Part shown: positions 1 to 64,000 of the stretch, piece after piece
How positions within the stretch are numbered: position 1 is the first letter of the stretch
Layout: the number at the start of each line of letters is the position of its first letter
NCBI RefSeq assembly: GCF_001613405.1
Contig: NZ_BDCH01000014.1
Span: 62,001 to 126,000, forward strand
Length of the DNA: 64,000 nucleotides
DNA from: Nocardia crassostreae
GTDB lineage: Bacteria > Actinomycetota > Actinomycetes > Mycobacteriales > Mycobacteriaceae
Reading direction: 5' to 3'
The notes under the pieces: model-generated
The model's database searches: none
What the model saw: only the letters and a program-made list of their open reading frames with translations
What the model was told of the DNA's origin: nothing
Position numbers and translations under genes: made by a program

Positions 1-2
1 CG

Positions 3-206
3 CAGGCCCGCGCCGCGGTCGCCGACGTCCGCGCCGCCCTGGGAGATCTGGTCGGCAATACCGCCTACGTCAACTACATCGACGCCGATCTGCCCGACTG
101 GGCGACGGCCTACTACGGCCCGAACGCCCCGCGCCTGCACCGCATAGCCGACCGATACGACCCGGATTCCCTCTTCGACTTCGCGCAATCGGCGTCGAGG
201 ATCTGA
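3..206 (+). CDS. FAD-linked oxidase (berberine bridge enzyme family), C-terminal end
   Basis: Only the last 67 residues are inside the window; the gene starts upstream. The tail reads NYIDADLPDWATAYYG followed by a LHRIADRYDPDSLFDF-type stretch, which is the conserved C-terminus of secreted or cytosolic FAD-linked oxidases with a BBE domain (substrate-shaping C-terminal element of the flavin oxidase). Substrate cannot be told from this part. Stop codon at 204-206. Confidence 0.75.
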   Translation, partial: QARAAVADVRAALGDLVGNTAYVNYIDADLPDWATAYYGPNAPRLHRIADRYDPDSLFDFAQSASRI

Positions 207-265
207 GCGCGCACACCGCAATTTCGGTCAAGCGGCAGGTCGCACCCCCGCGGTACGGTCGATTC

Positions 266-763
266 ATGACGTACTGGACAGAGTTCGAAAAAGCCGCGCC
301 GCGTATCTCGACCATCTTCACCCGCCGCCACGCCGCCGCCAAGAATCTGTGCATGCTCGCGACGCTGCGGGCCGACGGGTCTCCCCGGATCAGCCCCATG
401 GAACCGCTGTTCTTCGAGGAGAACCTGGTGCTGATAGGCATGCCCGGCACCACCAAGTTCAAGGACCTGGATCGGGATGCGCGCTTCTGCCTGCACACCG
501 CCACCATGGACACCATGGTCGGCGACGGTGACGCCAAACTCTTCGCCGTGGCCCGCGATCTGCGGGATCCGGCGCTGCATCAGCGCTTCGCGGAGGACTT
601 CTTCGAGAAGAGCGGAATGGATTTCCGCGGCAAGGAGTTCGACCACTTCTTCGTCGCCGACATCACCGGGGCGTCTTCAGTGGGGGTCATCGACGGCAAA
701 TACCTGGAGGTCACCATCTGGAAGCCGGGTAAGCCGGAACGCGTGGTACGCAAGGAAGAATGA
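266..763 (+). CDS. Pyridoxamine 5'-phosphate oxidase-like flavin/F420-binding protein
   Basis: 165 residues with the split-barrel FMN-binding fold signature of the PNPOx-like family: an early strand MLATLRADGSPRISPMEP (about residues 30-47), then LIGMPGTTKFKDLDRDARF, in which bases of the cofactor phosphate site normally lie. Family members reduce or oxidise small molecules with FMN or F420; the substrate here is unknown. It is not closely similar to the two dormancy-type PNPOx proteins further right. It lies 59 nt after the oxidase end and 75 nt before an AraC-type gene on the same strand, so an operon is possible but not shown. Confidence 0.7.
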   Translation: MTYWTEFEKAAPRISTIFTRRHAAAKNLCMLATLRADGSPRISPMEPLFFEENLVLIGMPGTTKFKDLDRDARFCLHTATMDTMVGDGDAKLFAVARDLRDPALHQRFAEDFFEKSGMDFRGKEFDHFFVADITGASSVGVIDGKYLEVTIWKPGKPERVVRKEE

Positions 764-837
764 GCGCCAGCCCGCGACAGCACAGTGTGCATGATTGCAT
801 CGAGTGCAAGCATGCACACGATGCGTGTGCGCGCGCT

Positions 838-1607
838 ATGCCGAACAAAGCCGCTGTCAACACGTTCCGGCAGGCCGGTATGGAAAACGGAACCCGCCAC
901 CTCGACGTCCATCCACCGTCGGGATACCGGGAACGCCCCTCCGACGTCCCCGGCGCGGTGGTGTGGACTCGCGAATTCGCCATCGACGCCACCACGGCCG
1001 TACTACCCGACGGCTGCATGGACCTGCTGTGGATCGACGGCGCCATCCGCGTGGCCGGACCCGACACCCGCGCCTACCGCCCCACCGTCGGCCCCGCCGC
1101 CCGCATCTCCGGCATCCGCTTCTTCCCGGCGCCGCCCCCGCCCTGCTCGGCATCCCCGCCCACGAACTCCGCGACACCCGAGCCGAACTCGCCGACGTCC
1201 TGACCCCCGCCCACGCCCGCCACGCCATCGACCTGATCGCCCGCGCCGCCGACCCCCTGCGCGGCCTGGAGGCCGTGGCCCGCTGGCGCGCAGCCGAAAC
1301 CGATCCCGCCGACCCGATCCTGCGCCACATCGTCTCCGAACTGCGCGCGGGCGCAACCGTCGCCGCCACCGCCGACCTCCTGGACCTCGGCCCCAGCCGC
1401 CTGCACCGCCTCTCCCTCACCGCCTTCGGCTACGGTCCCAAAACCCTCGCTCGCATCCTGCGCATGCAACGCGCCCTGGCCCTGGCTCGCGCGGGCACCC
1501 CCCTCGCCGACACGGCCGCCCGCACCGGCTACGCCGACCAAGCCCACCTGTCCCGCGAGATCCGCGACTTCGCCGGTATGCCACTGAGTCGCCTACTGGG
1601 CCTTTGA
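838..1607 (+). pseudogene. AraC-family transcriptional regulator, frameshifted
   Basis: Two overlapping frames together make one AraC-type regulator. The N-terminal part (from ATG 838 or 880) carries GAVVWTREF and VLPDGCMDLLWIDG, typical of AraC sensor domains of the DUF6597 kind, and runs to GIRFFPA near 1130. The rest continues in another frame with LLGIPAHELRDTRAELADVL and a C-terminal helix-turn-helix region (IAR..TGYADQAHLSREIRDFAGM). One missing base in the C/G run around 1118-1136 would restore a continuous protein of about 255 residues. It is either a real loss of function or a sequencing slip; the DNA-binding half still looks intact. Confidence 0.7.
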
Positions 1608-1629
1608 GTCTCCTACAGGGTTCCGCCCC

Positions 1630-2022
1630 TCACCCCAGCGCCGAGAACAAGTCGACGCCATTCCCATCCGGATCCGCGACGGCGGCATACCGCTGCCCCC
1701 AGAACGCATCGAACGGCTTCAACTCCACCCGATACCCGGCCCCGACCAACTCCTCGAACTTCGCATCGACCTCGCGCGGGCTGTCGCAATGAAATGCCAG
1801 CCCGATCCGCCCACCGCCCCGCCCCGCAGCCCACTCGGGATGGAACGACCGAATGGTGTCCTCGGTATCGAAGGCCAACCGCATCCCGCCCGGCAGCTGC
1901 GCCTCCACATGCGGCTCCGCGGCGGCCCCGTCCGCGAACTCGACCCCGAGCCGCTCATAGAACGCAATGGCCGCGGCCATATCCGAGACGACGATTCCGA
2001 TCACATTCAGTTGCACAGTCAT
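1630..2022 (-). CDS. VOC-family (glyoxalase/bleomycin resistance-like) protein
   Basis: About 130 residues, start taken at the Met of MTVQLNVIGIVVSDMAAA; a longer in-frame extension to 2046 has no family support. The sequence follows the VOC pattern: VVSDMAAAIAFYERLGVEF at the N-terminus and AAVADPDGNGVDLFSAL at the C-terminus, a single beta-alpha-beta-beta-beta pair repeat protein. VOC proteins bind a divalent metal and act as lyases, isomerases or drug binders; substrate cannot be assigned. The gene converges with the AraC-type gene, with only 22 nt between the two stops. Confidence 0.75.
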   Translation of the reverse strand: MTVQLNVIGIVVSDMAAAIAFYERLGVEFADGAAAEPHVEAQLPGGMRLAFDTEDTIRSFHPEWAAGRGGGRIGLAFHCDSPREVDAKFEELVGAGYRVELKPFDAFWGQRYAAVADPDGNGVDLFSALG

Positions 2023-2097
2023 ACCCGCACCGTAGGAGCAAAACACCCCGCTGTCTTGAAGAAATCGGACGCCGAGGGAGTCAGCCGACGGCCGCTG

Positions 2098-2169
2098 TAC
2101 CGCCTGACCTCCCGGCTCACCTCGACGGTGCGCGCCGACTCCACCGTCGTAGTGGCCTACGAGGCCGAC
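2098..2169 (+). pseudogene. Fragment of a dormancy-type PNPOx gene
   Basis: In one forward frame this stretch encodes [20 protein letters not shown] followed by EAD. The same peptide occurs in the two intact PNPOx genes at 45080-45520 and 59004-59453, and the DNA is also closely similar. Only about 24 codons remain and there is no start or continuation. The fragment overlaps the last codons of the epimerase gene on the other strand, whose stop codon lies inside it, so the epimerase 3' end appears to have been joined to this fragment. Confidence 0.65.
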
Positions 2170-3005
2170 AGTTCTGTGAGGGCTGCGACGCCGTGGGCCG
2201 GATGATAATCGAGTTGATGTCCTGCTTTGCCGGAGTCGCAGACTCGGTCGATCTGGGTCGGTAAAGGCCAGCCATTTCGTGCGAACAGGGCTACCACATC
2301 AGGTGCCCGCCGGGCGAGCACCGCCGGGGCATCGAGCCACAACTGCGTAGTGTCGTCGGGGACGAACAGAATCGGGCCGGCGATGTTGAATGTGCCGGTC
2401 ACCTCAGGGCGTTCGGCAGCCAGCCGGTGGGCGCGGGCGACGTCGCGGATGTCGACGCCGCGGTTGAGGCGATGCGCCGCCTGTGCGGCCGGTGCCTCGG
2501 GAAAGCACCGGGCGATGCGCAGCACGATCGTGGTCAACGGCTGGGGAGCGTCCGCGATGAGAGTTTCTGCCGCGAGCTTGGTTTCGTCGTAGATATCGCG
2601 CGGTTGTGCTTGCAGTGCTTCGTCGACCCATACCGCCCGACCATCCGGCACCAGAGCGTGCCCATACACCGAGGTCGTGCTGGTGTAAACGAATCGCCGG
2701 ACACCGCATTCGGCCGCTTCCCCGAGCAACGCCGCGGTGGCCTCGACGTTGATGGTGTGAAATTCGGCATCGGGAACCGCGCCGACATGCGGGGCGTGTA
2801 GTGCAGCCACATGCACAACGCGTTCCGCCCCGGCGACGGCGCGCTTTCGGATTTCCGTGTCGCGTAGGTCGCCGCGGTGGGTGGTCCACCGCCCCGGGTG
2901 CAGGTCCCATCCGCGCACTTGCCATCCCGCCGTGTACATTTCCTGCGCCACAGCAGCCCCGACGACACCAGATGAACCGGTCACCAACACGACTCTCGAC
3001 CCCAC
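2157..3005 (-). CDS. NAD-dependent epimerase/dehydratase (extended SDR)
   Basis: 282 residues with GTG start at 3005-3003. The N-terminal Rossmann motif is VTGSSGVVGAAV (about residues 8-19) and the catalytic Tyr-Lys pair is in DIYDETKLAAE (YxxxK), preceded by the Ser/Thr of VYTSTTSVYG. This is the extended short-chain dehydrogenase pattern of nucleotide-sugar epimerases and related enzymes; the substrate is unknown. The last few residues are encoded inside a foreign PNPOx fragment, so the native C-terminus may be slightly altered. The gene diverges from the MarR gene with a 330-nt gap. Confidence 0.75.
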   Translation of the reverse strand: MGSRVVLVTGSSGVVGAAVAQEMYTAGWQVRGWDLHPGRWTTHRGDLRDTEIRKRAVAGAERVVHVAALHAPHVGAVPDAEFHTINVEATAALLGEAAECGVRRFVYTSTTSVYGHALVPDGRAVWVDEALQAQPRDIYDETKLAAETLIADAPQPLTTIVLRIARCFPEAPAAQAAHRLNRGVDIRDVARAHRLAAERPEVTGTFNIAGPILFVPDDTTQLWLDAPAVLARRAPDVVALFARNGWPLPTQIDRVCDSGKAGHQLDYHPAHGVAALTELSAS

Positions 3006-3335
3006 GTCGCCGACCTTACCTCGGGTGGCTCCGCCCCCAACCGATCAGGAGCGCGACGGCAACCGATACCCGGTGCAGCACTTCGACTTCCATGCCCGGC
3101 AGCTCAGCTTCACGTGGTGAAATCGATCGCCGCGCCGTATGCGGAGCATTCGTTCGGCGCGGGCGCAACGGTGCTCGATTCAGCCCGAAACACGTTTGGG
3201 AGGAGCGAATTCGGGTCGCCGCAGCGGAGGCCGAGATGCCGATGACCGAGGTGCACCGATCGGCCGGGTTCGGCTCGTTCGCACCCGGGCAGTTGATAGT
3301 TGTGTAATCGAACCAATTGGTTGTATTGTCGAACT
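3006..3335. other. Intergenic region, possible decayed HTH remnant
   Basis: No intact gene. Forward frame bases about 3182-3307 read ERIRVAAAEAEMPMTEVHR followed by SAGFGS, which resembles the second helix-turn-helix of AraC/GlxA regulators, but no start or first half is visible. The right end holds the palindrome in front of marR. Confidence 0.3.
3311..3322. promoter_or_regulatory. Perfect 12-bp palindrome AACCAATTGGTT, probable MarR operator
   Basis: The palindrome lies 13 nt before the ATG of the MarR-family gene, where an autoregulator would block transcription. MarR proteins bind AT-centred inverted repeats of this size. Autoregulation is inferred from position. No clear Shine-Dalgarno follows, so the transcript could be leaderless. 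Confidence 0.55.
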
Positions 3336-3788
3336 ATGTCGAGTGAGGCGGCGGAGAGTCCGAATGTCGACCGGCTGCAGAACAGCGTGGTCGCCTTCGT
3401 GCGAGCATTCGGGTTGCATCAACCCGATTCGACGCCGTGCGGGCAGGCCATCCCGGTGTCGCAGGCACACGCGCTCACCGAACTGGCTGCGCGCCAGCCG
3501 ATCAACCAGTCCGAACTCGGATCGGTCCTGCGACTGACCAAGAGCACGGTCAGCCGCATGGTCGGGTTGATGGAGCGCCGCGGCTGGGTGGAACGGGAGC
3601 GCGGCGCGGCGGCCGACGGGCGCATGGTGTTGTTGCGGCTCACCCCAGACGGCGAACGCGTGGCCGCGGCCGTCTCCACAGCTCGGCGAGCGCGGATGGA
3701 GACCTTCTTCGAACGCATTCCCGAGGCGCAGCGAGACGCTGTGCTGCAAGCACTTTCGGTCCTGACGGAGGCTGCCGATGACCACTGA
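3336..3788 (+). CDS. MarR-family transcriptional regulator
   Basis: 150 residues, start chosen at ATG 3336 directly behind the palindrome. Winged-helix core: QPINQSELGSVLRLTKSTVS (helix-turn-helix) then RMVGLMERRGWVER and the wing AADGRMVLLRLTPDGE. Dimerising helices are at both ends. MarR proteins usually sense small phenolic or oxidising ligands. The gene overlaps the next one by 11 nt (ATG 3778 inside the last codons), so the two are probably translated together. Confidence 0.85.
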   Translation: MSSEAAESPNVDRLQNSVVAFVRAFGLHQPDSTPCGQAIPVSQAHALTELAARQPINQSELGSVLRLTKSTVSRMVGLMERRGWVERERGAAADGRMVLLRLTPDGERVAAAVSTARRARMETFFERIPEAQRDAVLQALSVLTEAADDH

Positions 3789-4306
3789 GACCCTTTCCCG
3801 CCGGACCCGCGTCGTGGTTCTGGCGCTCGTCGCCGCAGTCCTGGCCGCCGGGGTCGCATGGTGGGTGTTCGCGCGTGATTCCACGTCCTCGGATCTGGCG
3901 GATCGGCGGGCCGAGGTCGTGGTGAACGGTGCTGCTGTCATGCCCTTCGACCTCGCCGAGACCACCCACTCGTTCGTGCCGACCCCCGATGGCGGGCACC
4001 GCGCACGAACCGGCCGATGCGGAGCAGATCCGGTTGATCCGCGAACACCTGACCGCGGAGGCCGCGAAGTTCGCCACCGGTGATTTCAGCGATCCCACAA
4101 CGATTCACGGTGACGAAATGCTGGGGTTGGCGGACCTGCGCGCGGGCGTGAACCGCTTCACCGTCCGCTACGAGGAACTGCCCGACGGTGCGATCCTGCA
4201 CTACAGCTCGAACGAGCCCGCCCTGGTCGATGCCCTGCACCGGTGGTTCGAGGCCCAGTCCAGCGACCACGGCACAGATCACCACGCCGAAACCGCCACC
4301 CGGTGA
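3778..4306 (+). pseudogene. MarR-coupled membrane-anchored protein of unknown function, frameshifted
   Basis: The first frame encodes a hydrophobic anchor (VVVLALVAAVLAAGVAWWVF, about residues 12-31) and NGAAVMPFDLAETTHSFV. The matching second half continues in the next frame from about 3995: EPADAEQIRLIREHLTAEAA, FSDPTTIHGDEMLGLADLR, then RYEELPDGAILHYSS and a His-rich tail. Both halves look like one conserved protein often encoded after MarR genes and sometimes mislabelled as aspartate carbamoyltransferase. The shift needs one base and sits near 3985-4000. Function is unknown; coupling to MarR suggests it belongs to the MarR-controlled unit. Confidence 0.6.
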
Positions 4307-4351
4307 CCTGCACGCCGCTCGATGCCGGACACCGCCTGTATTGGCACTTGG

Positions 4352-4720
4352 TCAGGGGAGGAGGGCGTGGGTAGTGGTGTAGCCGAGCAGGGCGGCGCCG
4401 ATCCCCGCGATGATGCTGACGGCGACGTTCATCGCGGCGTAGAAATAGCTGCGTTGTTCGACCAAGCGCAACGTCTCGTAGCCGAAGGTGCTGTAAGTGG
4501 TGAGGGCGCCGCAGAAGCCCGTGCCCAGCAACATGATCAGCTCGGTTGGGAGGTGGGCGCCCGCGCCGGTGAGGCCGCCCAGGATGAGGCAGCTGATCAG
4601 GTTGACGCTGAAGGTGCCCCAGGGGAACACGCTGTCATGGCGGGTTTGGATGTTCCGGTCGGCGAGATACCGCAGAGGCGCGCCGACAGCCGCGCCGAGG
4701 AAGACCAGGACGAGGATCAC
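4352..4720 (-). CDS. crcB: Fluoride channel subunit CrcB/Fluc (second copy)
   Basis: 122 residues, GTG start at 4720-4718 preceded by a purine-rich GGCGAG. Four hydrophobic segments with the Fluc signatures GAAVGAPLRYLAD, WGTFSVNLISC and GFCGALTTYSTFGYE, the last carrying the Na+ and fluoride-path residues. Fluc proteins form dual-topology dimers that let F- out of the cell. It starts 11 nt after the stop of the other crcB gene, an arrangement typical of actinobacterial heterodimeric Fluc pairs. Confidence 0.9.
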   Translation of the reverse strand: MILVLVFLGAAVGAPLRYLADRNIQTRHDSVFPWGTFSVNLISCLILGGLTGAGAHLPTELIMLLGTGFCGALTTYSTFGYETLRLVEQRSYFYAAMNVAVSIIAGIGAALLGYTTTHALLP

Positions 4721-4731
4721 GCGACTCGCCT

Positions 4732-5205
4732 TTACCTGCGGGAGAACAAGATTCGGGTCACGGTCGTGCCGGTGAGCGTGGCTGCCATCGCGGCGAGCAG
4801 AGTTCCGGTGAGGTAGGCGAGAGCGAGGTAGGCGGTGCCGGGTTGCAGCAGCTGGTGGACTTCGACGGCGTAGGTGGAGAAGGTGGTGAAACCGCCGAGC
4901 ATGCCGACCCCGAGAAACGGGCGCACCAGCGGGTGGGCCGTCCGGACCTCGGTGATGAGCACCATGAGAACGCCGATCAGCAGACAGCCGGTGACGTTGG
5001 TGAGAAAGGTGGCCCACGGGATTTCGCCGGGATGGGTGGGCAGGAGTCGGGTCATGCCGTAGCGGGCGAGCGCGCCGAGCCCACTCCCGAGCGCGACGGC
5101 GAGCAGAATCGCCCCGTGATTACCGGTCGGTTCGGCGCGTCGCGCGGGGCTGGCCAGGTCGATATCGGGATCGATCGATTGGGTCACGGGCTCGCTACTC
5201 ACCAC
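4732..5205 (-). CDS. crcB: Fluoride channel subunit CrcB/Fluc (first copy)
   Basis: 157 residues. After a polar N-terminal tail, it shows GSGLGALARYGMTRLLP, PWATFLTNVTGCLL and GVGMLGGFTTFSTYAVE, matching Fluc. It is the upstream partner of the second crcB gene, both transcribed leftward. The 160 nt in front of it (5206-5368) were read for a crcB (fluoride) riboswitch; a GGCGGTGGGGCTCGCCGC-like stem can be drawn but the conserved CTGATG core was not found. The order with DUF190 upstream is common around fluoride channels. Confidence 0.9.
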   Translation of the reverse strand: MVSSEPVTQSIDPDIDLASPARRAEPTGNHGAILLAVALGSGLGALARYGMTRLLPTHPGEIPWATFLTNVTGCLLIGVLMVLITEVRTAHPLVRPFLGVGMLGGFTTFSTYAVEVHQLLQPGTAYLALAYLTGTLLAAMAATLTGTTVTRILFSRR

Positions 5206-5368
5206 AGGTTCTCCTACTCGAACATGAAGAGCTGATCAAGTAGGGACTGTTGGTGGCGCGATATGCCACGGTTGTTCCGATTACGGAGCGGCGAGCCCCA
5301 CCGCCGCATCGAACCAGCCTAGCCCGACCTTGGTCGAAACAGGTCGGCTTGTGCCGGGATTCACGGGG

Positions 5369-5710
5369 TCAGCGTTCGCGTCCGATGTAGCGGATGACCT
5401 CGACGTCGTCGAGGATGACCATTCCTTCGGTGACCAGTTCGTCGAGTTGGGGTAGGAAGGCGCGGATGCGGTCGGCGTCGTCGATGATGACGATCGCGAC
5501 CGGTAGGTCGTCGCTGAGTGAGAGCAGCCGGGTGGTGTGGATGCGCGAACTGGCGCCGAAGCCTTCGATGCCGCGGAAGACGCTGGCCCCGGCCAGGCCC
5601 GCGCGGTAGGCGCGGTGCACGATCTCGGTGTAGAGCGGCTTGTGGTGCCAGGAGTCGGTTTCGCCGATGAAGACCGTCAGCCGCAGCGCGCCGCCCGCCA
5701 GTCTGGTCAT
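5369..5710 (-). CDS. DUF190-family protein
   Basis: 113 residues beginning [19 protein letters not shown], with the DUF190 pattern [26 protein letters not shown] and [10 protein letters not shown]. Proteins of this family resemble PII-like trimeric signalling folds and are often encoded beside crcB, so a regulatory or ligand-binding role near fluoride export is plausible but not shown. It is upstream of the crcB pair on the same strand with a 163-nt gap. Confidence 0.75.
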
Positions 5711-5796
5711 CGTGACCTCCGCTCGGTGACGTACGATAGTTGTCTACTGTGCCCGGCCTCGCGGTGGCATTGAGCCGAGGCCGGGTCTTCCGCCGG

Positions 5797-6027
5797 CTAG
5801 ATCCGGAGAGTGATGATGTCGCGGGCGGAGGTGATCTCTTTCGTGCCCAGGGGCTGATTCTGCAGTGCTTGCTCGACGATCGCGGTGTGGTGGCCGTGGA
5901 ACATGACCACCACCAGCGTATCCGAGTCGACGACTTGCACGGCGGCGTGCGCCGCGACGGTGCTGTGCAACTCGGTGATTTCAACGGCACGCACGGTGTG
6001 TTCGAGCTCGGTGATGGCACGCATCAT
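5797..6027 (-). CDS. Small protein of unknown function, paralogue of the protein at 18802-19038
   Basis: 76 residues starting MMRAITELEHTVRAVEITEL; ATG 6027 is 7 nt behind GGAGG. The alternating pattern (AAVQVVDSDTLVVVMFHGHH, then IVEQALQ and DIITLRI) suggests a small alpha/beta fold. A second copy in this window (18802-19038) shares MKAIADLE, HAAVHVLNSTTLAVVI and IIEEAI. I do not recognise the family. It diverges from the hydrogenase-like cluster, and the intergenic region holds two palindromic elements. Confidence 0.55.
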   Translation of the reverse strand: MMRAITELEHTVRAVEITELHSTVAAHAAVQVVDSDTLVVVMFHGHHTAIVEQALQNQPLGTKEITSARDIITLRI

Positions 6028-6079
6028 TGGGGAGCCTCCAGCGGCGGTGACGGGGAGTCGGTAGCTGTTCGTGGAATTT

Positions 6080-6089
6080 CTAATCTTAG
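6080..6089. promoter_or_regulatory. Palindrome CTAA-N2-TTAG followed by CAACTAG
   Basis: The element CTAATCTTAG plus CAACTAG recurs almost unchanged at 19118 (CTAACATTAG plus CAACTAC). Both sit in AT-rich gaps beside the two paralogous small proteins. Probably an operator or promoter element; the binding protein is unknown. Confidence 0.4.
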
Positions 6090-6155
6090 CAACTAGCGAT
6101 GAGCGTGGGGTCGGTGTTGCGAGGGCTGACGTTCTCGGTATGCAATTTTTCTCTA

Positions 6156-6171
6156 TTGCAGTCTTTCGCAA
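6156..6171. promoter_or_regulatory. Inverted repeat TTGC-N8-GCAA before the hydrogenase-like cluster
   Basis: TTGCAGTCTTTCGCAA with further partly matching flanks (CTA.. and ..ATAG). The same half-sites and spacing occur at 13347-13362 in front of the arsR gene. It lies about 100 nt before the first gene of the complex. An ArsR/Rv0081-type operator is inferred from this pairing. Confidence 0.5.
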
Positions 6172-6272
6172 ATAGTAGAGTTAGGCTCGGGATTCTGCTA
6201 AACCTTCTGCTGTGGGTGACGGACTCGCACACGCGGATTCCCGCCTCGCTCCGGCGGGTTGGTGAGGCGCGT

Positions 6273-6749
6273 ATGGGCTGGCTACGGAAGATCCTGCGCA
6301 CCGGTCGAGTGGCCGAACCCACGCCCACCCGTCCCTGGCGTGCGGAAACCCCTGTGCCACTGCACGGTTCGCTGCAGTTGCGGCATGTCGACGCCGGGTC
6401 CTGCAATGGCTGTGAGGTCGAGATCTCCGGGGCGTTCGGCCCCGTGTACGACGCCGAGCGCTATGGCGCGCGGCTGGTTGCCTCACCCCGGCACGCGGAT
6501 GGGCTGTTGGTGACGGGTGTGGTGACCCGGAACATGGCCGAGGCGCTGCGCCGCACCCACGAGGCCACTCCCGGCCCCAAAATCGTGATCGCCTGCGGTG
6601 ATTGCGCACTCAACCGTGGCGTGTTCGCCCAGGCCCACGGTGTGGTGGGCGCGGTCGGCGAGGTGGTGGAAGTAGATGTCGAGATTCCTGGCTGCCCGCC
6701 ACCGCCGGAGGCGATCGTGGCCGCATTGCGGTCGGTGACCGGACGGTGA
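6273..6749 (+). CDS. NuoB/HyfI-like iron-sulfur subunit of a membrane hydrogenase-like complex
   Basis: 158 residues, start at ATG 6273 behind GGTGAGG; an open frame extends further upstream but lacks family similarity. Cluster ligands are visible: SCNGCE (C44, C47), ACGDCALN (C108, C111, of which one is the usual ligand) and PGCPPPP (C141). This is the pattern of the small subunit that holds the [4Fe-4S] cluster next to the active site in complex I and group 4 hydrogenases. It matches Rv0082 of M. tuberculosis in type and position. Its last codon overlaps the start of the next gene (GTGA), so translation is coupled. Confidence 0.85.
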   Translation: MGWLRKILRTGRVAEPTPTRPWRAETPVPLHGSLQLRHVDAGSCNGCEVEISGAFGPVYDAERYGARLVASPRHADGLLVTGVVTRNMAEALRRTHEATPGPKIVIACGDCALNRGVFAQAHGVVGAVGEVVEVDVEIPGCPPPPEAIVAALRSVTGR

Positions 6750-8725
6750 CCGCGATCGCCGAGGCGGCCCCGCGGGCCGTGCTGAAATCCCTGCGCCCGA
6801 ACCGATTCGGGGCTGTGACGGCCGGTGCCGTCACGAGCGTGCTGGGCGCGCTCGGGGTGGTCGTGGGGTTGGGCGGGATATTCGGGCCGGTGCGATCGGT
6901 GACCATCGGCTGGTTGCTCCCGTTGGCAGGGGTCTCGCTGCGGGTCGACCGGCTCGGTGGATTCTTCCTCCTGGTGACCGGTGCGGTGGCGATCCCGGTG
7001 GGCGTGTATCTGATCGGCTACGCGCGTCGCGAGCACCTCGGCGGGACAACACTGACGGTGGTGCCGGTATTCGTCGCGACCATGCTGCTGGTGCCGTCCG
7101 CCGGTTCGGTGACGAGCTTCCTGCTCGCATGGGAGTCGATGGCCATCGCCTCACTGGCACTGGTATTCACCGAGCATCGGCGAGTCGCGGCACGGCGAGC
7201 AGGTGTGTTCTATGCGGTCATGACCCAGTTGGGTTTCGTGGCGATCCTGGCCGGGCTCTTGATCGCCTCGGCCTCGGTCGGCGGTATGGACGGGTTCGAC
7301 GCTCTCGCCGGTGTGCCGGACGGTACGCGGGCGATCGTATTCGCACTGACCGTGGCGGGTTTCGGGTCGAAGGCCGGGCTGGTGCCGTTGCATGCCTGGC
7401 TGCCCCGTGCGCACCCGGAGGCGCCGAGCCCGGTGTCGGCGTTGATGAGCGCGGCGATGGTGAACCTCGGGATCTACGGCATCGTCCGCTTCGACCTGCA
7501 ACTACTCGGCCCCGGGCCGCGCTGGTGGGGGCTGACCCTGCTGATCGTGGGTGGGGGGACCGCCGTGTACGGCGTTCTGCAGGCGTCGGTGCAGTCGGAT
7601 CTCAAACGGCTGCTGGCATTTTCGACCACGGAGAATATGGGCCTGATCACGCTCGCGCTCGGGGCGGCGACGCTGTTCGCCGACGCGGGAGCCGGCTCGG
7701 CGGCGACCGTGGCGGTCGCGGCGGCCATGCTGCATCTGATGGCGCACGCGGGCTTCAAATGCCTGGGCTTCCTGGGCGCGGGCGCGGTGCTGGCCGCGAC
7801 CGGATTGCGTGATCTCGACCGGCTCGGCGGCTTGGCCCGGCGAATGCCCGCGACCACGGCGTTGTTCGGCATTGCGGCGCTGGGGGCGGCCGGTTTGCCG
7901 CTGGGTGCGGGCTTCGTGAGCGAATGGCTGCTGTTCCAATCGCTGATCCATGCTGGAACGCAGGGGGATTCGGTGATTGCATTGGCCGCGCCGCTGGCGG
8001 TGGGAACGGTCGCACTCACGGCGGGACTCGGCGTGGCGGCGATGGTGAAAGCCTTCGGCATCGGCTTCCTGGCTCGGGCGCGCTCCGACAACGCGGCCGA
8101 CGCCCGAGAAGCCGCGCCGACCATGCTGATGGGGATGGCGCTCGCTGCGATCGCGTGTGTCGTGCTGGCTATAGCGCCACTGGTGGCAGGCCCGGTCCTG
8201 CGCATCGTGGTCGGTGAGCTTCCGGCCGCGGGAACGACCGAATTCTCCGGTCTCGGCTGGACGGTTCGCCTGCCCGGGATCGACGGGACCATCGCCCCGG
8301 CATGGTTCGCCGCCGCCGTGGCCCTTGCCGTCGTGGTCGTCGCGGCTATCGCGAGCAGACGCGCGGGGCGCGGCCCGGCGCGGGAGGTGCTGCCGTTGTG
8401 GGCGTGCGGTGCGGACCAGCCGACCGCGCGCATGCAGTACACGGCAACGTCCTTCGCCGAACCGCTGCAACGGGTGTTCGACAATGTGCTGCGTCCGGAT
8501 ACCGACATCGAGATCACCCATCTGGCCGAATCTCGTTATCTGGTGGAGAAGGTCGCCTATCGGGCACGGATCGCCGACACGATCGAAGATCGGCTCTACC
8601 GTCCGGTGGTGCGTGTCGTGCGCCGCGCCGCGTTGGTGGTGGCCCGCGCCCATACGGGCAATGTGCACCTATACCTGGCCTACGGTGCGCTCGGAGTATT
8701 GATCGTGCTGGTGGTGTCGCGATGA
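6746..8725 (+). CDS. HyfB/NuoL-like antiporter-type membrane subunit
   Basis: 659 residues, GTG start overlapping the previous stop. A long polytopic protein with the proton-conducting core of the NuoL/MrpA family: MAIASLALVF around the first half, GSKAGLVPLHAWLPRAHPEA (Lys and His of the half-channel) and KRLLAFSTTENMGLI. The C-terminal soluble part (LPLWACGADQPTARMQYTA) is typical of HyfB-type subunits. Expected to move protons or Na+ coupled to electron transfer. Equivalent to Rv0083. Confidence 0.85.
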   Translation: MTAIAEAAPRAVLKSLRPNRFGAVTAGAVTSVLGALGVVVGLGGIFGPVRSVTIGWLLPLAGVSLRVDRLGGFFLLVTGAVAIPVGVYLIGYARREHLGGTTLTVVPVFVATMLLVPSAGSVTSFLLAWESMAIASLALVFTEHRRVAARRAGVFYAVMTQLGFVAILAGLLIASASVGGMDGFDALAGVPDGTRAIVFALTVAGFGSKAGLVPLHAWLPRAHPEAPSPVSALMSAAMVNLGIYGIVRFDLQLLGPGPRWWGLTLLIVGGGTAVYGVLQASVQSDLKRLLAFSTTENMGLITLALGAATLFADAGAGSAATVAVAAAMLHLMAHAGFKCLGFLGAGAVLAATGLRDLDRLGGLARRMPATTALFGIAALGAAGLPLGAGFVSEWLLFQSLIHAGTQGDSVIALAAPLAVGTVALTAGLGVAAMVKAFGIGFLARARSDNAADAREAAPTMLMGMALAAIACVVLAIAPLVAGPVLRIVVGELPAAGTTEFSGLGWTVRLPGIDGTIAPAWFAAAVALAVVVVAAIASRRAGRGPAREVLPLWACGADQPTARMQYTATSFAEPLQRVFDNVLRPDTDIEITHLAESRYLVEKVAYRARIADTIEDRLYRPVVRVVRRAALVVARAHTGNVHLYLAYGALGVLIVLVVSR

Positions 8726-8744
8726 CCGGATCGGCGGTGGCGCA

Positions 8745-9707
8745 ATGACATTGACAGCGGTTGCGGCCGGGGCGCTGCAGATCGGTGGTGTCGTCGTCGG
8801 CGCGCCGCTCGTGCTCGGCGCCATGCGGCAGGTGCGGGCGCGTGCGGAGGGCCGGGTCGGGGCGGGCGTGCTGCAACCGTGGCGCGATTTGCGCAAGCAG
8901 TTGCGCAAGCAGGCGATCACGCCGGTCGGTACAACGCTTGTCTTCGCGTGTGCCCCATTGGTTCTGGCAGCGACGACCATCGTGGTGGCAGCCGTCGCGC
9001 CGCTGGTGGCTACCGGGTCGCCGCTGGACGGCGCCGCCGATCTGTTCGCCGTGGTGGGTTTGCTGTTCGTCGGCACGGTGGCGTTGGCATTGGCCGGCAT
9101 AGACACCGGCACCGCGTTCGGCGGGATGGGCGCCAGTCGGGAGACGGTGATCGCGGCCTTGGTGGAGCCCACCATCCTGTTGTCGGTGTTCGCGCTGTCG
9201 ATCCCGGGTGGTTCATCGAATCTCGGTGCACTGGTGGCGAATACGATCGACCATCCCGGGCGGGTGCTGTCGCTGAGCGCGGTGCTGGCCGCCGCGGCGC
9301 TGGTCGTGGTGATCATTGCCGAAACCGGTCGCCTGCCGGTCGACAACCCGAGCACGCATCTGGAGTTGACCATGGTGCACGAGGCCATGGTGCTCGAATA
9401 CGCCGGGCCCAGGCTGGCGTTGATCGAATGGGCGTCGGCGATGCGGCTGACCGTGCTGCTGGCCTTGCTGGCGAATCTGTTCCTGCCGTGGGGAATCGCG
9501 GGCGGCGCGCCCAGTTGGGGCGCGGTGCTGGTCGGCCTGGCGGTGATCACGGTGAAGGTGCTGGTGCTGGCGACACTGCTGTCCTTCGCGGAAGTGTTCA
9601 TCGCGAAGCTGCGCTTGTTCCGGGTGCCCGAACTGCTCGCGGGCTCCTTTCTGCTGGCGCTGCTGGCGGTGACGGCCGCCAGTTTCTTCACCTCGGCGGG
9701 AACGTAA
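8745..9707 (+). CDS. HycD/NuoH-like membrane anchor subunit
   Basis: 320 residues with about eight hydrophobic segments. NuoH-type motifs: [20 protein letters not shown] near residues 35-54, [19 protein letters not shown] with the conserved acidic loop, and [18 protein letters not shown]. This subunit anchors the peripheral arm and forms the quinone/ion channel entrance in complex I relatives. Equivalent to Rv0084. Its TAA overlaps the ATG of the next gene. Confidence 0.85.
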
Positions 9708-10369
9708 TGACCGAATCCGGATATGCGAGCGTGCTCGACTTCGCCGCGGGCGCACTGGTCCTCGCGGCGGTGTTCGTGGTGTGGCGTCGCGATCTGCGTG
9801 CGATCACCGGATTGCTGGGTGCGCAGGGTGTCGCATTGGCGGTCATCCCGATCGTGCAGGCCGTCCACCACGGCGACGGGCTACTGCTGGGAGTCGGTGT
9901 CGCGGTGCTCGCGCTGCGGGCGGGCATGTTGCCGTGGCTGCTGGCACGGGCGATCGGTGCGGAACACCGTGAGTATCGGGAGGCGACGCCACTGGTGAAC
10001 ACCGCCACCTCGTTGCTGATCGCGGCCGGGTTGACGGTGGCGGCGTTCGGTGTGACCCGGCCGCTGGTGCGCCTGGAGCCGACTCCGGAGACGGCCGCGG
10101 TTCCGGCGGCCTTCGCGGTCATCCTGATCGCATTGTTCGTCATGGCGACGCGCCGGCACGCCATTTCGCAGGCCGCTGGATTCCTCATGCTGGACAACGG
10201 GATCGCCGCCACCGCATTCCTGCTCACGGCCGGTGTTCCGCTCATTGTCGAATTGGGCGTCTCGCTGGATATCTTCTTCGCGGTCGCGATCATCGGCATC
10301 CTCACCAGCCGTCTGCGCCGCGCGTTCGGCGGGGCCGATCTCGACCAGTTGCGGGAGCTGCACGATTGA
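9707..10369 (+). CDS. HyfE/NuoK-like small membrane subunit
   Basis: 220 residues, ATG 9707 inside the preceding TAA (TAATG). Almost wholly hydrophobic, with [19 protein letters not shown] and [19 protein letters not shown], the glutamate/aspartate-bearing helix region found in HyfE and NuoK/MrpC relatives. Equivalent to Rv0085 (hycP). The stop overlaps the next start (TGATG). Confidence 0.8.
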
Positions 10370-11835
10370 TGACGATCCTGGTTCTGGTGGCGATACTCGC
10401 GCCGGTCGGCGCCGCGGTGGCCGGTGCGCTGGCCGGATGGCGGCGCGCCACAGCGGTATTCACGGCATTCGGCGCGATCGCTGTGCTGGGGTGCGGCGTG
10501 GTGCTGGGGGCGCGGCTGGACGGCCGGACGCATGTACTGGGCGGCGGACTGCTGCGGGTCGACGCGCTGTCGGTGCTCATGCTGATCGTAATCGGGACGG
10601 TGGGCGCGCTGTCCGCGGTCGCGAGTATCGGCTACATCGAGGAGGAACTGGTCCACGGTCACACCGACACCCGAGCGGCCCGGACCTATGCGGGCCTGGT
10701 CCCGGCGTTCCTGGCCGCCATGGTGGTCGCGGTGTGCGCCAACAATATCGGTGTGGTGTGGGTGGCGGTCGAGGCGACCACGGTGGTCACCGCTTTCCTG
10801 GTGGGGCACCGGCGCACCCGCACCGCGTTGGAGGCCACCTGGAAGTATGTGGTGATCTGCTCGGTCGGCATCATCGTGGCGTTTCTGGGCACCGTGCTGC
10901 TGTACTTCGCCGCGCGGCACGCGGGCGCGCCCAGCGATCGAGCCCTGGACCTGGATGTATTGCTTACGCACGCAAACGGTCTCGATCCTGACATCACTCG
11001 CATGGCAGGCGGGCTGCTGTTGATCGGGTACGGCGCCAAAGCCGGTCTGGCGCCGTTCCATACCTGGCTCGCCGACGCGCACAGCCAAGCCCCGGTGCCG
11101 GTCTCGGCCTTGATGAGCGGGGTGCTGCTATCGGTGGCGCTGTCGGTGGTGCTGCGCATCAAGCCGATCGTGGATGCCGCGACCGGCCCCGGATACCTGC
11201 GGGTCGGCCTGCTGATCGTCGGCTTGGCGACGCTGCTCATCGCGGCGGCGATGCTCACGGTGACGCGCGATATCAAACGCATGCTGGCGTATTCGTCGAT
11301 GGAGAACATGGGCCTGATCGCCGTCGCCGCCGCGGCGGGCTCGCGGCTGGCGATCGCGGGACTGCTGCTGCACATCCTGGCCCATGGCGTCGGCAAGACC
11401 GTGTTGTTCCTGTCGACCGGACCGCTGCAGGCCGCCCATCGGTCCACCACGATCGGCGCCATGACCGGCGTCATGTCGCGGTCCCGGCTCATCGGAGTGG
11501 CGTTCGGGGTCGGCATGGTCGTGCTGCTCGGTCTGCCGCCGTTCGCCATGTTCGCCAGCGAACTGGCCATCGCCCGTTCGCTCGCCGACGCGCGCCTGGT
11601 GTGGGCGCTGGGCCTGGCATTGCTGCTCATCGCCGTCGCGTTCGCGGCATTGGTCCGCAACAGCAGCCGGAACCTGCTCGGCCCAGGGCCTGCCGATGCG
11701 CCGGTGGTCACCGTGCCACGGTCGATTGCCGCGGCATTGGTCGCGGGAATAGCGGTGTCGGCAGTTCTCGGCGTCACCGCAGGACCGCTCGGCGATCTGC
11801 TCACCACCGCCGCCGAGCAGGTGACGGCGCGATGA
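10369..11835 (+). CDS. HyfF/NuoN-like antiporter-type membrane subunit
   Basis: 488 residues from ATG 10369 (TTG 10366 is also possible). Antiporter core: IGTVGALSAVASIGYIEEE, GAKAGLAPFHTWLADAHSQA (pump Lys/His) and KRMLAYSSMENMGLI. A second antiporter-like subunit beside HyfB implies at least two ion pathways. Equivalent to Rv0086 (hycQ). Coupled by ATGA to the large subunit gene. Confidence 0.85.
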   Translation: MTILVLVAILAPVGAAVAGALAGWRRATAVFTAFGAIAVLGCGVVLGARLDGRTHVLGGGLLRVDALSVLMLIVIGTVGALSAVASIGYIEEELVHGHTDTRAARTYAGLVPAFLAAMVVAVCANNIGVVWVAVEATTVVTAFLVGHRRTRTALEATWKYVVICSVGIIVAFLGTVLLYFAARHAGAPSDRALDLDVLLTHANGLDPDITRMAGGLLLIGYGAKAGLAPFHTWLADAHSQAPVPVSALMSGVLLSVALSVVLRIKPIVDAATGPGYLRVGLLIVGLATLLIAAAMLTVTRDIKRMLAYSSMENMGLIAVAAAAGSRLAIAGLLLHILAHGVGKTVLFLSTGPLQAAHRSTTIGAMTGVMSRSRLIGVAFGVGMVVLLGLPPFAMFASELAIARSLADARLVWALGLALLLIAVAFAALVRNSSRNLLGPGPADAPVVTVPRSIAAALVAGIAVSAVLGVTAGPLGDLLTTAAEQVTAR

Positions 11836-13322
11836 CCGGCCCGGCCTCGGCTCCCCGGATTCGACGGGCCGTCACGACCGCCGAATTGCCCGACGCCGCC
11901 GAGGATCTGCTCGGTGACGGTTTCCGTCTGGGCCTGGCCGCCGCTCATGACGACGGCGACGGGATGCTGCGAGTGGTGTACCTGTTTCTCGCGGGCCGCC
12001 CCGATCGGCGCGTCGAGCTGGAATGCGTCGTGCCTGCCCGGGATCCGGTGCTTCCATCCTTGGCGTACGTCTCCTTCCCCGCCGGGCGTTACGAGCGGGA
12101 AATGATGGGCCTGTACGGTCTTCGCGCACAAGGGCATCCACGGCCGCGGCGGCTCGTGCGGCATGCGCACTGGCCCGAGGACTGGCACCCCATGCGCGCC
12201 GACGCCGGTACCGCACCCGAGTTCGGAGGATCGGGCGAGCTGCGCTTCCTGACCGTCAGTGGTGACGGGGTCTACGAGATTCCGGTCGGGCCTGTGCACG
12301 CGGGCCTGATCGAGCCGGGCCACTTCCGGTTCTCGGTCGTGGGCGAAACCGTGGTGCGGCTCAAAGCCCGGCTCTGGTACGTCCACCGCGGTATCGAGCG
12401 ACTCTTCCACGGCCGGCCCGCCACCGCCGCGGTCGATCTCGCCGAACGCGTCAGCGGTGACACCTCGGCCGCGCACGCGCTCGCGCACTGCCTCGCCGTC
12501 GAGGACGCGCTCGGCCTCACCGTCCCGACGGCGGCACAGCGGTTGCGGGCGCTACTGGTCGAACTCGAACGGCTCTACAACCACGCCGCGGATCTCGGCG
12601 CGCTGGCCAATGACGTGGGCTTCGGACTCGCCAACTCCCACGCCCTGCGCATCCGCGAGCATCTGCTGCGCATCAACGCCGACATCACCGGTCATCGCCT
12701 CCTGCGGGGTGCGATCAGGCCGGGAGGCATTGTGCTGCGGTCGCTTCCCGATATCCGTCGGCTGGGATCCCTCGCCGAGGATCTCGCCGAGGTTGTGGAA
12801 CTCACCTTGCGCAATGCCGTGATCTACGACCGCTTCGCGGGTACCGGCGTACTTGCCGCCGATGACGCCCGCGCGCTCGGCTGCCTCGGCTACCCGGCCC
12901 GCGCGAGCGGCTTGATGACCGATGCTCGACTCGACCATCCCATTGTCGACCTGCCGGTAACTGAAGTCACCGCAGATACCGGTGACGTGCTCGCCCGGTA
13001 CACGGTGCGCGGCCAGGAGTTCGCCGCCTCGACTCGGCTCGTCACCGATCTCGTCGAAACACACAGCGGCCCAGTGGAATTCATGGCCGAACCCACGTAT
13101 GGCGAGCGCCGCAGCGGAGTCGGCATCGTGGAGGGCTGGCGCGGAACGATCGTCCACCGCGCCGAGGTCGACGACACTGGGAGGCTGACTCGCGCCAAGA
13201 TCGTCGACCCGTCCTGGTTCAACTGGCCCGCCCTCCCGGTGGCCATGCGCGAGACGATCGTTCCCGACTTCCCATTGGTCAACAAGAGCTTCAATCTCTC
13301 CTATGCCGGCAACGATCTCTAA
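11832..13322 (+). CDS. HycE/NuoCD-like large subunit lacking the Ni-Fe cysteine ligands
   Basis: 496 residues. Residues 1-150 are a NuoC-like domain (FPAGRYEREMMGLYGLRAQG); the rest is NuoD/hydrogenase large-subunit-like (GPVHAGLIEPGHFRFSVVGE, RLKARLWYVHRGIERLF). In true [NiFe] hydrogenases the first cysteine pair sits in ERxCGxC and the second in DPCxxC. Here the first reads ERVSGDTSAAH (about 205-215) and the second DPSWFNW (from 459), so all four metal ligands are absent, as I recall also for Rv0087. The subunit is therefore expected not to make or oxidise H2, and the electron donor of the complex is open. Confidence 0.85.
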   Translation: MTGPASAPRIRRAVTTAELPDAAEDLLGDGFRLGLAAAHDDGDGMLRVVYLFLAGRPDRRVELECVVPARDPVLPSLAYVSFPAGRYEREMMGLYGLRAQGHPRPRRLVRHAHWPEDWHPMRADAGTAPEFGGSGELRFLTVSGDGVYEIPVGPVHAGLIEPGHFRFSVVGETVVRLKARLWYVHRGIERLFHGRPATAAVDLAERVSGDTSAAHALAHCLAVEDALGLTVPTAAQRLRALLVELERLYNHAADLGALANDVGFGLANSHALRIREHLLRINADITGHRLLRGAIRPGGIVLRSLPDIRRLGSLAEDLAEVVELTLRNAVIYDRFAGTGVLAADDARALGCLGYPARASGLMTDARLDHPIVDLPVTEVTADTGDVLARYTVRGQEFAASTRLVTDLVETHSGPVEFMAEPTYGERRSGVGIVEGWRGTIVHRAEVDDTGRLTRAKIVDPSWFNWPALPVAMRETIVPDFPLVNKSFNLSYAGNDL

Positions 13323-13346
13323 CCGGGCAAACCCAACTTGGTCTGT

Positions 13347-13362
13347 TTGCTAAACTATGCAA
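13347..13362. promoter_or_regulatory. Inverted repeat TTGC-N8-GCAA before arsR
   Basis: TTGCTAAACTATGCAA, the same half-sites and spacing as 6156-6171. It lies 57 nt before the ATG of the ArsR-family gene. Autoregulation and control of the upstream cluster by the same repressor is inferred. Confidence 0.5.
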
Positions 13363-13418
13363 TCAATGGGGCCGTTGCCGACCGGGAACAGCCACCTATC
13401 GGAAGGGGAGTGGCTCAT

Positions 13419-13748
13419 ATGCCCGGACTGCCACAGCCGCTCTATCAAATGAAGGCCGACTTCTTCAAAACCCTCGGCCACCCTGTGCGCATCCGAGTCC
13501 TCGAGCTGCTCAGCCAGCGTGAACACGCGGTGTCGGAAATGCTCGCCGAGATCGGCATCGAGCCGGCGAACCTTTCTCAGCAGCTGTCCATCCTGCGTCG
13601 TGCGGGACTGGTCACCGCGCGCCGCGAAGGGCTGTCGGTGACCTATGAGCTCACCTCACCGCAAGTCGCCGAACTGCTCGCCGTCGCGCGCGTGATCCTG
13701 ACCGGCGTGGTCACCGGCCAGGTCGAAGCCTTGGTGCGGCCTGCCTGA
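13419..13748 (+). CDS. ArsR-family regulator, Rv0081 type
   Basis: 109 residues, ATG 13419 behind GGAAGGGGAG. Winged helix: KADFFKTLGHPVRIRVLELL, then NLSQQLSILRRAGLVTARRE (recognition helix and turn) and the wing. The C-terminus TSPQVAELLAVARVIL matches Rv0081 of M. tuberculosis closely, an ArsR regulator of the hypoxia network encoded before the Rv0082-0087 genes. Here it is placed after the complex rather than before it. No metal-binding ELCVC-type cysteines are present, so the signal is not an ArsR/SmtB metal site. Confidence 0.85.
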   Translation: MPGLPQPLYQMKADFFKTLGHPVRIRVLELLSQREHAVSEMLAEIGIEPANLSQQLSILRRAGLVTARREGLSVTYELTSPQVAELLAVARVILTGVVTGQVEALVRPA

Positions 13749-13818
13749 GCCGCCATGCGTTCGGTGGCGGTGCCTGTCTTCACTGATTGCAGCTTTTCTA
13801 AACTCATTACCTAGTTGT

Positions 13819-13826
13819 TTTGCAAA
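13819..13826. promoter_or_regulatory. Palindrome TTTGCAAA in the pckG leader
   Basis: It has the same TTGC/GCAA half-sites as the two ArsR-type sites but with no spacer; another TTGC stands at 13787-13790. It lies 13 nt before the GTG of pckG in an AT-rich promoter stretch. A link of pckG to the ArsR regulator is only suggested. Confidence 0.3.
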
Positions 13827-13838
13827 GCAGAATCCGCC

Positions 13839-15698
13839 GTGACCGATCAGTCCACCGCCGTCACCGGGACCGCACACGCGCCGACGAACCATGAGGGTGT
13901 TCTCGCCTGGGTGGCCGAGGTCGCGGAGCTCACCGGGCCGGAGCGCATCGTCTTCTGCGATGGAACTCGCGACGAGTGGGACCGGCTTACCGCGGTGTTG
14001 GTGGACAAGGGGACGTTCGTTCCTCTCGACAAGAAGCCCAACTCCTTCTGGTGTGTGTCCGATCCCGACGATGTGGCCCGGGTGGGGGACCGCACGTTCA
14101 TCTGTTCCGAGCGCAAGGACGACGCCGGTCCGACCAACAACTGGGTGGATCCGGTCGACATGCGCACGGTCATGACCGAGCACTACCGGGGAGCCATGGC
14201 GGGGCGCACCATGTATGTGATCGCCTTCTGCATGGGGCCGTTGGACGCCGAGGACCCGAAATTCGGTGTGCAGATCATCGATTCGGAATACGTGGCCGTG
14301 TCGATGCAGATCATGACTCGTTCCGGTGCGGCGGTGTGGGAGAAGCTCAGCGCGGGGACCGAATACGTCAAGTGCCTGCACTCGGTGGGCATGCCGCTCA
14401 CCGATGGTCAGGCCGACGTGGCGTGGCCGTGTGACAAGACCAAGTACATCTCGCATTTCCCCGAGCGCCGCGAGATCTGGTCCTACGGTTCGGGATACGG
14501 CGGCAACGCGCTGCTGGGCAAGAAGTGCTTCGCGTTGCGGATCGCCTCGGTGCTGGGCCGGGACGAGGGGTGGCTGGCCGAGCACATGCTGATCCTGAAA
14601 CTCACGTCCCCGCAGGGTAAGACGCACTACATCGCGGCGGCGTTCCCGTCCTCGTGCGGCAAGACCAACCTCGCCATGCTCGAACCGGCGCTCGCGGGCT
14701 GGAAGGCGGAGACGGTCGGCGATGACATCGCGTGGATGCGGTTCGGCGCGGACGGGCGTCTCTACGCGGTGAATCCGGAGGCCGGATTCTTCGGTGTCGC
14801 ACCGGGAACCGGTGCGAAGACCAACCCCAACGCGATCGCGACCATCGATCGCGGCAACTCGCTGTTCACCAATGTCGCGCGTACCGATGACGGCGACGTG
14901 TGGTGGGAAGGTCTGACCGACGACGCTCCGGCGCATCTGATCGACTGGCATGGCAGCGACTGGAGCCCGGTGTCGGGAACCCCCGCCGCCCATCCTAATT
15001 CGCGCTACTGCACCCCGATCGCGCAGTGTCCGTCGGTCGCGCCGGAGTGGGACGATCCGGCGGGGGTGCCGATTTCGGCGATCTTCTTCGGCGGCCGCCG
15101 CGCGTCCACCGTTCCGCTGGTGACCGAATCCTTCGACTGGGCGCACGGGGTGTTCACCGCCTCGGTGCTGTCCTCGGAGACCACCGCGGCCGCTGCGGGC
15201 GCGGTCGGCGTGGTACGACGTGACCCGATGGCCATGCTGCCGTTCCTGGGCTACCACGTCGGCGACTACTTCGCGCACTGGCTGTCGCTAGCCGATCGTG
15301 AGGGCGCACGGCTGCCGAAGATCTTCCAGGTCAACTGGTTCCGGCGCAGCGCCGACGGGATGTTCCTGTGGCCGGGCTTCGGGGACAATGTGCGCGTGCT
15401 GCAGTGGGCCCTGCAGCGCCTGGACGGCACCGCACCCGCCGAGGAAACACCGATCGGCTATGTGCCCGCGCCGGAAGCGCTCGACCTGGAAGGCTTGTCG
15501 GCGGTGCAGCGGGAGCTCGCGGCGGCGGCCTTGCACGTGAACCTCGACGAGTGGGTCGAGGAGATCGGTTCGATAGACGAGTGGTACGCCTCGATCGGTG
15601 GCAACCGGTTGCCCGAAGCGCTGCGCGAGCAGCTCGCGGTGCTGAAGACCCATCTCACCGCAGCGCGGGCGGCCGATTCCGTGACCGGCGCCAACTGA
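13839..15698 (+). CDS. pckG: Phosphoenolpyruvate carboxykinase (GTP)
   Basis: 619 residues from GTG 13839; a TTG 24 nt upstream is in frame but would run through the palindrome. Hallmarks: [10 protein letters not shown], the kinase-1 loop [17 protein letters not shown] with the active-site Cys, kinase-2 DDIAWMRF, and [17 protein letters not shown], plus [19 protein letters not shown]. It interconverts oxaloacetate and PEP using GTP/GDP in the cytosol. In mycobacteria the enzyme works in gluconeogenesis and, under reducing or hypoxic conditions, may run anaplerotically. Its place beside the Rv0081-type gene and a SulP transporter is notable. Confidence 0.95.
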
Positions 15699-15700
15699 CT

Positions 15701-17353
15701 GTGAAGGCTCTACTGCCCACTTGGTCGGATTGGCGACCGGCCGTGCGCGCCCCCGGCGCCGACCTGCTGTCTGGGCTGATCGTCGCCTTGGTCGCGCTGC
15801 CGCTGGCGCTGGGCTTCGGGATCAGTTCCGGGCTCGGCGCGGCCGCGGGCCTCGCGACCGCCGTGGTCGCGGGCGCGGTGGCCGCCGTGTTCGGCGGCTC
15901 GCGCTTCCAGGTGTCCGGACCGACCGGGGCCATGACCGTGGTCCTGGTGCCGATCTTCCAGCAGCACGGCGGGGGAGGAGTGCTGGCCGTGGGGCTGCTG
16001 GCCGGTCTCCTGCTGGTGGTGCTCGCGATCGCCGGGGTGGGGCGTGCGGTGCGCTATATGCCCGCCCCGGTGATCGAGGGTTTCACCGCGGGTATCGCGG
16101 TGGTGATCGCATTGCAGCAGTTCCCGTCCGCGCTCGGCATCGCCGATGTCGAGGGGGAGAAGGTGTGGCAGGTCGCGTTCGACGCGGTGCGCCAATATAT
16201 TTCGCAGCCACATCACATGACGCTGGTGACGGCGCTGATCGTGGCCGCGATCGTGCTGATCGGCGGCCGCTGGCTGCCGAAACTGCCCTTCGCGCTGCTC
16301 GCCGTCGCCGTCGCCACGGTGGCCGCCACGGTATTCGAGCTGGATCTGACCCCCATCGGCGCGCTGCCGGTCGGGTTGCCCGCTCCCACACTGGGATTCG
16401 TGCACCTGGATCAGCTGGGCTCACTCCTCGCGCCCGCGCTGGCCGTGGCCGCGCTCGCGGCGCTGGAATCGCTGCTGTCGGCCACCGCCGCCGACGCCAT
16501 GGCCGTGGGCACCCGCCACAATCCGGACCGGGAACTGCTCGGCCAAGGCCTGGCCAATATCGCCGCGCCGCTGTTCGGCGGCGTCCCGGCCACCGGCGCC
16601 ATCGCGCGCACCGCGGTCAATGTGCGCTCGGGTGCGCGTACCCGGCTCGCCGCGCTCACCCACGCGGTGATCCTGGCCGCGATCATCTATCTGGCCGCGC
16701 CGCTGGTGGCCGATATCCCCTTGGCCGCGCTGGCCGGTGTGCTGCTGGCGACCACCGTGCGCATGGTGGAAACAGCATCGTTGGCCGCGATCGCGCGGGC
16801 GTCGAAAGGCGATGCGGCCATCATGGCGGTCACCTTCGTGGTCACCGTGGCCCTGGACCTGGTGACCGCGGTCGCCGTCGGCGTGGGTATCGCGATCGTG
16901 CTGGCGCTGCGGTCGGTGGCGAAAGAGGCTCGGCTGCACCAGATTCCACTCGAGCCGCCGCTCGAGGACAGCGATCACCTGGCCGAGGAACACGAGCTGT
17001 TGCACGGTCACATCGTGGCCTACCGCCTGGACGGACCGCTGTTCTTCGCGGCCGCGCACCGCTTCCTGCTCGAACTCGCCGAGGTGTCCGATGTCCACGT
17101 GGTCATCCTGCGCATGTCTCACATCACCGCGCTGGACACCACCGGCGCGCTGGTCCTCAAGGACGCCATCGGCAAACTCGAGCACCGCCATATCATCGTG
17201 TTGATGTCGGGCCTGCGCGCCGATCACCACCGGCGGCTGGCCACCATAGGGGCGCTGCCCGCCGGTGGCGCCGCGCACCTGTTCGACCACACCCCTGACG
17301 CCATCGCCTGTGCCCGGGAGTTGGCGCCCGCACTCGCCAGGAACACGCCATGA
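15701..17353 (+). CDS. SulP-family anion transporter with STAS domain
   Basis: 550 residues, GTG 15701 two nt after the pckG stop. The membrane domain has the SulP signature region GFGISSGLGAAAGLATAVV and GGSRFQVSGPTGAMTVVL near the N-terminus, with about 12 hydrophobic segments, then a C-terminal STAS domain (about 430-540: RMSHITALDTTGALVLKDAI). SulP proteins carry sulfate, bicarbonate or dicarboxylates. Tight linkage to PEP carboxykinase makes bicarbonate or a C4 acid an attractive but unproved substrate. The final ATGA overlaps the next gene. Confidence 0.85.
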   Translation: MKALLPTWSDWRPAVRAPGADLLSGLIVALVALPLALGFGISSGLGAAAGLATAVVAGAVAAVFGGSRFQVSGPTGAMTVVLVPIFQQHGGGGVLAVGLLAGLLLVVLAIAGVGRAVRYMPAPVIEGFTAGIAVVIALQQFPSALGIADVEGEKVWQVAFDAVRQYISQPHHMTLVTALIVAAIVLIGGRWLPKLPFALLAVAVATVAATVFELDLTPIGALPVGLPAPTLGFVHLDQLGSLLAPALAVAALAALESLLSATAADAMAVGTRHNPDRELLGQGLANIAAPLFGGVPATGAIARTAVNVRSGARTRLAALTHAVILAAIIYLAAPLVADIPLAALAGVLLATTVRMVETASLAAIARASKGDAAIMAVTFVVTVALDLVTAVAVGVGIAIVLALRSVAKEARLHQIPLEPPLEDSDHLAEEHELLHGHIVAYRLDGPLFFAAAHRFLLELAEVSDVHVVILRMSHITALDTTGALVLKDAIGKLEHRHIIVLMSGLRADHHRRLATIGALPAGGAAHLFDHTPDAIACARELAPALARNTP

Positions 17354-17730
17354 CCGAACGCACCACGCCTACCTTCGTTCAGCGCATCCGCTACATCACC
17401 GGCGGCACGCTGCCAGCGTCGATGTCGCAGTGGGTGATCGACGATCTCACCGGACCGGGCGCGGCTCGCCGCTACCTGATGCGGATACTCATCCCGATCA
17501 TTCCGCCGCTGTGCCTGTTCCTGCTGATTCCCGGCCCGCTGTGGATGGGGTTGTCCATGATGGCGCTGCTGTACCTGCCGCTGATCTACTTCACCGTCGC
17601 GCTCATGTACGTGTATCGCCGGGCGTGGCTGGCCAAGCACGGCCTCGACCCGGAACTGGCCAACCAGCGCGAACGCCAACGCGCGGCCGCCGACCGGGAA
17701 GCCTACGAAAGACGCCACGGCAGAGGCTGA
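17350..17730 (+). CDS. Small membrane protein, DUF5313-like
   Basis: 126 residues, translationally coupled (ATGA) to the transporter. It begins with a polar segment (QRIRYITGGTLPASMSQWV), then two hydrophobic segments (IPIIPPLCLFLLIPG; SMMALLYLPLIYFTVALMYV) and a charged C-terminus rich in Arg and Glu. The pattern GGxLPxSMxxWVxxDLxGPG is typical of the actinobacterial DUF5313 family of unknown function. Confidence 0.65.
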   Translation: MTERTTPTFVQRIRYITGGTLPASMSQWVIDDLTGPGAARRYLMRILIPIIPPLCLFLLIPGPLWMGLSMMALLYLPLIYFTVALMYVYRRAWLAKHGLDPELANQRERQRAAADREAYERRHGRG

Positions 17731-17780
17731 CATCCGATGGCGGCAAGGTTCGTTGGGGCCAGCACAGACGGGCACAGGTA

Positions 17781-18662
17781 GTGAACAGTCACAGTGATGC
17801 AGGGGCTGCGAATCAGGCCGCCCGGCAAGGGCGGCCGGACGACAGCGGCCTGGGTGTCGCTGTGGTCGCGGTGTGCGACAGCCGAAGCGGTGACCAACGC
17901 ACCAGCCGTTCGTGCTGGAACGCGATGGAAGACTATGCCGCACTCCTGACCGCCCGTACGGCGATGCGGGCATCGGCCGTCCCACTCACGGATACGCGGC
18001 CGAATATGATCGCCGCCCGGATCGCCGAGTTGCCGGAACGCCTCGCGGCGGTTCTCCTGGTCGGGCTTCCGGCGTTGGAATCGGCTGCAGTGCAGTCGAT
18101 CACGGCAGCCAACGCGGGACGCTCGGTGATTTCGGAGACCGACGTGTTCACCGCAACCGTGGCCGCCGCCGCGGTAATGGCATTGCGCGGGAAGGGAATC
18201 CGGCCCCGGACCGGACGGCTGGCGGTCATCGTAGCGGAGCGGGCGCCGCGACTACGGACAGTGCTCCTCGAATGCGGCGCGGCCACCGTCACCGAGTGGG
18301 ACGGGCACACAACGTTCGGGCCCAAGGTGCGCAGGCTGATGGTCGACCACGACATCGTCATCGACCTGACCGGCCAGGATTCGATCTGGGCGGTGCCGTC
18401 TCGAACCGTGTCGGCTCCAGCCGATCCGTATCGGTTCGCCGCGCTGGCGGTGCCCGGAGTGCTGAGCGCCCTGTGCGGGCACGGCGCGGCATGGGTGAGT
18501 ATCGACGCTCTCGCCGCCGCGGCACGAGCGCTCGCCCTGATCACACCCGTCGGATGTGCGCTGCCGGACCCGCGAGACCCCCGACTGGTCCCCGCGGTCG
18601 CCCGGCATGTGAGCCGAATTCTCAGTGCCTCGGCCCCGCAACGCCCCCGCACGCACTCCTGA
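17781..18662 (+). CDS. Degenerate malic enzyme-like protein
   Basis: Up to 293 residues from GTG 17781; ATG 17925 is a strong alternative start. The order of segments resembles the NAD-binding half of malic enzyme: SETDVFTATVAAAAVMALRG, RPRTGRLAVIVAERAPRLRT, and near the end AALAVPGVLSALCGHGA, ALAAAARALALITP and RLVPAVARHVSRI, which match the VFPGVFRG, MKLAAARALA and VAPAVA parts of malic enzymes. The usual GxGxxG nucleotide loop and the metal and malate residues are missing, so it is unlikely to be an active enzyme. A binding or regulatory role near pckG is possible. Confidence 0.45.
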   Translation: MNSHSDAGAANQAARQGRPDDSGLGVAVVAVCDSRSGDQRTSRSCWNAMEDYAALLTARTAMRASAVPLTDTRPNMIAARIAELPERLAAVLLVGLPALESAAVQSITAANAGRSVISETDVFTATVAAAAVMALRGKGIRPRTGRLAVIVAERAPRLRTVLLECGAATVTEWDGHTTFGPKVRRLMVDHDIVIDLTGQDSIWAVPSRTVSAPADPYRFAALAVPGVLSALCGHGAAWVSIDALAAAARALALITPVGCALPDPRDPRLVPAVARHVSRILSASAPQRPRTHS

Positions 18663-18801
18663 CGCGTCATACCCCTTCTCACTGTTCGACCGTAGGGAGG
18701 ATCTCGTGATAACCCCGAACCGATTCCGGGCGTGCCATCCCCAGTCCGGCCTGGCCGGATCGACGCCCGCTCCACTGGGGAAAACGGAGAGAGACCGGCG
18801 T

Positions 18802-19038
18802 ATGAAAGCGATCGCCGATCTCGAGCGGAGCGTTTGCGCGCTCGAGATACCCGGATTGGGACACTCGCGTGTGGACGAACATGCCGCCGTTCACGTGCTG
18901 AACTCGACCACGCTGGCCGTGGTCATCCTGTGCGAACACAATGCCCGAATAATCGAGGAGGCGATCCGTGCCCGCTACGACGCCGCGGTGGACATCAGCA
19001 CCGACGGCGGCATAATCACCGTCGTCAGACCTTCTTGA
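18802..19038 (+). CDS. Small protein of unknown function, paralogue of the protein at 5797-6027
   Basis: 78 residues, ATG 18802 behind GGAGAGAGACC. MKAIADLERSVCALEIPGL, HAAVHVLNSTTLAVVILCEH and IIEEAI correspond one to one to the small protein at 5797-6027. The alternation of helix-like and strand-like stretches suggests a compact alpha/beta fold. Not recognised. Both copies flank the hydrogenase-like cluster and pckG region and have the same CTAA-N2-TTAG element nearby. Confidence 0.55.
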   Translation: MKAIADLERSVCALEIPGLGHSRVDEHAAVHVLNSTTLAVVILCEHNARIIEEAIRARYDAAVDISTDGGIITVVRPS

Positions 19039-19117
19039 CCACACTGGATTTCAGCTTGTTCTCTGCGACGAGGGTGTGCCGAGCCGCACGCCCTCAGGTT
19101 GTCCTTATGTCTGATTA

Positions 19118-19127
19118 CTAACATTAG
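19118..19127. promoter_or_regulatory. Palindrome CTAA-N2-TTAG followed by CAACTAC
   Basis: Second occurrence of the element at 6080-6096. It is 35 nt before the ATG of the zinc-ribbon protein. GCAACTAC also occurs on the opposite strand at about 19675-19685, before the roadblock-like gene. Confidence 0.4.
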
Positions 19128-19133
19128 CAACTA

Positions 19134-19652
19134 CTAGAGATGGACATCGAAAGGCAGTGTCATGCGTGTGACCCGAATCAGCCAGCTTCGAGGACCGATC
19201 CTGCGCTGTGACGACTGCGGACTGCTGTGCCGGACATCTGCGTTGAAGCCCGGCAGTGGGGTGTGCCCCCGTTGCGAAGCAAACAGTCTGCGGCTGATCG
19301 ACACCGGCGAGCTGTTTGCGGCCGTCGAGCCGAAGCAGCGTCTTATCGAGGCATGACTCGGGAACAGCCCTCTTGATCGACGGCCACGAGTCGGTCGTAG
19401 CAGGTGATGCTGGCTCCCGAGGCTGATGAGGACGTCCTCGATTTCCTCGTTCGGCCCGAGTTGCTCAATGGTGCGCATGGTGGCGCGTACCAATTCGGTG
19501 TCGCCAGCCGCGGCGATCTCGATGTCGAGCATCTTCGATCCGCCCGCGATACCGAGGGGCATGCCGCTGTTGTAGTCGACGACAGCGGCGCCGATCGCCC
19601 CGTCCATGAGCATCATGTCCTTCAACACGACATCTATGTCCGCCATGTTCAT
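19134..19652 (-). pseudogene. Roadblock/LC7-domain protein with degraded C-terminus
   Basis: The first 80 residues are well conserved: MADIDVVLKDMMLMDGAIGA, VVDYNSGMPLGIAGGSKML and RTIEQLGPNEEIEDVLISLG, then HHLLRPT. These proteins share a roadblock fold and act with small GTPases or in conserved actinobacterial operons. After HHLLRP the open frame continues with arginine- and serine-rich sequence antisense to the zinc-ribbon gene and no longer resembles the family; shifting frame gives RPLVAVDQEGCSRVMPR and a stop at 19343. A frameshift or recombination has removed the last third. Confidence 0.5.
19162..19356 (+). CDS. Small zinc-ribbon protein
   Basis: 64 residues, ATG 19162 behind GAAAGGCAG. 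Two cysteine pairs, LRCDDCGLLC and VCPRCEANS, are 20 residues apart and form a classical four-Cys zinc ribbon. No other domain is present. Role unknown; such ribbons bind nucleic acid or protein partners. The gene overlaps the decayed 3' end of the roadblock-like gene on the opposite strand. Confidence 0.55.
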   Translation: MRVTRISQLRGPILRCDDCGLLCRTSALKPGSGVCPRCEANSLRLIDTGELFAAVEPKQRLIEA

Positions 19653-20110
19653 TCCTCTCGCCGCGCAAACATGTGGGGTAGTTGCGCGCTCGGACGCTAC
19701 CCACGCGCAATCGCGGGCATAGGCCGATCTCCGAAGAAGTCCACATGGTATGCAATTTGTAAATTACGAAAGTAGGCACAGCTTCGCTGGTCAGACTCCG
19801 CTGCGTCGATGTCGTTGGCCGCAAACACGCACCCGGAACGTGAAGACCCATAGACGCCAGCTCCGTGTGCGCCCACCCGGAACAACCGTCTGCACCGTTT
19901 CCGGTACTACATTGCGACCCACGTGGATTCGCGCATGACGACCTGGGATGGGCCGCCACTCTGGGCAAGCGGCTCGCCGAACTGCGTGCCGAGGTGAAGG
20001 GTGCCGGGTGCTGGTGACACCAGTGTCATCAGTGTCTTGGTACCGGTGTCGCGCCGACGGCAGGCTGATGCTCCGACACCAATCCCTATGAGTCCCTGGA
20101 GGTCTGCCCT
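19653..20110. other. Intergenic region with short coding remnant
   Basis: The left part is AT-rich (GCAATTTGTAAATTACG near 19750). Bases around 19935-20018 encode DDLGWAATLGKRLAELRAEV and a stop in one forward frame, which looks like the end of a lost gene that I cannot name. TGACACCAGTGTCA at 20015-20028 is a perfect palindrome 83 nt before the thioesterase gene. Nothing else is seen. Confidence 0.35.
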
Positions 20111-20539
20111 GTGAGTGCCGCGCCGTTCACGATGCGTTTCACCGTCCGTAGTTACGAGCTCGACACCAATCACCATCTGGCCAGCACGGTATATCTGCAG
20201 TACGCCGAGCACACCCGGTTTGCGTGCGGACAGGCGGCGGGGCTATCGCCGCAGCGGTTGCTCGCCGACGGGTTCGGGCCGGTCAACCTCGAAACCATGC
20301 TGCGTCACCACACGGAACTCCGCGCCGAGGACACCGTCGATGTGTCGTGCGCTTTCGTGTGGGGACCGGACAAGACCCATCGCGTCGAGCATGTGCTGAC
20401 CAAACCCGACGGCACCCTGGTGGCCGAGGTGACCAGCGTCAGCGGCCTGCTCGATATGCGCACTCGCCGTCTCGTGCCCGATCCGGCGCAGGAGTTGCGG
20501 GCACGTGCCAGCGATCCGGCACTGCTGGGTCTGGCGTGA
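20111..20539 (+). CDS. Acyl-CoA/acyl-ACP thioesterase (hotdog fold)
   Basis: 142 residues, GTG 20111. The N-terminal motif YELDTNHHLASTVYLQYAEH is the 4-hydroxybenzoyl-CoA thioesterase type signature (catalytic Asp region with the N-H-H), followed by FVWGPDKTHRVEHVL and the strand VAEVTSVSGLLDM. Likely hydrolyses acyl-CoA or acyl-ACP. It is followed closely by an acyltransferase gene, so acyl-chain handling in the same unit is plausible. Confidence 0.75.
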   Translation: MSAAPFTMRFTVRSYELDTNHHLASTVYLQYAEHTRFACGQAAGLSPQRLLADGFGPVNLETMLRHHTELRAEDTVDVSCAFVWGPDKTHRVEHVLTKPDGTLVAEVTSVSGLLDMRTRRLVPDPAQELRARASDPALLGLA

Positions 20540-20588
20540 GCGCCCACTCGTCATCCGCCTCCGCCGCCCCGGACCTGCGGAGGATGGC

Positions 20589-21827
20589 GTGAAGTATCGT
20601 CTGGGCCTGATCGATCACGGATTCGTGCCCCGCAAGCTGACGGTCGCCTACGTGGCGATCTGCACCGGGGCGATCGATATCGCGGTGCTGCGCACCGCGT
20701 TCGGGCTGCTGTGCGACAAGTATCCGATGCTGCGTGGCACGATCGCGGTGAGCGGCTCGGCGTGCTGGCTGCAGATACCCGACGACGGCACCGGCAGCGC
20801 CACTATCGACATCCTCGAGGGACCGATTGCCGACTGGCTCGCCCGCGGGATCACGGTCGTCGATCCCGCGCTCGGGCTGGCGAAACTCACCATCGTGCGC
20901 GATGGGGCGCAGACCGCGGTCGCACTACAGGTGTGTCATGCGATCAACGACGCCAGCATGGGATTCGCGCTGCTCGAGTACTTCTGGCACACCGCGGCAA
21001 TGCTGAGCGGTAGTGCGGGATTCCTCGACCCGAGCCCGGTCCAGCCGCGCAGCCTCGAACGCGCCTACGACGCTCGCGCACTCGCCCTGCCCCCGCCCGC
21101 CGTATCGGCCGCGCGCCCAGTGCACAGCCTGACGTCGGTCGACACCGGTGTCGACCGAGGGTTCGCGCCGACACCGGCGATGCGGATCGCCTTGTCGCGG
21201 AACGATACCGCCGCGCTGCTCGAGCACGCCCGGGCGTCCGGGACGACCCTGCACGCCCTGCTCTCCGCTGCGATCATTCGTGCGGAACGCGCGACGCTGG
21301 CCGTTCCGGGCACGGCGGCGGCCGAGCTGCCGATGATCATGTTCCATCTCGTGGACCTGCGCCCGCACCTGCGGCCCACGGTGCAGCGCGACGAGGTCAC
21401 CAATGCCCTGGGGTTCGTGCCCACCGTCACCGCCGCCACTCCCGAGACCGACCTGGGTGTGCTCGCCAAGCACGCGAAGGAGCAGATCATCGACGGCATC
21501 GCGGACGGATCCGCGCTCGCGGTCATGCTGGCTGCGGCGGAGGTGGCCGCGACGGGGCGGGCACGCACCGGCGTCGGGAACTTCATCACCAACTGGGGTC
21601 CGGTTCCCGCGCTCACCGTGCCGGCCGGGGTCGAGATCGTAGACTTGCGCGGCTTCGCCACCTCCGAGGCGGTGAGCTGGGTCGGCTACTTCGTCTCCAC
21701 CTATGCCGACCGCGCCGGCCTCGAGCTGGCGTTCTCCCCGCGCCACCACCCGCGGGCGCAGATCGCGCGGCTGCGCGACCTCATCGCAGCCAACCTCGCG
21801 GAGCTGACCCACACGCCGCTGAGCTGA
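20589..21827 (+). CDS. PapA-like acyltransferase (condensation superfamily)
   Basis: 412 residues, GTG 20589 behind CGGAGGATGG. The catalytic HxxxD motif appears as VCHAINDASMG (about residue 117), and a phthiocerol/phthiodiolone dimycocerosyl transferase-like pattern continues with LGFVPTVTAATPETD and GVGNFITNWGPVP. PapA proteins transfer long acyl chains from acyl-ACP or CoA to alcohols in cell-wall lipids. The last residue of the usual HHxxxDG motif is altered (D-A-S). Pairs with the thioesterase upstream (49-nt gap). Confidence 0.65.
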   Translation: MKYRLGLIDHGFVPRKLTVAYVAICTGAIDIAVLRTAFGLLCDKYPMLRGTIAVSGSACWLQIPDDGTGSATIDILEGPIADWLARGITVVDPALGLAKLTIVRDGAQTAVALQVCHAINDASMGFALLEYFWHTAAMLSGSAGFLDPSPVQPRSLERAYDARALALPPPAVSAARPVHSLTSVDTGVDRGFAPTPAMRIALSRNDTAALLEHARASGTTLHALLSAAIIRAERATLAVPGTAAAELPMIMFHLVDLRPHLRPTVQRDEVTNALGFVPTVTAATPETDLGVLAKHAKEQIIDGIADGSALAVMLAAAEVAATGRARTGVGNFITNWGPVPALTVPAGVEIVDLRGFATSEAVSWVGYFVSTYADRAGLELAFSPRHHPRAQIARLRDLIAANLAELTHTPLS

Positions 21828-21892
21828 TTCCGCCGTTGGTGGGACGCGATATCGACTCTCGCACAGTGAGTTGGCACGCAGACGCAGTTACG

Positions 21893-21911
21893 TTACAGTC
21901 AATAGCTGTAA
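21893..21911. promoter_or_regulatory. TetR-type operator TTACAG-N7-CTGTAA
   Basis: A 19-bp inverted repeat 63 nt before the alpha/beta hydrolase gene. The same half-sites with the same 7-nt spacer stand before the tetR gene at 23482-23500. Control by the encoded TetR protein is inferred from this match. Confidence 0.65.
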
Positions 21912-21974
21912 TGAAAATCGGGAGTTGTTCCGCGTCAGCGTTGGACAACCGCCCTTGTTGAAGGAGAGAAAACC

Positions 21975-22778
21975 ATGAGTAGCCACTTCGCCGCGTCGAT
22001 CAAGACAGCTCTGTCCTCTCTGGTGCCGGGTTCGCACGCCGCCGACCGCGAGGACGACCGGACGCCGAAGCCGACAGTGGTGCTGGTACACGGCGCGTTC
22101 GCCGACGCCTCGGGCTGGGAAGCGGTCGCCGAACGACTGCACCGGCGCGGATTCCCGGTGATCGCGGCGCCCAACCCGCTGCGCGGGCTGGCCTACGACG
22201 GCGCCTACCTGCAGGGCCTCCTGGCAGGCATCGAGGGACCGAAGATCCTGGTCGGGCACTCCTACGCCGGTGCGGTCATCAGCAACGCCGCCCCCGCCGT
22301 CGCCGACGTGGCGGCCCTGGTATTCGTCGCGGCGTTCGTCCCCGACGAGGGCGAGGCCCTCGGGGGTCTGCTCGAAACGCACGCGGACGCGTCGGTGCCG
22401 CCACTGCCTCAGCAGGTCTTCCAGTACGCCCGCCCGGACGGCTCGGCCGGTACCGAGGTATGGCTGGATCACGCGCAGTTCGCCACCGCGTTCGCCGCCG
22501 ACGTCGACGCCGCCACCGCGGCGTACATGGCGATCTCCCAGCGCCCGGTCGCCGCCGAGGCGTTCGGGGAACCGGCGACGGCCGCGGGGTGGAAGACCAT
22601 CCCGTCGTGGGCGCTGATCGCGACCAAGGACCACGCCATCGCGCCGAGCCTGGAGCGGTTCATGGCCGACCGCGCCGGTGCCACCGTCACCGAAGTCGAC
22701 TCCTCGCACGCGGCCATGGTCAGCCACCCCAACGTGGTCGCCGACCTCGTCGAGCGGGCCCACCATGTCACTCGCTGA
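21975..22778 (+). CDS. Alpha/beta hydrolase
   Basis: 267 residues, ATG 21975 behind GAAGGAGAG. The fold is clear: VVLVHGAFADASGWEAVAERL (oxyanion loop HGAF), nucleophile elbow VGHSYAGAVISNA, acid region IATKDHAIAP and catalytic His in VDSSHAAMVSHP. This resembles EstC/salicylate-esterase-like hydrolases that are often TetR-controlled. Substrate unknown. The operator before it matches the one before tetR. Confidence 0.85.
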   Translation: MSSHFAASIKTALSSLVPGSHAADREDDRTPKPTVVLVHGAFADASGWEAVAERLHRRGFPVIAAPNPLRGLAYDGAYLQGLLAGIEGPKILVGHSYAGAVISNAAPAVADVAALVFVAAFVPDEGEALGGLLETHADASVPPLPQQVFQYARPDGSAGTEVWLDHAQFATAFAADVDAATAAYMAISQRPVAAEAFGEPATAAGWKTIPSWALIATKDHAIAPSLERFMADRAGATVTEVDSSHAAMVSHPNVVADLVERAHHVTR

Positions 22779-22864
22779 CCTTCCCGCCGCGTGGTGACCG
22801 GGGAGGAGATGGCCCTCCCCGGCCGGCCGCCACGTCCCCTCGGTATCCGCAGACAGGAAATCAC

Positions 22865-23478
22865 ATGCCGCACAGTGTAATTCCGCCGTTCACCGTCCTG
22901 CGCCCGGGCGAGGGACGGCACGTGCCGATCCCCGGGTTCGGCGCGGATTTCAAGTTCGGTGCCCACCTCACCAGTGGTGCGGTGTCGATGGTGGAACACC
23001 CCTTCGCCGTCGGCGTGGTCACCCCGCCGCACACCCACACCTTCGAGGACGAGTACTCGATCGTGCTCGAAGACGAGATCGGATTCCGGTCCGGTGACGC
23101 CGAGACGTGCTCTCACCCGGCGGCTATGTGCTCGAGCCGCGCGGGCAGATGCATGCCATGATCGCCCTGGGCGCGCTCGCGGTTGCGGTCCTCGGAGCAG
23201 GCCGTATCAGCGTCGAACAAGTGCTGTTCGGCGGTCCGCTGCTGTCCGGCTGGGCCGGGCTGAGAATCGCCGCTGGTCTCGGACTCGTCGGTGGGGCCGG
23301 GCAACTCGCCCTGTTCTATCGGCCCGGTGGGGCCGTCGACCCGGTGGCGTCGACGCCAGATCGCGGAGTCCGCGCGGTTCCCACCCCCGTCCTCGACGAC
23401 GGCCACATCCTCGAAGGAGCCCGCAGCACGGCGGAGTTCACCGACCTGCTCACCCATGCCACCGTCCGCACCTCCTGA
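22865..23478 (+). pseudogene. Chimera of a truncated cupin and a truncated DoxX-like protein
   Basis: ATG 22865 opens a cupin domain (VLRPGEGRHVPIPGFGADFK; metal site PHTHTFEDEYSIVLE). Near 23103 the reading frame slips by one base and continues with LSPGGYVLEPRGQMHAM. Directly after that the cupin stops and the sequence becomes hydrophobic: ALGALAVAVLGAGRISVEQV and GWAGLRIAAGLGLVGGAGQL, the second half of a DoxX-type membrane protein. So the cupin has lost its C-terminus and DoxX its N-terminus by one deletion, with an extra frameshift. The product is probably not functional. Confidence 0.6.
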
Positions 23479-23481
23479 GAG

Positions 23482-23500
23482 ATACAGTCATGTCCTGTAA
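23482..23500. promoter_or_regulatory. TetR-type operator ATACAG-N7-CTGTAA
   Basis: It lies 22 nt before the ATG of the tetR gene and matches the element before the hydrolase gene in both half-sites and spacer length. The TetR protein probably represses itself and the hydrolase unit. Confidence 0.65.
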
Positions 23501-23521
23501 CGGAACGCGAACGGGGAGGCC

Positions 23522-24178
23522 ATGACCGGAAGGCGCACCGAAGCCAGCGAACCCACCTCGGCCCGCAAGTCCGGTCCGCGGGGCGGGCGTCCCCGCGATC
23601 CCGCCGTGGACGAGGCCATCCTCCTCGCGGCACGCCGCCGCCTGGTAACCGACGGCTACAGCGGCATGGCCCTCGGGGACATCGCCGCCGACGCCGGGGT
23701 CACCCGGCCCACCCTTTACCGGCGCTGGCCGGGCAAACTCGAACTCGTCATCGACGCCCTCGACTACGGACTACGCGCCCAACTCGCCGCCACCCCACCC
23801 TTCCCTCTGGACGACATGACACCGCGCGAGGCGTTCATCGAGGCCATCCGCCGCGTCGACCCCTGTTACCACAACCCCGACGCCATCATCCTGCAGGGCG
23901 GATTCATCAGCGAAGCCGAACGCGTGCCCGAACTCCTGGATCACGTCGTGACCCGCGCCGTGGAGCCCCGCGTGTCCCTGGTCGAACATTTGCTACACCA
24001 ACTTGTCGACCGGGGCGCGGTTCGGCCCGGCATCGACACCCGCACCGTCGCCACCATGGTCTTCGGCGCCTTTTTCGGCGCGTTCCTGCGCGGTGACGAC
24101 GCCACCACCCGCGCCGACCTGCCTGAGCAGCTCACCGCCGCCCTGTGGCCTGCCCTCACCACCGAACCACTTTCCTGA
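23522..24178 (+). CDS. TetR-family transcriptional regulator
   Basis: 218 residues from ATG 23522 (GGGGAGG upstream). N-terminal helix-turn-helix: AARRRLVTDGYSGMALGDIA, ADAGVTRPTLYRRWPGK. The remainder is a ligand-binding helical domain of TetR_C type. Its probable operators are the two TACAG-N7-CTGTA repeats before the hydrolase and before itself; the ligand is unknown. Confidence 0.85.
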   Translation: MTGRRTEASEPTSARKSGPRGGRPRDPAVDEAILLAARRRLVTDGYSGMALGDIAADAGVTRPTLYRRWPGKLELVIDALDYGLRAQLAATPPFPLDDMTPREAFIEAIRRVDPCYHNPDAIILQGGFISEAERVPELLDHVVTRAVEPRVSLVEHLLHQLVDRGAVRPGIDTRTVATMVFGAFFGAFLRGDDATTRADLPEQLTAALWPALTTEPLS

Positions 24179-24783
24179 CCGGACTGCAGGTAGAAGAGAG
24201 CGCGGAGCAGTTCGAGCGATCGCCGGGCTCCGATGAAGTCAGCAGGGTGACACGCCGGTAGCGTCGGACGACATCGTCCGCGAGTGCCGCATCGATGTGC
24301 TGCCGATGCGGTCCGGGTGAAGGCGATCGCGAGGAGTTGTCGCCCAACGCAGAGATGGCTGGAGTCGGCAAAGGCTTTGACCGGCAGTGGAATCCGACGG
24401 ATCGCCCTGTGAGTTCGGGTTGCCGCGGTTGCAGGTGGTCGGACCGGGATCGGGCGGTTATTCGAATCAACGCACCCACAGGGGATCTGCCATCGGGGGA
24501 TGTCCCTGTCGATCTCCTTTCTCGGGGAGCCGTGCCGACTGTGATTCGTCGGCGACTCCCACTATGCGGCAGCCCACTGGGCGGGCGGTAGGGCGGGAAG
24601 GCCGCTGTCCGATGACTGCCGTACCGATGACCTTCGTCGTTTTCGCGGCAATACCGGCCGGTGGCGATTCGCCGATGGGCAGCTCATTCAGGGGCCGACG
24701 GCCCGGCCGAGCCATGACCTTGTTCTCTGGGGCGGCGAGGCGGCGGGGGAGATGCTCGAAGCATCACCGCACAAGGAGACATC
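24179..24783. other. 605-nt intergenic region before the first dormancy operon
   Basis: No intact gene. A 16-bp palindrome (CGGACGA-CA-TCGTCCG) stands at 24265-24280. Minus-strand frames near 24179-24300 show protein-like but shifting segments (DDVVRRYRRVTLLTSSE; then RSLELLRALFYLQS in another frame), which looks like a decayed gene end that I cannot assign. The right end holds the tandem DosR-type boxes. Confidence 0.4.
24692..24727. promoter_or_regulatory. Tandem DosR-type boxes before the USP operon
   Basis: Box 1 GGGCC-GACG-GCCCG (24692-24705), box 2 ATGAC-CTTG-TTCTC (24714-24727), starts 22 bp apart; box 2 ends 56 nt before the ATG. The arrangement and most bases recur at 53475-53509. 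The pattern is the GGGAC-N4-GTCCC core known for DosR of M. tuberculosis. Confidence 0.6.
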
Positions 24784-25686
24784 ATGGCCGACAACACCAT
24801 TCCCGCGCCGGTCGCGGGCGCTCTTCCGATCGTCGTCGCTGTGGACGGTTCGGAGATCTCCTATCAGGCGGTCGCCTGGGCGGCGGGCGAGGCCGAGATG
24901 CGCCAGGTGCCGCTGCACATCATCACCTCGTTTCCCGTGACCGTCGGTGATGAGCCGCGGACAGCGCTGGGAGCGGCCGAACTGGCCGCGGTGCGCCGTG
25001 ACGGCGAGCGGGTTCTCGCCGAGGCCACTCGGATCGCCCGGCACGCGGCGCGGTCCGAAAATCTGCCGCTCACCACCGAATTCACCTTCGAACTCATCAC
25101 GCCGACCCTGCTGTCCATGTCCAGGCGCGCTCGGATGCTGGTGGTCGGCAATCGCGGTCGCGGCGCGGTGCGCCGGGCCGTGCTCGGCTCGGTGAGCACG
25201 GCCGTCGCCCGGCATGCGCACTGCCCGGTCGCGGTGGTTCACGGTGTGGCGGAGACCGATCCCGGATCGCCCGGCAAACCGGTGGTGGTGGGGGTCGACG
25301 GCACCGAGAACAGCCTGCCCGCCATCGAATCGGCGTTCGAGGAAGCCTCACGGCGCAAGGCCGATCTGATCGCGGTGCACGCCTGGAGCAACTCCACCGG
25401 TTACGACCTGCCGGTGGTCGGCTGGGACGGGATACGCGAGACCCAGGACGTGCTGCTGGCCGAGAGCCTGGCCGGGTGCGGAGAGCGCTATCCGGAGGTG
25501 CGGGTGGAACGAGTGGTGGCCTGCGATACCCCGGTGCGCGCCCTGCTCGAACACGCCGAGGGCGCGCAGTTGCTGGTCGTCGGCAGCCACGGGCGCGGCG
25601 GCTTCCAAGGCATGCTGCTCGGTTCGGTGAGCACCGCGCTGCTGCACCTCGCGCAATGCCCGGTGCTGGTGGTCCGCGCAGGCTGA
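24784..25686 (+). CDS. Universal stress protein, two tandem USP domains
   Basis: 300 residues, ATG 24784 behind AAGGAG. Domain 1 (IVVAVDGSEISYQAVAWAAG) and domain 2 (VVVGVDGTENSLPAIESAFE) each carry the ATP-binding G-x2-G-x9-G-S pattern (GNRGRGAVRRAVLGSVS; GSHGRGGFQGMLLGSVS). This is the Rv2623/Rv2005c class of the DosR regulon, which binds ATP and influences growth arrest. First gene of a four-gene run (USP, nitroreductase, Rv1733c-like, USP) with short gaps, led by tandem DosR-type boxes. Confidence 0.9.
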   Translation: MADNTIPAPVAGALPIVVAVDGSEISYQAVAWAAGEAEMRQVPLHIITSFPVTVGDEPRTALGAAELAAVRRDGERVLAEATRIARHAARSENLPLTTEFTFELITPTLLSMSRRARMLVVGNRGRGAVRRAVLGSVSTAVARHAHCPVAVVHGVAETDPGSPGKPVVVGVDGTENSLPAIESAFEEASRRKADLIAVHAWSNSTGYDLPVVGWDGIRETQDVLLAESLAGCGERYPEVRVERVVACDTPVRALLEHAEGAQLLVVGSHGRGGFQGMLLGSVSTALLHLAQCPVLVVRAG

Positions 25687-25724
25687 ACCGGGGCGAGAAC
25701 ACGAATCACGAGAAAGGACATACG

Positions 25725-26737
25725 ATGTCGAGACGGCATCCCGATCCGGACACCGTCCGGGCGGCCCTGACCCTGGCGGTGCGGGCGCCGTCGGTCCACA
25801 ACACCCAGCCGTGGTCGTGGCGAGTCGGCGACACCACCGTGCATCTGTACTCCGACAATCGCAGGACCCTGCCCCACACCGATCCGGACGGCCGGGAGCT
25901 GGTGCTCAGTTGCGGTGCGGCGCTGCATCATCTGAGTGTCGCGAGCCGTGGGTTCGGCTGGGACACCACGGTGCATCGCCTGCCCAATCCGGCGGAGCCC
26001 CGGCATCTGGCGGCGGTCGAATTCACCGCCGCCGCCCCTCATCCGGGGGCGGTGCGCCTGGCGCGCGCTATCTCGGAGCGGCGCAGTGATCGCCGCCGCT
26101 TCACCTCCTGGCAGGTGCCCGCGGGGCAGGTCGAGGAGATCAGGGCGGTGGGCGTGTCGCCGGGTGTCGCCGGGTGTCGCCGGGTGTCGCCGTGTACGAC
26201 GTCGACGCCCCCGATGCCCGAGCCCAACTGCTGCACGCTTTCGAGGAGGCCGCCGCCGGACACGCCCGGGACGCCGCCTACACGGCGGAGCTGGCCGCCT
26301 GGAGCGGCCGTCACGCCGATTCACAGGGCGTGCCCGGTCGGAATGCGGTGCCCGCCGCTGACCCCACGGTCCGGCCGTTCGCGGATCCGCGACTGGCCGA
26401 GGCGGTGGTGCGCGACACCGACGAGGCGGCGCGGCTGCTGGTGGTGTGCACCGCATCCGATGATCCGGAGTCCTGGCTGCGGGCGGGTGAGGCCGCCAGC
26501 GCGGTCCTGCTGAACGCCACGGTGCACGGCCTGGCCAGTTGCGCGCTCACCGAACCACTGGAGATCCCGCGGTTGCGCGAGCGCATTCGTGCCGGAATCC
26601 TCGGCGGTTTCGGTTATCCGCAGCTGCTCATCCGAATGGGCTGGGCGGCCACGAGCGCCGCACCGATTCCCGCCACGCCGCGGCTGGCGCTGCACGAGGT
26701 CGTGCGGCCGCTGGCGTCGGCGGACACCGCGCGGTAG
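25725..26737 (+). pseudogene. Acg-type nitroreductase, frameshifted by a 10-bp repeat expansion
   Basis: ATG 25725 opens the family start [13 protein letters not shown] with the FMN-contact SVHNTQPW; frame 1 runs to VGVSPGVAG near 26170, then the protein resumes in another frame with SPGVAVYDVDAPDARAQLL and ends ...TPRLALHEVVRPLAS. Between them the unit CGGGTGTCGC is present three times (26161-26190). Removing two copies (20 nt) restores one frame of 330 residues, exactly the length of the intact paralogue at 53565-54557. The family (Rv2032/Acg, Rv3131, Rv3127) binds FMN and may sequester it. Slipped-strand expansion is the simplest cause. Confidence 0.85.
26161..26190 (+). repeat. Tandem repeat, three copies of CGGGTGTCGC
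   Basis: Three perfect 10-bp units flanked by partial copies (GTGTCGC before, CG-TGT after), inside the nitroreductase gene. One copy or four copies keep the reading frame; two or three break it. The homologous site in the paralogue at about 54000 has no expansion. Confidence 0.9.
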
Positions 26738-26743
26738 CCGACC

Positions 26744-27334
26744 ATGTCCGCCGATTCCGTTCCGGCGCTTCGCCTGTGGCGGCTCAGGCCGTGGAATCCG
26801 AACCCGCTCATGCGGGGATCGGATCGGTGCCAATCGGTGATCCGGTTGGTGGTGATTGCGGTGCTGCTCGTGGTTGTTCCGGTCGCGGGCGCGGCCGGAA
26901 CCGCCGGGTACACCGGAGCGGCCGAACGAATCCGGGCGGAATCGGCCACGAAAGTCGTTGTCCCGGCGATCATTCTGCAGGCGTCGACGCTGGCGGTGCC
27001 GTCCGATCCGAATCGGGCGGCCGGATACGAAGCTCTGGTGAGCTAGAACCGGGCCGGGGTGATCGAGACGGGGACGGCGGCTCTCGGTGAATCCGCGCCG
27101 GTCGGTTCGGAGGTGCGGGTGTGGCTCGGGGCGGACGGCCGCCCCGGCGACCCGCCGCCGCGACCCGGGACAGCCGTCGGCAGCGGGATCGGCATCGCGC
27201 TCTCGGTGCTGATCCTCGGCTGGGGCGGCGCGGTGACGCTGTCCTGGTGCGCGGTCAGGCTGCTGACCATCACACGCAACAGCCGCTGGGACGCCGAATG
27301 GCGGGATCTGACAAGGCCGCTCGGCACCGAGTGA
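26744..27334 (+). pseudogene. Rv1733c-like membrane protein with in-frame amber stop
   Basis: 196 codons from ATG 26744 with one TAG at 27044-27046. The first part has RPWNPNPLMRGSDRCQSVIR, the start pattern of the Rv1733c family, and a hydrophobic segment (LVVIAVLLVVVPVAGAAGTA). After the stop the same frame continues NRAGVIETGTAALGE, GSEVRVWLGADGRPGDPPP and a second membrane segment (GIGIALSVLILGWGGAVTLS). A single C-to-T change (CAG to TAG) would explain it. Rv1733c is a DosR-regulon two-TM protein of unknown function. Part of the USP operon, 6 nt behind the nitroreductase. Confidence 0.75.
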
Positions 27335-27359
27335 CACTCGAAATAGACTGGAGAAGATC

Positions 27360-28262
27360 ATGACGGACAGCACCACTTCGACTGCGGGGCAGGTGAATCC
27401 GCCGATAGTCGTGGCGGTCGACGGTTCGGCCGTCGCCTACCATGCCGCCGCGTGGGCGGCGGCCGAGGCCGCGCTGCACGGCTGCCCGCTGCACATCGTC
27501 GCCTCCGTCGCGATCCCGACCGGGTTCGGTCCGGGGGCGATGCTGGCGGAGTCGGACATCCTGTGGCTGCGCACCGACGGCGAGCGCGTGGTGGGCGAGG
27601 CGAGCCGGGTGGCGCGGACCGCGCCCGCCGGTGCGTCGATCACCATCACCGGCGACGTCACCATGGAGCCGATCATTCCGCACCTGATCGCGGCCTCGGG
27701 GTCGGCGCGGATGGTGGTCGTCGGCAGCCGCGGCCTGGGTGCGCTGCGGCGCGGTCTGCTCGGCTCGGTGAGCACCGCGCTGACCCGGCACGCGCACTCC
27801 CCGGTCGCGGTCGTCCATGCCGCCGCGCCCATCGATCCGGTCTCGGCCGAGCGGCCGGTGCTCGTCGGCGTGGACGGCTCACCCAACAGCGTGCCCGCGC
27901 TGGAGCTGGCCTTCGCGGAAGCTTCGGCGCGCAAGGTGGGGCTGACGGCTCTGCACGCCTGGAGCGACTACCTCGGGGCGGATCTTCCGGTGCCCGGCTG
28001 GGATGTGGTGCGCGAGATGGAAAGTGAGCTGCTGGCCGAACGATTGGCGGGGTTCGGTGAGCGCTATCCGGACGTGCCGGTGCGCCGGATCCTCACGATG
28101 GACCGGCCGGTTCGGTCCTTGCTGGAGGAGTCGGAGCACGCGCAACTGCTGGTCGTGGGCAGTCACGGGCGCGGAGGATTCACCGGAATGCTGCTCGGAT
28201 CGACCAGTGCGGCACTGCTGCACGATGCCGACTGCCCGACGATCGTGGTGCGTGCGCGGTGA
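27360..28262 (+). CDS. Universal stress protein, two tandem USP domains
   Basis: 300 residues, 25 nt after the Rv1733c-like gene. Domain 1 VVAVDGSAVAYHAAAWAAAE with GSRGLGALRRGLLGSVS; domain 2 LVGVDGSPNSVPALELAFAE with GSHGRGGFTGMLLGSTS. It is clearly a paralogue of the protein at 24784-25686, with the same length and many identical stretches. ATP binding is expected for both domains. Last gene of the operon; it converges with the dosS gene 46 nt away. Confidence 0.9.
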   Translation: MTDSTTSTAGQVNPPIVVAVDGSAVAYHAAAWAAAEAALHGCPLHIVASVAIPTGFGPGAMLAESDILWLRTDGERVVGEASRVARTAPAGASITITGDVTMEPIIPHLIAASGSARMVVVGSRGLGALRRGLLGSVSTALTRHAHSPVAVVHAAAPIDPVSAERPVLVGVDGSPNSVPALELAFAEASARKVGLTALHAWSDYLGADLPVPGWDVVREMESELLAERLAGFGERYPDVPVRRILTMDRPVRSLLEESEHAQLLVVGSHGRGGFTGMLLGSTSAALLHDADCPTIVVRAR

Positions 28263-28308
28263 CCAATGGCTAGGAGGACGCACCGGACCCGGTACGGTGG
28301 CGCCGGAG

Positions 28309-30039
<1,731 letters not shown>

Positions 30040-30159
30040 TCAGTGTCGGAGGCCGGGCGCCCGAAATGTCACGTACGGCTGCTCACATTCTATGGTTCCG
30101 GGCGCGATCGCGGTCATACGCTGCGGATGAACCGGCGGCAACGTGTCCACCCCCTGTGC

Positions 30160-30195
30160 ATGACGACGGTCACCCCGCACGGTTACCTTCGCATC
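30160..30195. promoter_or_regulatory. Tandem DosR-type boxes between dosS and the acyltransferase gene
   Basis: ATGAC-GACG-GTCAC (30160-30173) and GTTAC-CTTC-GCATC (30182-30195), starts 22 bp apart, ending 67 nt before the acyltransferase ATG. They could also serve the divergent dosS gene (133 nt upstream of its start). Confidence 0.5.
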
Positions 30196-30262
30196 TCACG
30201 TGCGCCACGCGGGCCGGAGCACCATGAATGGGCTAATACTCATTCGACATCAGGTGTCGGTC

Positions 30263-31672
30263 ATGACCGAATTACAACCACTGGACGCGGGATTCATCGA
30301 GCTCAAGGACTCCGACCAGCACATCAGTCTCGGAATAGGCGCCGTCGCAGTCATTTCCGGCGCTCCACCCACCCGTGCCCAGTTCGCCGAGGTGCTGGCC
30401 GGGCGGCTCGACGAGAATGCCCGCCTGCGCCAGCGCATGCGGCGTGCGGCGCTGGACCTGACGGCCCCGGTCTGGGAGGAGGACCCGAATTTCGATCTGG
30501 CGCATCATATCCGCTGGACGGCGCTGCCGGAACCGGCCGACGAGTCGGCGTTGTTCGAATTCGTCGCCACCGAATTGGAAGAGCGCCTGGACCGCGACCA
30601 TCCGCTGTGGCAGTGCGTGATTGTCGAACGGCTGAGCGACGATCGGTGGGCGCTGCTGGTCAAAGCCCATCACAGCCTGGTCGACGGTGTCTCGGGGGTG
30701 ACGCTGTTCGCGAGTCTCTGCGATCGGGATGGCGAGGTTCCCGATCTCGCCCTCGTGCCGGAGCCCGCCGCGTCGTCGCCGTCCAGCCTGTTCGGGCTGG
30801 TGGCCGGGACGGTGCGGTGGGCCGTCGACGCGCCTCGCGCCGTGACGCACATGGTGCGCAGCCTGATTCCGCTCGCCGTCTCGGTCGTCACGCCGACCGC
30901 CGGATCGTCGCTCAACGGCCCGATCGGCCGCAAACGCCGCTATGTCGTCGCCCGCGCCTCCCTCGCCGAGATCCGGGAGATCGACGCCGCCTTCGGCACC
31001 ACCGTCAACGATGTCGTCCTGGCCGCGGTCGCCTCGGCCTATCGCGCCCTGCTGCTGCGCCGGGACGAACAGCCCACCCACGACAAATTGCGCATCCTGG
31101 TCCCGGTCTCCATGCGCGCCGCCGATGCGAAATACCTTCTCGACAAACGTGTCTCGGCCATGCTCCCGTTCCTGCCCATCGAGATCGCCGACCCGGTCGA
31201 ACGCCTGTCGACCATTCACCGGCGTATGACCAAGCACAAGTCACGCGGGGAAACCCAAGCCGAGAAATCCTTGATCGCCATGGCTTCCCGTCTGCCCTTC
31301 GCCTCCATTGCGTGGACCCTGCGCCTGGTCTCCCGGCTACCCCAGCGTGGTGTCACGGCCGTGGCGACCAATATCCCCGGCCCTCGCCACCCGCTCACAG
31401 TGCACGGCCGCAAGGTCCTCGACCTGCTGCCCGCCGTCCCCATCGCCATGCGGCTGCGCACCGGAATCGCCATCCTCAGCTATGGCGACGAACTGAATTT
31501 CGGCATCACCGGCGACTACGACACCACCCCGGACATCGATATCCTCGCCGACGAAATCCAGCACGGCATAGGCGAACTGCTGTCCGCGGCCCGGTCGCGG
31601 CCCACTCCGCCGCCCGAGCTCACCGCCGCCCCCGAGCCCACCGCCGCGCGCTCGCGCAGCCGGAAGCGCTGA
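30263..31672 (+). CDS. Wax ester synthase/diacylglycerol acyltransferase (WS/DGAT), Tgs1-like
   Basis: 469 residues, ATG 30263 (MTELQPLDAGFIELKDSDQH). The catalytic HHxxxDG motif is AHHSLVDGVSG (about residue 139); downstream motifs TVNDVVLAAVASAYRALL and NIPGPRHPL are typical of WS/DGAT. It makes triacylglycerol or wax esters from acyl-CoA at the membrane; Tgs1 (Rv3130c) is a core DosR gene that stores lipid in hypoxia. A perfect 19-bp hairpin follows the stop. Confidence 0.9.
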   Translation: MTELQPLDAGFIELKDSDQHISLGIGAVAVISGAPPTRAQFAEVLAGRLDENARLRQRMRRAALDLTAPVWEEDPNFDLAHHIRWTALPEPADESALFEFVATELEERLDRDHPLWQCVIVERLSDDRWALLVKAHHSLVDGVSGVTLFASLCDRDGEVPDLALVPEPAASSPSSLFGLVAGTVRWAVDAPRAVTHMVRSLIPLAVSVVTPTAGSSLNGPIGRKRRYVVARASLAEIREIDAAFGTTVNDVVLAAVASAYRALLLRRDEQPTHDKLRILVPVSMRAADAKYLLDKRVSAMLPFLPIEIADPVERLSTIHRRMTKHKSRGETQAEKSLIAMASRLPFASIAWTLRLVSRLPQRGVTAVATNIPGPRHPLTVHGRKVLDLLPAVPIAMRLRTGIAILSYGDELNFGITGDYDTTPDIDILADEIQHGIGELLSAARSRPTPPPELTAAPEPTAARSRSRKR

Positions 31673-31693
31673 CGGCCGACCGGCCGCCGAGGC

Positions 31694-31736
31694 CGGCGCA
31701 ACGCCCGCTCGCCGTGCGCGAGCGGGCGTTGCGCCG
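31694..31736. terminator. Perfect 19-bp stem-loop between convergent genes
   Basis: Arms 31694-31712 and 31718-31736 pair without mismatch around the loop CGTGC. It lies 21 nt after the acyltransferase stop and 6 nt before the stop of the convergent gene, so it can end transcription from both sides. There is no U tract, as often in mycobacteria. Confidence 0.7.
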
Positions 31737-31742
31737 GGTGTC

Positions 31743-33482
31743 TCACAACCCCGTCGGATAGGTTTCCGGCGTGGTGCCCGCCTCCCACCGACTGCCGGGT
31801 TGCAGCGGTTCGAGTGCGGTGGTGCTGTCGATGTGGATGATGGCGTCGTACCGGTCGGCGGGGCGCGTGTGGAAATAGTGGCTCTGGCGTTCGGTGGCAG
31901 GTTGGTAGATGACGCCGATGGCGCGTTCCAGTCGTGGGGCGCGCAGGATCTCGGCCGCGTCCGCCGGAAAATCGGTGCGCAGAAACAGCGCGGGCATTCC
32001 AATGTCGTGCAGCAGTTCCTCGAGACTGGTCGGCAGCGGCGGGCGCACGATCTTGCGTTCGGCGTCGCCGCCCCAGCTGCTCGCGGCGGTGACGCTGCCC
32101 GTGGCGGTGGTGAAACCGATGGTCCGGCAGTGAGCGCCGTAGCGTTCGCGGATCAGCTGGCCGAGGGAGAGTTGCCCGTCGGCGGCCATTTCGGTGGCGC
32201 GGGCATCACCGATATGGGAATTGTGCGCCCACACCACGATCCGAGCGGGTGCGCCGGGTCGGTCCAGATGCCGCAGCAGGGCGTCCAGGGTGGCGGCCAT
32301 ATGCTCGTCACGCAGGTTCCAGGACGAGACCCGGTCACCGAACATGGCGCGGTAGTACGCCTCCGCGTCCCGGACGGACCAGGCATTGCGGAGCGCGTCG
32401 AAATGCGCTTCACCGTCGTGGGTCTCGGTGAGAGCGGCGGCATTGCGCTGCAGATCGACCAGTTGGCGCACCACGTCGGCCTGACAGGACTCGCCCGCGC
32501 CGAAGGCGGCCGCGAAACCGTAGGCCTGGCCGTCGTCGTCGGAGGTCCGGTCGAAGCAGGCATAGCGGCGTTTCGCCCGGTGCGCGGCGGCCGGATCGAC
32601 CTGTTCCAGGTAGTCGATCACGCACCGCATGGAGCGGTGCAGGCTGTAGAGGTCGAGACCGTAGAAACCGGCGGGCACGCCGCCGCGGCGGCGTTGCGCG
32701 TCATTGTGCAGCCGCAGCCAGTCGACGAATTCCCGGACTACCGTATTGCGCCACACCCAGGCGGGGAAGCGTTCGAAACCGCTGAGCGCGTGGGCCGGTG
32801 AGGCGTCCTCGCCGAGCCCGCGGACGTAGCGGTCGACGCGATAGGCGTCGGGCCAGTCCGCCTCGGCCGCAACGGCGCCGAAACCGAGCTCGCTGATCAG
32901 CCAGCCGGTGATTGCGGCCCGGGCGGCATAGAATTCCTGTGTGCCGTGCGAGCTTTCGCCGATGAGCACGATGCGAGCATCGCCGATCAGCTGCCGCAGC
33001 ACCGCTTCCGGCGGGACCCCGCCGGGCGCTTCGACGGCGGCCTCACGCAGGACCGCCACCGGATCCACCACGGCGGTGGGCGTGGGCGCCGGAGGGGTGG
33101 CGAGCAGCTGCCGCACCTCGGCATCGGTGACCTGGCTGAAGTTCCAGAACGAATGGCCGACCGCGAGGAACGGGGACGGCATGGTGGCGCAGACCATTTC
33201 GTCGACGAGCGCGCCGAATTCGCGGCAGGTGGATTCGGGTGCGGCGGGCACCGCCACCACGATCCGCTTGGGCTCCCCGGCCCGGACGGCCTCCACCGCG
33301 GCGAACATGCTCGCGCCGGTGGCCAATCCGTCGTCGACGAGAATGACCGTCCGGCCCGCGACCTCGAGGGGCGGGCGGCCGGACCGGTAGGCGGCCTCGC
33401 GGCGGGCCAGCACCCACCCGGCCTCGTGGCGGTCGCGGAAGATCTGCTGTGGTTCGTCACGGACGATCGGGGTGGTACTCAT
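31743..33482 (-). CDS. Phosphoribosyltransferase-erythromycin esterase fusion, internally shortened (Rv2030c-like)
   Basis: 579 residues. The N-terminus [12 protein letters not shown] passes directly into [15 protein letters not shown], then the PRPP loop [14 protein letters not shown] and [15 protein letters not shown]. From about residue 150 an erythromycin-esterase-like domain follows ([54 protein letters not shown]). M. tuberculosis Rv2030c has the same order but about 100 more residues; the missing part corresponds to the first half of the phosphoribosyltransferase (the RGGVP-containing region). The deletion keeps the frame. Base or nucleotide transfer is therefore doubtful; the esterase-like part seems whole. 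It overlaps the rip3 gene by 26 nt. Confidence 0.8.
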
Positions 33483-34629
33483 CGGAGACCTCGGGGGTGA
33501 AGGAAATCGGAAGGCCGAGCGCGGAGCGATCGCAGGCCAGAATCAGATCGGTGGCGGTGACCACCCCGGTGAGGTGGCCGCCGATATCGACGACCGCGAC
33601 GGCGTCGAGGTTGGGCCGCAGCACGGCGCGCGCGGCCACGTCGGCGAGACGCTCGTCGGCGTTGGCGATCGCGCCCGGCGGGAGCGGCCGGGCGATCCGG
33701 CCCAGCCGGGCGGTGTGGCGGACGGATTCGGGTAGCGCGGACAGATCCGACCAGGCGAGCACGCCGATGGGGTGGCCCGCGTGGTCGGTGACCGGGAATA
33801 CGCGGTGCCGGGTGCGCACCGCGTCCGAGCGCAGCAGCTCGGCGATCGTCCAACCGGCCCGCACGGCTGTCGGATTCGAGGTCATGATCGTGCCGATCCT
33901 GGTGTCGCCGAGCCGATGTCGCAGCCCGGACAGCATGAGCTCGGTGTGCGCGGCGGTGTATAGGAACCAGCCGAGCAGCATGAGCCAGACACCGCCCAGA
34001 TGCCCGACCGCGATGAATTCGGCGAAACCGAGCGCGGCCAGGGTGAGGCCGAGGATCTGGCCGCTGCGGGCCGCGTGGGTCTCGGCGCGCAGCCGGTCGC
34101 CGGTGCGCTGCCGCAGTAGGGCGCGCAGTACCCGGCCGCCGTCGAGCGGAGCGCCGGGCAGCATATTGAATACGGCGAGAACGGCATTGACGGTGGACAG
34201 CCAGACCAGGGTTGCGGTGACGGTGCCGTCGGGCGAGACCAGCCCGGTGAGCAGCGCGGCGCCGCCCGCGGCCGCGGCGAGCAGCAGGCTCGTACCGGGA
34301 CCGGCGAGGGCGATGCGCAGATCGGAACGGGCGTCGCGCGGTTCGTCGCCCAGTTCGGAGACCCCGCCCAGCAGCCACAGGGTAATACCTTCCACCCGAA
34401 CGCCATGGCGGCGCGCGACGATCGAATGCGCGAGCTCGTGCGCGAGCAGACAGGCCACCAGGGCGAGCGCGCCGGCGACGGCGGTGATCCACACCGCGGC
34501 CGTCTCGGCCGTGCCGGACAGATACACGCCCAGCACCCAGGCGAACAGCGTGACCGTGAACAGCGCCGACCAGTGCGCCGACACCTGGACACCGGCGATC
34601 CGGCCGAGCGGGAACTTTGCCTTCAGCAT
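33457..34629 (-). CDS. rip3: Site-2 protease with CBS pair, Rip3-like
   Basis: 390 residues, start at Met of [20 protein letters not shown]. Zinc motif HExxH in [16 protein letters not shown], second motif [19 protein letters not shown] with the metal Asp. Several membrane helices up to about residue 230, then two CBS domains ([39 protein letters not shown]). Same length and layout as Rv2625c (Rip3), a DosR-regulon intramembrane metalloprotease; its CBS pair may sense adenylates. First gene of a two-gene unit led by tandem boxes. Confidence 0.9.
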
Positions 34630-34703
34630 GACGAATCCCTTCGGTACGCGGCGTGCGCTTCGCCGTATCAACAGGGTGCCCGCGGACGGCGGCCCCGCCG
34701 GAG

Positions 34704-34738
34704 AGGACTCGTGCCCGGACCGGCGGGACCATGGTCAC
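34704..34738. promoter_or_regulatory. Tandem DosR-type boxes of the rip3 unit
   Basis: AGGAC-TCGT-GCCCG (34704-34717) and GGGAC-CATG-GTCAC (34725-34738), starts 21 bp apart. The 37-bp stretch recurs at 42719-42755 with only two differences. It lies 75 nt upstream of the rip3 start. Confidence 0.7.
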
Positions 34739-34918
34739 CGCGGAAGGACACCAGCCCTTGCGCTGGTCTCGTGAAACGGCCGCTGCCGCAGGCGGTATCG
34801 GGCACGTCATCGACGACGAGGGTGTAGGCGTTGGACCCGCGCCCTCGCGCACCGCCGAACTTCGGCGCGACGTCCGGGCTGCCGGGAATGCGGTCACGCG
34901 GCACACGGCTTTCCGGCA

Positions 34919-34953
34919 GGGACTTCGGTCACATCCTGGAGGACGGCCGTCGT
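34919..34953. promoter_or_regulatory. Tandem DosR-type boxes of hspX
   Basis: GGGAC-TTCG-GTCAC (34919-34932) and AGGAC-GGCC-GTCGT (34940-34953), starts 21 bp apart, ending 92 nt before ATG 35046. The first is among the best matches to the DosR core in the window. Confidence 0.7.
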
Positions 34954-35045
34954 TGTTTCCCGCTACCGGATGCCCTATCGATCGATGTCGGAAGCGGATG
35001 AGATTGGTTGTGTCGGAACCATATCCATTCTCCTGGGAGGAACAA

Positions 35046-35483
35046 ATGAGTCTGCTTCCGGTTCACCGTCAGCCGAGTGCGCTGCTACCCGATTTCGACG
35101 ATCTCTGGAATGCGTTCGGCGCGCCGCTCGCCGTGCGGGCGTCGATGTTCGGCCCGCATCTGCTGCGGGTCGAGGAATCGTTCGAGGACGGCCAGTACGT
35201 CGTGCGCGTCGAGATGCCCGGCATCGATCCGGGCAAGGATGTCGAGGTCTCCGTCCACAACGGGCATCTGACGATCAAGGCCGAGCGCACCGAGAAGAAA
35301 GAGGAGAAGCGGTATTCGGAATTCCGCTACGGCTCCTTCGAGCGCACGGTGGCCTTGCCGGCGGGCGCGCTGGAGGAGAGCATCGACGCGCGGTACGCCA
35401 ACGGCGTTCTCACGGTCAGTGTGCCGATGAAGGAGCAGACCGAGGCGCTGACGCGGAAAGTCGAGGTCAAGTCCGGCGAGTGA
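35046..35483 (+). CDS. hspX: Alpha-crystallin-type small heat shock protein (HspX/Acr)
   Basis: 145 residues, ATG 35046 behind GGGAGGAAC. Starts MSLLPVHRQPSALLPDFDD as in HspX of M. tuberculosis. The alpha-crystallin domain (about 40-135) shows VRVEMPGIDPGKDVEVSVHN, LTIKAERTEKKEEK, YGSFERTVALPAGA and the GxL motif in ANGVLTVSVPMKE. An ATP-independent holdase that protects proteins in dormancy. It converges with hrp1; a hairpin lies between. Confidence 0.93.
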   Translation: MSLLPVHRQPSALLPDFDDLWNAFGAPLAVRASMFGPHLLRVEESFEDGQYVVRVEMPGIDPGKDVEVSVHNGHLTIKAERTEKKEEKRYSEFRYGSFERTVALPAGALEESIDARYANGVLTVSVPMKEQTEALTRKVEVKSGE

Positions 35484-35494
35484 ACCCATCGCCC

Positions 35495-35521
35495 GTGCCC
35501 GCGCCGTCACGACGCGGGCAC
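35495..35521. terminator. 9-bp stem-loop between hspX and hrp1
   Basis: GTGCCCGCG (35495-35503) pairs perfectly with CGCGGGCAC (35513-35521) around a 9-nt loop, 12 nt after the hspX stop. No U tract. Confidence 0.5.
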
Positions 35522-35586
35522 TTCCGCGCGCGGACACCACGAGCGCCGCACGCTGTGGATAGTCGAATCCTGCGGGTCGCTGAATG

Positions 35587-36003
35587 CTAAGGGGCGCAAA
35601 CCGATCCGACGAACTCACCGATAGCCGACTCGGGCATTCCGCGCGCTATATCGCTCTCGGTGATGATACCGACCAGGCGGCCGTCCGCGAGTACGGGCAG
35701 TCGCCGGATCTGGTTGAGCTCCATGATGGCCAGCACCTCGTCGATGTCACGCTCCGGCGGCACCGTGATCAGTTTGCCCTGCGCGAGCGCGCCCGCTGTG
35801 GTTGACGTCGGGTCCTGGCCTTCGGCGAGGCACTTCACGACGATGTCACGATCGGTGACGATGCCCACCGGAGTGCCCTGGGAATCGCAGACCGGCAGGG
35901 CTCCGATATCCAGATCGCGCATGAGCCGGGCCGCCAGCGCCAGTGTCTCGGTGTCGGTGACGGTTTCGATCCCCGGGTGCATGATGTCGCGCGCCGTGGT
36001 CAT
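35587..36003 (-). CDS. hrp1: Hypoxic response protein 1 (two CBS domains)
   Basis: 138 residues, start at MTTARDIMHPGIETV with a strong GAAAGG site before it. CBS 1: ALAARLMRDLDIGALPVCDS, GIVTDRDIVVKCLAEGQDP; CBS 2: VLAIMELNQIRRLPVLADG, VGIITESDIARGMPE. The end SAIGEFVGSVCAP and the Cys residues match Rv2626c (Hrp1), which is a secreted or surface-found CBS protein with a zinc-binding disulfide-prone site. Part of the DosR regulon; box 67 nt upstream. Confidence 0.92.
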   Translation of the reverse strand: MTTARDIMHPGIETVTDTETLALAARLMRDLDIGALPVCDSQGTPVGIVTDRDIVVKCLAEGQDPTSTTAGALAQGKLITVPPERDIDEVLAIMELNQIRRLPVLADGRLVGIITESDIARGMPESAIGEFVGSVCAP

Positions 36004-36069
36004 GGGCTTTCCTTTCACGTTGCGAACAGGGGTCGACTCATCATCGGCGCTCCCCGGAGTCCGCTGCGA

Positions 36070-36105
36070 GGGGCGAAAGTCCCGGGTTCGAGCGACGGCC
36101 GTTCC
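36070..36105. promoter_or_regulatory. DosR-type boxes of hrp1
   Basis: GGGGC-GAAA-GTCCC (36070-36083) is a strong match; a weaker GCGAC-GGCC-GTTCC (36092-36105) follows with starts 22 bp apart. The near box is 66 nt upstream of the hrp1 start. Confidence 0.65.
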
Positions 36106-36187
36106 CGACACGGCGGCTCACCGGGCTCGCGCTCCGCCGCCGCGTGCGTCGACACGTATCGGGACAGGCCCAAATGGGTTGGGTACG

Positions 36188-36201
36188 AGGTCCTTCGACC
36201 C
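36188..36201. promoter_or_regulatory. Weak DosR-type box before the single-domain USP gene
   Basis: AGGTC-CTTC-GACCC, palindromic, 197 nt before GTG 36399. The half-sites differ from the core and the distance is long, so this is a weak candidate. Confidence 0.3.
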
Positions 36202-36398
36202 TGCCGGAGCACGCCGTGCGGGCGCATCGTCGAAGCTGAGGACAGATCTGCGGCACGGCCTCGGGGAGATGAGCGATGGACCCGGTAGCCGGTATAGCGG
36301 GTCCGCACCGATGTACCGGCGGTCGTCGTGCCCGAGGATCATCCCGTCCGGATCGTCACCGGCGAATCCTGGTGGCCCGCAACGACGAAAGGAACACA

Positions 36399-37097
36399 GT
36401 GAACTACGTACTGGTCCGGACCGCGGAACCGGCCTTCGCGGTCGCCGGGACGCTCGCGAAAGTGATGGAGGCATCGGTGCACACCGTGCCCGCCGACGTA
36501 TCCGACGACGACTTCGTGCGGGCGCTCGGGGATCCCGACGCCGTACTCGGCGTCGTCGCCCACGATGACAGGGTGTGGGATGTCCTGCGGCGCTGCACTG
36601 TTCCCATCGTACTGGTGCCCGCCGGCACCGACCCCGTGCAGTACGACATCGACCGGGTGCTGGTGCCGCTGGACGGTACCGACGAGGCCGCGCACGCGGT
36701 GTCGGAGACCGTCCGGCTGTTCGGCGCGGCCGGTTTCGAGATCGTCGTCCTGCACGTGTTCGACCGCGGCACCGTCCCCGCGCACTGGGATCAGGCCGCG
36801 CACGCCCGCGATGCGTGGGAGCACGAATTCGTCGCTCGATATTGCACTCCCTACTTTCCCGGCGTGTGCCAGACACTGACCCTGCGCAGCGGGGTGCCCG
36901 GTGACATGATCGTCGACGTCGCGGCCGAGCACGCCGATCTGATTGTGCTCGGCTGGTCGCGCCAGCTGTTGCTCGGCCGTGCGCGGACTGTGCGCGGAGC
37001 CGTCGCCGGCGCCTCGGTCCCGGTCATGCTGGTGCCCGCCGCATCCGGTCGAAAAGGGTGGGTAGCAGCCATTTCCCGCACATCCCGCCCGGAGTGA
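36399..37097 (+). CDS. Universal stress family protein, degenerate first half
   Basis: 232 residues, GTG 36399 behind GAAAGGAAC. Residues 1-85 are a short degenerate USP-like part (YVLVRTAEPAFAVAGTLAKV, GVVAHDDRVWDVLRR, VPIVLVPAG). The second half is a USP domain (DRVLVPLDGTDEAAHAVSET, then ADLIVLGWSRQLLLGRART). The G-x2-G-x9-G-S loop is not kept, so ATP binding is doubtful. It differs from the other four USP loci here and its partner is unknown. Confidence 0.7.
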   Translation: MNYVLVRTAEPAFAVAGTLAKVMEASVHTVPADVSDDDFVRALGDPDAVLGVVAHDDRVWDVLRRCTVPIVLVPAGTDPVQYDIDRVLVPLDGTDEAAHAVSETVRLFGAAGFEIVVLHVFDRGTVPAHWDQAAHARDAWEHEFVARYCTPYFPGVCQTLTLRSGVPGDMIVDVAAEHADLIVLGWSRQLLLGRARTVRGAVAGASVPVMLVPAASGRKGWVAAISRTSRPE

Positions 37098-37124
37098 GCG
37101 AGTATCGCAGCGGTTCCGGTGCCG

Positions 37125-37138
37125 GGGACGAAAGTCCG
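37125..37138. promoter_or_regulatory. DosR-type box before the Met/His-rich microprotein
   Basis: GGGAC-GAAA-GTCCG, one of the best core matches in the window; a palindrome GGGAGCTCCC at 37147-37156 sits at about the tandem spacing. The box is just behind the USP stop (37097) and 129 nt before the microprotein start. Confidence 0.65.
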
Positions 37139-37267
37139 TTCCGACTGGGAGCTCCCGCCGCGGGGCCCGCTCCATCCGGCCCTGAGACTACGCCGGTCGC
37201 TGCCGCATTCTCGACAGTACGGCGATGCCCGGCAGGCATCGGAACGAACCAGAGGAGATGAACGACC

Positions 37268-37363
37268 ATGATGGAACTGCACCACATGCTGCACACGATG
37301 ATGATGTGGCTGCACCAGCAGGGCGTCCTCCCGCCGATGGAGATGGACATGGGCATGATGTGA
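37268..37363 (+). CDS. 31-residue Met/His-rich microprotein
   Basis: A short frame from ATG 37268 to TGA 37363 with 11 Met and 4 His among 31 residues: MMELHHMLHTMMMWLHQQG, then a short PP-linked MEMDMGMM tail. AGAGGAG stands 11 nt before the start. The first 18 residues could form an amphipathic helix with a Met/His face and one Trp. The composition is like copper- or silver-binding peptides; alternatively it is a membrane-surface peptide. No family is known to me. It lies alone between two USP genes, behind a strong DosR-type box. Confidence 0.5.
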   Translation: MMELHHMLHTMMMWLHQQGVLPPMEMDMGMM

Positions 37364-37537
37364 GCGGCCCGAGGGCATTGCTCATTACCACCGATCGGCC
37401 CGCGACATCCCTCCACACCCTCACCAGGCCGAATGGTGCCTCCGATGCGCGGGATTGAAGACAGCCACTCGCTCACTGTGCGCGTCCGGCGACGGGCGTA
37501 CCCCCGGTGTAGGTGCCGTGCACATCTGCGCTGGACC

Positions 37538-38425
37538 TCAGCGGCAGAGCAGGACCGGGCAGGGTGCGTGGTGCAGCAGATGCCGGCTCGTGGAGCCGAA
37601 CAGCGCGGCGGTCGCGGTATCGCGGGCGCGGGTGCCGACCACCAGCAACTGGGCGTCTCGCCCCAGCTGCGCCAGGACGGTGCCGGGCACACCGGGTATC
37701 GCCATGTCGGCGACGTCGACCTCGGGGTGCGAGGCGCGGTGCGGAACGAGCGCTGCCGCCAGGACCGCACGTTCGGCGTCCGTGCGGTCGCCCACGCGTC
37801 CCACCGGCTCGATGCGGTCCGGCGGCCAGCAGTGCACGGCCCGCAGGGGCACCCGAAAGGCCGCGGCCAGTTCGAATCCCAGGTCCAATGCCGTCGTGCT
37901 GAGCGCCGTTCCGTCTACGCCCACCGCGATCGGTTTGCGCGAGGGGATCGGGCGGCCCGCTGTGCCGCGCCAGACCGCGACCGGGCAGTGGGCGTGGCGG
38001 GCCACCTCCATGGTGGTCGGGCCGATCAGCCTGGCATCCCATGCGGTCTGTGCCCCGACCACCAGCATGAGCGCCCGCTCGCTCCGCGAGACGAGCGCGG
38101 ATCCGGCCGGTACCGAGAGGATCTCGGTGCTCACGGGCAGTTGCGGGGCACAGCGGCGGACCAGTGCGGCGGCGTGTTGAGCGGTGCGATCTGCGGCCTC
38201 ATGCCTGCGCGGCGCGCTGGCGATGACCAGTGGTTCGTGCATCGCGTCGGCGATATAGGCCGCCCACCGGACGGCATTGAGCGATGTCGCCGAACCATCG
38301 ACCCCGACGACGACGGCGCTGCGATCGGAACGACCTCCGGTCAGCTCGGCCCCGCCTGCGGCAACGTGGTGATCAACCGAAGTCTGAGGAACGGCATGGG
38401 CTTTCGTCGTTCGTGCGCACATCAC
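37538..38425 (-). CDS. Universal stress protein, two tandem USP domains
   Basis: 295 residues from Met 38425 (a later start at about residue 35 would fit the domain edge). Domain 1 [20 protein letters not shown], domain 2 IAVGVDGTALSTTALDLGFE. In domain 2 the loop is GTRARDTATAALFGSTS, keeping G-x2-..-G-S in modified form; domain 1 has GAQTAWDARLIGPTT, where the glycines are partly lost. So only domain 2 is likely to bind ATP. It has its own DosR-type box (38473) and converges with the microprotein. Confidence 0.8.
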   Translation of the reverse strand: MMCARTTKAHAVPQTSVDHHVAAGGAELTGGRSDRSAVVVGVDGSATSLNAVRWAAYIADAMHEPLVIASAPRRHEAADRTAQHAAALVRRCAPQLPVSTEILSVPAGSALVSRSERALMLVVGAQTAWDARLIGPTTMEVARHAHCPVAVWRGTAGRPIPSRKPIAVGVDGTALSTTALDLGFELAAAFRVPLRAVHCWPPDRIEPVGRVGDRTDAERAVLAAALVPHRASHPEVDVADMAIPGVPGTVLAQLGRDAQLLVVGTRARDTATAALFGSTSRHLLHHAPCPVLLCR

Positions 38426-38472
38426 TGCCTCCCTTCCGCTGAACTATGGCAGCGTGGGCACGACTCCGGCGA

Positions 38473-38486
38473 GAGCCGAACGTCAC
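38473..38486. promoter_or_regulatory. DosR-type box of the USP gene at 37538-38425
   Basis: GAGCC-GAAC-GTCAC, 47 nt upstream of the USP start. The right half-site matches the GTCAC form seen before hspX and rip3. Confidence 0.45.
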
Positions 38487-38508
38487 AACCCCCGGCCCGT
38501 TCGGCAGC

Positions 38509-38552
38509 GACTCCGGCGGGTCTGCGAATGGTCTCCGACCCTGCCGGAGTCC
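38509..38552. terminator. Stem-loop after the glycosyltransferase gene
   Basis: GACTCCGGC-GGGTC (38509-38522) pairs with GACCC-T-GCCGGAGTC (38537-38551) with one bulged base. It lies 24 nt beyond the stop of the leftward glycosyltransferase gene. Confidence 0.5.
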
Positions 38553-38575
38553 TTCTTGTGCTTGTGTTTCCAGGT

Positions 38576-39646
38576 TCAGGCGGCGCCGGAGCCGGTGGGG
38601 ACCGCCGTGATGATGTCGCGGCGGGTGGAGCGGTCGGTGCGGGCCAGGATGCGCCGATAGAGCGCGGCGTGGTCGCGGGCCATGCGTGCGAGGCTGAAGT
38701 GGGTTTCGGCGGCCGTGCGGCAGGCGCGGCGGTCGATGGTGGGCAGCCGGTCGATGGCTTGCCGCATGGATTGGTTGTCGGCGCAGAGGAATCCGGTGCG
38801 GCCGTGGTCGACGATCTCGGGAGCGGCGCCCCTGGGGAAGGCGAGCACGGGGGTGCCGCAGGCGAGTGCTTCGGCCATGACGAGGCCGAAGGGTTCGGGC
38901 CAGTCGATCGGGTTGAGCAGGGCGTCGGCCGATCGCAGCAGTCGTACCCGGTCGGCGGTGGGTAGTTCCTGGGGTTCGGGGTCGTCGGGGCCGAGCAGTG
39001 GGCGGACGTGCTGCTGGTGGAAGGCGTGCTCCTCGGCTTCGCGGATCTTGCTGACCAGCACCAGTTTCCGTCCTGCGGCGCGGGCGATCCGGACGGCGTG
39101 GTGGGGGCCCTTGGCCGCGCACATGCGGCCGATCCAGAGGAGGTAGCCGCCGCCGTCGTCGTGGTGGTAGGTGTCGAGGTCGATGCCGTGGTGGATGACC
39201 GCGGTGATGGGGATGGGCGCAGCGAATCGTTTCTGCGCGTGGGAGATCGCCACGACCGCGACCCGGTCGGCATATGCGGCGATATTGCGGGAGTTCATGG
39301 GGTCGAAGGGGCCGTGGCAGGTGGACACCACCGGCGGTCCGTCCGGGCGTGGCCCGATGAGCGGGCCGAGGGCGGTGTGATCGTGGATGATGTCGACGTC
39401 GGCGAGCTCCTCGTAGGCGGCCAGCACGTGCGCGGCCTCCGGGACGGTCACTCCGATCGGGCTGAACGGCTGCTGGTAGAGGTGGGACCGGGAAACCGGG
39501 CAGGTCGACTCGCCGACGGTGAACAGCCGCACCTAGTGACCGAGGGCGGCCAGGCCGCGGGCGAGATTGTCGACCATGGCTTCGGTGCCGCCGTAGGCCG
39601 GGGGCGGCACGGGCACCCACGGGGGTGCGATCAATCCGATACGCAT
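38576..39646 (-). pseudogene. Glycosyltransferase family 4 with in-frame amber stop
   Basis: ATG 39646-39644 opens MRIGLIAPPWVPVPPPAYGG followed by TEAMVDNLARGLAALGH, the donor-domain start of GT4 enzymes, then TAG (39535-39533), then VRLFTVGESTCPVS in the same frame. The rest is intact: LLWIGRMCAAKGPHHAVR, DWPEPFGLVMAEALACGTPV with the E-x7-E sugar-nucleotide motif. GAG to TAG is one base change. The 318-residue downstream part has a GTG just after the stop but would lack the first beta-alpha unit. The full enzyme would transfer a sugar, perhaps in trehalose or glycogen-like metabolism. Tandem DosR-type boxes lie upstream. Confidence 0.75.
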
Positions 39647-39970
39647 GATTTCTCCTTGGCACGTCTGGACCGCAACCCGGAGCATCCTGAGCGGCACCGA
39701 AATTCGCTGTTCCAGCGGTCGGCCGTGAGATCGCCGATGGTCGTCGACGGCGCGGGTCCGGTGGAGGGCGGTGACGCGGAAATCCGGGCGGACGGTTCAG
39801 GACACACATTCAGAACACCCGATGACGGGTGCCCGGTCGAAGAGGACTTCGTCACCGCACCCGATACCGCGGCGGCCTCGGCTCGTACCCGAAAGCCTCT
39901 TGCGCCATTGATGATTCGCCCCCTGGGTCCGCGTGGACCCCACCCCGCGGCGCCGGTGCGAACGGCCTGG
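39647..39970. other. Intergenic region upstream of the glycosyltransferase gene
   Basis: 324 nt without a gene. It holds the box pair at 39822-39856; otherwise nothing is seen. Confidence 0.5.
39822..39856. promoter_or_regulatory. Tandem DosR-type boxes of the glycosyltransferase gene
   Basis: ATGAC-GGGT-GCCCG (39822-39835) and AGGAC-TTCG-TCACC (39843-39856), starts 21 bp apart. They are 175 nt upstream of ATG 39646, farther than most others. Confidence 0.45.
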
Positions 39971-41284
39971 TCACCGGTGGCCGGTGAGCCGGTAGAAGTC
40001 GGTGCGCAGCGCGGCGGTCAATTCCGCGAGGTGGGTGAAGTGGTCGGGGTCGGCCACGATCGTCACGGCGAGTGTGCCCGCGTAGGACAGGACTTCGAAG
40101 TACACCGGGATATTGCCGCCGGGTCCGACGCCGAGGGGGATCGCCGAGATGATGGGGGATCCGCCGAAGCTCACGGGTTCGGCGGGGCCGCGAACGTGGG
40201 AGACGAGGGTGTGGAATCGGTGTTGGTGATTCATGTACCAGCGGAATGCGCCGAGTGCCGCAAGCGGTCGGAACAGCCAGCCCAGCAGGGCGATCGGGGG
40301 CGGGCCGGACGCGGCGGCCCGGTGCGCGCGGACCTGGGCCGCGACGTGTCGAAGCCGTTGCGGCACCGGGCCGTCGGCGGGTACGGGCACGAGCATCGGA
40401 GCGACCGCATTGCCGAGATCAGGACCGGCGGATCGGCGGCCGGAGACCGGCACGGTCATGACGATCGGGTCGACCGATTCGCCGTGCGCGAGCAGCACAC
40501 GGTGCAGCGCTCCGGCCACCGCGACGAGGACGGCGTCGTTGACCGTGGCGCCGTACCGGTGCGCGGCCGCCCGCAGCGCGGTGATATCGGTACGGACCAC
40601 CGCCAGGCGCAGCCGTGATCCGGTGCGCCGGTTGAGCGATCCGGGGGCGACCCGCGCGGGCCGCAGACCGCCCGTGGCGTGCATGGACGCACGCAGCAGG
40701 CGCAGGGTCCGGGCGCTGTGGCGCACGGCGCGCAGGCGGGTGACGAGAGCGTCGCGGGCCAGCGCGGATCGGGCGGGCCCGGGCCGGGGGAAATCGTCGC
40801 GGGCCGGTGCTCGAACCGGCGCGTCGACGAGGTTGGCCAGTGCCGCGAGCCCGCCGACCCCGTCGGCGAGCACATGATGCAGCACGACAACGAGCGCGCG
40901 GCTCGGACCGGTGAGACCGGAGACGAGCACCACCGACCACAGCGGCGCGGTCCTCGGCAGCGGGCTCGTGATCACCGACAGCGCGGTGTCCAGCAGAGCT
41001 TGTTCATCGGCTGGTGCGGGACATTCGACCGCCCGCACGTGGTCGCCGATATCGAAGGCCGGATCGTCGACCCACACCGGCCCGCCGCAGCCGAAGGGCG
41101 CGCGAATCAGACGCTGCCGCAATCGGGGGACGGCGTGGACGCGTTCGGCGAGGAGCCGGCGGGTACGGTCCAGGTCCAGCGTGCCTGCACCGTCGAAAAT
41201 CAGGACCACGCCGAACTGCTCGGGCACCGGCCCGGTGTCCATGGTCAGGAATGCCCGATCGGTAGGACTGGCGCGCTCGATCAT
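39971..41284 (-). CDS. Wax ester synthase/diacylglycerol acyltransferase (WS/DGAT)
   Basis: 437 residues, start at MIERASPTDRAFLTMDTG; the longer open frame upstream has no similarity. Catalytic HHxxxDG is LHHVLADGVGGLAAL; later motifs are TVNDAVLVAVAGALHRVLL and HVRGPAEPVSFGG. A second acyltransferase beside the Tgs1-like protein, more divergent. Likely makes storage lipids at the membrane. A GGCCA-GACG-GTCAC box-like string abuts the start codon itself and was not counted as an operator. Confidence 0.85.
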   Translation of the reverse strand: MIERASPTDRAFLTMDTGPVPEQFGVVLIFDGAGTLDLDRTRRLLAERVHAVPRLRQRLIRAPFGCGGPVWVDDPAFDIGDHVRAVECPAPADEQALLDTALSVITSPLPRTAPLWSVVLVSGLTGPSRALVVVLHHVLADGVGGLAALANLVDAPVRAPARDDFPRPGPARSALARDALVTRLRAVRHSARTLRLLRASMHATGGLRPARVAPGSLNRRTGSRLRLAVVRTDITALRAAAHRYGATVNDAVLVAVAGALHRVLLAHGESVDPIVMTVPVSGRRSAGPDLGNAVAPMLVPVPADGPVPQRLRHVAAQVRAHRAAASGPPPIALLGWLFRPLAALGAFRWYMNHQHRFHTLVSHVRGPAEPVSFGGSPIISAIPLGVGPGGNIPVYFEVLSYAGTLAVTIVADPDHFTHLAELTAALRTDFYRLTGHR

Positions 41285-41450
41285 GGCCAGACGGTCACCG
41301 GCCTTCCCTTGCGGATTGTTTCCACTGTATCCCAATGGCATTCGTCGACAGCAGAATTCGCGTGGCGCTCCGGTCTCGCGACCCGATCGCCCAGCCCCGC
41401 TGCGGCATCCCCCGGACTTCGGCATCGGTTGTCCGTGAGACGCTCTTGTC

Positions 41451-41718
41451 ATGTCCGCTCCCAGCATCTCCGATGACCCCATCGCCTCGACGATGGCGCG
41501 ATTCGGATTGGGAACGGCCGCGGGTGGCCCTGGCGGCGGTCGTGGCCCAGCCTTGGGCCGATATCGTGTTCTCCGGCGCCGCGACCCTGGACCAGCTGTC
41601 CTCCAATCTCACCGCCGCCGAACTCGACCTCACCTCTGAAGCCCTGACCGAACTCGCCACCCTGACCGAACCCGCTGAAGCGTATTGGCGCACTCGCGCC
41701 GAATTGCCTTGGGCCTGA
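41451..41718 (+). pseudogene. Aldo/keto reductase remnant with large internal deletion
   Basis: ATG 41451 opens SAPSISDDPIASTMARFGLG (start of an aldo/keto reductase), but after about 25 codons the sequence passes, in another frame, to ALAAVVAQPWADIVFSGAAT, LDQLSSNLTAAELDLTSEAL and the end EAYWRTRAELPWA, the last third of the same family. About 200 residues are missing, including the catalytic Tyr. Clearly non-functional. Confidence 0.7.
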
Positions 41719-41797
41719 ATCGCGTATCTCTGGCCGAGGGTTCGAGAAGAGCGGTCGCGGATCTGGGCGGCGGGCACGCCACGGTCTCTCCTCTCAC

Positions 41798-41992
41798 TCA
41801 GTACGGGTTGTAGTCGCTCGGGCGGGGTCGCGGGGTGCGGACGTCGCTGGGCAGCAGGAGCAGCGCGAGCGCCGGAATGGCCAGCAGGAGCAGTGCGAGC
41901 ACCATGGTGACCGGGGAAGCGCCCGCCAGTTGGAGGCCGATGACGACCACGGGCAGTGCGATCACGAACAGTGGGGCATGGCGGATGGTCAT
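41798..41992 (-). CDS. Small two-helix membrane protein
   Basis: 64 residues: two hydrophobic segments (APLFVIALPVVVIGLQLAG and VTMVLALLLLAIPALALLLL) and a polar tail ending RPRPSDYNPY. Not recognised. It follows the DUF2267 gene by 33 nt on the same strand, so it is likely in the same transcript and under the same boxes. Confidence 0.5.
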   Translation of the reverse strand: MTIRHAPLFVIALPVVVIGLQLAGASPVTMVLALLLLAIPALALLLLPSDVRTPRPRPSDYNPY

Positions 41993-42025
41993 GGGAGATA
42001 CCTCCGTGTGGTGGGGCGGGCCGGA

Positions 42026-42682
42026 TCAGCGCTGGGTGGCCTTGGGCCCGGTGAGGCCCTCGGCGAGCAGGATGCGATGCGCCTGCTGGGCGGCCGAGAT
42101 CTGTGCCGCGGTATGGGGTTCGCCGCCCGGCAGGGTTTCCAGGCCGCGCGCGAGCACCGCCACCGCGTCGGTGAGGGCCCGGATGCGTTGCTCGAGGTCG
42201 GCGACGGGCGATACCTCGGGCGGGCTGAAAACCGAGGCCGCCGCGATGATCTCGCGGAAGTCCGCGCCGAGCAGGATGTGGCGCAGCCGCACCGGTAGTT
42301 GAGCGAGGACGTGATCGAGCTGGCCGGGGGAGAAGAGTTCGGCGAACGCGTCGGTCACCGCTCCGGCGAGCGAGACCGCGTCATCGGGGGAAACGCCTGC
42401 TTCCCGTGCGAATTGGGTGAGGAAGGAGGGCACGTCGTGCGGTACGGGCACATGGCCGGGAATCCAGCCCTCGTAGAAGATGCCGCGCAGCAGTTCGGGC
42501 AGCTGTGCGCTCAGATGCGCTGCCGCGCCGACGCCGAGGCGGTCGCGCACGGTGTGCAGCCAGGCTCGGACGGCCCGGTGCGCGAACATGCGGTCCTCGG
42601 TGCCGAGCCGGTCGGCGACGGTGCGCAGCCATTCGTTGGCGGTGTGCACGGCCGGTGCGAAGGGGTCGGTGTGATGGCTCAT
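42026..42682 (-). CDS. DUF2267-family protein
   Basis: 218 residues. The DUF2267 pattern is clear in residues 10-130: HTANEWLRTVADRLGTEDR, RAVRAWLHTVRDRLGVGAAA, HLSAQLPELLRGIFYEGW, then AGAVTDAFAELFSPGQLDHV and LAQLPVRLRHIL. The C-terminus is a helical tail. Function unknown; the family often accompanies stress and CBS/USP genes. Strong tandem boxes lie 37-71 nt upstream of its start. Confidence 0.75.
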   Translation of the reverse strand: MSHHTDPFAPAVHTANEWLRTVADRLGTEDRMFAHRAVRAWLHTVRDRLGVGAAAHLSAQLPELLRGIFYEGWIPGHVPVPHDVPSFLTQFAREAGVSPDDAVSLAGAVTDAFAELFSPGQLDHVLAQLPVRLRHILLGADFREIIAAASVFSPPEVSPVADLEQRIRALTDAVAVLARGLETLPGGEPHTAAQISAAQQAHRILLAEGLTGPKATQR

Positions 42683-42718
42683 GACTTGAGCGTGCCCGCT
42701 GCGGCGGACCGGGCGGAG

Positions 42719-42753
42719 CGGACTCGTGCCCGCACCGGCGGGACCATGGTCAC
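42719..42753. promoter_or_regulatory. Tandem DosR-type boxes of the DUF2267 unit
   Basis: CGGAC-TCGT-GCCCG (42719-42732) and GGGAC-CATG-GTCAC (42740-42753), starts 21 bp apart. It is an almost exact copy of the rip3 promoter element at 34704-34740 (35 of 37 bases the same). Confidence 0.7.
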
Positions 42754-42757
42754 CGGC

Positions 42758-43660
42758 TCAGGTGGTCGGTGCGATCCCTTTGCGGAGGCTGTCGAGGGCG
42801 GCGTCGAGCAGTCGGCGCGCTCGGGCCGCGACGGGCTCCAATGCGGCCTGGCCGGTGGTGCGCAGCAGCACTTCCGGGTCGGCGGCCTCGACCAGCACAC
42901 CGGTCTCGTCCGTGCGCACCACCACATTGCAGGGCAGCAGCAGTCCGGCCTGCCGGTCGGCGGCGAGCGCGGCCGCGGCCAGTCGCGGATTGCAGGCGCC
43001 GAGAATTACGTACTCCTCGATGTGCTCGCCTACCCGCTCCCGCAGCACGGCTTGCACATCGATCTCGGTCAGCACACCGAACCCATTCTGCCGCAATGCT
43101 TCCCGGGTCTCCGCGACGGCCGCCGGGAAGGTCGCGTCGAGATGGACGGCGATGGCGGGGGAGGGGGCCACCGGGATCCGGATCTCGGTGATCAGCTGGC
43201 GCGGAGTGCTCACCTCGTCGGGGCCGATGAGATAGGCCTCCGTCGGCGGGCCGATCGGCCGGTACCCGGCCTCGTGCAGCCATTCCCGCAGCGCCTTGTA
43301 GGCCGCATCGAGGAATTGGTAGCCGCCGCGGTGACAGGTGCGGGCGACGAGCGTCGCGGGTTGAATGACCAAATCGGCGCCGGACGTGGGCCCCAGGCCG
43401 GGCGCGGGCTCGACCGGGAGCCCGAAATCCACCGTGATGGCTCGATCGGCGGGCAGCTCCCGATGGAACGTGATCGTCGGTGCGCCGCTGGCGGTGAGCC
43501 CGGCCCGGCGGGCCACCTCCGACACCAGATTCATGCCGCTGAGAATGCCTTCGGTCAGTATGCCGGTGCGGATTTCGAGGGGTACGCGCAACACTGTTTG
43601 CGGCGCCGTCTCGCACACGGTCACCTGGTAGTCCATCTCTTGTTGCGCTTGGCCGGTCAT
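42758..43660 (-). CDS. GyrI-like domain plus DUF302 protein (copy 1)
   Basis: 300 residues from ATG 43660; the Met 8 codons later ([16 protein letters not shown]) matches the start of the paralogue at 59740 and may be the true start. Residues 1-155: effector-binding/GyrI-like fold ([40 protein letters not shown]). Residues about 160-295: DUF302 (ALRQNGFGVLTEIDVQAVL, EYVILGACNPRLA, LLLPCNVVVRTDETG). The fusion of a small-molecule-binding fold to DUF302 occurs twice here, both with DosR-type boxes. Function unknown; DUF302 proteins have a conserved Cys that may bind metal or sulfur. Confidence 0.75.
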   Translation of the reverse strand: MTGQAQQEMDYQVTVCETAPQTVLRVPLEIRTGILTEGILSGMNLVSEVARRAGLTASGAPTITFHRELPADRAITVDFGLPVEPAPGLGPTSGADLVIQPATLVARTCHRGGYQFLDAAYKALREWLHEAGYRPIGPPTEAYLIGPDEVSTPRQLITEIRIPVAPSPAIAVHLDATFPAAVAETREALRQNGFGVLTEIDVQAVLRERVGEHIEEYVILGACNPRLAAAALAADRQAGLLLPCNVVVRTDETGVLVEAADPEVLLRTTGQAALEPVAARARRLLDAALDSLRKGIAPTT

Positions 43661-43695
43661 GCCCTCAGCGTCGGCCGATGCGGGCATCGTGCACA

Positions 43696-43709
43696 GAGGC
43701 GAAGGTCCC
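43696..43709. promoter_or_regulatory. DosR-type box of the GyrI-DUF302 gene (copy 1)
   Basis: GAGGC-GAAG-GTCCC, 35 nt upstream of ATG 43660. The right half-site is a full GTCCC. Confidence 0.55.
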
Positions 43710-43901
43710 GGAGCGGTGGGTAGAAACGCCGCGGCGGACACCGTCCGAGCGGTCGGCCGAGGGCCGGTCGGGCACGGTGCCGTCGCCGGGAACGACAGGC
43801 GAAAGATAACGCGGGCAGTGACTTTCGGTTCTGTGCCGGATCGAGGCGGCAGCGCAGGATGCGAGTGAGGCAGTAATCGATTCACCTGTCGGACGGAGGA
43901 T

Positions 43902-44935
43902 GTGGTGAGTGTGCGGTACGAGACGCCGGGACTCGGTTCGGCAGCGGTGCTCATGGCCTTGCATCTGCCGACGGGCCTGGCGCATTCGATAGGGGAATTG
44001 CGGTATGCGGGGCGGCATTCGGGGCGGCGGGTAGCGTTGCCCGTGTCGTTCGTGCGGGCGGGCGACACCGTGGTCGTCCGGGTGGGCGCTGCCGCCACGA
44101 AGACGTGGTGGCGCAACTTCCGGTCACCGCACCCGGCGGCCATCCGGATCGACGGATCCTGGGTGACCGGCGTCGGTCATGTGGTGGCGCCCGCCTCGCT
44201 GGAGCATGAGCAGGTCGAGGCCGTGTACCTGCGTGAGCGTCCGCGGGCGCAGCCGTCCGCGACCGATGTGTACGTGGTGCTCGAGGTGGTCCCGGAGGCC
44301 GCGCCCGGGCCGTTGGCGACCCTGCGGCGGCGGTGGTTCACCCGCGTGACGGCGGGGGAGTTCCTCGGCTTTGGCGCCCCGCCGTCGGCGGTGCGCTGGC
44401 GGCGGACGCCCCCGCGGCGACCCTCGTCGCCACCATGTTGCTGGCCGGTGCGGCCGAAGGCGTTGTGCTGGGTAGTTTCCAGGCCCGTGTGTTGCGAACG
44501 GTGTTGTCTCGGCTGCGGATTCGCGACTGGGTGGCCGCCACCGCCGCGGGCGCCATCGTGGCGTGGTCGGTGGGCATCCTGGTGATGCTGTTCAGCGAGC
44601 AGCTCGGCGACTGGCCGATCTGGGCACAGGTGCCCGCGGTGGCGGCCGGGGCCTTGGTCATGGTGTTCTCCCTCGGTCTCGCACAGTGGATCGTGTTGCG
44701 CCGCTACGCCGATCGGGCAGCCTTGTGGATCTGGGGCACAGCGGTGGCGTGGATCGCGGGCCTGATCGCCTTCACCTTGGTGACCACGCCGTTGTGGCAA
44801 CCGGGACAGTCGGTGCCGCTGGTGGCGGCCATCGGCGCGCTGGGTGGCCTGGCCATGGCGGCGGTGATGGCGGCGGTGACCGGAGCCTTCCTGATGCGGA
44901 TACTGGCGGCGGACAATGCCGCGCCCGCGGTCTGA
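43902..44935 (+). pseudogene. Deazaflavin-type nitroreductase-like domain plus membrane domain, frameshifted
   Basis: GTG 43902 (GGACGGAGGAT before it) opens a split-barrel domain of the F420-dependent nitroreductase family (LRYAGRHSGRRVALPVSFVR, WWRNFRSPHPAAIRI), to about residue 150. It then reaches VTAGEFLGFGAP, after which the frame shifts by one base near 44380 and continues with a membrane protein: AATLVATMLLAGAAEGVVLG, FQARVLRTVLSRLRIRDWVA and about five hydrophobic segments. Whether it is one fusion broken by a frameshift or two genes is not certain; the segment VTAGEFLGFG fits the membrane family start, favouring two originally linked parts. Confidence 0.5.
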
Positions 44936-44987
44936 GACGCCGGGGCGCGGGGAACCCGGCGTGGATATCCGGACCGAAGATCGATGG

Positions 44988-45001
44988 AGGACCTTCGGCC
45001 C
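44988..45001. promoter_or_regulatory. DosR-type box of the PNPOx gene at 45080
   Basis: AGGAC-CTTC-GGCCC, 78 nt upstream of GTG 45080. The same CTTC spacer occurs before ppsA and the protein at 46551. Confidence 0.5.
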
Positions 45002-45079
45002 TGGCGAACCCCGGTGGGCGGTGATGACATGGAATGCGGGGTTGGTTGCAGGGGAGAACAGCAGAGAGGTTGTCGTGGC

Positions 45080-45520
45080 GTGGGCGAGTTCCCGGAGGAC
45101 GGTCCAGTCCCGCAGAGTACGGTCCATCTGTCTCGCGAGGAAGCCCTGCGCCTGCTGTCCAGCGTCCCCTTCGGCCGGGTGGTGTTCACCCGCGATGCGT
45201 TACCCGCGATCCGCCCGGTGAATCACCTGGTCGACGCCGATGAGGTGATTGTCGTGCGCACCCGGCTGACCTCGGCGGTGCGCGCCGATTCGACGGTGGT
45301 GGTGGCCTACGAGGCCGACGATATCGACCCGGATCTACAAGTGGGCTGGTCGGTGGTGGTCACCGGCATTGCCCGGACGGTCACCGATCCCGACCGCCTC
45401 GCCCGCTACGAGCGCCTGCTGCGGCCGTGGGTGAACGGTGCCATGGACACCGTGGTCGCCATCGAGCCCACCCTCGTCACCGGCATCCGGCTGGTGGAAC
45501 CGGAAGCGAAGTCCGCCTGA
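45080..45520 (+). CDS. PNPOx-like flavin/F420 protein of the dormancy type (Rv3129-like)
   Basis: 146 residues from GTG 45080; an open frame extends upstream across the box. Core: [57 protein letters not shown] and [20 protein letters not shown], then [11 protein letters not shown]. It is the split-barrel PNPOx fold with the small-insertion pattern of DosR-regulon Rv3129. A close paralogue is at 59004-59453 and a fragment of a third at 2098-2169. Cofactor FMN or F420; substrate unknown. Confidence 0.8.
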
Positions 45521-45556
45521 GAAGATGCCGGAATCGCGTATCGGTGCTGCCCGTGA

Positions 45557-46144
45557 TCAGTGCGGCCTGCGCGGCGCGCTCGGCAGATGTTTCGTCCAGT
45601 CGACGCGGGCGAGCAGGACGACACCGGCGAGCAGCGCGACCTGCACGGCGATGCCGTAGGGCGAGGTGAGCGAGTCGGTGAGCGCGGCGCCGAAATTCCG
45701 CTCGGCGGCGTTGGCGGCGCCCATATACAGCGAGTAGCTGACCAATCTGCCCGAGATGTGCGCGGCGGTGATCGGCAGCAGGCGAACGCCCATCAATCCG
45801 GCCGCCTCGAACAGTTGCGCCGAGGGCAGCGGGGAGATGAGGAAGACGGCGAGCCCCGCGAGCGAGCGGCCGCGGTGGCCGGTGAGGTAGTCGTGGGCGG
45901 CCTGCAAGCCTGCCTTGCGGCGCGGACCGAGGTGGCCGCGGATGCGGCCGGTCGCGGCGGCGAGCAGATAACGTCCGGTCCCCGAGGTGCAGGCGCCGAG
46001 GATCACGAGTGCGACCGGGTCGAGGTGCCAGTTGAGCCGGAACAGCACCAGCAGCAGTGCGGTGGGCGGACCGAAGGCCGGCATCAGATTCACCAGGAGC
46101 ACCACGGCGACGACGGCCGAATAGTGCGCCGGCAGTGTGTTCAC
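45557..46144 (-). CDS. Membrane protein, possibly DedA/VTT-like
   Basis: 195 residues with about five hydrophobic stretches (VVAVVLLVNLMPAFGPPTAL; LVLFRLNWHLDPVALVILGA; AGLAVFLISPLPSAQLFEAA). The PLPSAQLFEAAGLMG and ISGRLVSYSLYMGAA pieces resemble small integral membrane proteins of the VTT/SNARE-associated type, but the match is weak. Position: converges with the PNPOx gene and is preceded by the DosS-like remnant. Confidence 0.4.
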   Translation of the reverse strand: MNTLPAHYSAVVAVVLLVNLMPAFGPPTALLLVLFRLNWHLDPVALVILGACTSGTGRYLLAAATGRIRGHLGPRRKAGLQAAHDYLTGHRGRSLAGLAVFLISPLPSAQLFEAAGLMGVRLLPITAAHISGRLVSYSLYMGAANAAERNFGAALTDSLTSPYGIAVQVALLAGVVLLARVDWTKHLPSAPRRPH

Positions 46145-46246
46145 GGCACTCCTGTCCTCCTAGTCGCCGGACTCGTATCATCCAGTCCAGCAGTCGTATT
46201 CGCCCGTGCACAGGGAACAAGGTCACATTCGCCCCCGCATCGGAGA

Positions 46247-46402
46247 CTGGTCGACGCGCGCTACGGCGCGCTCGGCGTGCGCGGGCACGACGAGCAGGTG
46301 CGGGCTCTGGCCGCCGCGGCGGGCGTCGCCATCGACAATTCGCGCCTCTACGACGCCGCGCGCACCAGGCAGGCGTGGATCGAGGCCACCCGGGTGCGCT
46401 GA
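46247..46402 (+). pseudogene. Remnant of a second DosS/DosT-like sensor kinase
   Basis: Forward frame encodes [17 protein letters not shown] fused directly to [20 protein letters not shown] and [12 protein letters not shown], then a stop. Each half is nearly identical to parts of the intact kinase (residues 72-88 and 182-214), with about 95 residues missing in between and everything after GAF-A lost. No start codon. It is a decayed duplicate of the sensor gene. Confidence 0.75.
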
Positions 46403-46445
46403 TCCGTCCCGCTGGGCTGACCGCGTCCGGGATGCCCCGATACGA

Positions 46446-46459
46446 GTGACCTTCGTCAG
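46446..46459. promoter_or_regulatory. DosR-type box before the membrane-anchored protein at 46551
   Basis: GTGAC-CTTC-GTCAG, 91 nt upstream of ATG 46551. Half-sites are symmetrical (GTGAC and GTCAG) and the spacer is the common CTTC. Confidence 0.5.
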
Positions 46460-46550
46460 TGCGGTGATGGCCCGATTCCACTGCCCCCGAGGCAGACCGA
46501 GGATGCACACTCGGCACATCATGATCTGATCGCTGAGAGGGAGAAGTCCC

Positions 46551-46898
46551 ATGCTCGCTGGCATCGTGCTCACTGCGCTGAGTGCCCTGATGGTGGCGTT
46601 GGGGTGGTGGGCATTCGTGCACCCGCTGCGTGAACGGGGCGAGCGGCCCGCTGCCGAGCGGCGGCCACAGCTTTCCCGGGCATACGGCGGTGACCCGGTG
46701 GTGTCTGAAAACGAGGTCCGGGTACCTCGGGAGCTCACCGCCGAGTGGGCCGACCGGACACAGATATGGGCGGCCCTGGTGGCCGAGAACGCGCTGCTCG
46801 CCGATCGGCTGGCAGGCCGGATCGATCGTGAGGTGTATCGCGGGGGCATGCTCGCGCTGGCCCTCCGGTATGAACCGGCCTCCGACGACCGCAGGTGA
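46551..46898 (+). CDS. Membrane-anchored small protein of unknown function
   Basis: 115 residues, ATG 46551 behind GAGAGGGAGAAG. One N-terminal hydrophobic segment (LAGIVLTALSALMVALGWWA) then a charged cytoplasmic or periplasmic part (VSENEVRVPRELTAEWADR, ALVAENALLADRLAGRIDRE). The C-terminal helix has the ADRLAGRID..YRGGMLALA pattern that resembles a short SHOCT-like helix. I do not recognise the family. A DosR-type box stands upstream. Confidence 0.5.
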   Translation: MLAGIVLTALSALMVALGWWAFVHPLRERGERPAAERRPQLSRAYGGDPVVSENEVRVPRELTAEWADRTQIWAALVAENALLADRLAGRIDREVYRGGMLALALRYEPASDDRR

Positions 46899-46979
46899 GC
46901 GGTCCGCTGGATCCGCGGCGCGTCGAGGCGGATCATCGGTCGCGATGAACCGTCACCTGTTCGACTACTGGTCGCCGTC

Positions 46980-47513
46980 TTAGTCGACGTGGAACACCGG
47001 ATAACGTTCGGCGATTCCGTGCAATTCGGCGGCGGTGGGTTCGGCGGTGACGCCGAAGTAGTAGCGGGCTTCGCGGGCGGCGCCCCAGGAACGGCCGGTG
47101 CGGCCTGAGCGGTGCAGGTAGGCGCGAATCACCGGGGGACGTTCGGCGGGCGGGATTTCGGTGAGGGTGGCGGCGCGGCGCTCGCGGCGGCCCAGGACCA
47201 CCCGGCCACCGGCGGCGCGCACATTGCGCACCCATTCGGATTCCCCGCCCAGCGAGACGAGGAAGTGGCGGTCGGCGTGGTCGACGCGAACCAGGTTGGT
47301 GCCGCGGATGATTCCGGTGCACCGCCCCGGAACCTCCAGGGCGACAGCGTAACCAGGGGCCAGCCCGAGTCGTATGAGCAGTCGGCCCAGGGGTTGCAGC
47401 CGCCGATACAGGGCAGGTCCGGGGCGGTAGCGGGTCGACGCGGTGTAGTCGACGGGCCCGATGATGCCGCCGAGTCGGGCGCGGGCGGTGTCGCGGGTGC
47501 GCGGTGCGGGCAT
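46980..47513 (-). CDS. Deazaflavin-type nitroreductase/quinone reductase (DDN-like)
   Basis: 177 residues. Hallmarks of the F420-dependent DDN family: RYRPGPALYRRLQPLGRLLI, AVALEVPGRCTGIIRGTNLV, FLVSLGGESEWVRNVRAAGG and a C-terminal RYYFGVTAEPT. Proteins of this family reduce quinones or nitro compounds with F420H2. A DosR-type box lies 129 nt upstream. It may help to keep the quinone pool reduced or to detoxify in hypoxia. Confidence 0.8.
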   Translation of the reverse strand: MPAPRTRDTARARLGGIIGPVDYTASTRYRPGPALYRRLQPLGRLLIRLGLAPGYAVALEVPGRCTGIIRGTNLVRVDHADRHFLVSLGGESEWVRNVRAAGGRVVLGRRERRAATLTEIPPAERPPVIRAYLHRSGRTGRSWGAAREARYYFGVTAEPTAAELHGIAERYPVFHVD

Positions 47514-47642
47514 CGCGGATCACCGCCGCTGGGTGAATCGGTGCAGGATGCCGACCTTCTCCGGTGGATATCGCATCGTTCGGTCCTTTCGCCGAGTTCG
47601 TGCCTTCCCGCTCACGATGCGGCAGCCGAAGGTCGACGGGGA

Positions 47643-47656
47643 GGGCCGAATGTCCA
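47643..47656. promoter_or_regulatory. DosR-type box before the DDN-like gene
   Basis: GGGCC-GAAT-GTCCA, 129 nt upstream of the start at 47513. Between it and the start there is no gene. Confidence 0.5.
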
Positions 47657-47699
47657 CCGATGGCAGGCACATCCGCCCAATGCTGTCCGGGGACGGCCC

Positions 47700-48736
<1,037 letters not shown>

Positions 48737-48740
<4 letters not shown>

Positions 48741-49592
48741 CGTGGTGGTCGGCGTGGACGGGTCGAAGGGATCGGAGACGGCGCTGCGCTGGGCGGCCCG
48801 GTACGCGGCGCGCAACGGGCGGGAACTGCAACTGGTGCACGGCCTCGATCTGGTCGGAATCAGCAGTGTGCTCGGCACATACGAGGTCGTCGTACCGCGC
48901 GTGGTCGATACCGTGCGCGCTTACGGCAAGGAACTCGTCCGGCACGCCGAGCGGACGGTTCGTGAGCTCGAGCCCGGCCTGCGCGTTTCGGTGCACCTGT
49001 CCGCCGACAACGGCACCCATCTGCTGATCGGGCGCAGCTCCGCGGCCTTCGCCGTCGTGATCGGCGCGACCGGGGAGATCGGGACCATCGGCCACCTCGG
49101 GTCCACGCTGCTCGCGGTCACCGCGCATGCGAAGGGCGCCGTGATCGTGGTGCGCCCGGATCCCCAGCAGGACAACATGGTTCGTGACAGCGGCCCGGTC
49201 GTGGTCGGTGTCGACGGCAGCCCGGTCAGCGAGGCCGCCTTCGCCGAAGCCGCGGAACGGCAGACCGCCCTGGTGGCCGTGCACGTCTGGAGCGACTGGA
49301 GTTTCGGCAGGTTCGCGGGCGACGACGCCCTGCTGTCGCTGACCGAGATCGAGGGTGTGGAGGAGATCCTCCTGACCGAACGCCTCGCCGGGTATCAGGA
49401 GAAGTACCCGGAGGTCCAGGTGACCAAGCGGGTGTACTTCTCCGGCACCTGCGTGATTGGTCCAAGACCGCACAACTGGTGGTCGTAGGCAACCGCGGCC
49501 GCGGCGGCTTCCGCGGCCTGCTGCTCGGTTCGACCGCACACGATCTGGTCCAGCACGCGCACTGCCCGGTCATGGTCGTCCACTCTCGATAG
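48737..49592 (+). pseudogene. Universal stress protein, 5'-truncated and frameshifted
   Basis: It begins abruptly at [20 protein letters not shown] inside what should be the first USP domain, joined to the P-type ATPase remnant on the other strand; no start codon of its own. Domain 1 and most of domain 2 follow ([33 protein letters not shown]). At about 49445-49455 the frame slips, and [20 protein letters not shown] continues in the next frame to the stop at 49590. So both ends are damaged. Originally it was the divergent partner of the ATPase gene. Confidence 0.7.
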
Positions 49593-49766
49593 CCGACGCA
49601 CGGTGGCGTGATGCCGAATTCCTACCGGCCTTTGTCCGGTAAGCGCAGGAATCCGAAAGCGAAAGAGACTCGGGCATCAAGAGTTTCGTGTGGGCCGTGG
49701 CGAGTGCCGTCGTGTCGGCCGCGATCGTGGGCGGGCTGATCAGCTCACCGGATGTGGATCCGATCG

Positions 49767-50762
49767 CTACCGGTGGCGGGTGGTGAAGATGTCGGTCAGC
49801 GGGCGTCGGGGCGTCGGGACCGTCTGTTCGTAGGCGGGGGAGGCGCTGATGCGGATGACGATCTGGGGCTTGCCGCGGTTGGGGGTCAGGCCCGAGAGCA
49901 GGGTGCGGGCCGAGGACAGTTCGGTGATGTGGGTGAGGGCGCAGGTCGCCAAGCCCGCGGCGGTGCATTCGAGTAGGACCGCCGAGAGTGCTTCACCCGC
50001 ACGCAGCCATTCGGTGAGCGAATCGCCGGGAGAGCTGAGCACCGCCAGTCGGGCGTGGTCCTCGATACCCGGGCGGCGCGCCGCGTGCGGCGGGGCCGGG
50101 AACGTGCGGCCGACGCCCACCCGCACGAATTCGGCGTCGGAGACGAGCGCATCGGCGGGCACACCTTCCGGCATCCAGGAATGTCCTGCCCACCAACCGA
50201 TCTCGGCCTGGTACAGCATATCGTGCCAACGCAGCGCCGTGGCCTGCTCCGAGGCGGCGACTAGCCGGAACCGGGTGCTCGCGTCGAGCGGGTCGAGATC
50301 CAGTTCGTGCGGTGACACCAGCATGCGCAGCCGGGGCAGCAGCGCCTCCCAGTCCGGTGGCTCGTCCATGGGCAGCCGATCGGTGCGCCGCAGATCGATC
50401 GCCGCGGCGCGCGCCAGCAGCCCGGACGGTGGACTCGGCCAGGGCCGGAACCGGACCTGGGCGAGGTGCCCGGGCTCGAGCGGTTCGGGCACCCGCACGG
50501 TATCGGTGTGCCAGCCGCGCGCTCCGAACGCGGTCCGCACATGATGCAACATGGCGCCGCAACTGATCACAAGCTGGCGACCGTGCGGATCGGCGGCGCT
50601 GAGCAGGCGATCCGGATCGGAGTGCAGATGCAGGGTCTCCCCGTCGAACACCCAGCGCCACGGCTGGGTGTTGTGCACCGACGGCGCACGCGACGCCAAC
50701 CGCATCACCGCCAGCATCGTCCGATGGTCGGGAATCGAAGCGGGAACATCCATAGCGGTCAT
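49767..50762 (-). CDS. Acg-type nitroreductase
   Basis: 331 residues. [17 protein letters not shown] at the N-terminus and [12 protein letters not shown]-like CGAMLHHVRTAFGARGWH show the FMN-binding core, with [20 protein letters not shown] and LATCALTHITE in the second half. Family of Rv2032 (Acg), Rv3131 and Rv3127, DosR-controlled proteins that bind FMN but lack NADPH activity. Closest in this window to the proteins at 57231 and 63398. A DosR-type box lies 58 nt upstream. Behind it (49593-49766) only a short hydrophobic frame without a start is seen. Confidence 0.88.
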   Translation of the reverse strand: MTAMDVPASIPDHRTMLAVMRLASRAPSVHNTQPWRWVFDGETLHLHSDPDRLLSAADPHGRQLVISCGAMLHHVRTAFGARGWHTDTVRVPEPLEPGHLAQVRFRPWPSPPSGLLARAAAIDLRRTDRLPMDEPPDWEALLPRLRMLVSPHELDLDPLDASTRFRLVAASEQATALRWHDMLYQAEIGWWAGHSWMPEGVPADALVSDAEFVRVGVGRTFPAPPHAARRPGIEDHARLAVLSSPGDSLTEWLRAGEALSAVLLECTAAGLATCALTHITELSSARTLLSGLTPNRGKPQIVIRISASPAYEQTVPTPRRPLTDIFTTRHR

Positions 50763-51211
50763 GCATTCAAGTGTTCGCGTCGGGGTTCCCGGTGCCTACG
50801 GGCTTTTCGGCCGCGCGCGGAGGCCATAGGTCACCACTCGTGCCGGGCCGCGATCGCCCGGCGATATCGAGTTCGGCGGCGACTCACACGTGATCGGTTC
50901 GGCTATACGAGCTCCTGCAGCGACCAGCGCTGCGGTATGGCGGCGGCCACATCCTGTGCGCGGTGATGGAGAGCTGAGCGCACCGGCACTGGACCAGGGT
51001 CGTCGTCGACCCTCGAATGACCGACCTCACTCCCCGCGAGACCGAAGTGGCGCACTCGGTCTGTCCAGTCGTGCGCAAGTCGTCGTCGTACCCCCCTGGA
51101 GGTACAGCGAATTCCGGGCATTACCGGATAGGCACGGATGGACCCCGTCTCTACCGTCAGGACTGTCGGATCGAGAAGGACACGGGTCATCTGGTGGAGA
51201 GAGGTAACAGC
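50763..51211. other. Intergenic region before the serine hydrolase gene
   Basis: 449 nt without a complete gene. It contains the box at 50821. At 51017 an ATG opens TDLTPRETEVAHSV, which looks like the first helix of a LuxR-type DNA-binding domain, but nothing matching follows; it may be a regulator remnant. Confidence 0.4.
50821..50834. promoter_or_regulatory. DosR-type box of the nitroreductase at 49767-50762
   Basis: AGGCC-ATAG-GTCAC, 58 nt upstream of the start at 50762. A second, weak CGGGC-TTTT-CGGCC lies 22 bp away at 50799-50812. Confidence 0.5.
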
Positions 51212-52390
51212 GTGGGTAGGGGCAGATTTCGGGGGCGCGGCCGGTACATCGTCATCGCGGCGGCGATGCTGGCCGCAGCGGGTTGCGACGAAAGCACGGC
51301 GGCCGAAAGCACGGTGGATCGGAGTGCGGACGCATCGATGGCTACTCGAGTCTCCGACGCACTGACCGACCTGGTCCGGTCCGGGATGCCTGGCGCGCAG
51401 GCGACTATCAGCGGACCGGACGGTCAGCGAACGTTCGCCGCCGGTGCTGGCGACCTTGCCACCGGCGCGCCCTACGCGGACGGGGCCCATATTCGAATCG
51501 GCAGCGTCACAAAGACGTTCGCTGCCACGGTTGTGCTGCAACTCGTCGGCGAGGGTGCGGTCGATCTCGAGGCTCCGATCGAACGGTATCTACCGGGTGT
51601 GGTGCACGGCAACGGCAATGACGGCAACCGGATCACGGTGCATCAACTGCTCCAGCACACCAGCGGCCTCGCGGACTTCGCCCCCGAAGGCGGTTCCGAG
51701 AAGCTGCCTCAGCAACTCGACCAGACGACGGACGGCCGGGCATACCGCGATCTCACACCGGCCGACCTGGTGCGCATCGCGACGAGCATGCCGCCGCAGT
51801 TCGAGCCCGGCACCCAATTCCGGTACACCAACACCAACTACACGCTGCTGGCGATGCTGATCGAACGCATCACGGGCACTCCGTTCGCCGCGGAGATCAG
51901 CAGCCGCGTCTTCGAACCGCTCGCCATGCACGACACCTACATTCCGTCGCGCGGTGACACCGGCCTGCGCGATCCGCACCCGCTGGGCTACCGCAAGGTC
52001 GACGACAAGTGGGTCGATGCCACCGACGCCGAGGTGGCCTGGACGGGCGCGGCCGGCGCGATCATTTCCACCGGCGCCGACGTGAACCGATTCTTCACGG
52101 CGCTGGTCACCGGAAAACTACTTCCGGCAGCACAACTCGCGCGGATGGAAGACGCCATGCCGATGCCGTCCTTCACCGAAATGAGTTACGGACTCGGCTT
52201 GGTCCGATTCAGGGTGCCCTGCGGGAATGAAGTCAAGGAGGCGTGGGGGCACTCCGGCGGGATTCCCGGCTTCAGCACGATGGCGATAGCCACGAGCGCG
52301 GGCACCGCGGCGACCATCAGCGTCAACACCGAGCAGACCAACGAGCAGTATTCGACCGCTTTCACCGCCATATTCTGCGCGGTCGCCTGA
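51212..52390 (+). CDS. Beta-lactamase-fold serine hydrolase lipoprotein
   Basis: 392 residues, GTG 51212 behind GGAGAGAGGTAAC. Signal peptide with lipobox LAAAGC (Cys at about residue 25), so it is membrane-anchored outside the cell. Class C/DD-peptidase motifs: SVTK (GSVTKTFAATVVLQL), Y-x-N in FRYTNTNYTLL and HSG (GHSGGIPGFS). Such proteins are D,D-carboxypeptidases, esterases or penicillin-binding proteins. No box is seen in front of it, and codon usage is ordinary. Confidence 0.8.
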   Translation: MGRGRFRGRGRYIVIAAAMLAAAGCDESTAAESTVDRSADASMATRVSDALTDLVRSGMPGAQATISGPDGQRTFAAGAGDLATGAPYADGAHIRIGSVTKTFAATVVLQLVGEGAVDLEAPIERYLPGVVHGNGNDGNRITVHQLLQHTSGLADFAPEGGSEKLPQQLDQTTDGRAYRDLTPADLVRIATSMPPQFEPGTQFRYTNTNYTLLAMLIERITGTPFAAEISSRVFEPLAMHDTYIPSRGDTGLRDPHPLGYRKVDDKWVDATDAEVAWTGAAGAIISTGADVNRFFTALVTGKLLPAAQLARMEDAMPMPSFTEMSYGLGLVRFRVPCGNEVKEAWGHSGGIPGFSTMAIATSAGTAATISVNTEQTNEQYSTAFTAIFCAVA

Positions 52391-52421
52391 CCCGATCCAG
52401 CAATCGAGCACCTTGTTCCGG

Positions 52422-53420
52422 TTACCACCCGAATCCGTTTCCGGCGCGGGTGCGCACCGCGTCGAGTTGGGTGGGGGTGCCGAGGACGATGAGAATGGTG
52501 TCGAGGTGGAGTTGGGTTTCGTCGGTGGGGTTGGTGACGAAGCGGCCGTCGGGGGTTCGCAGGGCCAGGACCAGGGCGCCGGTGGTGCGGCGCAGGTCGG
52601 TGTCGGTCAGGGAATGCCCCGCCAGGGAGGATCGCGTGCCGATCGGGATTTCCTCGATGCGGTATTCGAGGGTGTCCTCGTGCATGACGACGTCGAGGAA
52701 CTCGGCGACATTGGGCTGTAAGGCGAAAGCCGCCATGCGGCGCCCGCCGATCAGCTGGGGGTTGACGGCCCGATTCGCGCCCGCGCGCACGAGTTTGGCT
52801 TTCGAGCTCTCGGTGCGCGCCCGCGCGACGATCGCCAGATCCGCGCGCAGCGCCCGGCTCGACAGGGTCACGTAGACATTGTCTGCATCGCTGTCGAGCG
52901 CGGCGATCAGGGCACGAGCGTGTTCGATGCCCGCCGCGGCGAGCACGCTGTCATCGGTGACATCGCCGAGGATGTGGGGGAATTCGATGTCGCGCAATCG
53001 TTGCGGGTCCTTGTCGATGACCACGATCGTCTCGCCGAGGCTGTGCAGGTACTGCGCGGTCGAGCGCCCCACGCGTCCCCAGCCGCAGACGATGACATGT
53101 CCGCGCATCCGATCGATCCGGCGATCCATCCGTCTCCGTTCCAAGTACTTGCGCAGATGTCCTTCGATGAGCGCCTCCAGCAGGAGACCGAACATGTAGA
53201 ACACCGTGCCCGCGCCCACCAGAATGAGCGCCATGGTGAACACCTGACCCACCGGGCTCAACGGATGAACCTCGCGGAAACCGACCGTGGTTATCGTCGT
53301 CACCGTCTGATACAGGGCGTCGAGCACGCCGAACCCCAGGAGCACGTATCCGGCCGTGCCCGCGAGCACCACGCACACGAACGCCACCACGACACGGCTG
53401 AGGCGGCGCAACGGGTTCAC
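52422..53420 (-). CDS. K+ channel with RCK (TrkA) domains
   Basis: 332 residues, GTG 53420. Two membrane helices flank the pore loop TVTTITTVGFREVHPLSP, whose filter is TVGF rather than TVGYG. The first RCK (Rossmann) domain has IVCGWGRVGRSTAQYLHSLG and VVIDKDPQRLRDIE; a TrkA-C-like domain ends the protein. It is a ligand-gated K+ channel of the Kch/MthK type; nucleotide or Ca2+ gating is unclear. It diverges from the nitroreductase at 53565, sharing the boxes at 53475-53509. Confidence 0.8.
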   Translation of the reverse strand: MNPLRRLSRVVVAFVCVVLAGTAGYVLLGFGVLDALYQTVTTITTVGFREVHPLSPVGQVFTMALILVGAGTVFYMFGLLLEALIEGHLRKYLERRRMDRRIDRMRGHVIVCGWGRVGRSTAQYLHSLGETIVVIDKDPQRLRDIEFPHILGDVTDDSVLAAAGIEHARALIAALDSDADNVYVTLSSRALRADLAIVARARTESSKAKLVRAGANRAVNPQLIGGRRMAAFALQPNVAEFLDVVMHEDTLEYRIEEIPIGTRSSLAGHSLTDTDLRRTTGALVLALRTPDGRFVTNPTDETQLHLDTILIVLGTPTQLDAVRTRAGNGFGW

Positions 53421-53474
53421 CCGACGAGTGTTGCATCGGCTCGGGCCGCACGCGCAATCACCGGACCGGGATCG

Positions 53475-53509
53475 GGGCCGACGGCCCGGCGGTCCATGAC
53501 CTTGGTCCC
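53475..53509. promoter_or_regulatory. Tandem DosR-type boxes between the K+ channel and the nitroreductase gene
   Basis: GGGCC-GACG-GCCCG (53475-53488) and ATGAC-CTTG-GTCCC (53496-53509), starts 21 bp apart. The pair is very like that at 24692-24727. They are 55 nt both from the channel start and from the nitroreductase start. Confidence 0.65.
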
Positions 53510-53564
53510 TGGGGTGCGGCATGGCTCGGTGTGATGCTCGGTACATCCGTTTCCAGGAGGAACC

Positions 53565-54557
53565 ATGTCCGGCCGTCAGCCCGATCACCAGACCATCCGT
53601 GCCGCACTGGAGTCCGCGATCCGTGCGCCGTCGGTGCACAACACCCAGCCGTGGCGGTGGCGCCTGGCCGACACCACCGTGCATCTGCATGCCGACACCG
53701 GCCGCCAGCTGCCACACGTGGACCCGGACGGGCGCGAGCTGCTGCTGAGTTGCGGTGCGGCCCTGCATCATCTGCGGGTGGCGATGCGGGCCTCCGGCTG
53801 GGCCTCGCGCGTGTGGAGCCTGCCCGATCCCTTCGATGCGCGGCATCTGGCGGCCATCGAGTTCGAGCCCGCCGCACCCGATGCGGAGTCGCGGCGCCTG
53901 GCCCGCGCCATTGCCATGCGCCGCAGCGACCGCCGTCGCTACGGTGCGCGGAAGGTGTCCGAGCGGCAGCTGGCCGCGGTCATGGCGGCGGGCATCGCGC
54001 CGGGTGTGAGCATCCGGGCCGTGGATACCACCGGTGAGCACACCCGGCTGCGACGAGCGTTCGCACAGGCCGGTGCACAGCACGCCGCGGATCCGCGTTA
54101 TTGCGCCGAACTCGCTTCCTGGAGCGGCCATTACGCCGACCCGCTGGGCGTGCCCGCCCGCAATGCGGTCAGCGCCGCCGATCCGACGGTTCGCCCCTTC
54201 GGCAATCCCGGCCAGGTGGAGTCGGCGGTCGCCGCCACCGTCGAGTCCTCCCGAATGCTGTTGATCTGCACCGCGTCCAACGATCTGCGGGCATGGCTGC
54301 GCGCCGGAGAATCCACCAGCGCGGTGCTGCTCGAGGCCACCGCGCGGGGATTGGCGACCTGCCCTGTGACCGAACCGCTCGAGCTGGCCGAGACCCGCGA
54401 GCGCATCCGCACGGCTCTACTGGGCGATCTGGGCTATCCGCAGCTCATCGTCCGCCTCGGGTGGGCCGCTGTCGGCGCCGATCCGATACCGGCGACTCCG
54501 CGCTTACCGTTGGACACCGTCCTGCGAACCCTCGAATCCGCCGGTGCCGTGCGGTAA
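53565..54557 (+). CDS. Acg-type nitroreductase
   Basis: 330 residues, ATG 53565 behind AGGAGG. N-terminal [20 protein letters not shown], then LLSCGAALHHLRVAMRASGW, and in the second half AWLRAGESTSAVLLEATARG and LATCPVTEPLELAET. It is the intact counterpart of the frameshifted gene at 25725-26737 and has the exact length predicted for the repaired copy. FMN binding expected; lid and N-terminal arm as in Acg. Confidence 0.9.
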   Translation: MSGRQPDHQTIRAALESAIRAPSVHNTQPWRWRLADTTVHLHADTGRQLPHVDPDGRELLLSCGAALHHLRVAMRASGWASRVWSLPDPFDARHLAAIEFEPAAPDAESRRLARAIAMRRSDRRRYGARKVSERQLAAVMAAGIAPGVSIRAVDTTGEHTRLRRAFAQAGAQHAADPRYCAELASWSGHYADPLGVPARNAVSAADPTVRPFGNPGQVESAVAATVESSRMLLICTASNDLRAWLRAGESTSAVLLEATARGLATCPVTEPLELAETRERIRTALLGDLGYPQLIVRLGWAAVGADPIPATPRLPLDTVLRTLESAGAVR

Positions 54558-54610
54558 TCCACGCCCTGCGGTGCGCCCGCGAGTCAGTGTTGCCCCGCGT
54601 CGGACAAGTG

Positions 54611-54640
54611 CGACCCCGCGGCCACGAGGCCGCGGGGTCG
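54611..54640. terminator. Perfect 13-bp stem-loop after the nitroreductase
   Basis: Arms 54611-54623 and 54628-54640 pair perfectly around the tetraloop ACGA, 53 nt after the nitroreductase stop and 33 nt before the stop of the convergent SHOCT gene. Likely ends both transcripts. Confidence 0.7.
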
Positions 54641-54672
54641 CCGCAATCGATCGGCATCGCGGCCGAAGACTG

Positions 54673-54933
54673 CTACTTCGCGGGCTGCCCGCGCAGTACG
54701 GCCAGCCTGCGAGCGTATTCGGTGTCGTCGATCTCGCCGCGCGCGAAGCGCTGTGCCAGCACCGCCTCCGCGGTGGGCGGCTCGTGCGGGGTTGCCGGGC
54801 GGTCGAAGTCGCGGGCGGTGAGCCGCACGACGAGGACTATGCCCGCGATGATGAGGGCCCAGAACAACAGCATGCCCACGCCCATTCCGGCGAAGCCCCA
54901 GCCGTTCATATCGTGGTCGTACCAGCGCATCAT
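54673..54933 (-). CDS. Membrane protein with SHOCT domain
   Basis: 86 residues: a Met/Gly-rich start (MMRWYDHDMNGWGFAGMG), one hydrophobic segment (LLFWALIIAGIVLVVRLTA) and the SHOCT pair-helix motif ARGEIDDTEYARRLAVLRG at the end. SHOCT is a short protein-interaction domain. Its start overlaps the stop of the flavodoxin gene (ATGA), and it is the last gene of the SDR-flavodoxin-SHOCT unit. Confidence 0.75.
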   Translation of the reverse strand: MMRWYDHDMNGWGFAGMGVGMLLFWALIIAGIVLVVRLTARDFDRPATPHEPPTAEAVLAQRFARGEIDDTEYARRLAVLRGQPAK

Positions 54934-55590
54934 TGCTCCTTCTCCTTGCGTGGTGTGTCAGTGGTGGTGCGGTGCAGCGGTTCTCGCTGCTGATCGTTGA
55001 CGTACTCGCCGATCGCGGACAGCGAGGCGCCGGCGCGGGATCCGGAGTCGCGAGCGGACGGGCTCGAACCTGGTTGGGCGAAGCGGGATCTGGTCTTCTT
55101 CTCGATGACGGCGGCCCAGCGGTCGATGGCCGCCCAGTCGCGCAGGTCCGCGGCGGGAAGCACGCGCAATGGGGAGGCGGGCATCCGGCGCAGCAGGCGA
55201 TGCCAGCCGGTGAGCAGCGCCGGATCCCAGCGTCCGCCGAACATTGCCACCGCCGTGGGGCGCAGCCAATCGTAGTGGCGCAGTAGCTGATCCAGTTGCG
55301 CACGGGCCTCGGCCTCGGGCTGTCGCGGATCGACCTGCCCGGTGGCGAACAGCGCGACGTCACGATGGGTGAGCGTCGGTCCGAACCGCCCCAGGAAGCG
55401 CCGGGCCGCGCGCGGCCAGCGGCCGTAGTAGAACGGCGCGCCCGCGATAGCCCGCGATATCGTCCACCTCGTCCATGGCACGGCAGTCCACGGTGAGATT
55501 CGCCGAGCGCAGCGTCGCCGCCAGATGCTCCGCGATCTCGCGGGTCGACCCGTACCGGGATGCGTAGGCGACCAGGATGAGGCTGTTCAT
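54930..55590 (-). pseudogene. Flavodoxin-domain protein with frameshift
   Basis: ATG 55590 opens NSLILVAYASRYGSTREIAE, the FMN phosphate-binding loop of flavodoxins, and runs to DEVDDIAGYR near 55445; the continuation is in another frame: GAPFYYGRWPRAARRFLGRF and DWAAIDRWA. Between them one strand (normally VVLGAP-like) is shortened, so a small deletion plus frameshift is present. It overlaps the SDR gene upstream (ATGA) and the SHOCT gene downstream. The intact form would be a flavodoxin/HemG-like protein. Confidence 0.6.
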
Positions 55591-56345
55591 GAGTGGTCCC
55601 CTCCTGCGGTGACGACCGGCGCCTGCCCGGCGGTGGCGCCGCCGTCGACGACGAATTCCGATCCGGTGGAGTAGGTGGCCTCGGTGACCAGGAAGCGGAC
55701 CATGGCCGTGACCTCGTCCGGTTCACCGAACCGCGGCAGCGGTTGCGCCGCGGCGAACGAGTCGTCCATGCCCGCGGTCATCGGGGTGTGGATCGGGCCG
55801 GGATGCACCGAGCACACGCGAATATCGGCCGCCCCCAACTCGAGCGCCGCGGCCTTGGTCAGGCCGCGCAGGCCCCATTTGCTTGCGACGTAGCCGCTGA
55901 TTCCGGCATAGCCCATCAAACCGGCGGTCGAGGAGACGTTCACGATGACGCCGCCACCGGCCTGCCGCATGCGCGGCGCCGCGAGGTGCATGCCGATCCA
56001 CGGCCCGTACAGATTGACGTTCACGACATGCCGGAACATGGCCGGGGATTCGGACTCCACCGTGCCGAAATCCACGATGCCCGCATTGTTGACGAGCACG
56101 CCGAGGGGCCCGAACTCGTTCACGGTCTCGTCGAGCACGCGCTGCCAGTCGTCGTCGGACGTCACGTCCAGGCGATGGAAACGCGCTGCCCGGCCGAGGG
56201 ATTCGGCCAGCTTCTCGCCGTCGTGAACGAGGATATCGGCGATGGTGACGCCGAAGCCTTCCTTCACCAGGGCGGTCGCGATCGCCGCGCCTATGCCACG
56301 GGCGCCGCCCGTGACGATCGCGCTTCGGCCCGTTCGATCAGCCAT
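55587..56345 (-). CDS. Short-chain dehydrogenase (FabG/HSD-like)
   Basis: 252 residues, Met 56345 (MADRTGRSAIVTGGARGIGA); a Met 13 codons upstream is also possible. NAD(P) motif TGGARGIG, NNAG (VLVNNAGIVDFGTV), catalytic Ser of NVSSTAGLMGY and YxxxK in ISGYVASKWGLRGL. It is like FabG3/3-alpha,20-beta-hydroxysteroid dehydrogenase (Rv2002) in overall pattern. First gene of the SDR-flavodoxin-SHOCT unit. Confidence 0.85.
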   Translation of the reverse strand: MADRTGRSAIVTGGARGIGAAIATALVKEGFGVTIADILVHDGEKLAESLGRAARFHRLDVTSDDDWQRVLDETVNEFGPLGVLVNNAGIVDFGTVESESPAMFRHVVNVNLYGPWIGMHLAAPRMRQAGGGVIVNVSSTAGLMGYAGISGYVASKWGLRGLTKAAALELGAADIRVCSVHPGPIHTPMTAGMDDSFAAAQPLPRFGEPDEVTAMVRFLVTEATYSTGSEFVVDGGATAGQAPVVTAGGDHS

Positions 56346-56415
56346 GATGCTGCCTTCCGGTGGCTGGATGGATAGCTGTTGCATCGAGAATCCACCGCTG
56401 CCATGCCGACCGGGA

Positions 56416-56429
56416 CGGTCGAAGGTCAT
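56416..56429. promoter_or_regulatory. DosR-type box between the SDR and SRPBCC genes
   Basis: CGGTC-GAAG-GTCAT in the divergent promoter, 70 nt from the SDR start and 97 nt from the SRPBCC start. Half-sites are weaker than the core. Confidence 0.4.
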
Positions 56430-56526
56430 CGAAATGGCTGGCCTTGGGCCGCGACTTCCGCCTCTGACGCCGGACGGGCGCGCGGCACATGATCAGCGGG
56501 TAATCCTCGAGCGAAAGCAGGAGATC

Positions 56527-57234
56527 ATGCGCAAAATCACCGCGGGCGCGGTCGGAATCGCCTCGGCGGCAGTGGGGTTGATGGCCGGGTATCCGCTGCT
56601 GGCGCGGCGGAAATGCCTGACCTGGGGCGCGAGCGCGGACGAGGTGGCGCGGGCCATGCCCGGCGACGGCCTGCTGGGCGCGCCCGATGTCGTCACCACC
56701 CGGGCCATTACCGTCGCCGCGGATCCGGAGCGCATCTGGCCGTGGCTGGTTCAGCTGGGGCCCGGGCGCGGCGGGGCCTACACCTACGACTGGATCGAGA
56801 ACCTGTTCGGCCTGAACATGCACAGCGCCGACCGCATTCTGCCGGAATTCCAGCACCTCGCGGTCGGTGACGTCATGCCGATGGGGGACGACGGACCGCG
56901 CATGCGGGTGGCGATTCTCGACCCGGGCGGTCACAGTCTGGTCTTCGCTTCCGAGGACCACCACTGGACGTGGGCCTTCGGGCTGTACCCGACGACCGGC
57001 GGCACCCGGCTGGTGAGCCGCAACCGCATCTCCACCGAGGGGATGTCCTGGCCCGCGCGGCTGGGGTTCACGATGGTCATGGAGCCGGGCAGCCTCGTCA
57101 TGGAAGCCAAGATGCTGCAAGGCATCAAGGCGCGCGCCGAACGCCTGCAGGCGGCGGCGGTGACCAACAGCCTGGAGACTCGGGAGGAAGGCCCGTATCC
57201 GGACACCGTCTCCCCGAGCACACCCGGGGTATGA
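56527..57234 (+). CDS. SRPBCC-family protein with N-terminal membrane anchor
   Basis: 235 residues, ATG 56527 behind GCAGGAGATC. N-terminal hydrophobic stretch (ITAGAVGIASAAVGLMAGYP), then a START/SRPBCC fold: TRAITVAADPERIWPWLVQL, GGAYTYDWIENLFGLNMHSA, and TWAFGLYPTTGGTRLVSRNR. A hydrophobic ligand-binding cavity is expected; the ligand is unknown. Its stop overlaps the next start (ATGA), so it is cotranslated with a nitroreductase. Confidence 0.7.
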   Translation: MRKITAGAVGIASAAVGLMAGYPLLARRKCLTWGASADEVARAMPGDGLLGAPDVVTTRAITVAADPERIWPWLVQLGPGRGGAYTYDWIENLFGLNMHSADRILPEFQHLAVGDVMPMGDDGPRMRVAILDPGGHSLVFASEDHHWTWAFGLYPTTGGTRLVSRNRISTEGMSWPARLGFTMVMEPGSLVMEAKMLQGIKARAERLQAAAVTNSLETREEGPYPDTVSPSTPGV

Positions 57235-58229
57235 CCGCTACTCCGGTTCCCGCCCCGGCATCCCTTCCGGCTCATCGGACGATTCGCGCCGCGCTGCGGC
57301 GGGCCGCCCGCGCACCGTCGGTGCACAACACCCAGCCGTGGCGCTGGGTGCTGGCCGCCGACAAACTGCAATTGCACACCGATCCGGATCGGTTGCTGGC
57401 CAGCGCCGATCCGAACGGCAGGCAGATGATCATCAGTTGCGGCGCCATGCTGCATCACGCCCGCACGGTCTTCGGCGCACTGGGCTGGCACACCGATACG
57501 GTGCGCGTGCCCGATCCGGCGCACCCGGAGTACCTGGCGGAGATCGCTTTCCGGCCGTGGCCGAATCCGCCCGCGGGCCTGGTGGCCCGGGCCGGGGTCA
57601 TCGAGCGCCGCCGCACCGACCGGCTGCCGATGACCGCGCCGGAGGGCTGGGACGCGCTGGCGCACCGGCTGCGCATGCTCGCCTCACCGCACTACATCGA
57701 ACTCGACGCTCTCGACGAGTACGTCCGGCCGCGCTTGGCCATGGCCTCGGAGCAGTCCGCCGCGTTGCGTCGCTACGACCTCATGTATCAGGCCGAAATC
57801 GACTGGTGGGCCGGGCATTCCGATGATGTGGAGGGGGTTCCGGCTGATGCGCTAGTCTCGGCCTCCGAGTACGGGCGGGTCGGGGTGGGCCGCGCCTTCC
57901 CCGTCACGCCGCCCTCCACGCGCCGCGCCGGAGTCGAGGATCACGCGCGCCTGGTCGTGTTCAGCTCGCCCGGCGACTCCATCGCCGATTGGCTGCGCAC
58001 CGGTGAGGCGCTCTCGGCGGTGCTGCTCGAATGCACCGTCGCCGGACTGGGTACCTGTCCGCTCACCCACCTCACCGAAATCTTTTCGGACCGTACGATG
58101 CTCGCGCGGGCCACCCACGAGCGCGGTACACCGCAGCTCGTCATCCGCATCGGTGTCGTCCCCCCGGGCGAATCGGTCCCGCCGACGCCTCGTCGCCCGC
58201 TGGCCGACATCTTCACCCTGGCCCGCTGA
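57231..58229 (+). CDS. Acg-type nitroreductase
   Basis: 332 residues, coupled to the SRPBCC gene. [76 protein letters not shown]. It is most similar to the proteins at 49767-50762 and at the right edge. FMN binding expected. It is the last gene before dosR. Confidence 0.9.
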
Positions 58230-58272
58230 GCTCGCCGCGGCGGTGCTCGAAGTCTCAAGATCAAGTGACTTT

Positions 58273-58286
58273 GGGCCTTCTGTCCG
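58273..58286. promoter_or_regulatory. DosR-type box before dosR
   Basis: GGGCC-TTCT-GTCCG, 56 nt upstream of ATG 58343, in line with positive autoregulation of the regulator. It follows the nitroreductase gene by 43 nt. Confidence 0.6.
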
Positions 58287-58342
58287 GATCGCTGGACAGG
58301 GTTATGGTTGTCTTCATCACCCCGGCGACGATGGGAAAAGCC

Positions 58343-58990
58343 ATGACCAAGGTATTTCTGGTCGACGATCACGAGATCGTACGCCGCGGACTGGTCGACC
58401 TGCTCGAATCCGATCCGGAACTCACCGTCATCGGCGAAGCCTCCGATGTCGCCGAGGCCCTGGCCCGCATCCCCGCGCTGCGCCCCGATGTCGCGGTGCT
58501 CGACGTCCGCCTGCCCGACGGCAACGGCATCGAACTGTGCCGCGAACTGCTGTCCCGCCTCGACGATCTGCGCTGCCTGATCCTGACCTCGTTCACCGAT
58601 GAGCAGGCCATGCTCGACGCGATCCTTGCGGGAGCCAGCGGGTATGTGGTCAAGGACATCAAGGGCATGGAACTGGCCAAGGCCATCAAGGAGGTGGGTG
58701 CGGGCCGCTCGCTGCTCGACAATTGCGCCGCCGCCGCGCTCATGGAACGGCTGCGCCGCAGCGCCCGGCCCGACGGCCCGCTGGCCGATCTCACCGACCA
58801 GGAACGCACCCTGCTCGATCTGCTCGGGGAGGGCCTGACCAATCGCCAGATCGCGGAACGCATGTTCCTCGCGGAGAAGACCGTGAAGAACTATGTCTCC
58901 AGGCTGCTCGCCAAACTCGGCATGGAACGCCGTACTCAGGCAGCGGTCTTCGCCTCGAAACTCCGTAGCGAGCATCCGGGTTCGCGCTAG
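58343..58990 (+). CDS. dosR: DosR (DevR) response regulator
   Basis: 215 residues from ATG 58343 ([20 protein letters not shown]); earlier Met codons at 58304 and 58331 would add foreign residues. Receiver: D8-D9, phosphorylation site D54 in VLDVRLPDG, and T82-region [10 protein letters not shown]. The LuxR-type output domain has [20 protein letters not shown] and [20 protein letters not shown], the helix that in M. tuberculosis contacts DNA by K182 and N183. Nearly identical to Rv3133c, so the same core operator is expected. Unlinked to dosS. Confidence 0.97.
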
Positions 58991-59003
58991 CGGGCGGCGT
59001 CCC

Positions 59004-59453
59004 TCAGGCGCTGAGCCGCTCGTCCGGCACGAGCCGCACACCGGTCACCAGGGTCGGTTCGGTGGCGATGGCGCTGTCCGGGTCGCCGCCCACCCACGGC
59101 CGCAGCAGTCGCTCGTACCGGGCCAACCGATCCGGATCGGTGACCGGGCGAGCGATTCCGGTGACGACCACCGACCAACCGGCGCGCCGGACCGGATCGA
59201 TCTCGTCGGCTTCGTAGGCGACCACGACATGGGTATCGGCGCGGACGGTGGAGGTGAGGCGCGTGGTGAGCCGGGTGCGCACGATGACGATCTCGTCGTC
59301 GACGACGACATGGTTGACGGGGCGGATGGCCGGGAGCGCCTCGCGGGTGTAGACCACGCGCCCGAACGGGACGCCCGCCAGCAGGCGCATCGCCTCGTCG
59401 CGCGTCAGGTCCACGGCCCCACGAGTCCCGGCAGCGTGGGGGAATCCGCTCAC
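59004..59453 (-). CDS. PNPOx-like flavin/F420 protein of the dormancy type
   Basis: 149 residues, GTG 59453 (GAGAGGATT before it). [60 protein letters not shown] and [20 protein letters not shown]. Paralogue of the protein at 45080-45520 with the same length and motifs. It has the pattern of Rv3129-type DosR proteins. A box lies 76 nt upstream. Converges with dosR, 13 nt between the stops. Confidence 0.8.
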
Positions 59454-59529
59454 GACAAACAATCCTCTCGAACAAGTCGGCTTCGGCAAGGTCACTGTAC
59501 ATGGCAGCATGCGATGCCGCCGCCGGACA

Positions 59530-59543
59530 GAGACGAAAGTCCC
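59530..59543. promoter_or_regulatory. DosR-type box of the PNPOx gene at 59004-59453
   Basis: GAGAC-GAAA-GTCCC, 76 nt upstream of GTG 59453; a strong core match with the GAAA spacer used also before hrp1 and the microprotein. Confidence 0.6.
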
Positions 59544-59663
59544 CCAACTCCGGTAACTGGACGTGCGCACCAGAGCAGTAGGTAACTGTGCGATGGCCCG
59601 GGACCGCGCAACCGCGGCGCGTGGCCGGATGCGGCAATCACACTGCGTTCTGCTCGGTGGAGC

Positions 59664-59677
59664 GGGACCTTGTCCTC
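59664..59677. promoter_or_regulatory. DosR-type box of the GyrI-DUF302 gene (copy 2)
   Basis: GGGAC-CTTG-TCCTC, 62 nt upstream of ATG 59740. The left half-site is perfect; the right is weak. GCGAC stands exactly 21 bp further (59685). Confidence 0.5.
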
Positions 59678-59739
59678 TGTGGGTGCGACCGCTCCCGGCG
59701 GGAGTCTGAAACGGAACCCGTTGAGAGAGGCGATGTGTC

Positions 59740-60660
59740 ATGCAATACCAAGTGAGCCTGTGCGAAACCGCACCACAGACCGTGCTGCGGGTGCCGCACG
59801 AGATACGTTCGGATCTGCTCAGCGACGGGATCATGAGCGGAATGCTGGAGCTGGCCGGTGTGGCGGCGCGCGCCGGGCTCATCTCCAATGGCGCGCCGAG
59901 CATCACCTTCCACCACGAGTTGCCCGTGTCCGATGCTGTCGTGGTCGACTTCGGGTTGCCGGTGGAACCGGCGCCGAATCTCGGGCCCGCCTCCGGCGGC
60001 CACATCGACATCCAGCCCGCCACCCTGGTCGCTCGCACCTGCCATCGCGGCAGCTATCGCGATCTCGACGCCGCCTATCGCGCACTGCGCGAATGGCTGC
60101 GGGACTCCGGCTACCGGCCGATCGGACCGCCCACGGAGTCCTATCTCGTCGGACCGGACGAGGTGCGCAACCCGCGCGAGCTCATCACCGAGATCCGTAT
60201 TCCCATCGCGCCCGCGCCCGCTCTCGTCGTGCATCTCGACACCGGATTCGCCGAGACGGTCACCCGGACGCGGGAAGCCTTGCGGCAAAAGGGGTTCGGA
60301 ATACTGTTCGAAATCGACGTCCAGTCCGTCCTGCGCGAGCGCCTGGGCGAGCACATCGAGGACTACCTGATCCTGGGCGCCTGCCATCCGCGGCTGGCCT
60401 ACCAGGCGCTCGACGCCGACCGGCAGGCCGGGTTGCTGCTGCCGTGCACTGTGGTGATTCGCGCCGACGAGACGGGCTTCCTGGTGGAGGCCGCCGACCC
60501 CGCAGTCCTGGTCGGCGCCACGTCCCAAGGGTCTCTGCGCCTGATGGCCTTCGAGGCCCGGCGACTGCTGGATGCGGCACTGCACAGCCTGCGCGAGACC
60601 GCCGCGCACCCGGGCGTTTCCGGCGGCCGTGATCATGCGGCCGCCACGGAGGCCCGCTGA
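59740..60660 (+). CDS. GyrI-like domain plus DUF302 protein (copy 2)
   Basis: 306 residues, ATG 59740 ([20 protein letters not shown]). GyrI-like half: [43 protein letters not shown]302 half: [53 protein letters not shown]. Paralogue of 42758-43660 with the same domain order. The C-terminus adds a His-containing tail. Role unknown. It is followed by ppsA, 112 nt downstream, with its own boxes. Confidence 0.75.
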
Positions 60661-60674
60661 CGATGATTCCGCTC

Positions 60675-60710
60675 GGGCCCATCGCCGCCGCGCACGAGGA
60701 CCTTCGCCCC
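60675..60710. promoter_or_regulatory. Tandem DosR-type boxes of ppsA
   Basis: GGGCC-CATC-GCCGC (60675-60688) and AGGAC-CTTC-GCCCC (60697-60710), starts 22 bp apart, 62 nt before ATG 60773. Confidence 0.55.
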
Positions 60711-60772
60711 TCACACCCGGCGGCGCGACCGGAGACGCTGGCTGTAACGACAGTCGAGGGATCGGAGCCGTG

Positions 60773-63088
60773 ATGGGCGACTATGTGGCGGAACTGGCGG
60801 AACTGCGGTTGGCCGATGCCGACCGGGCCGGTGGCAAAGGGGCGAATCTGGGCGAGCTGGTCGCGGCGAAACTGCCGGTGCCACCGGGATTCGTGATCCT
60901 GAAGTCCAGCTATGACGACGTGATCGGAGCGGGCCCGCACGGCGCGGAATTGAACACCCTCCACGATCAGGCCCTCGGAGCGGCCGTATCGGCCGATCCG
61001 GCGCGGCAGCGGCAGCTCGACGAAATGTGCCGCCGGATGCGCGAACTCGTCCACGAGTCGCCGCTGGGCCCCGCCGTGCGCGACGCCGTCGTGTCGGCCT
61101 ACCACCACCTCGGTGACGCGGTATCGGTCGCCGTGCGCTCTTCGGCGATCGGTGAGGACGGCGCATCCACCTCGTTCGCGGGAATGAACTTCTCGCGCAC
61201 CAATATTCGCGGCGACGAACCCTTGCTCACCGCGCTCCGGGAATGCTGGGCCTCGCTGTTCAGCCCCCGGGTCCTGACCTATCGGGCGCGCCGCGGACTG
61301 GCCGACCGGCCGAGCATGGCGGTGGTGGTGCAGCGCATGGTGCCCGCGCACAGCGCGGGCGTGGCGTTCACCGCCGAACCGGCCACCGGGCGGCGCGATC
61401 GGGTGATCATCGACGCCGCCCGCGGCCTGGGCGAGGTCGTCGTGTCCGGCGCGGTGGAACCCGATACCTACACCCTCGACGCGCACGGGCTCACCCTGCT
61501 GGAAACCCGTCCCGGGAAGCAGGATTTCGCCATCGAGGCCGGACCGGAGGGAGACCGGCGCCGGGAGCTGACCGATCAGGAGACGATGACACCGGTGCTC
61601 ACCAAGGATCAGGCGATCGCCATCGCGCGGCTGGCCTTGCGGGTGCAGCAGCACCACGGCGGACTCCCGCAGGACGTGGAGTGGGCCATCGACGACGGCG
61701 GACTGTGGCTGGTGCAGGCCCGCCCGATCACCACGCTGCCCGACGCCGAGGTGAAACAGCCCATGGCGCGGGCGGTTCCGGGACTGGTGCTGGTGCGCGG
61801 GCTGGCGGCGGCGCCCGGGCAGGCGAACGGCGCGGTGCGCGTGCTGCGCTCGCCCGCGGAGGGCGGGCAGTTGCGCGACGGCGAGGTGCTGGTCGCGCCG
61901 ATGACCAATCCCGATTGGCTGCCCACCATGTCCCGCGCCGCCGCGGTGGTCACCGACAGCGGCGGTATGACCTGCCACGCCGCGATCGTGGCGCGCGAGC
62001 TCGGCGTGCCGTGTGTGGTCGGGGCGCGCACGGCCACAACGGATCTCACCAATGGCATGGAGGTGACGGTGGACGGTTCGGCGGGCCAGGTCCGCACCGC
62101 GAGCGGTGCGCCCGCGCCCGCCGTGACCGCGGCGCCCGCCGCGCCGATGGCGCGACCGGCGCCCGCGGAGACCACCGGCACCCACGTCTACGTCAATCTC
62201 GCGCTGCCCGAATCCGCCGAACGCGTCGCCGCCCAGGACGTGGACGGCGTCGGCCTGCTGCGCGCGGAGGTGCTGCTGGTCCAGGCGCTGGGCGGGCGGC
62301 ACCCCCGCGATCTGATCGCGCGCGGTGAGGGCGAGCTGTTCGTGCAGCGCCTGACCGAATCACTGCACCGCATCACCTCGGCCTTCGCGCCCCGGCCGGT
62401 CGTCTATCGGGCAATCGACATGCGCAGCAACGAATTCCGCGGGCTCGACGGCGGCAGACAGTACGAACTGATCGAGCACAATCCCATGATCGGCTTCCGC
62501 GGCTGCTACCGCTACGTCCGCCAGCCCGAGCTGTTCGGGCTCGAGATGGCGGCCCTGGCGCGAGTGCGCGAGCGGACCCCGAACCTGCACTTGATGATTC
62601 CGTTCGTGCGCACCCGCTGGGAACTGGAGGAATGCCTGCGCCTGGTCGACACCAGCCCGCTGGGCCGCCAGCGCGGCATGCACCGCTGGGTCATGGCCGA
62701 GGTGCCCTCGGTGGTGCACTGGCTGCCCGAATACATCGGAATGGGCATCGACGGCGTCTCCATCGGCAGCAATGACCTCACCCAGCTCATGCTGGGCGTG
62801 GACCGCGATTCCGAGGACTGCGCCGAACTGTTCGACGAAGCCGACCCCGCCGTCCTCGACGCCATCGGCCGCATCATCGCCACCGCCCGCCGCCACGGCA
62901 TCACCTCCTCCCTGTGCGGCCAAGCCCCCTCGACCCGCCCCGAATTCGCCGAACACCTGGTCCGCATGGGCATCACCTCGATCTCGGTCGCACCCGACGC
63001 GGTGCATCGAACCAGGCGAATGGTGGCCGCGGCCGAACGGCGCCTGCTGCTCGAACACGCGGTGGGCGGGAACGGTCAACCGGGGTAG
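60773..63088 (+). CDS. ppsA: PEP synthase/pyruvate phosphate dikinase family enzyme
   Basis: 771 residues, ATG 60773 behind GGATCGGAG. Order: N-terminal ATP-grasp ([59 protein letters not shown]), central phosphohistidine domain with [20 protein letters not shown] (catalytic His), and C-terminal PEP-binding barrel ([16 protein letters not shown] and the catalytic Cys in SLCGQAPS). It makes PEP from pyruvate and ATP. With a DosR-type promoter it would link dormancy to PEP supply, together with pckG. A hairpin follows. Confidence 0.92.
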
Positions 63089-63108
63089 CCGGGCGTCGAC
63101 CTGCGAAT

Positions 63109-63122
63109 AGGACCAAAGACCC
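63109..63122. promoter_or_regulatory. Orphan DosR-type box after ppsA
   Basis: AGGAC-CAAA-GACCC is a good core match, but it lies between two convergent stop codons with no gene behind it in the forward direction. Either a chance match or the start of an unannotated RNA. Confidence 0.3.
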
Positions 63123-63141
63123 GGGATCGACGGTCCCGGGT
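63119..63141. terminator. 8-bp stem-loop after ppsA
   Basis: ACCCGGGA (63119-63126) pairs with TCCCGGGT (63134-63141) around a 7-nt loop, 30 nt after the ppsA stop. No U tract. Confidence 0.45.
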
Positions 63142-63397
63142 ACGCGGAATCCGAGGCAGCGTTGCCCTCCGGAAATGACCATGGATCCTGCCGTCGGGCG
63201 GATGCCGGGCGAAGAATAGAGGCAGAGCTCGAACTCTCGAATTACTCGGGGCGACAACGGCGTCGCCTGGACGGGCGGCCCTGCCACAATGGCGTGACGG
63301 CGGCACCCGCGGCGAGTAGCGTACAGCCTCGGACCAACTCGAAGATCCAACTCGAATCGGGGGTGCCGCACCCGGGCCACCACCCGCCTCAGTGGGA

Positions 63398-64000
63398 TCA
63401 CCACACGTGCGGAGGGGTTGGCACGACCTCGAATATCTCGCTCACGGGCAGTCGGGGGGTCGGCGGCGGGGGCGTCGCATCGGCGGGCGCGGTGCCGATC
63501 CTGATCAGGATCTGAGGCTGCTCCGGGCGGCCGGTGAGTGCACGCACGACGGCCCGGCTGGGTGGCAGTTCGGTGAGATGGGTCAGCGCGCAGGTGGCGT
63601 AGCCGATGACCGTGCATTCGAGCAGGACCGTGGACAGTGCCTCGCCGCAGCGGACCAACTCCTCCGGGGTGTCACCCGCGGACAGCACCGCCACCACGGC
63701 CTCGTCACCGGCGATCTCGGTCCGACGGTCCGGGGCGCTCGTCGTCGGCAGAGCGCGGCTCACCGCGACACGCGCTCGCTCGCCCGCGGAGATCCGGGCG
63801 TCGGGCGGGATACCGGCCGAGGCGGGTGAATCGCTTGCCCACCAATGTAACTCGGCCTGATAGGGAGTGTCGTGGCGGCGTAGGCTGGTGACCAGCCGGG
63901 AGGCGCGGGCAAGTTCCGCGCCGGTACTCGCGGGCAGCACGGTCAGCAGCGCATCGCGCGGATCGACGAGCAGCCGCAGCACGACCTCGAACTCCCGCCA
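63398..64000 (-). CDS. Acg-type nitroreductase, C-terminal part (runs off the right edge)
   Basis: The start lies outside the window; 200 residues are visible. RCGEALSTVLLECTVIGYAT, CALTHLTELPPSRAVVRAL, PQILIRIGTAPADATPPPPT and the C-terminal PRLPVSEIFEVVPTP match the second half of the proteins at 49767 and 57231. Fifth nitroreductase gene of the island. Confidence 0.85.
   Translation of the reverse strand, partial: WREFEVVLRLLVDPRDALLTVLPASTGAELARASRLVTSLRRHDTPYQAELHWWASDSPASAGIPPDARISAGERARVAVSRALPTTSAPDRRTEIAGDEAVVAVLSAGDTPEELVRCGEALSTVLLECTVIGYATCALTHLTELPPSRAVVRALTGRPEQPQILIRIGTAPADATPPPPTPRLPVSEIFEVVPTPPHVW

Follow-up and report, generated by a model that had tools for sequence, protein, structure and literature searches.

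The window, that is, the whole 64-kb stretch of DNA analysed here, contains a short open reading frame (37268-37363, plus strand) that encodes 31 residues, including 11 Met, 4 His and a single Trp, as stated in the initial annotation. Judging from its relatives and pN/pS values, this frame is a real microprotein gene, referred to below as type I. The conserved core of the peptide, H5-M26 (H5, H9, M12, M13, W14, H16, G19, P22, M24 and M26), is encoded by positions 37280-37345 (+). The Shine-Dalgarno-like AGAGGAG described previously is present (37251-37257, +) and has similar counterparts in relatives, but the distance to the ATG is 10 nt rather than the reported 11 nt. The peptide gene lies, as originally described, between two universal stress protein (Usp) genes, both matching PF00582: one upstream (36276-37097, +), with a mechanically assigned start, so that the true start may be later, and a convergent one that is its 3' neighbour (37538-38425, -). 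A DosR-type box, GGGACGAAAGTCCG (37125-37138, no strand), with one mismatch to GGGHCNWWNGNCCC, is found 129 nt 5' of the ATG. The upstream Usp gene runs in the direction of the peptide gene and ends 27 nt before the box, so that the peptide gene might also be co-transcribed from further upstream. A consensus scan of positions 37050-37560 identified neither a sigma-70-like promoter nor a terminator.

The surroundings of the gene are of the dormancy-regulon type. According to Pfam, the window encodes a GAF-GAF-HisKA_3 histidine kinase (28309-30027, -), DosS-like by architecture, as well as a WS/DGAT, an M50-CBS protease, an Hsp20, a CBS protein, several Usp and a nitroreductase. In the other loci, a comparable location among regulon-type genes was recognized by ORF families, 10 representatives of which were scanned against Pfam. 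Two additional sites in the window resemble the DosR-type consensus, namely, GGGACTTTCGCCCCT (36069-36083), a 12/12 match just 5' of the probable start of a CBS-domain gene, and GGGACTTTCGTCTCT (59529-59543), an 11/12 site before a gene called at 59740-60660 (+).

Taken alone, the box upstream of the peptide gene is weak evidence, within chance. The initial annotation regarded it as one of the best in the region, and GGGACGAAAGTCCG is indeed the only exact GGGAC-N4-GTCCG in the 64-kb window; however, it is one of 14 sites that score at least 10 on the 12-position DosR-type consensus, and two of these score higher. When one mismatch to GGGAC-N4-GTCCG is allowed, the window contains 13 matches, compared to 17.3 in shuffled sequences, so that the case for the gene rests on comparison with relatives.

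A search with the single peptide against 60 genomes, namely, that of the window plus 59 relatives, yielded one close relative in genome G019 (76% identity, E 8e-9) and weaker ones with HxxMMWLHxxGxxPPM in common. Profiles built from these matches detected 39 places in 34 of 150 Nocardia-like genomes (E<=1e-4) and, in a family sample of 401 genomes, relatives in 23 genomes of seven other genera (E<=0.002). A strict core DNA pattern, applied to one genome per species (84,980 species), matched 25 stretches, which belong exclusively to Nocardia, Rhodococcus or Antrihabitans; none is from Mycobacterium. By this distribution, the window very probably derives from a Nocardia. The two matches outside the genus in an order sample of 298 genomes (E 0.009 and 0.035) and the two weak non-self matches in a phylum sample of 396 genomes (E 0.02 and 0.035) were taken as chance. 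Among plasmids, a 28-aa Rhodococcus-type query found no match, and a 34-aa query retrieved a single Rhodococcus plasmid at E=1, which was accepted because the match is located between genes for a SHOCT-domain protein and a WS/DGAT. One relative, WP_257792470.1 from plasmid pRWAY01 of Rhodococcus sp. WAY2, is annotated as 'hypothetical protein'.

Altogether, 74 type I places were fetched, of which five (L088, L149, L151, L152 and L153) were not convincing and were set aside, so that 69 loci remained. L130 has no start codon in reach, which leaves 68 loci for start-based counts, and L087 and L138 were also excluded from the residue count, which covers 66 peptides, 64 of them distinct. A 5- or 6-of-6 match to AGGAGG precedes the gene in 59 of the 68 loci with a start codon, the start codons of relatives having been picked to favour such a match. 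In nine of ten groups of relatives, several of which are pairs with few changes, pN/pS is 0.05-0.38, as appropriate for selection acting on the protein sequence; the tenth group, a pair, differs by three nonsynonymous and no synonymous changes. The presence of relatives in 34 of the 150 genus genomes and the low pN/pS answer the question of chance. The initial annotation had proposed checking relatives for a conserved frame and considered stops or frameshifts in box-keeping relatives as evidence against the gene. The frame indeed recurs in many Nocardia-like and other-genus genomes, and its disruption is not general, although three loci look broken: L084, where only a 22-aa reading remains that appears frameshifted, L130, and L008 (G026), with an internal TAG. 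The relatives, pN/pS and the gene content of the window support both the conservation of the microprotein and its location in an island of the dormancy type.

On this comparative evidence, the microprotein family is real, and it is without a match in the libraries searched. Pfam, NCBIfam, PHROGs, PADLOC and PDB sequences gave no convincing match (best E 0.056-0.2, for one or two members of the family and against entries with unrelated names), so the original statement that no described family is known holds within these collections. PDB profile matches to an ion transport protein (E 0.08 and 0.1) were taken as chance. A search of an open-access library of published papers, judged on titles and the beginnings of abstracts, found no description of the peptide. 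The spread over several genera was not part of the initial annotation, nor were the SHOCT neighbour and the second peptide family described below.

In 28 of the 69 loci, a SHOCT gene of the same orientation is the direct neighbour of the peptide gene, being located 3' of the peptide in 15 genus loci and 5' of it in 13 others. The encoded protein is small, begins with a Met/Trp/Gly-rich segment and contains a single hydrophobic helix as well as a SHOCT domain; PF09851 scored above cut-off in both copies scanned. In the window, the gene for such a Met/Trp-rich small membrane protein (54673-54933, -; PF09851) is unlinked to the peptide gene, lying ~17 kb away. Within the genus, this SHOCT protein (E<=1e-12; best 35 candidates per genome scored) is found in 31 of 34 peptide genomes versus 42 of 116 others (Fisher p 5e-9, with phylogeny ignored). 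Among the 30 SHOCT loci that were read, a type I peptide adjoins in 12 and a peptide of the second type in 2; the 16 loci with neither count against an obligate pair. Given that adjacency occurs in two gene orders, a functional link is suggested, and the SHOCT protein is the likely partner of the peptide. In L066, L069 and L079, a further small hydrophobic protein is encoded ~90 nt 5' of the peptide-SHOCT pair on the same strand; the one in L066 consists of 75 aa and shows a DUF3040 match below cut-off.

For the box count, we used the published relaxed DosR/DevR consensus, NNNGGGHCNWWNGNCCCBNN (PMC2947987), as GGGHCNWWNGNCCC, with 820 windows from the same loci as controls. Within one mismatch, it is found upstream of 20 of 41 genus-type loci compared to 6.8% of the control windows, and exact matches occur in eight genus-type upstream regions, six of which are near-identical, compared to 0.7% of the controls. 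With GGGACTTNNGNCCCT, which we take to be the DosR-type consensus, scored at 10 or more of 12 positions, the corresponding values are 22 of 41 and 3.3%. Hence, boxes of the type that the initial annotation assigned to the peptide gene are enriched before its relatives, but 21 of the 41 genus-type loci have no box within one mismatch. In the other genera, neither GGGHCNWWNGNCCC (2/27 versus 5.6% of controls) nor GGGACTTNNGNCCCT (1/27 versus 2.6%) is enriched directly 5' of the peptide. There, GAAAGACBCTG, a motif picked after inspecting the sequences and belonging to a box related to the DosR type, is present ~90-130 nt 5' of the SHOCT start in all 13 SHOCT-first loci and nowhere else in these loci. 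Because the box is enriched in the genus loci and this motif precedes SHOCT in 13 of 13 cases, the peptide gene is likely to be under direct DosR control, and the family likely belongs to a DosR-type regulon.

The peptides share the core [M/H]-x3-H-x2-M-M-[W/C]-L-H-x2-G-x2-P-x-M-x-M, which we numbered from the first core His (position 0). In the 64 distinct peptides, His is found at 0 in 61 (Cys in two, Met in one), Met at +3 in 61 and at +4 in 63, Trp at +5 in 46 (Cys in 10), His at +7 in 51, Gly at +10 in 63, Pro at +13 in 61, and Met at +15 in 53 and at +17 in 49, with Met (48), His (8) or Cys (1) at -4, bearing in mind that the anchoring rule favours H/C, M and G at counted positions. An ordinary MAFFT alignment of 43 sequences agrees with these counts: H9, M12, M13 and P22 are conserved in at least 90% of the sequences, and G19, M24 and M26 are invariant. 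Position +2 is occupied by F, M, I, V or L in 63 of the 64 peptides, whereas Leu, Ile or Val replaces Met only once each at +3 and +4. A Met with a plain hydrophobic role would be expected to swap with these residues, as at +2, and therefore Met +3 and +4 appear ligand-like. Overall, Met accounts for 34.7% and Cys for 2.4% of type I residues. In helix geometry, positions -4, 0, +3, +4 and +7 fall within 100 degrees, and AlphaFold2 predicts a single helix spanning residues 2-18 (mean pLDDT 80, pTM 0.38), which is modest evidence for so short a chain. Two variants are of unusual length, namely, the 44-aa peptide of L136, with an internally duplicated core, and the 41-aa peptide of L072, which ends in repeated Met-Pro units.

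Inspection of the surroundings of SHOCT genes that lack a type I peptide uncovered a second, Cys/Met/Trp-containing microprotein of ~21-25 aa (type II), encoded at L222:1914-1982 (+), L222:17193-17261 (-), L223:2524-2592 (+), L224:8707-8787 (-), L225:2427-2507 (-), L226:679-759 (+) and L227:7316-7396 (+). With a type II profile, matches were obtained in 7 of 331 family genomes (E<=0.0022), the window's own genome having none. The type II gene is located directly 5' of SHOCT in L224 and L227, and ~0.6 kb 5' of it in L225. In L222 and L223, it lies in copper-resistance clusters: within ~10 kb, there are genes for ATPases that score above the TIGR01511 (copper) cut-off, as well as for a multicopper oxidase-like protein, a CopZ-like protein and regulators of the MerR family, the models for these last three scoring below the NCBIfam cut-offs. 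That types I and II fill one position beside SHOCT is the strongest indirect argument for soft-metal binding by type I.

A P1B-type ATPase, recovered as two overlapping frames, is encoded 3' of SHOCT in L224; it is 74-77% identical to the copy that comes after the L062 type I peptide and 67-70% identical to those that follow the peptide and SHOCT in L066 and L079. ORF family F3, in which several classes of P-type ATPases were mixed, was re-read by motif. The P1B-type group comprises L062:6137-8533, L066 (+0.6 kb), L079:6598-9018, L140 (-6 kb) and L224:6548-8377. TIGR01511 is above cut-off in L062 and L079; however, the TM6 motif is TCPDALGLATPTA (CPD, not CPC) and there is no CxxC, which weakens the inference of copper from the adjacent ATPase. 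Overall, most type I loci have dormancy-type neighbours, and only a minority are located close to metal genes: multicopper oxidases of one ORF family are present in 4 of the 69 loci and FTR1-type permeases adjoin the peptide in 3, one representative of each having been scanned.

The initial annotation suggested Cu(I) or heavy-metal binding from the composition of the peptide, and binding of Cu(I) or another soft metal is indeed the best-supported reading. We consider it somewhat more probable than all alternatives together that the family represents a DosR-regulon micro-metallopeptide whose helix carries the metal along one side and which functions jointly with the SHOCT protein. Under this scenario, a DosS-like kinase would be activated by low oxygen or NO and its response regulator would bind the box. 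The peptide, whose translation and cellular location we infer, would be produced jointly with the one-helix SHOCT membrane protein, its likely partner. It would form a short helix with [M/H](-4), H(0), M(+3), M(+4) and H(+7) on one face, followed by the G-x2-P-x-M-x-M tail, and these side chains would hold Cu(I) or another soft metal. The peptide would then be a small buffer or shuttle that contacts the SHOCT protein and that acts, in a few species, with the P1B-type ATPase.

The principal alternative, clearly less probable but deserving serious consideration, is a metal-free membrane-surface peptide, that is, an amphipathic Met-rich helix that lies on lipid or on the SHOCT protein and serves as a small subunit or a regulator, comparable to the small membrane proteins CydX and AcrZ, with Met providing flexible hydrophobic contacts. 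Such a role is consistent with the linkage to a membrane protein gene, the single predicted helix and the majority of neighbours not being metal genes, but does not readily account for the near absence of Leu, Ile and Val at +3 and +4, where +2 varies in just this manner, for Cys in two of the three exceptions to His at 0, or for the Cys/Met peptide that can occupy this position 5' of SHOCT. An improbable further option is a redox or haem peptide, in which His and Met, both possible haem ligands, would ligate haem in an oligomer, or Met oxidation would sense oxidants or NO; the hypoxia/NO-type island would be a suitable setting, but the adjoining metal genes, where present, belong to copper or heavy-metal families. 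Even less likely is a cis-acting leader peptide or attenuator of the next gene. By a crude gene finder with at least one miscall (L086), the gene that follows has the orientation of the peptide gene in 47 of the 68 loci but is convergent in 21, and its identity varies between loci (SHOCT, FTR1-cupredoxin, P1B-ATPase, WS/DGAT, KasIII, NuoF-like, Usp and others); moreover, the peptide gene is 3' of SHOCT in 13 loci and selection acts on the amino-acid sequence. Finally, a chance frame, to which the overlap of the site with other frames and a box within chance might point, is rejected given the same core across species and genera in both the genus and family searches and the low pN/pS.

If the micro-metallopeptide reading is correct, a candidate conserved member of this kind is added to a dormancy-type regulon and the SHOCT membrane protein gains a likely partner, which suggests that oxygen shortage and the handling of copper(I) are coupled. 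For M. bovis, a copper response specific to hypoxia has been reported (PMC9048740). We further propose, with somewhat less than even confidence, a hypoxic Cu(I) module of Nocardia and Rhodococcus, undescribed in the sources searched, in which the helix-forming His/Met micro-metallopeptide or its Cys/Met counterpart would serve the SHOCT protein and, in some species, the CPD-type P1B-ATPase. Such a module would connect the handling of copper(I) under low oxygen with the dormancy regulator. The small size of the peptide permits direct synthesis and testing, and the two peptide types at one gene position constitute a natural experiment on Met/His versus Cys ligation.

The window shares its box type with the DosR regulon of Mycobacterium tuberculosis, for which the consensus TTSGGGACTWWAGTCCCSAA has been published (PMC2275270). 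The likeness extends to the island, with its kinase, Usp, Hsp20, CBS, WS/DGAT and nitroreductase genes. To our knowledge, no peptide of this kind belongs to the M. tuberculosis DosR regulon. MymT, the copper metallothionein of M. tuberculosis, likewise is small and was initially missed by annotation, but is described as a Cys-rich protein of 4.9 kDa (PMC7558416), whereas type I is not Cys-rich and relies on Met and His; type II bears Cys but is shorter. The Ag(I)/Cu(I) site of SilF/CusF, composed of a His, two Met and a Trp cap (PMC10656224), corresponds to the ligand set of the peptide; however, these proteins are described as five-stranded beta barrels with a fold-assembled site, in contrast to the one predicted helix of the peptide. 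Pfam and NCBIfam gave no match to the SilE/PcoE family, and SilE itself was compared by motif and description. SilE is a periplasmic protein of 143 residues with no aromatic residue (PMC10080550), whereas the peptide has 31 residues, no evident signal peptide and usually Trp or Cys at +5. In both cases, the putative or known ligands are His and Met only, arranged as in the silver-binding motifs HXXM, HXXMM and MX2H of SilE, which gains helix on Ag(I) binding (PMC10080550), and the HXXM/MXXH spacing on the predicted helix of the peptide points to a SilE-like way of working.
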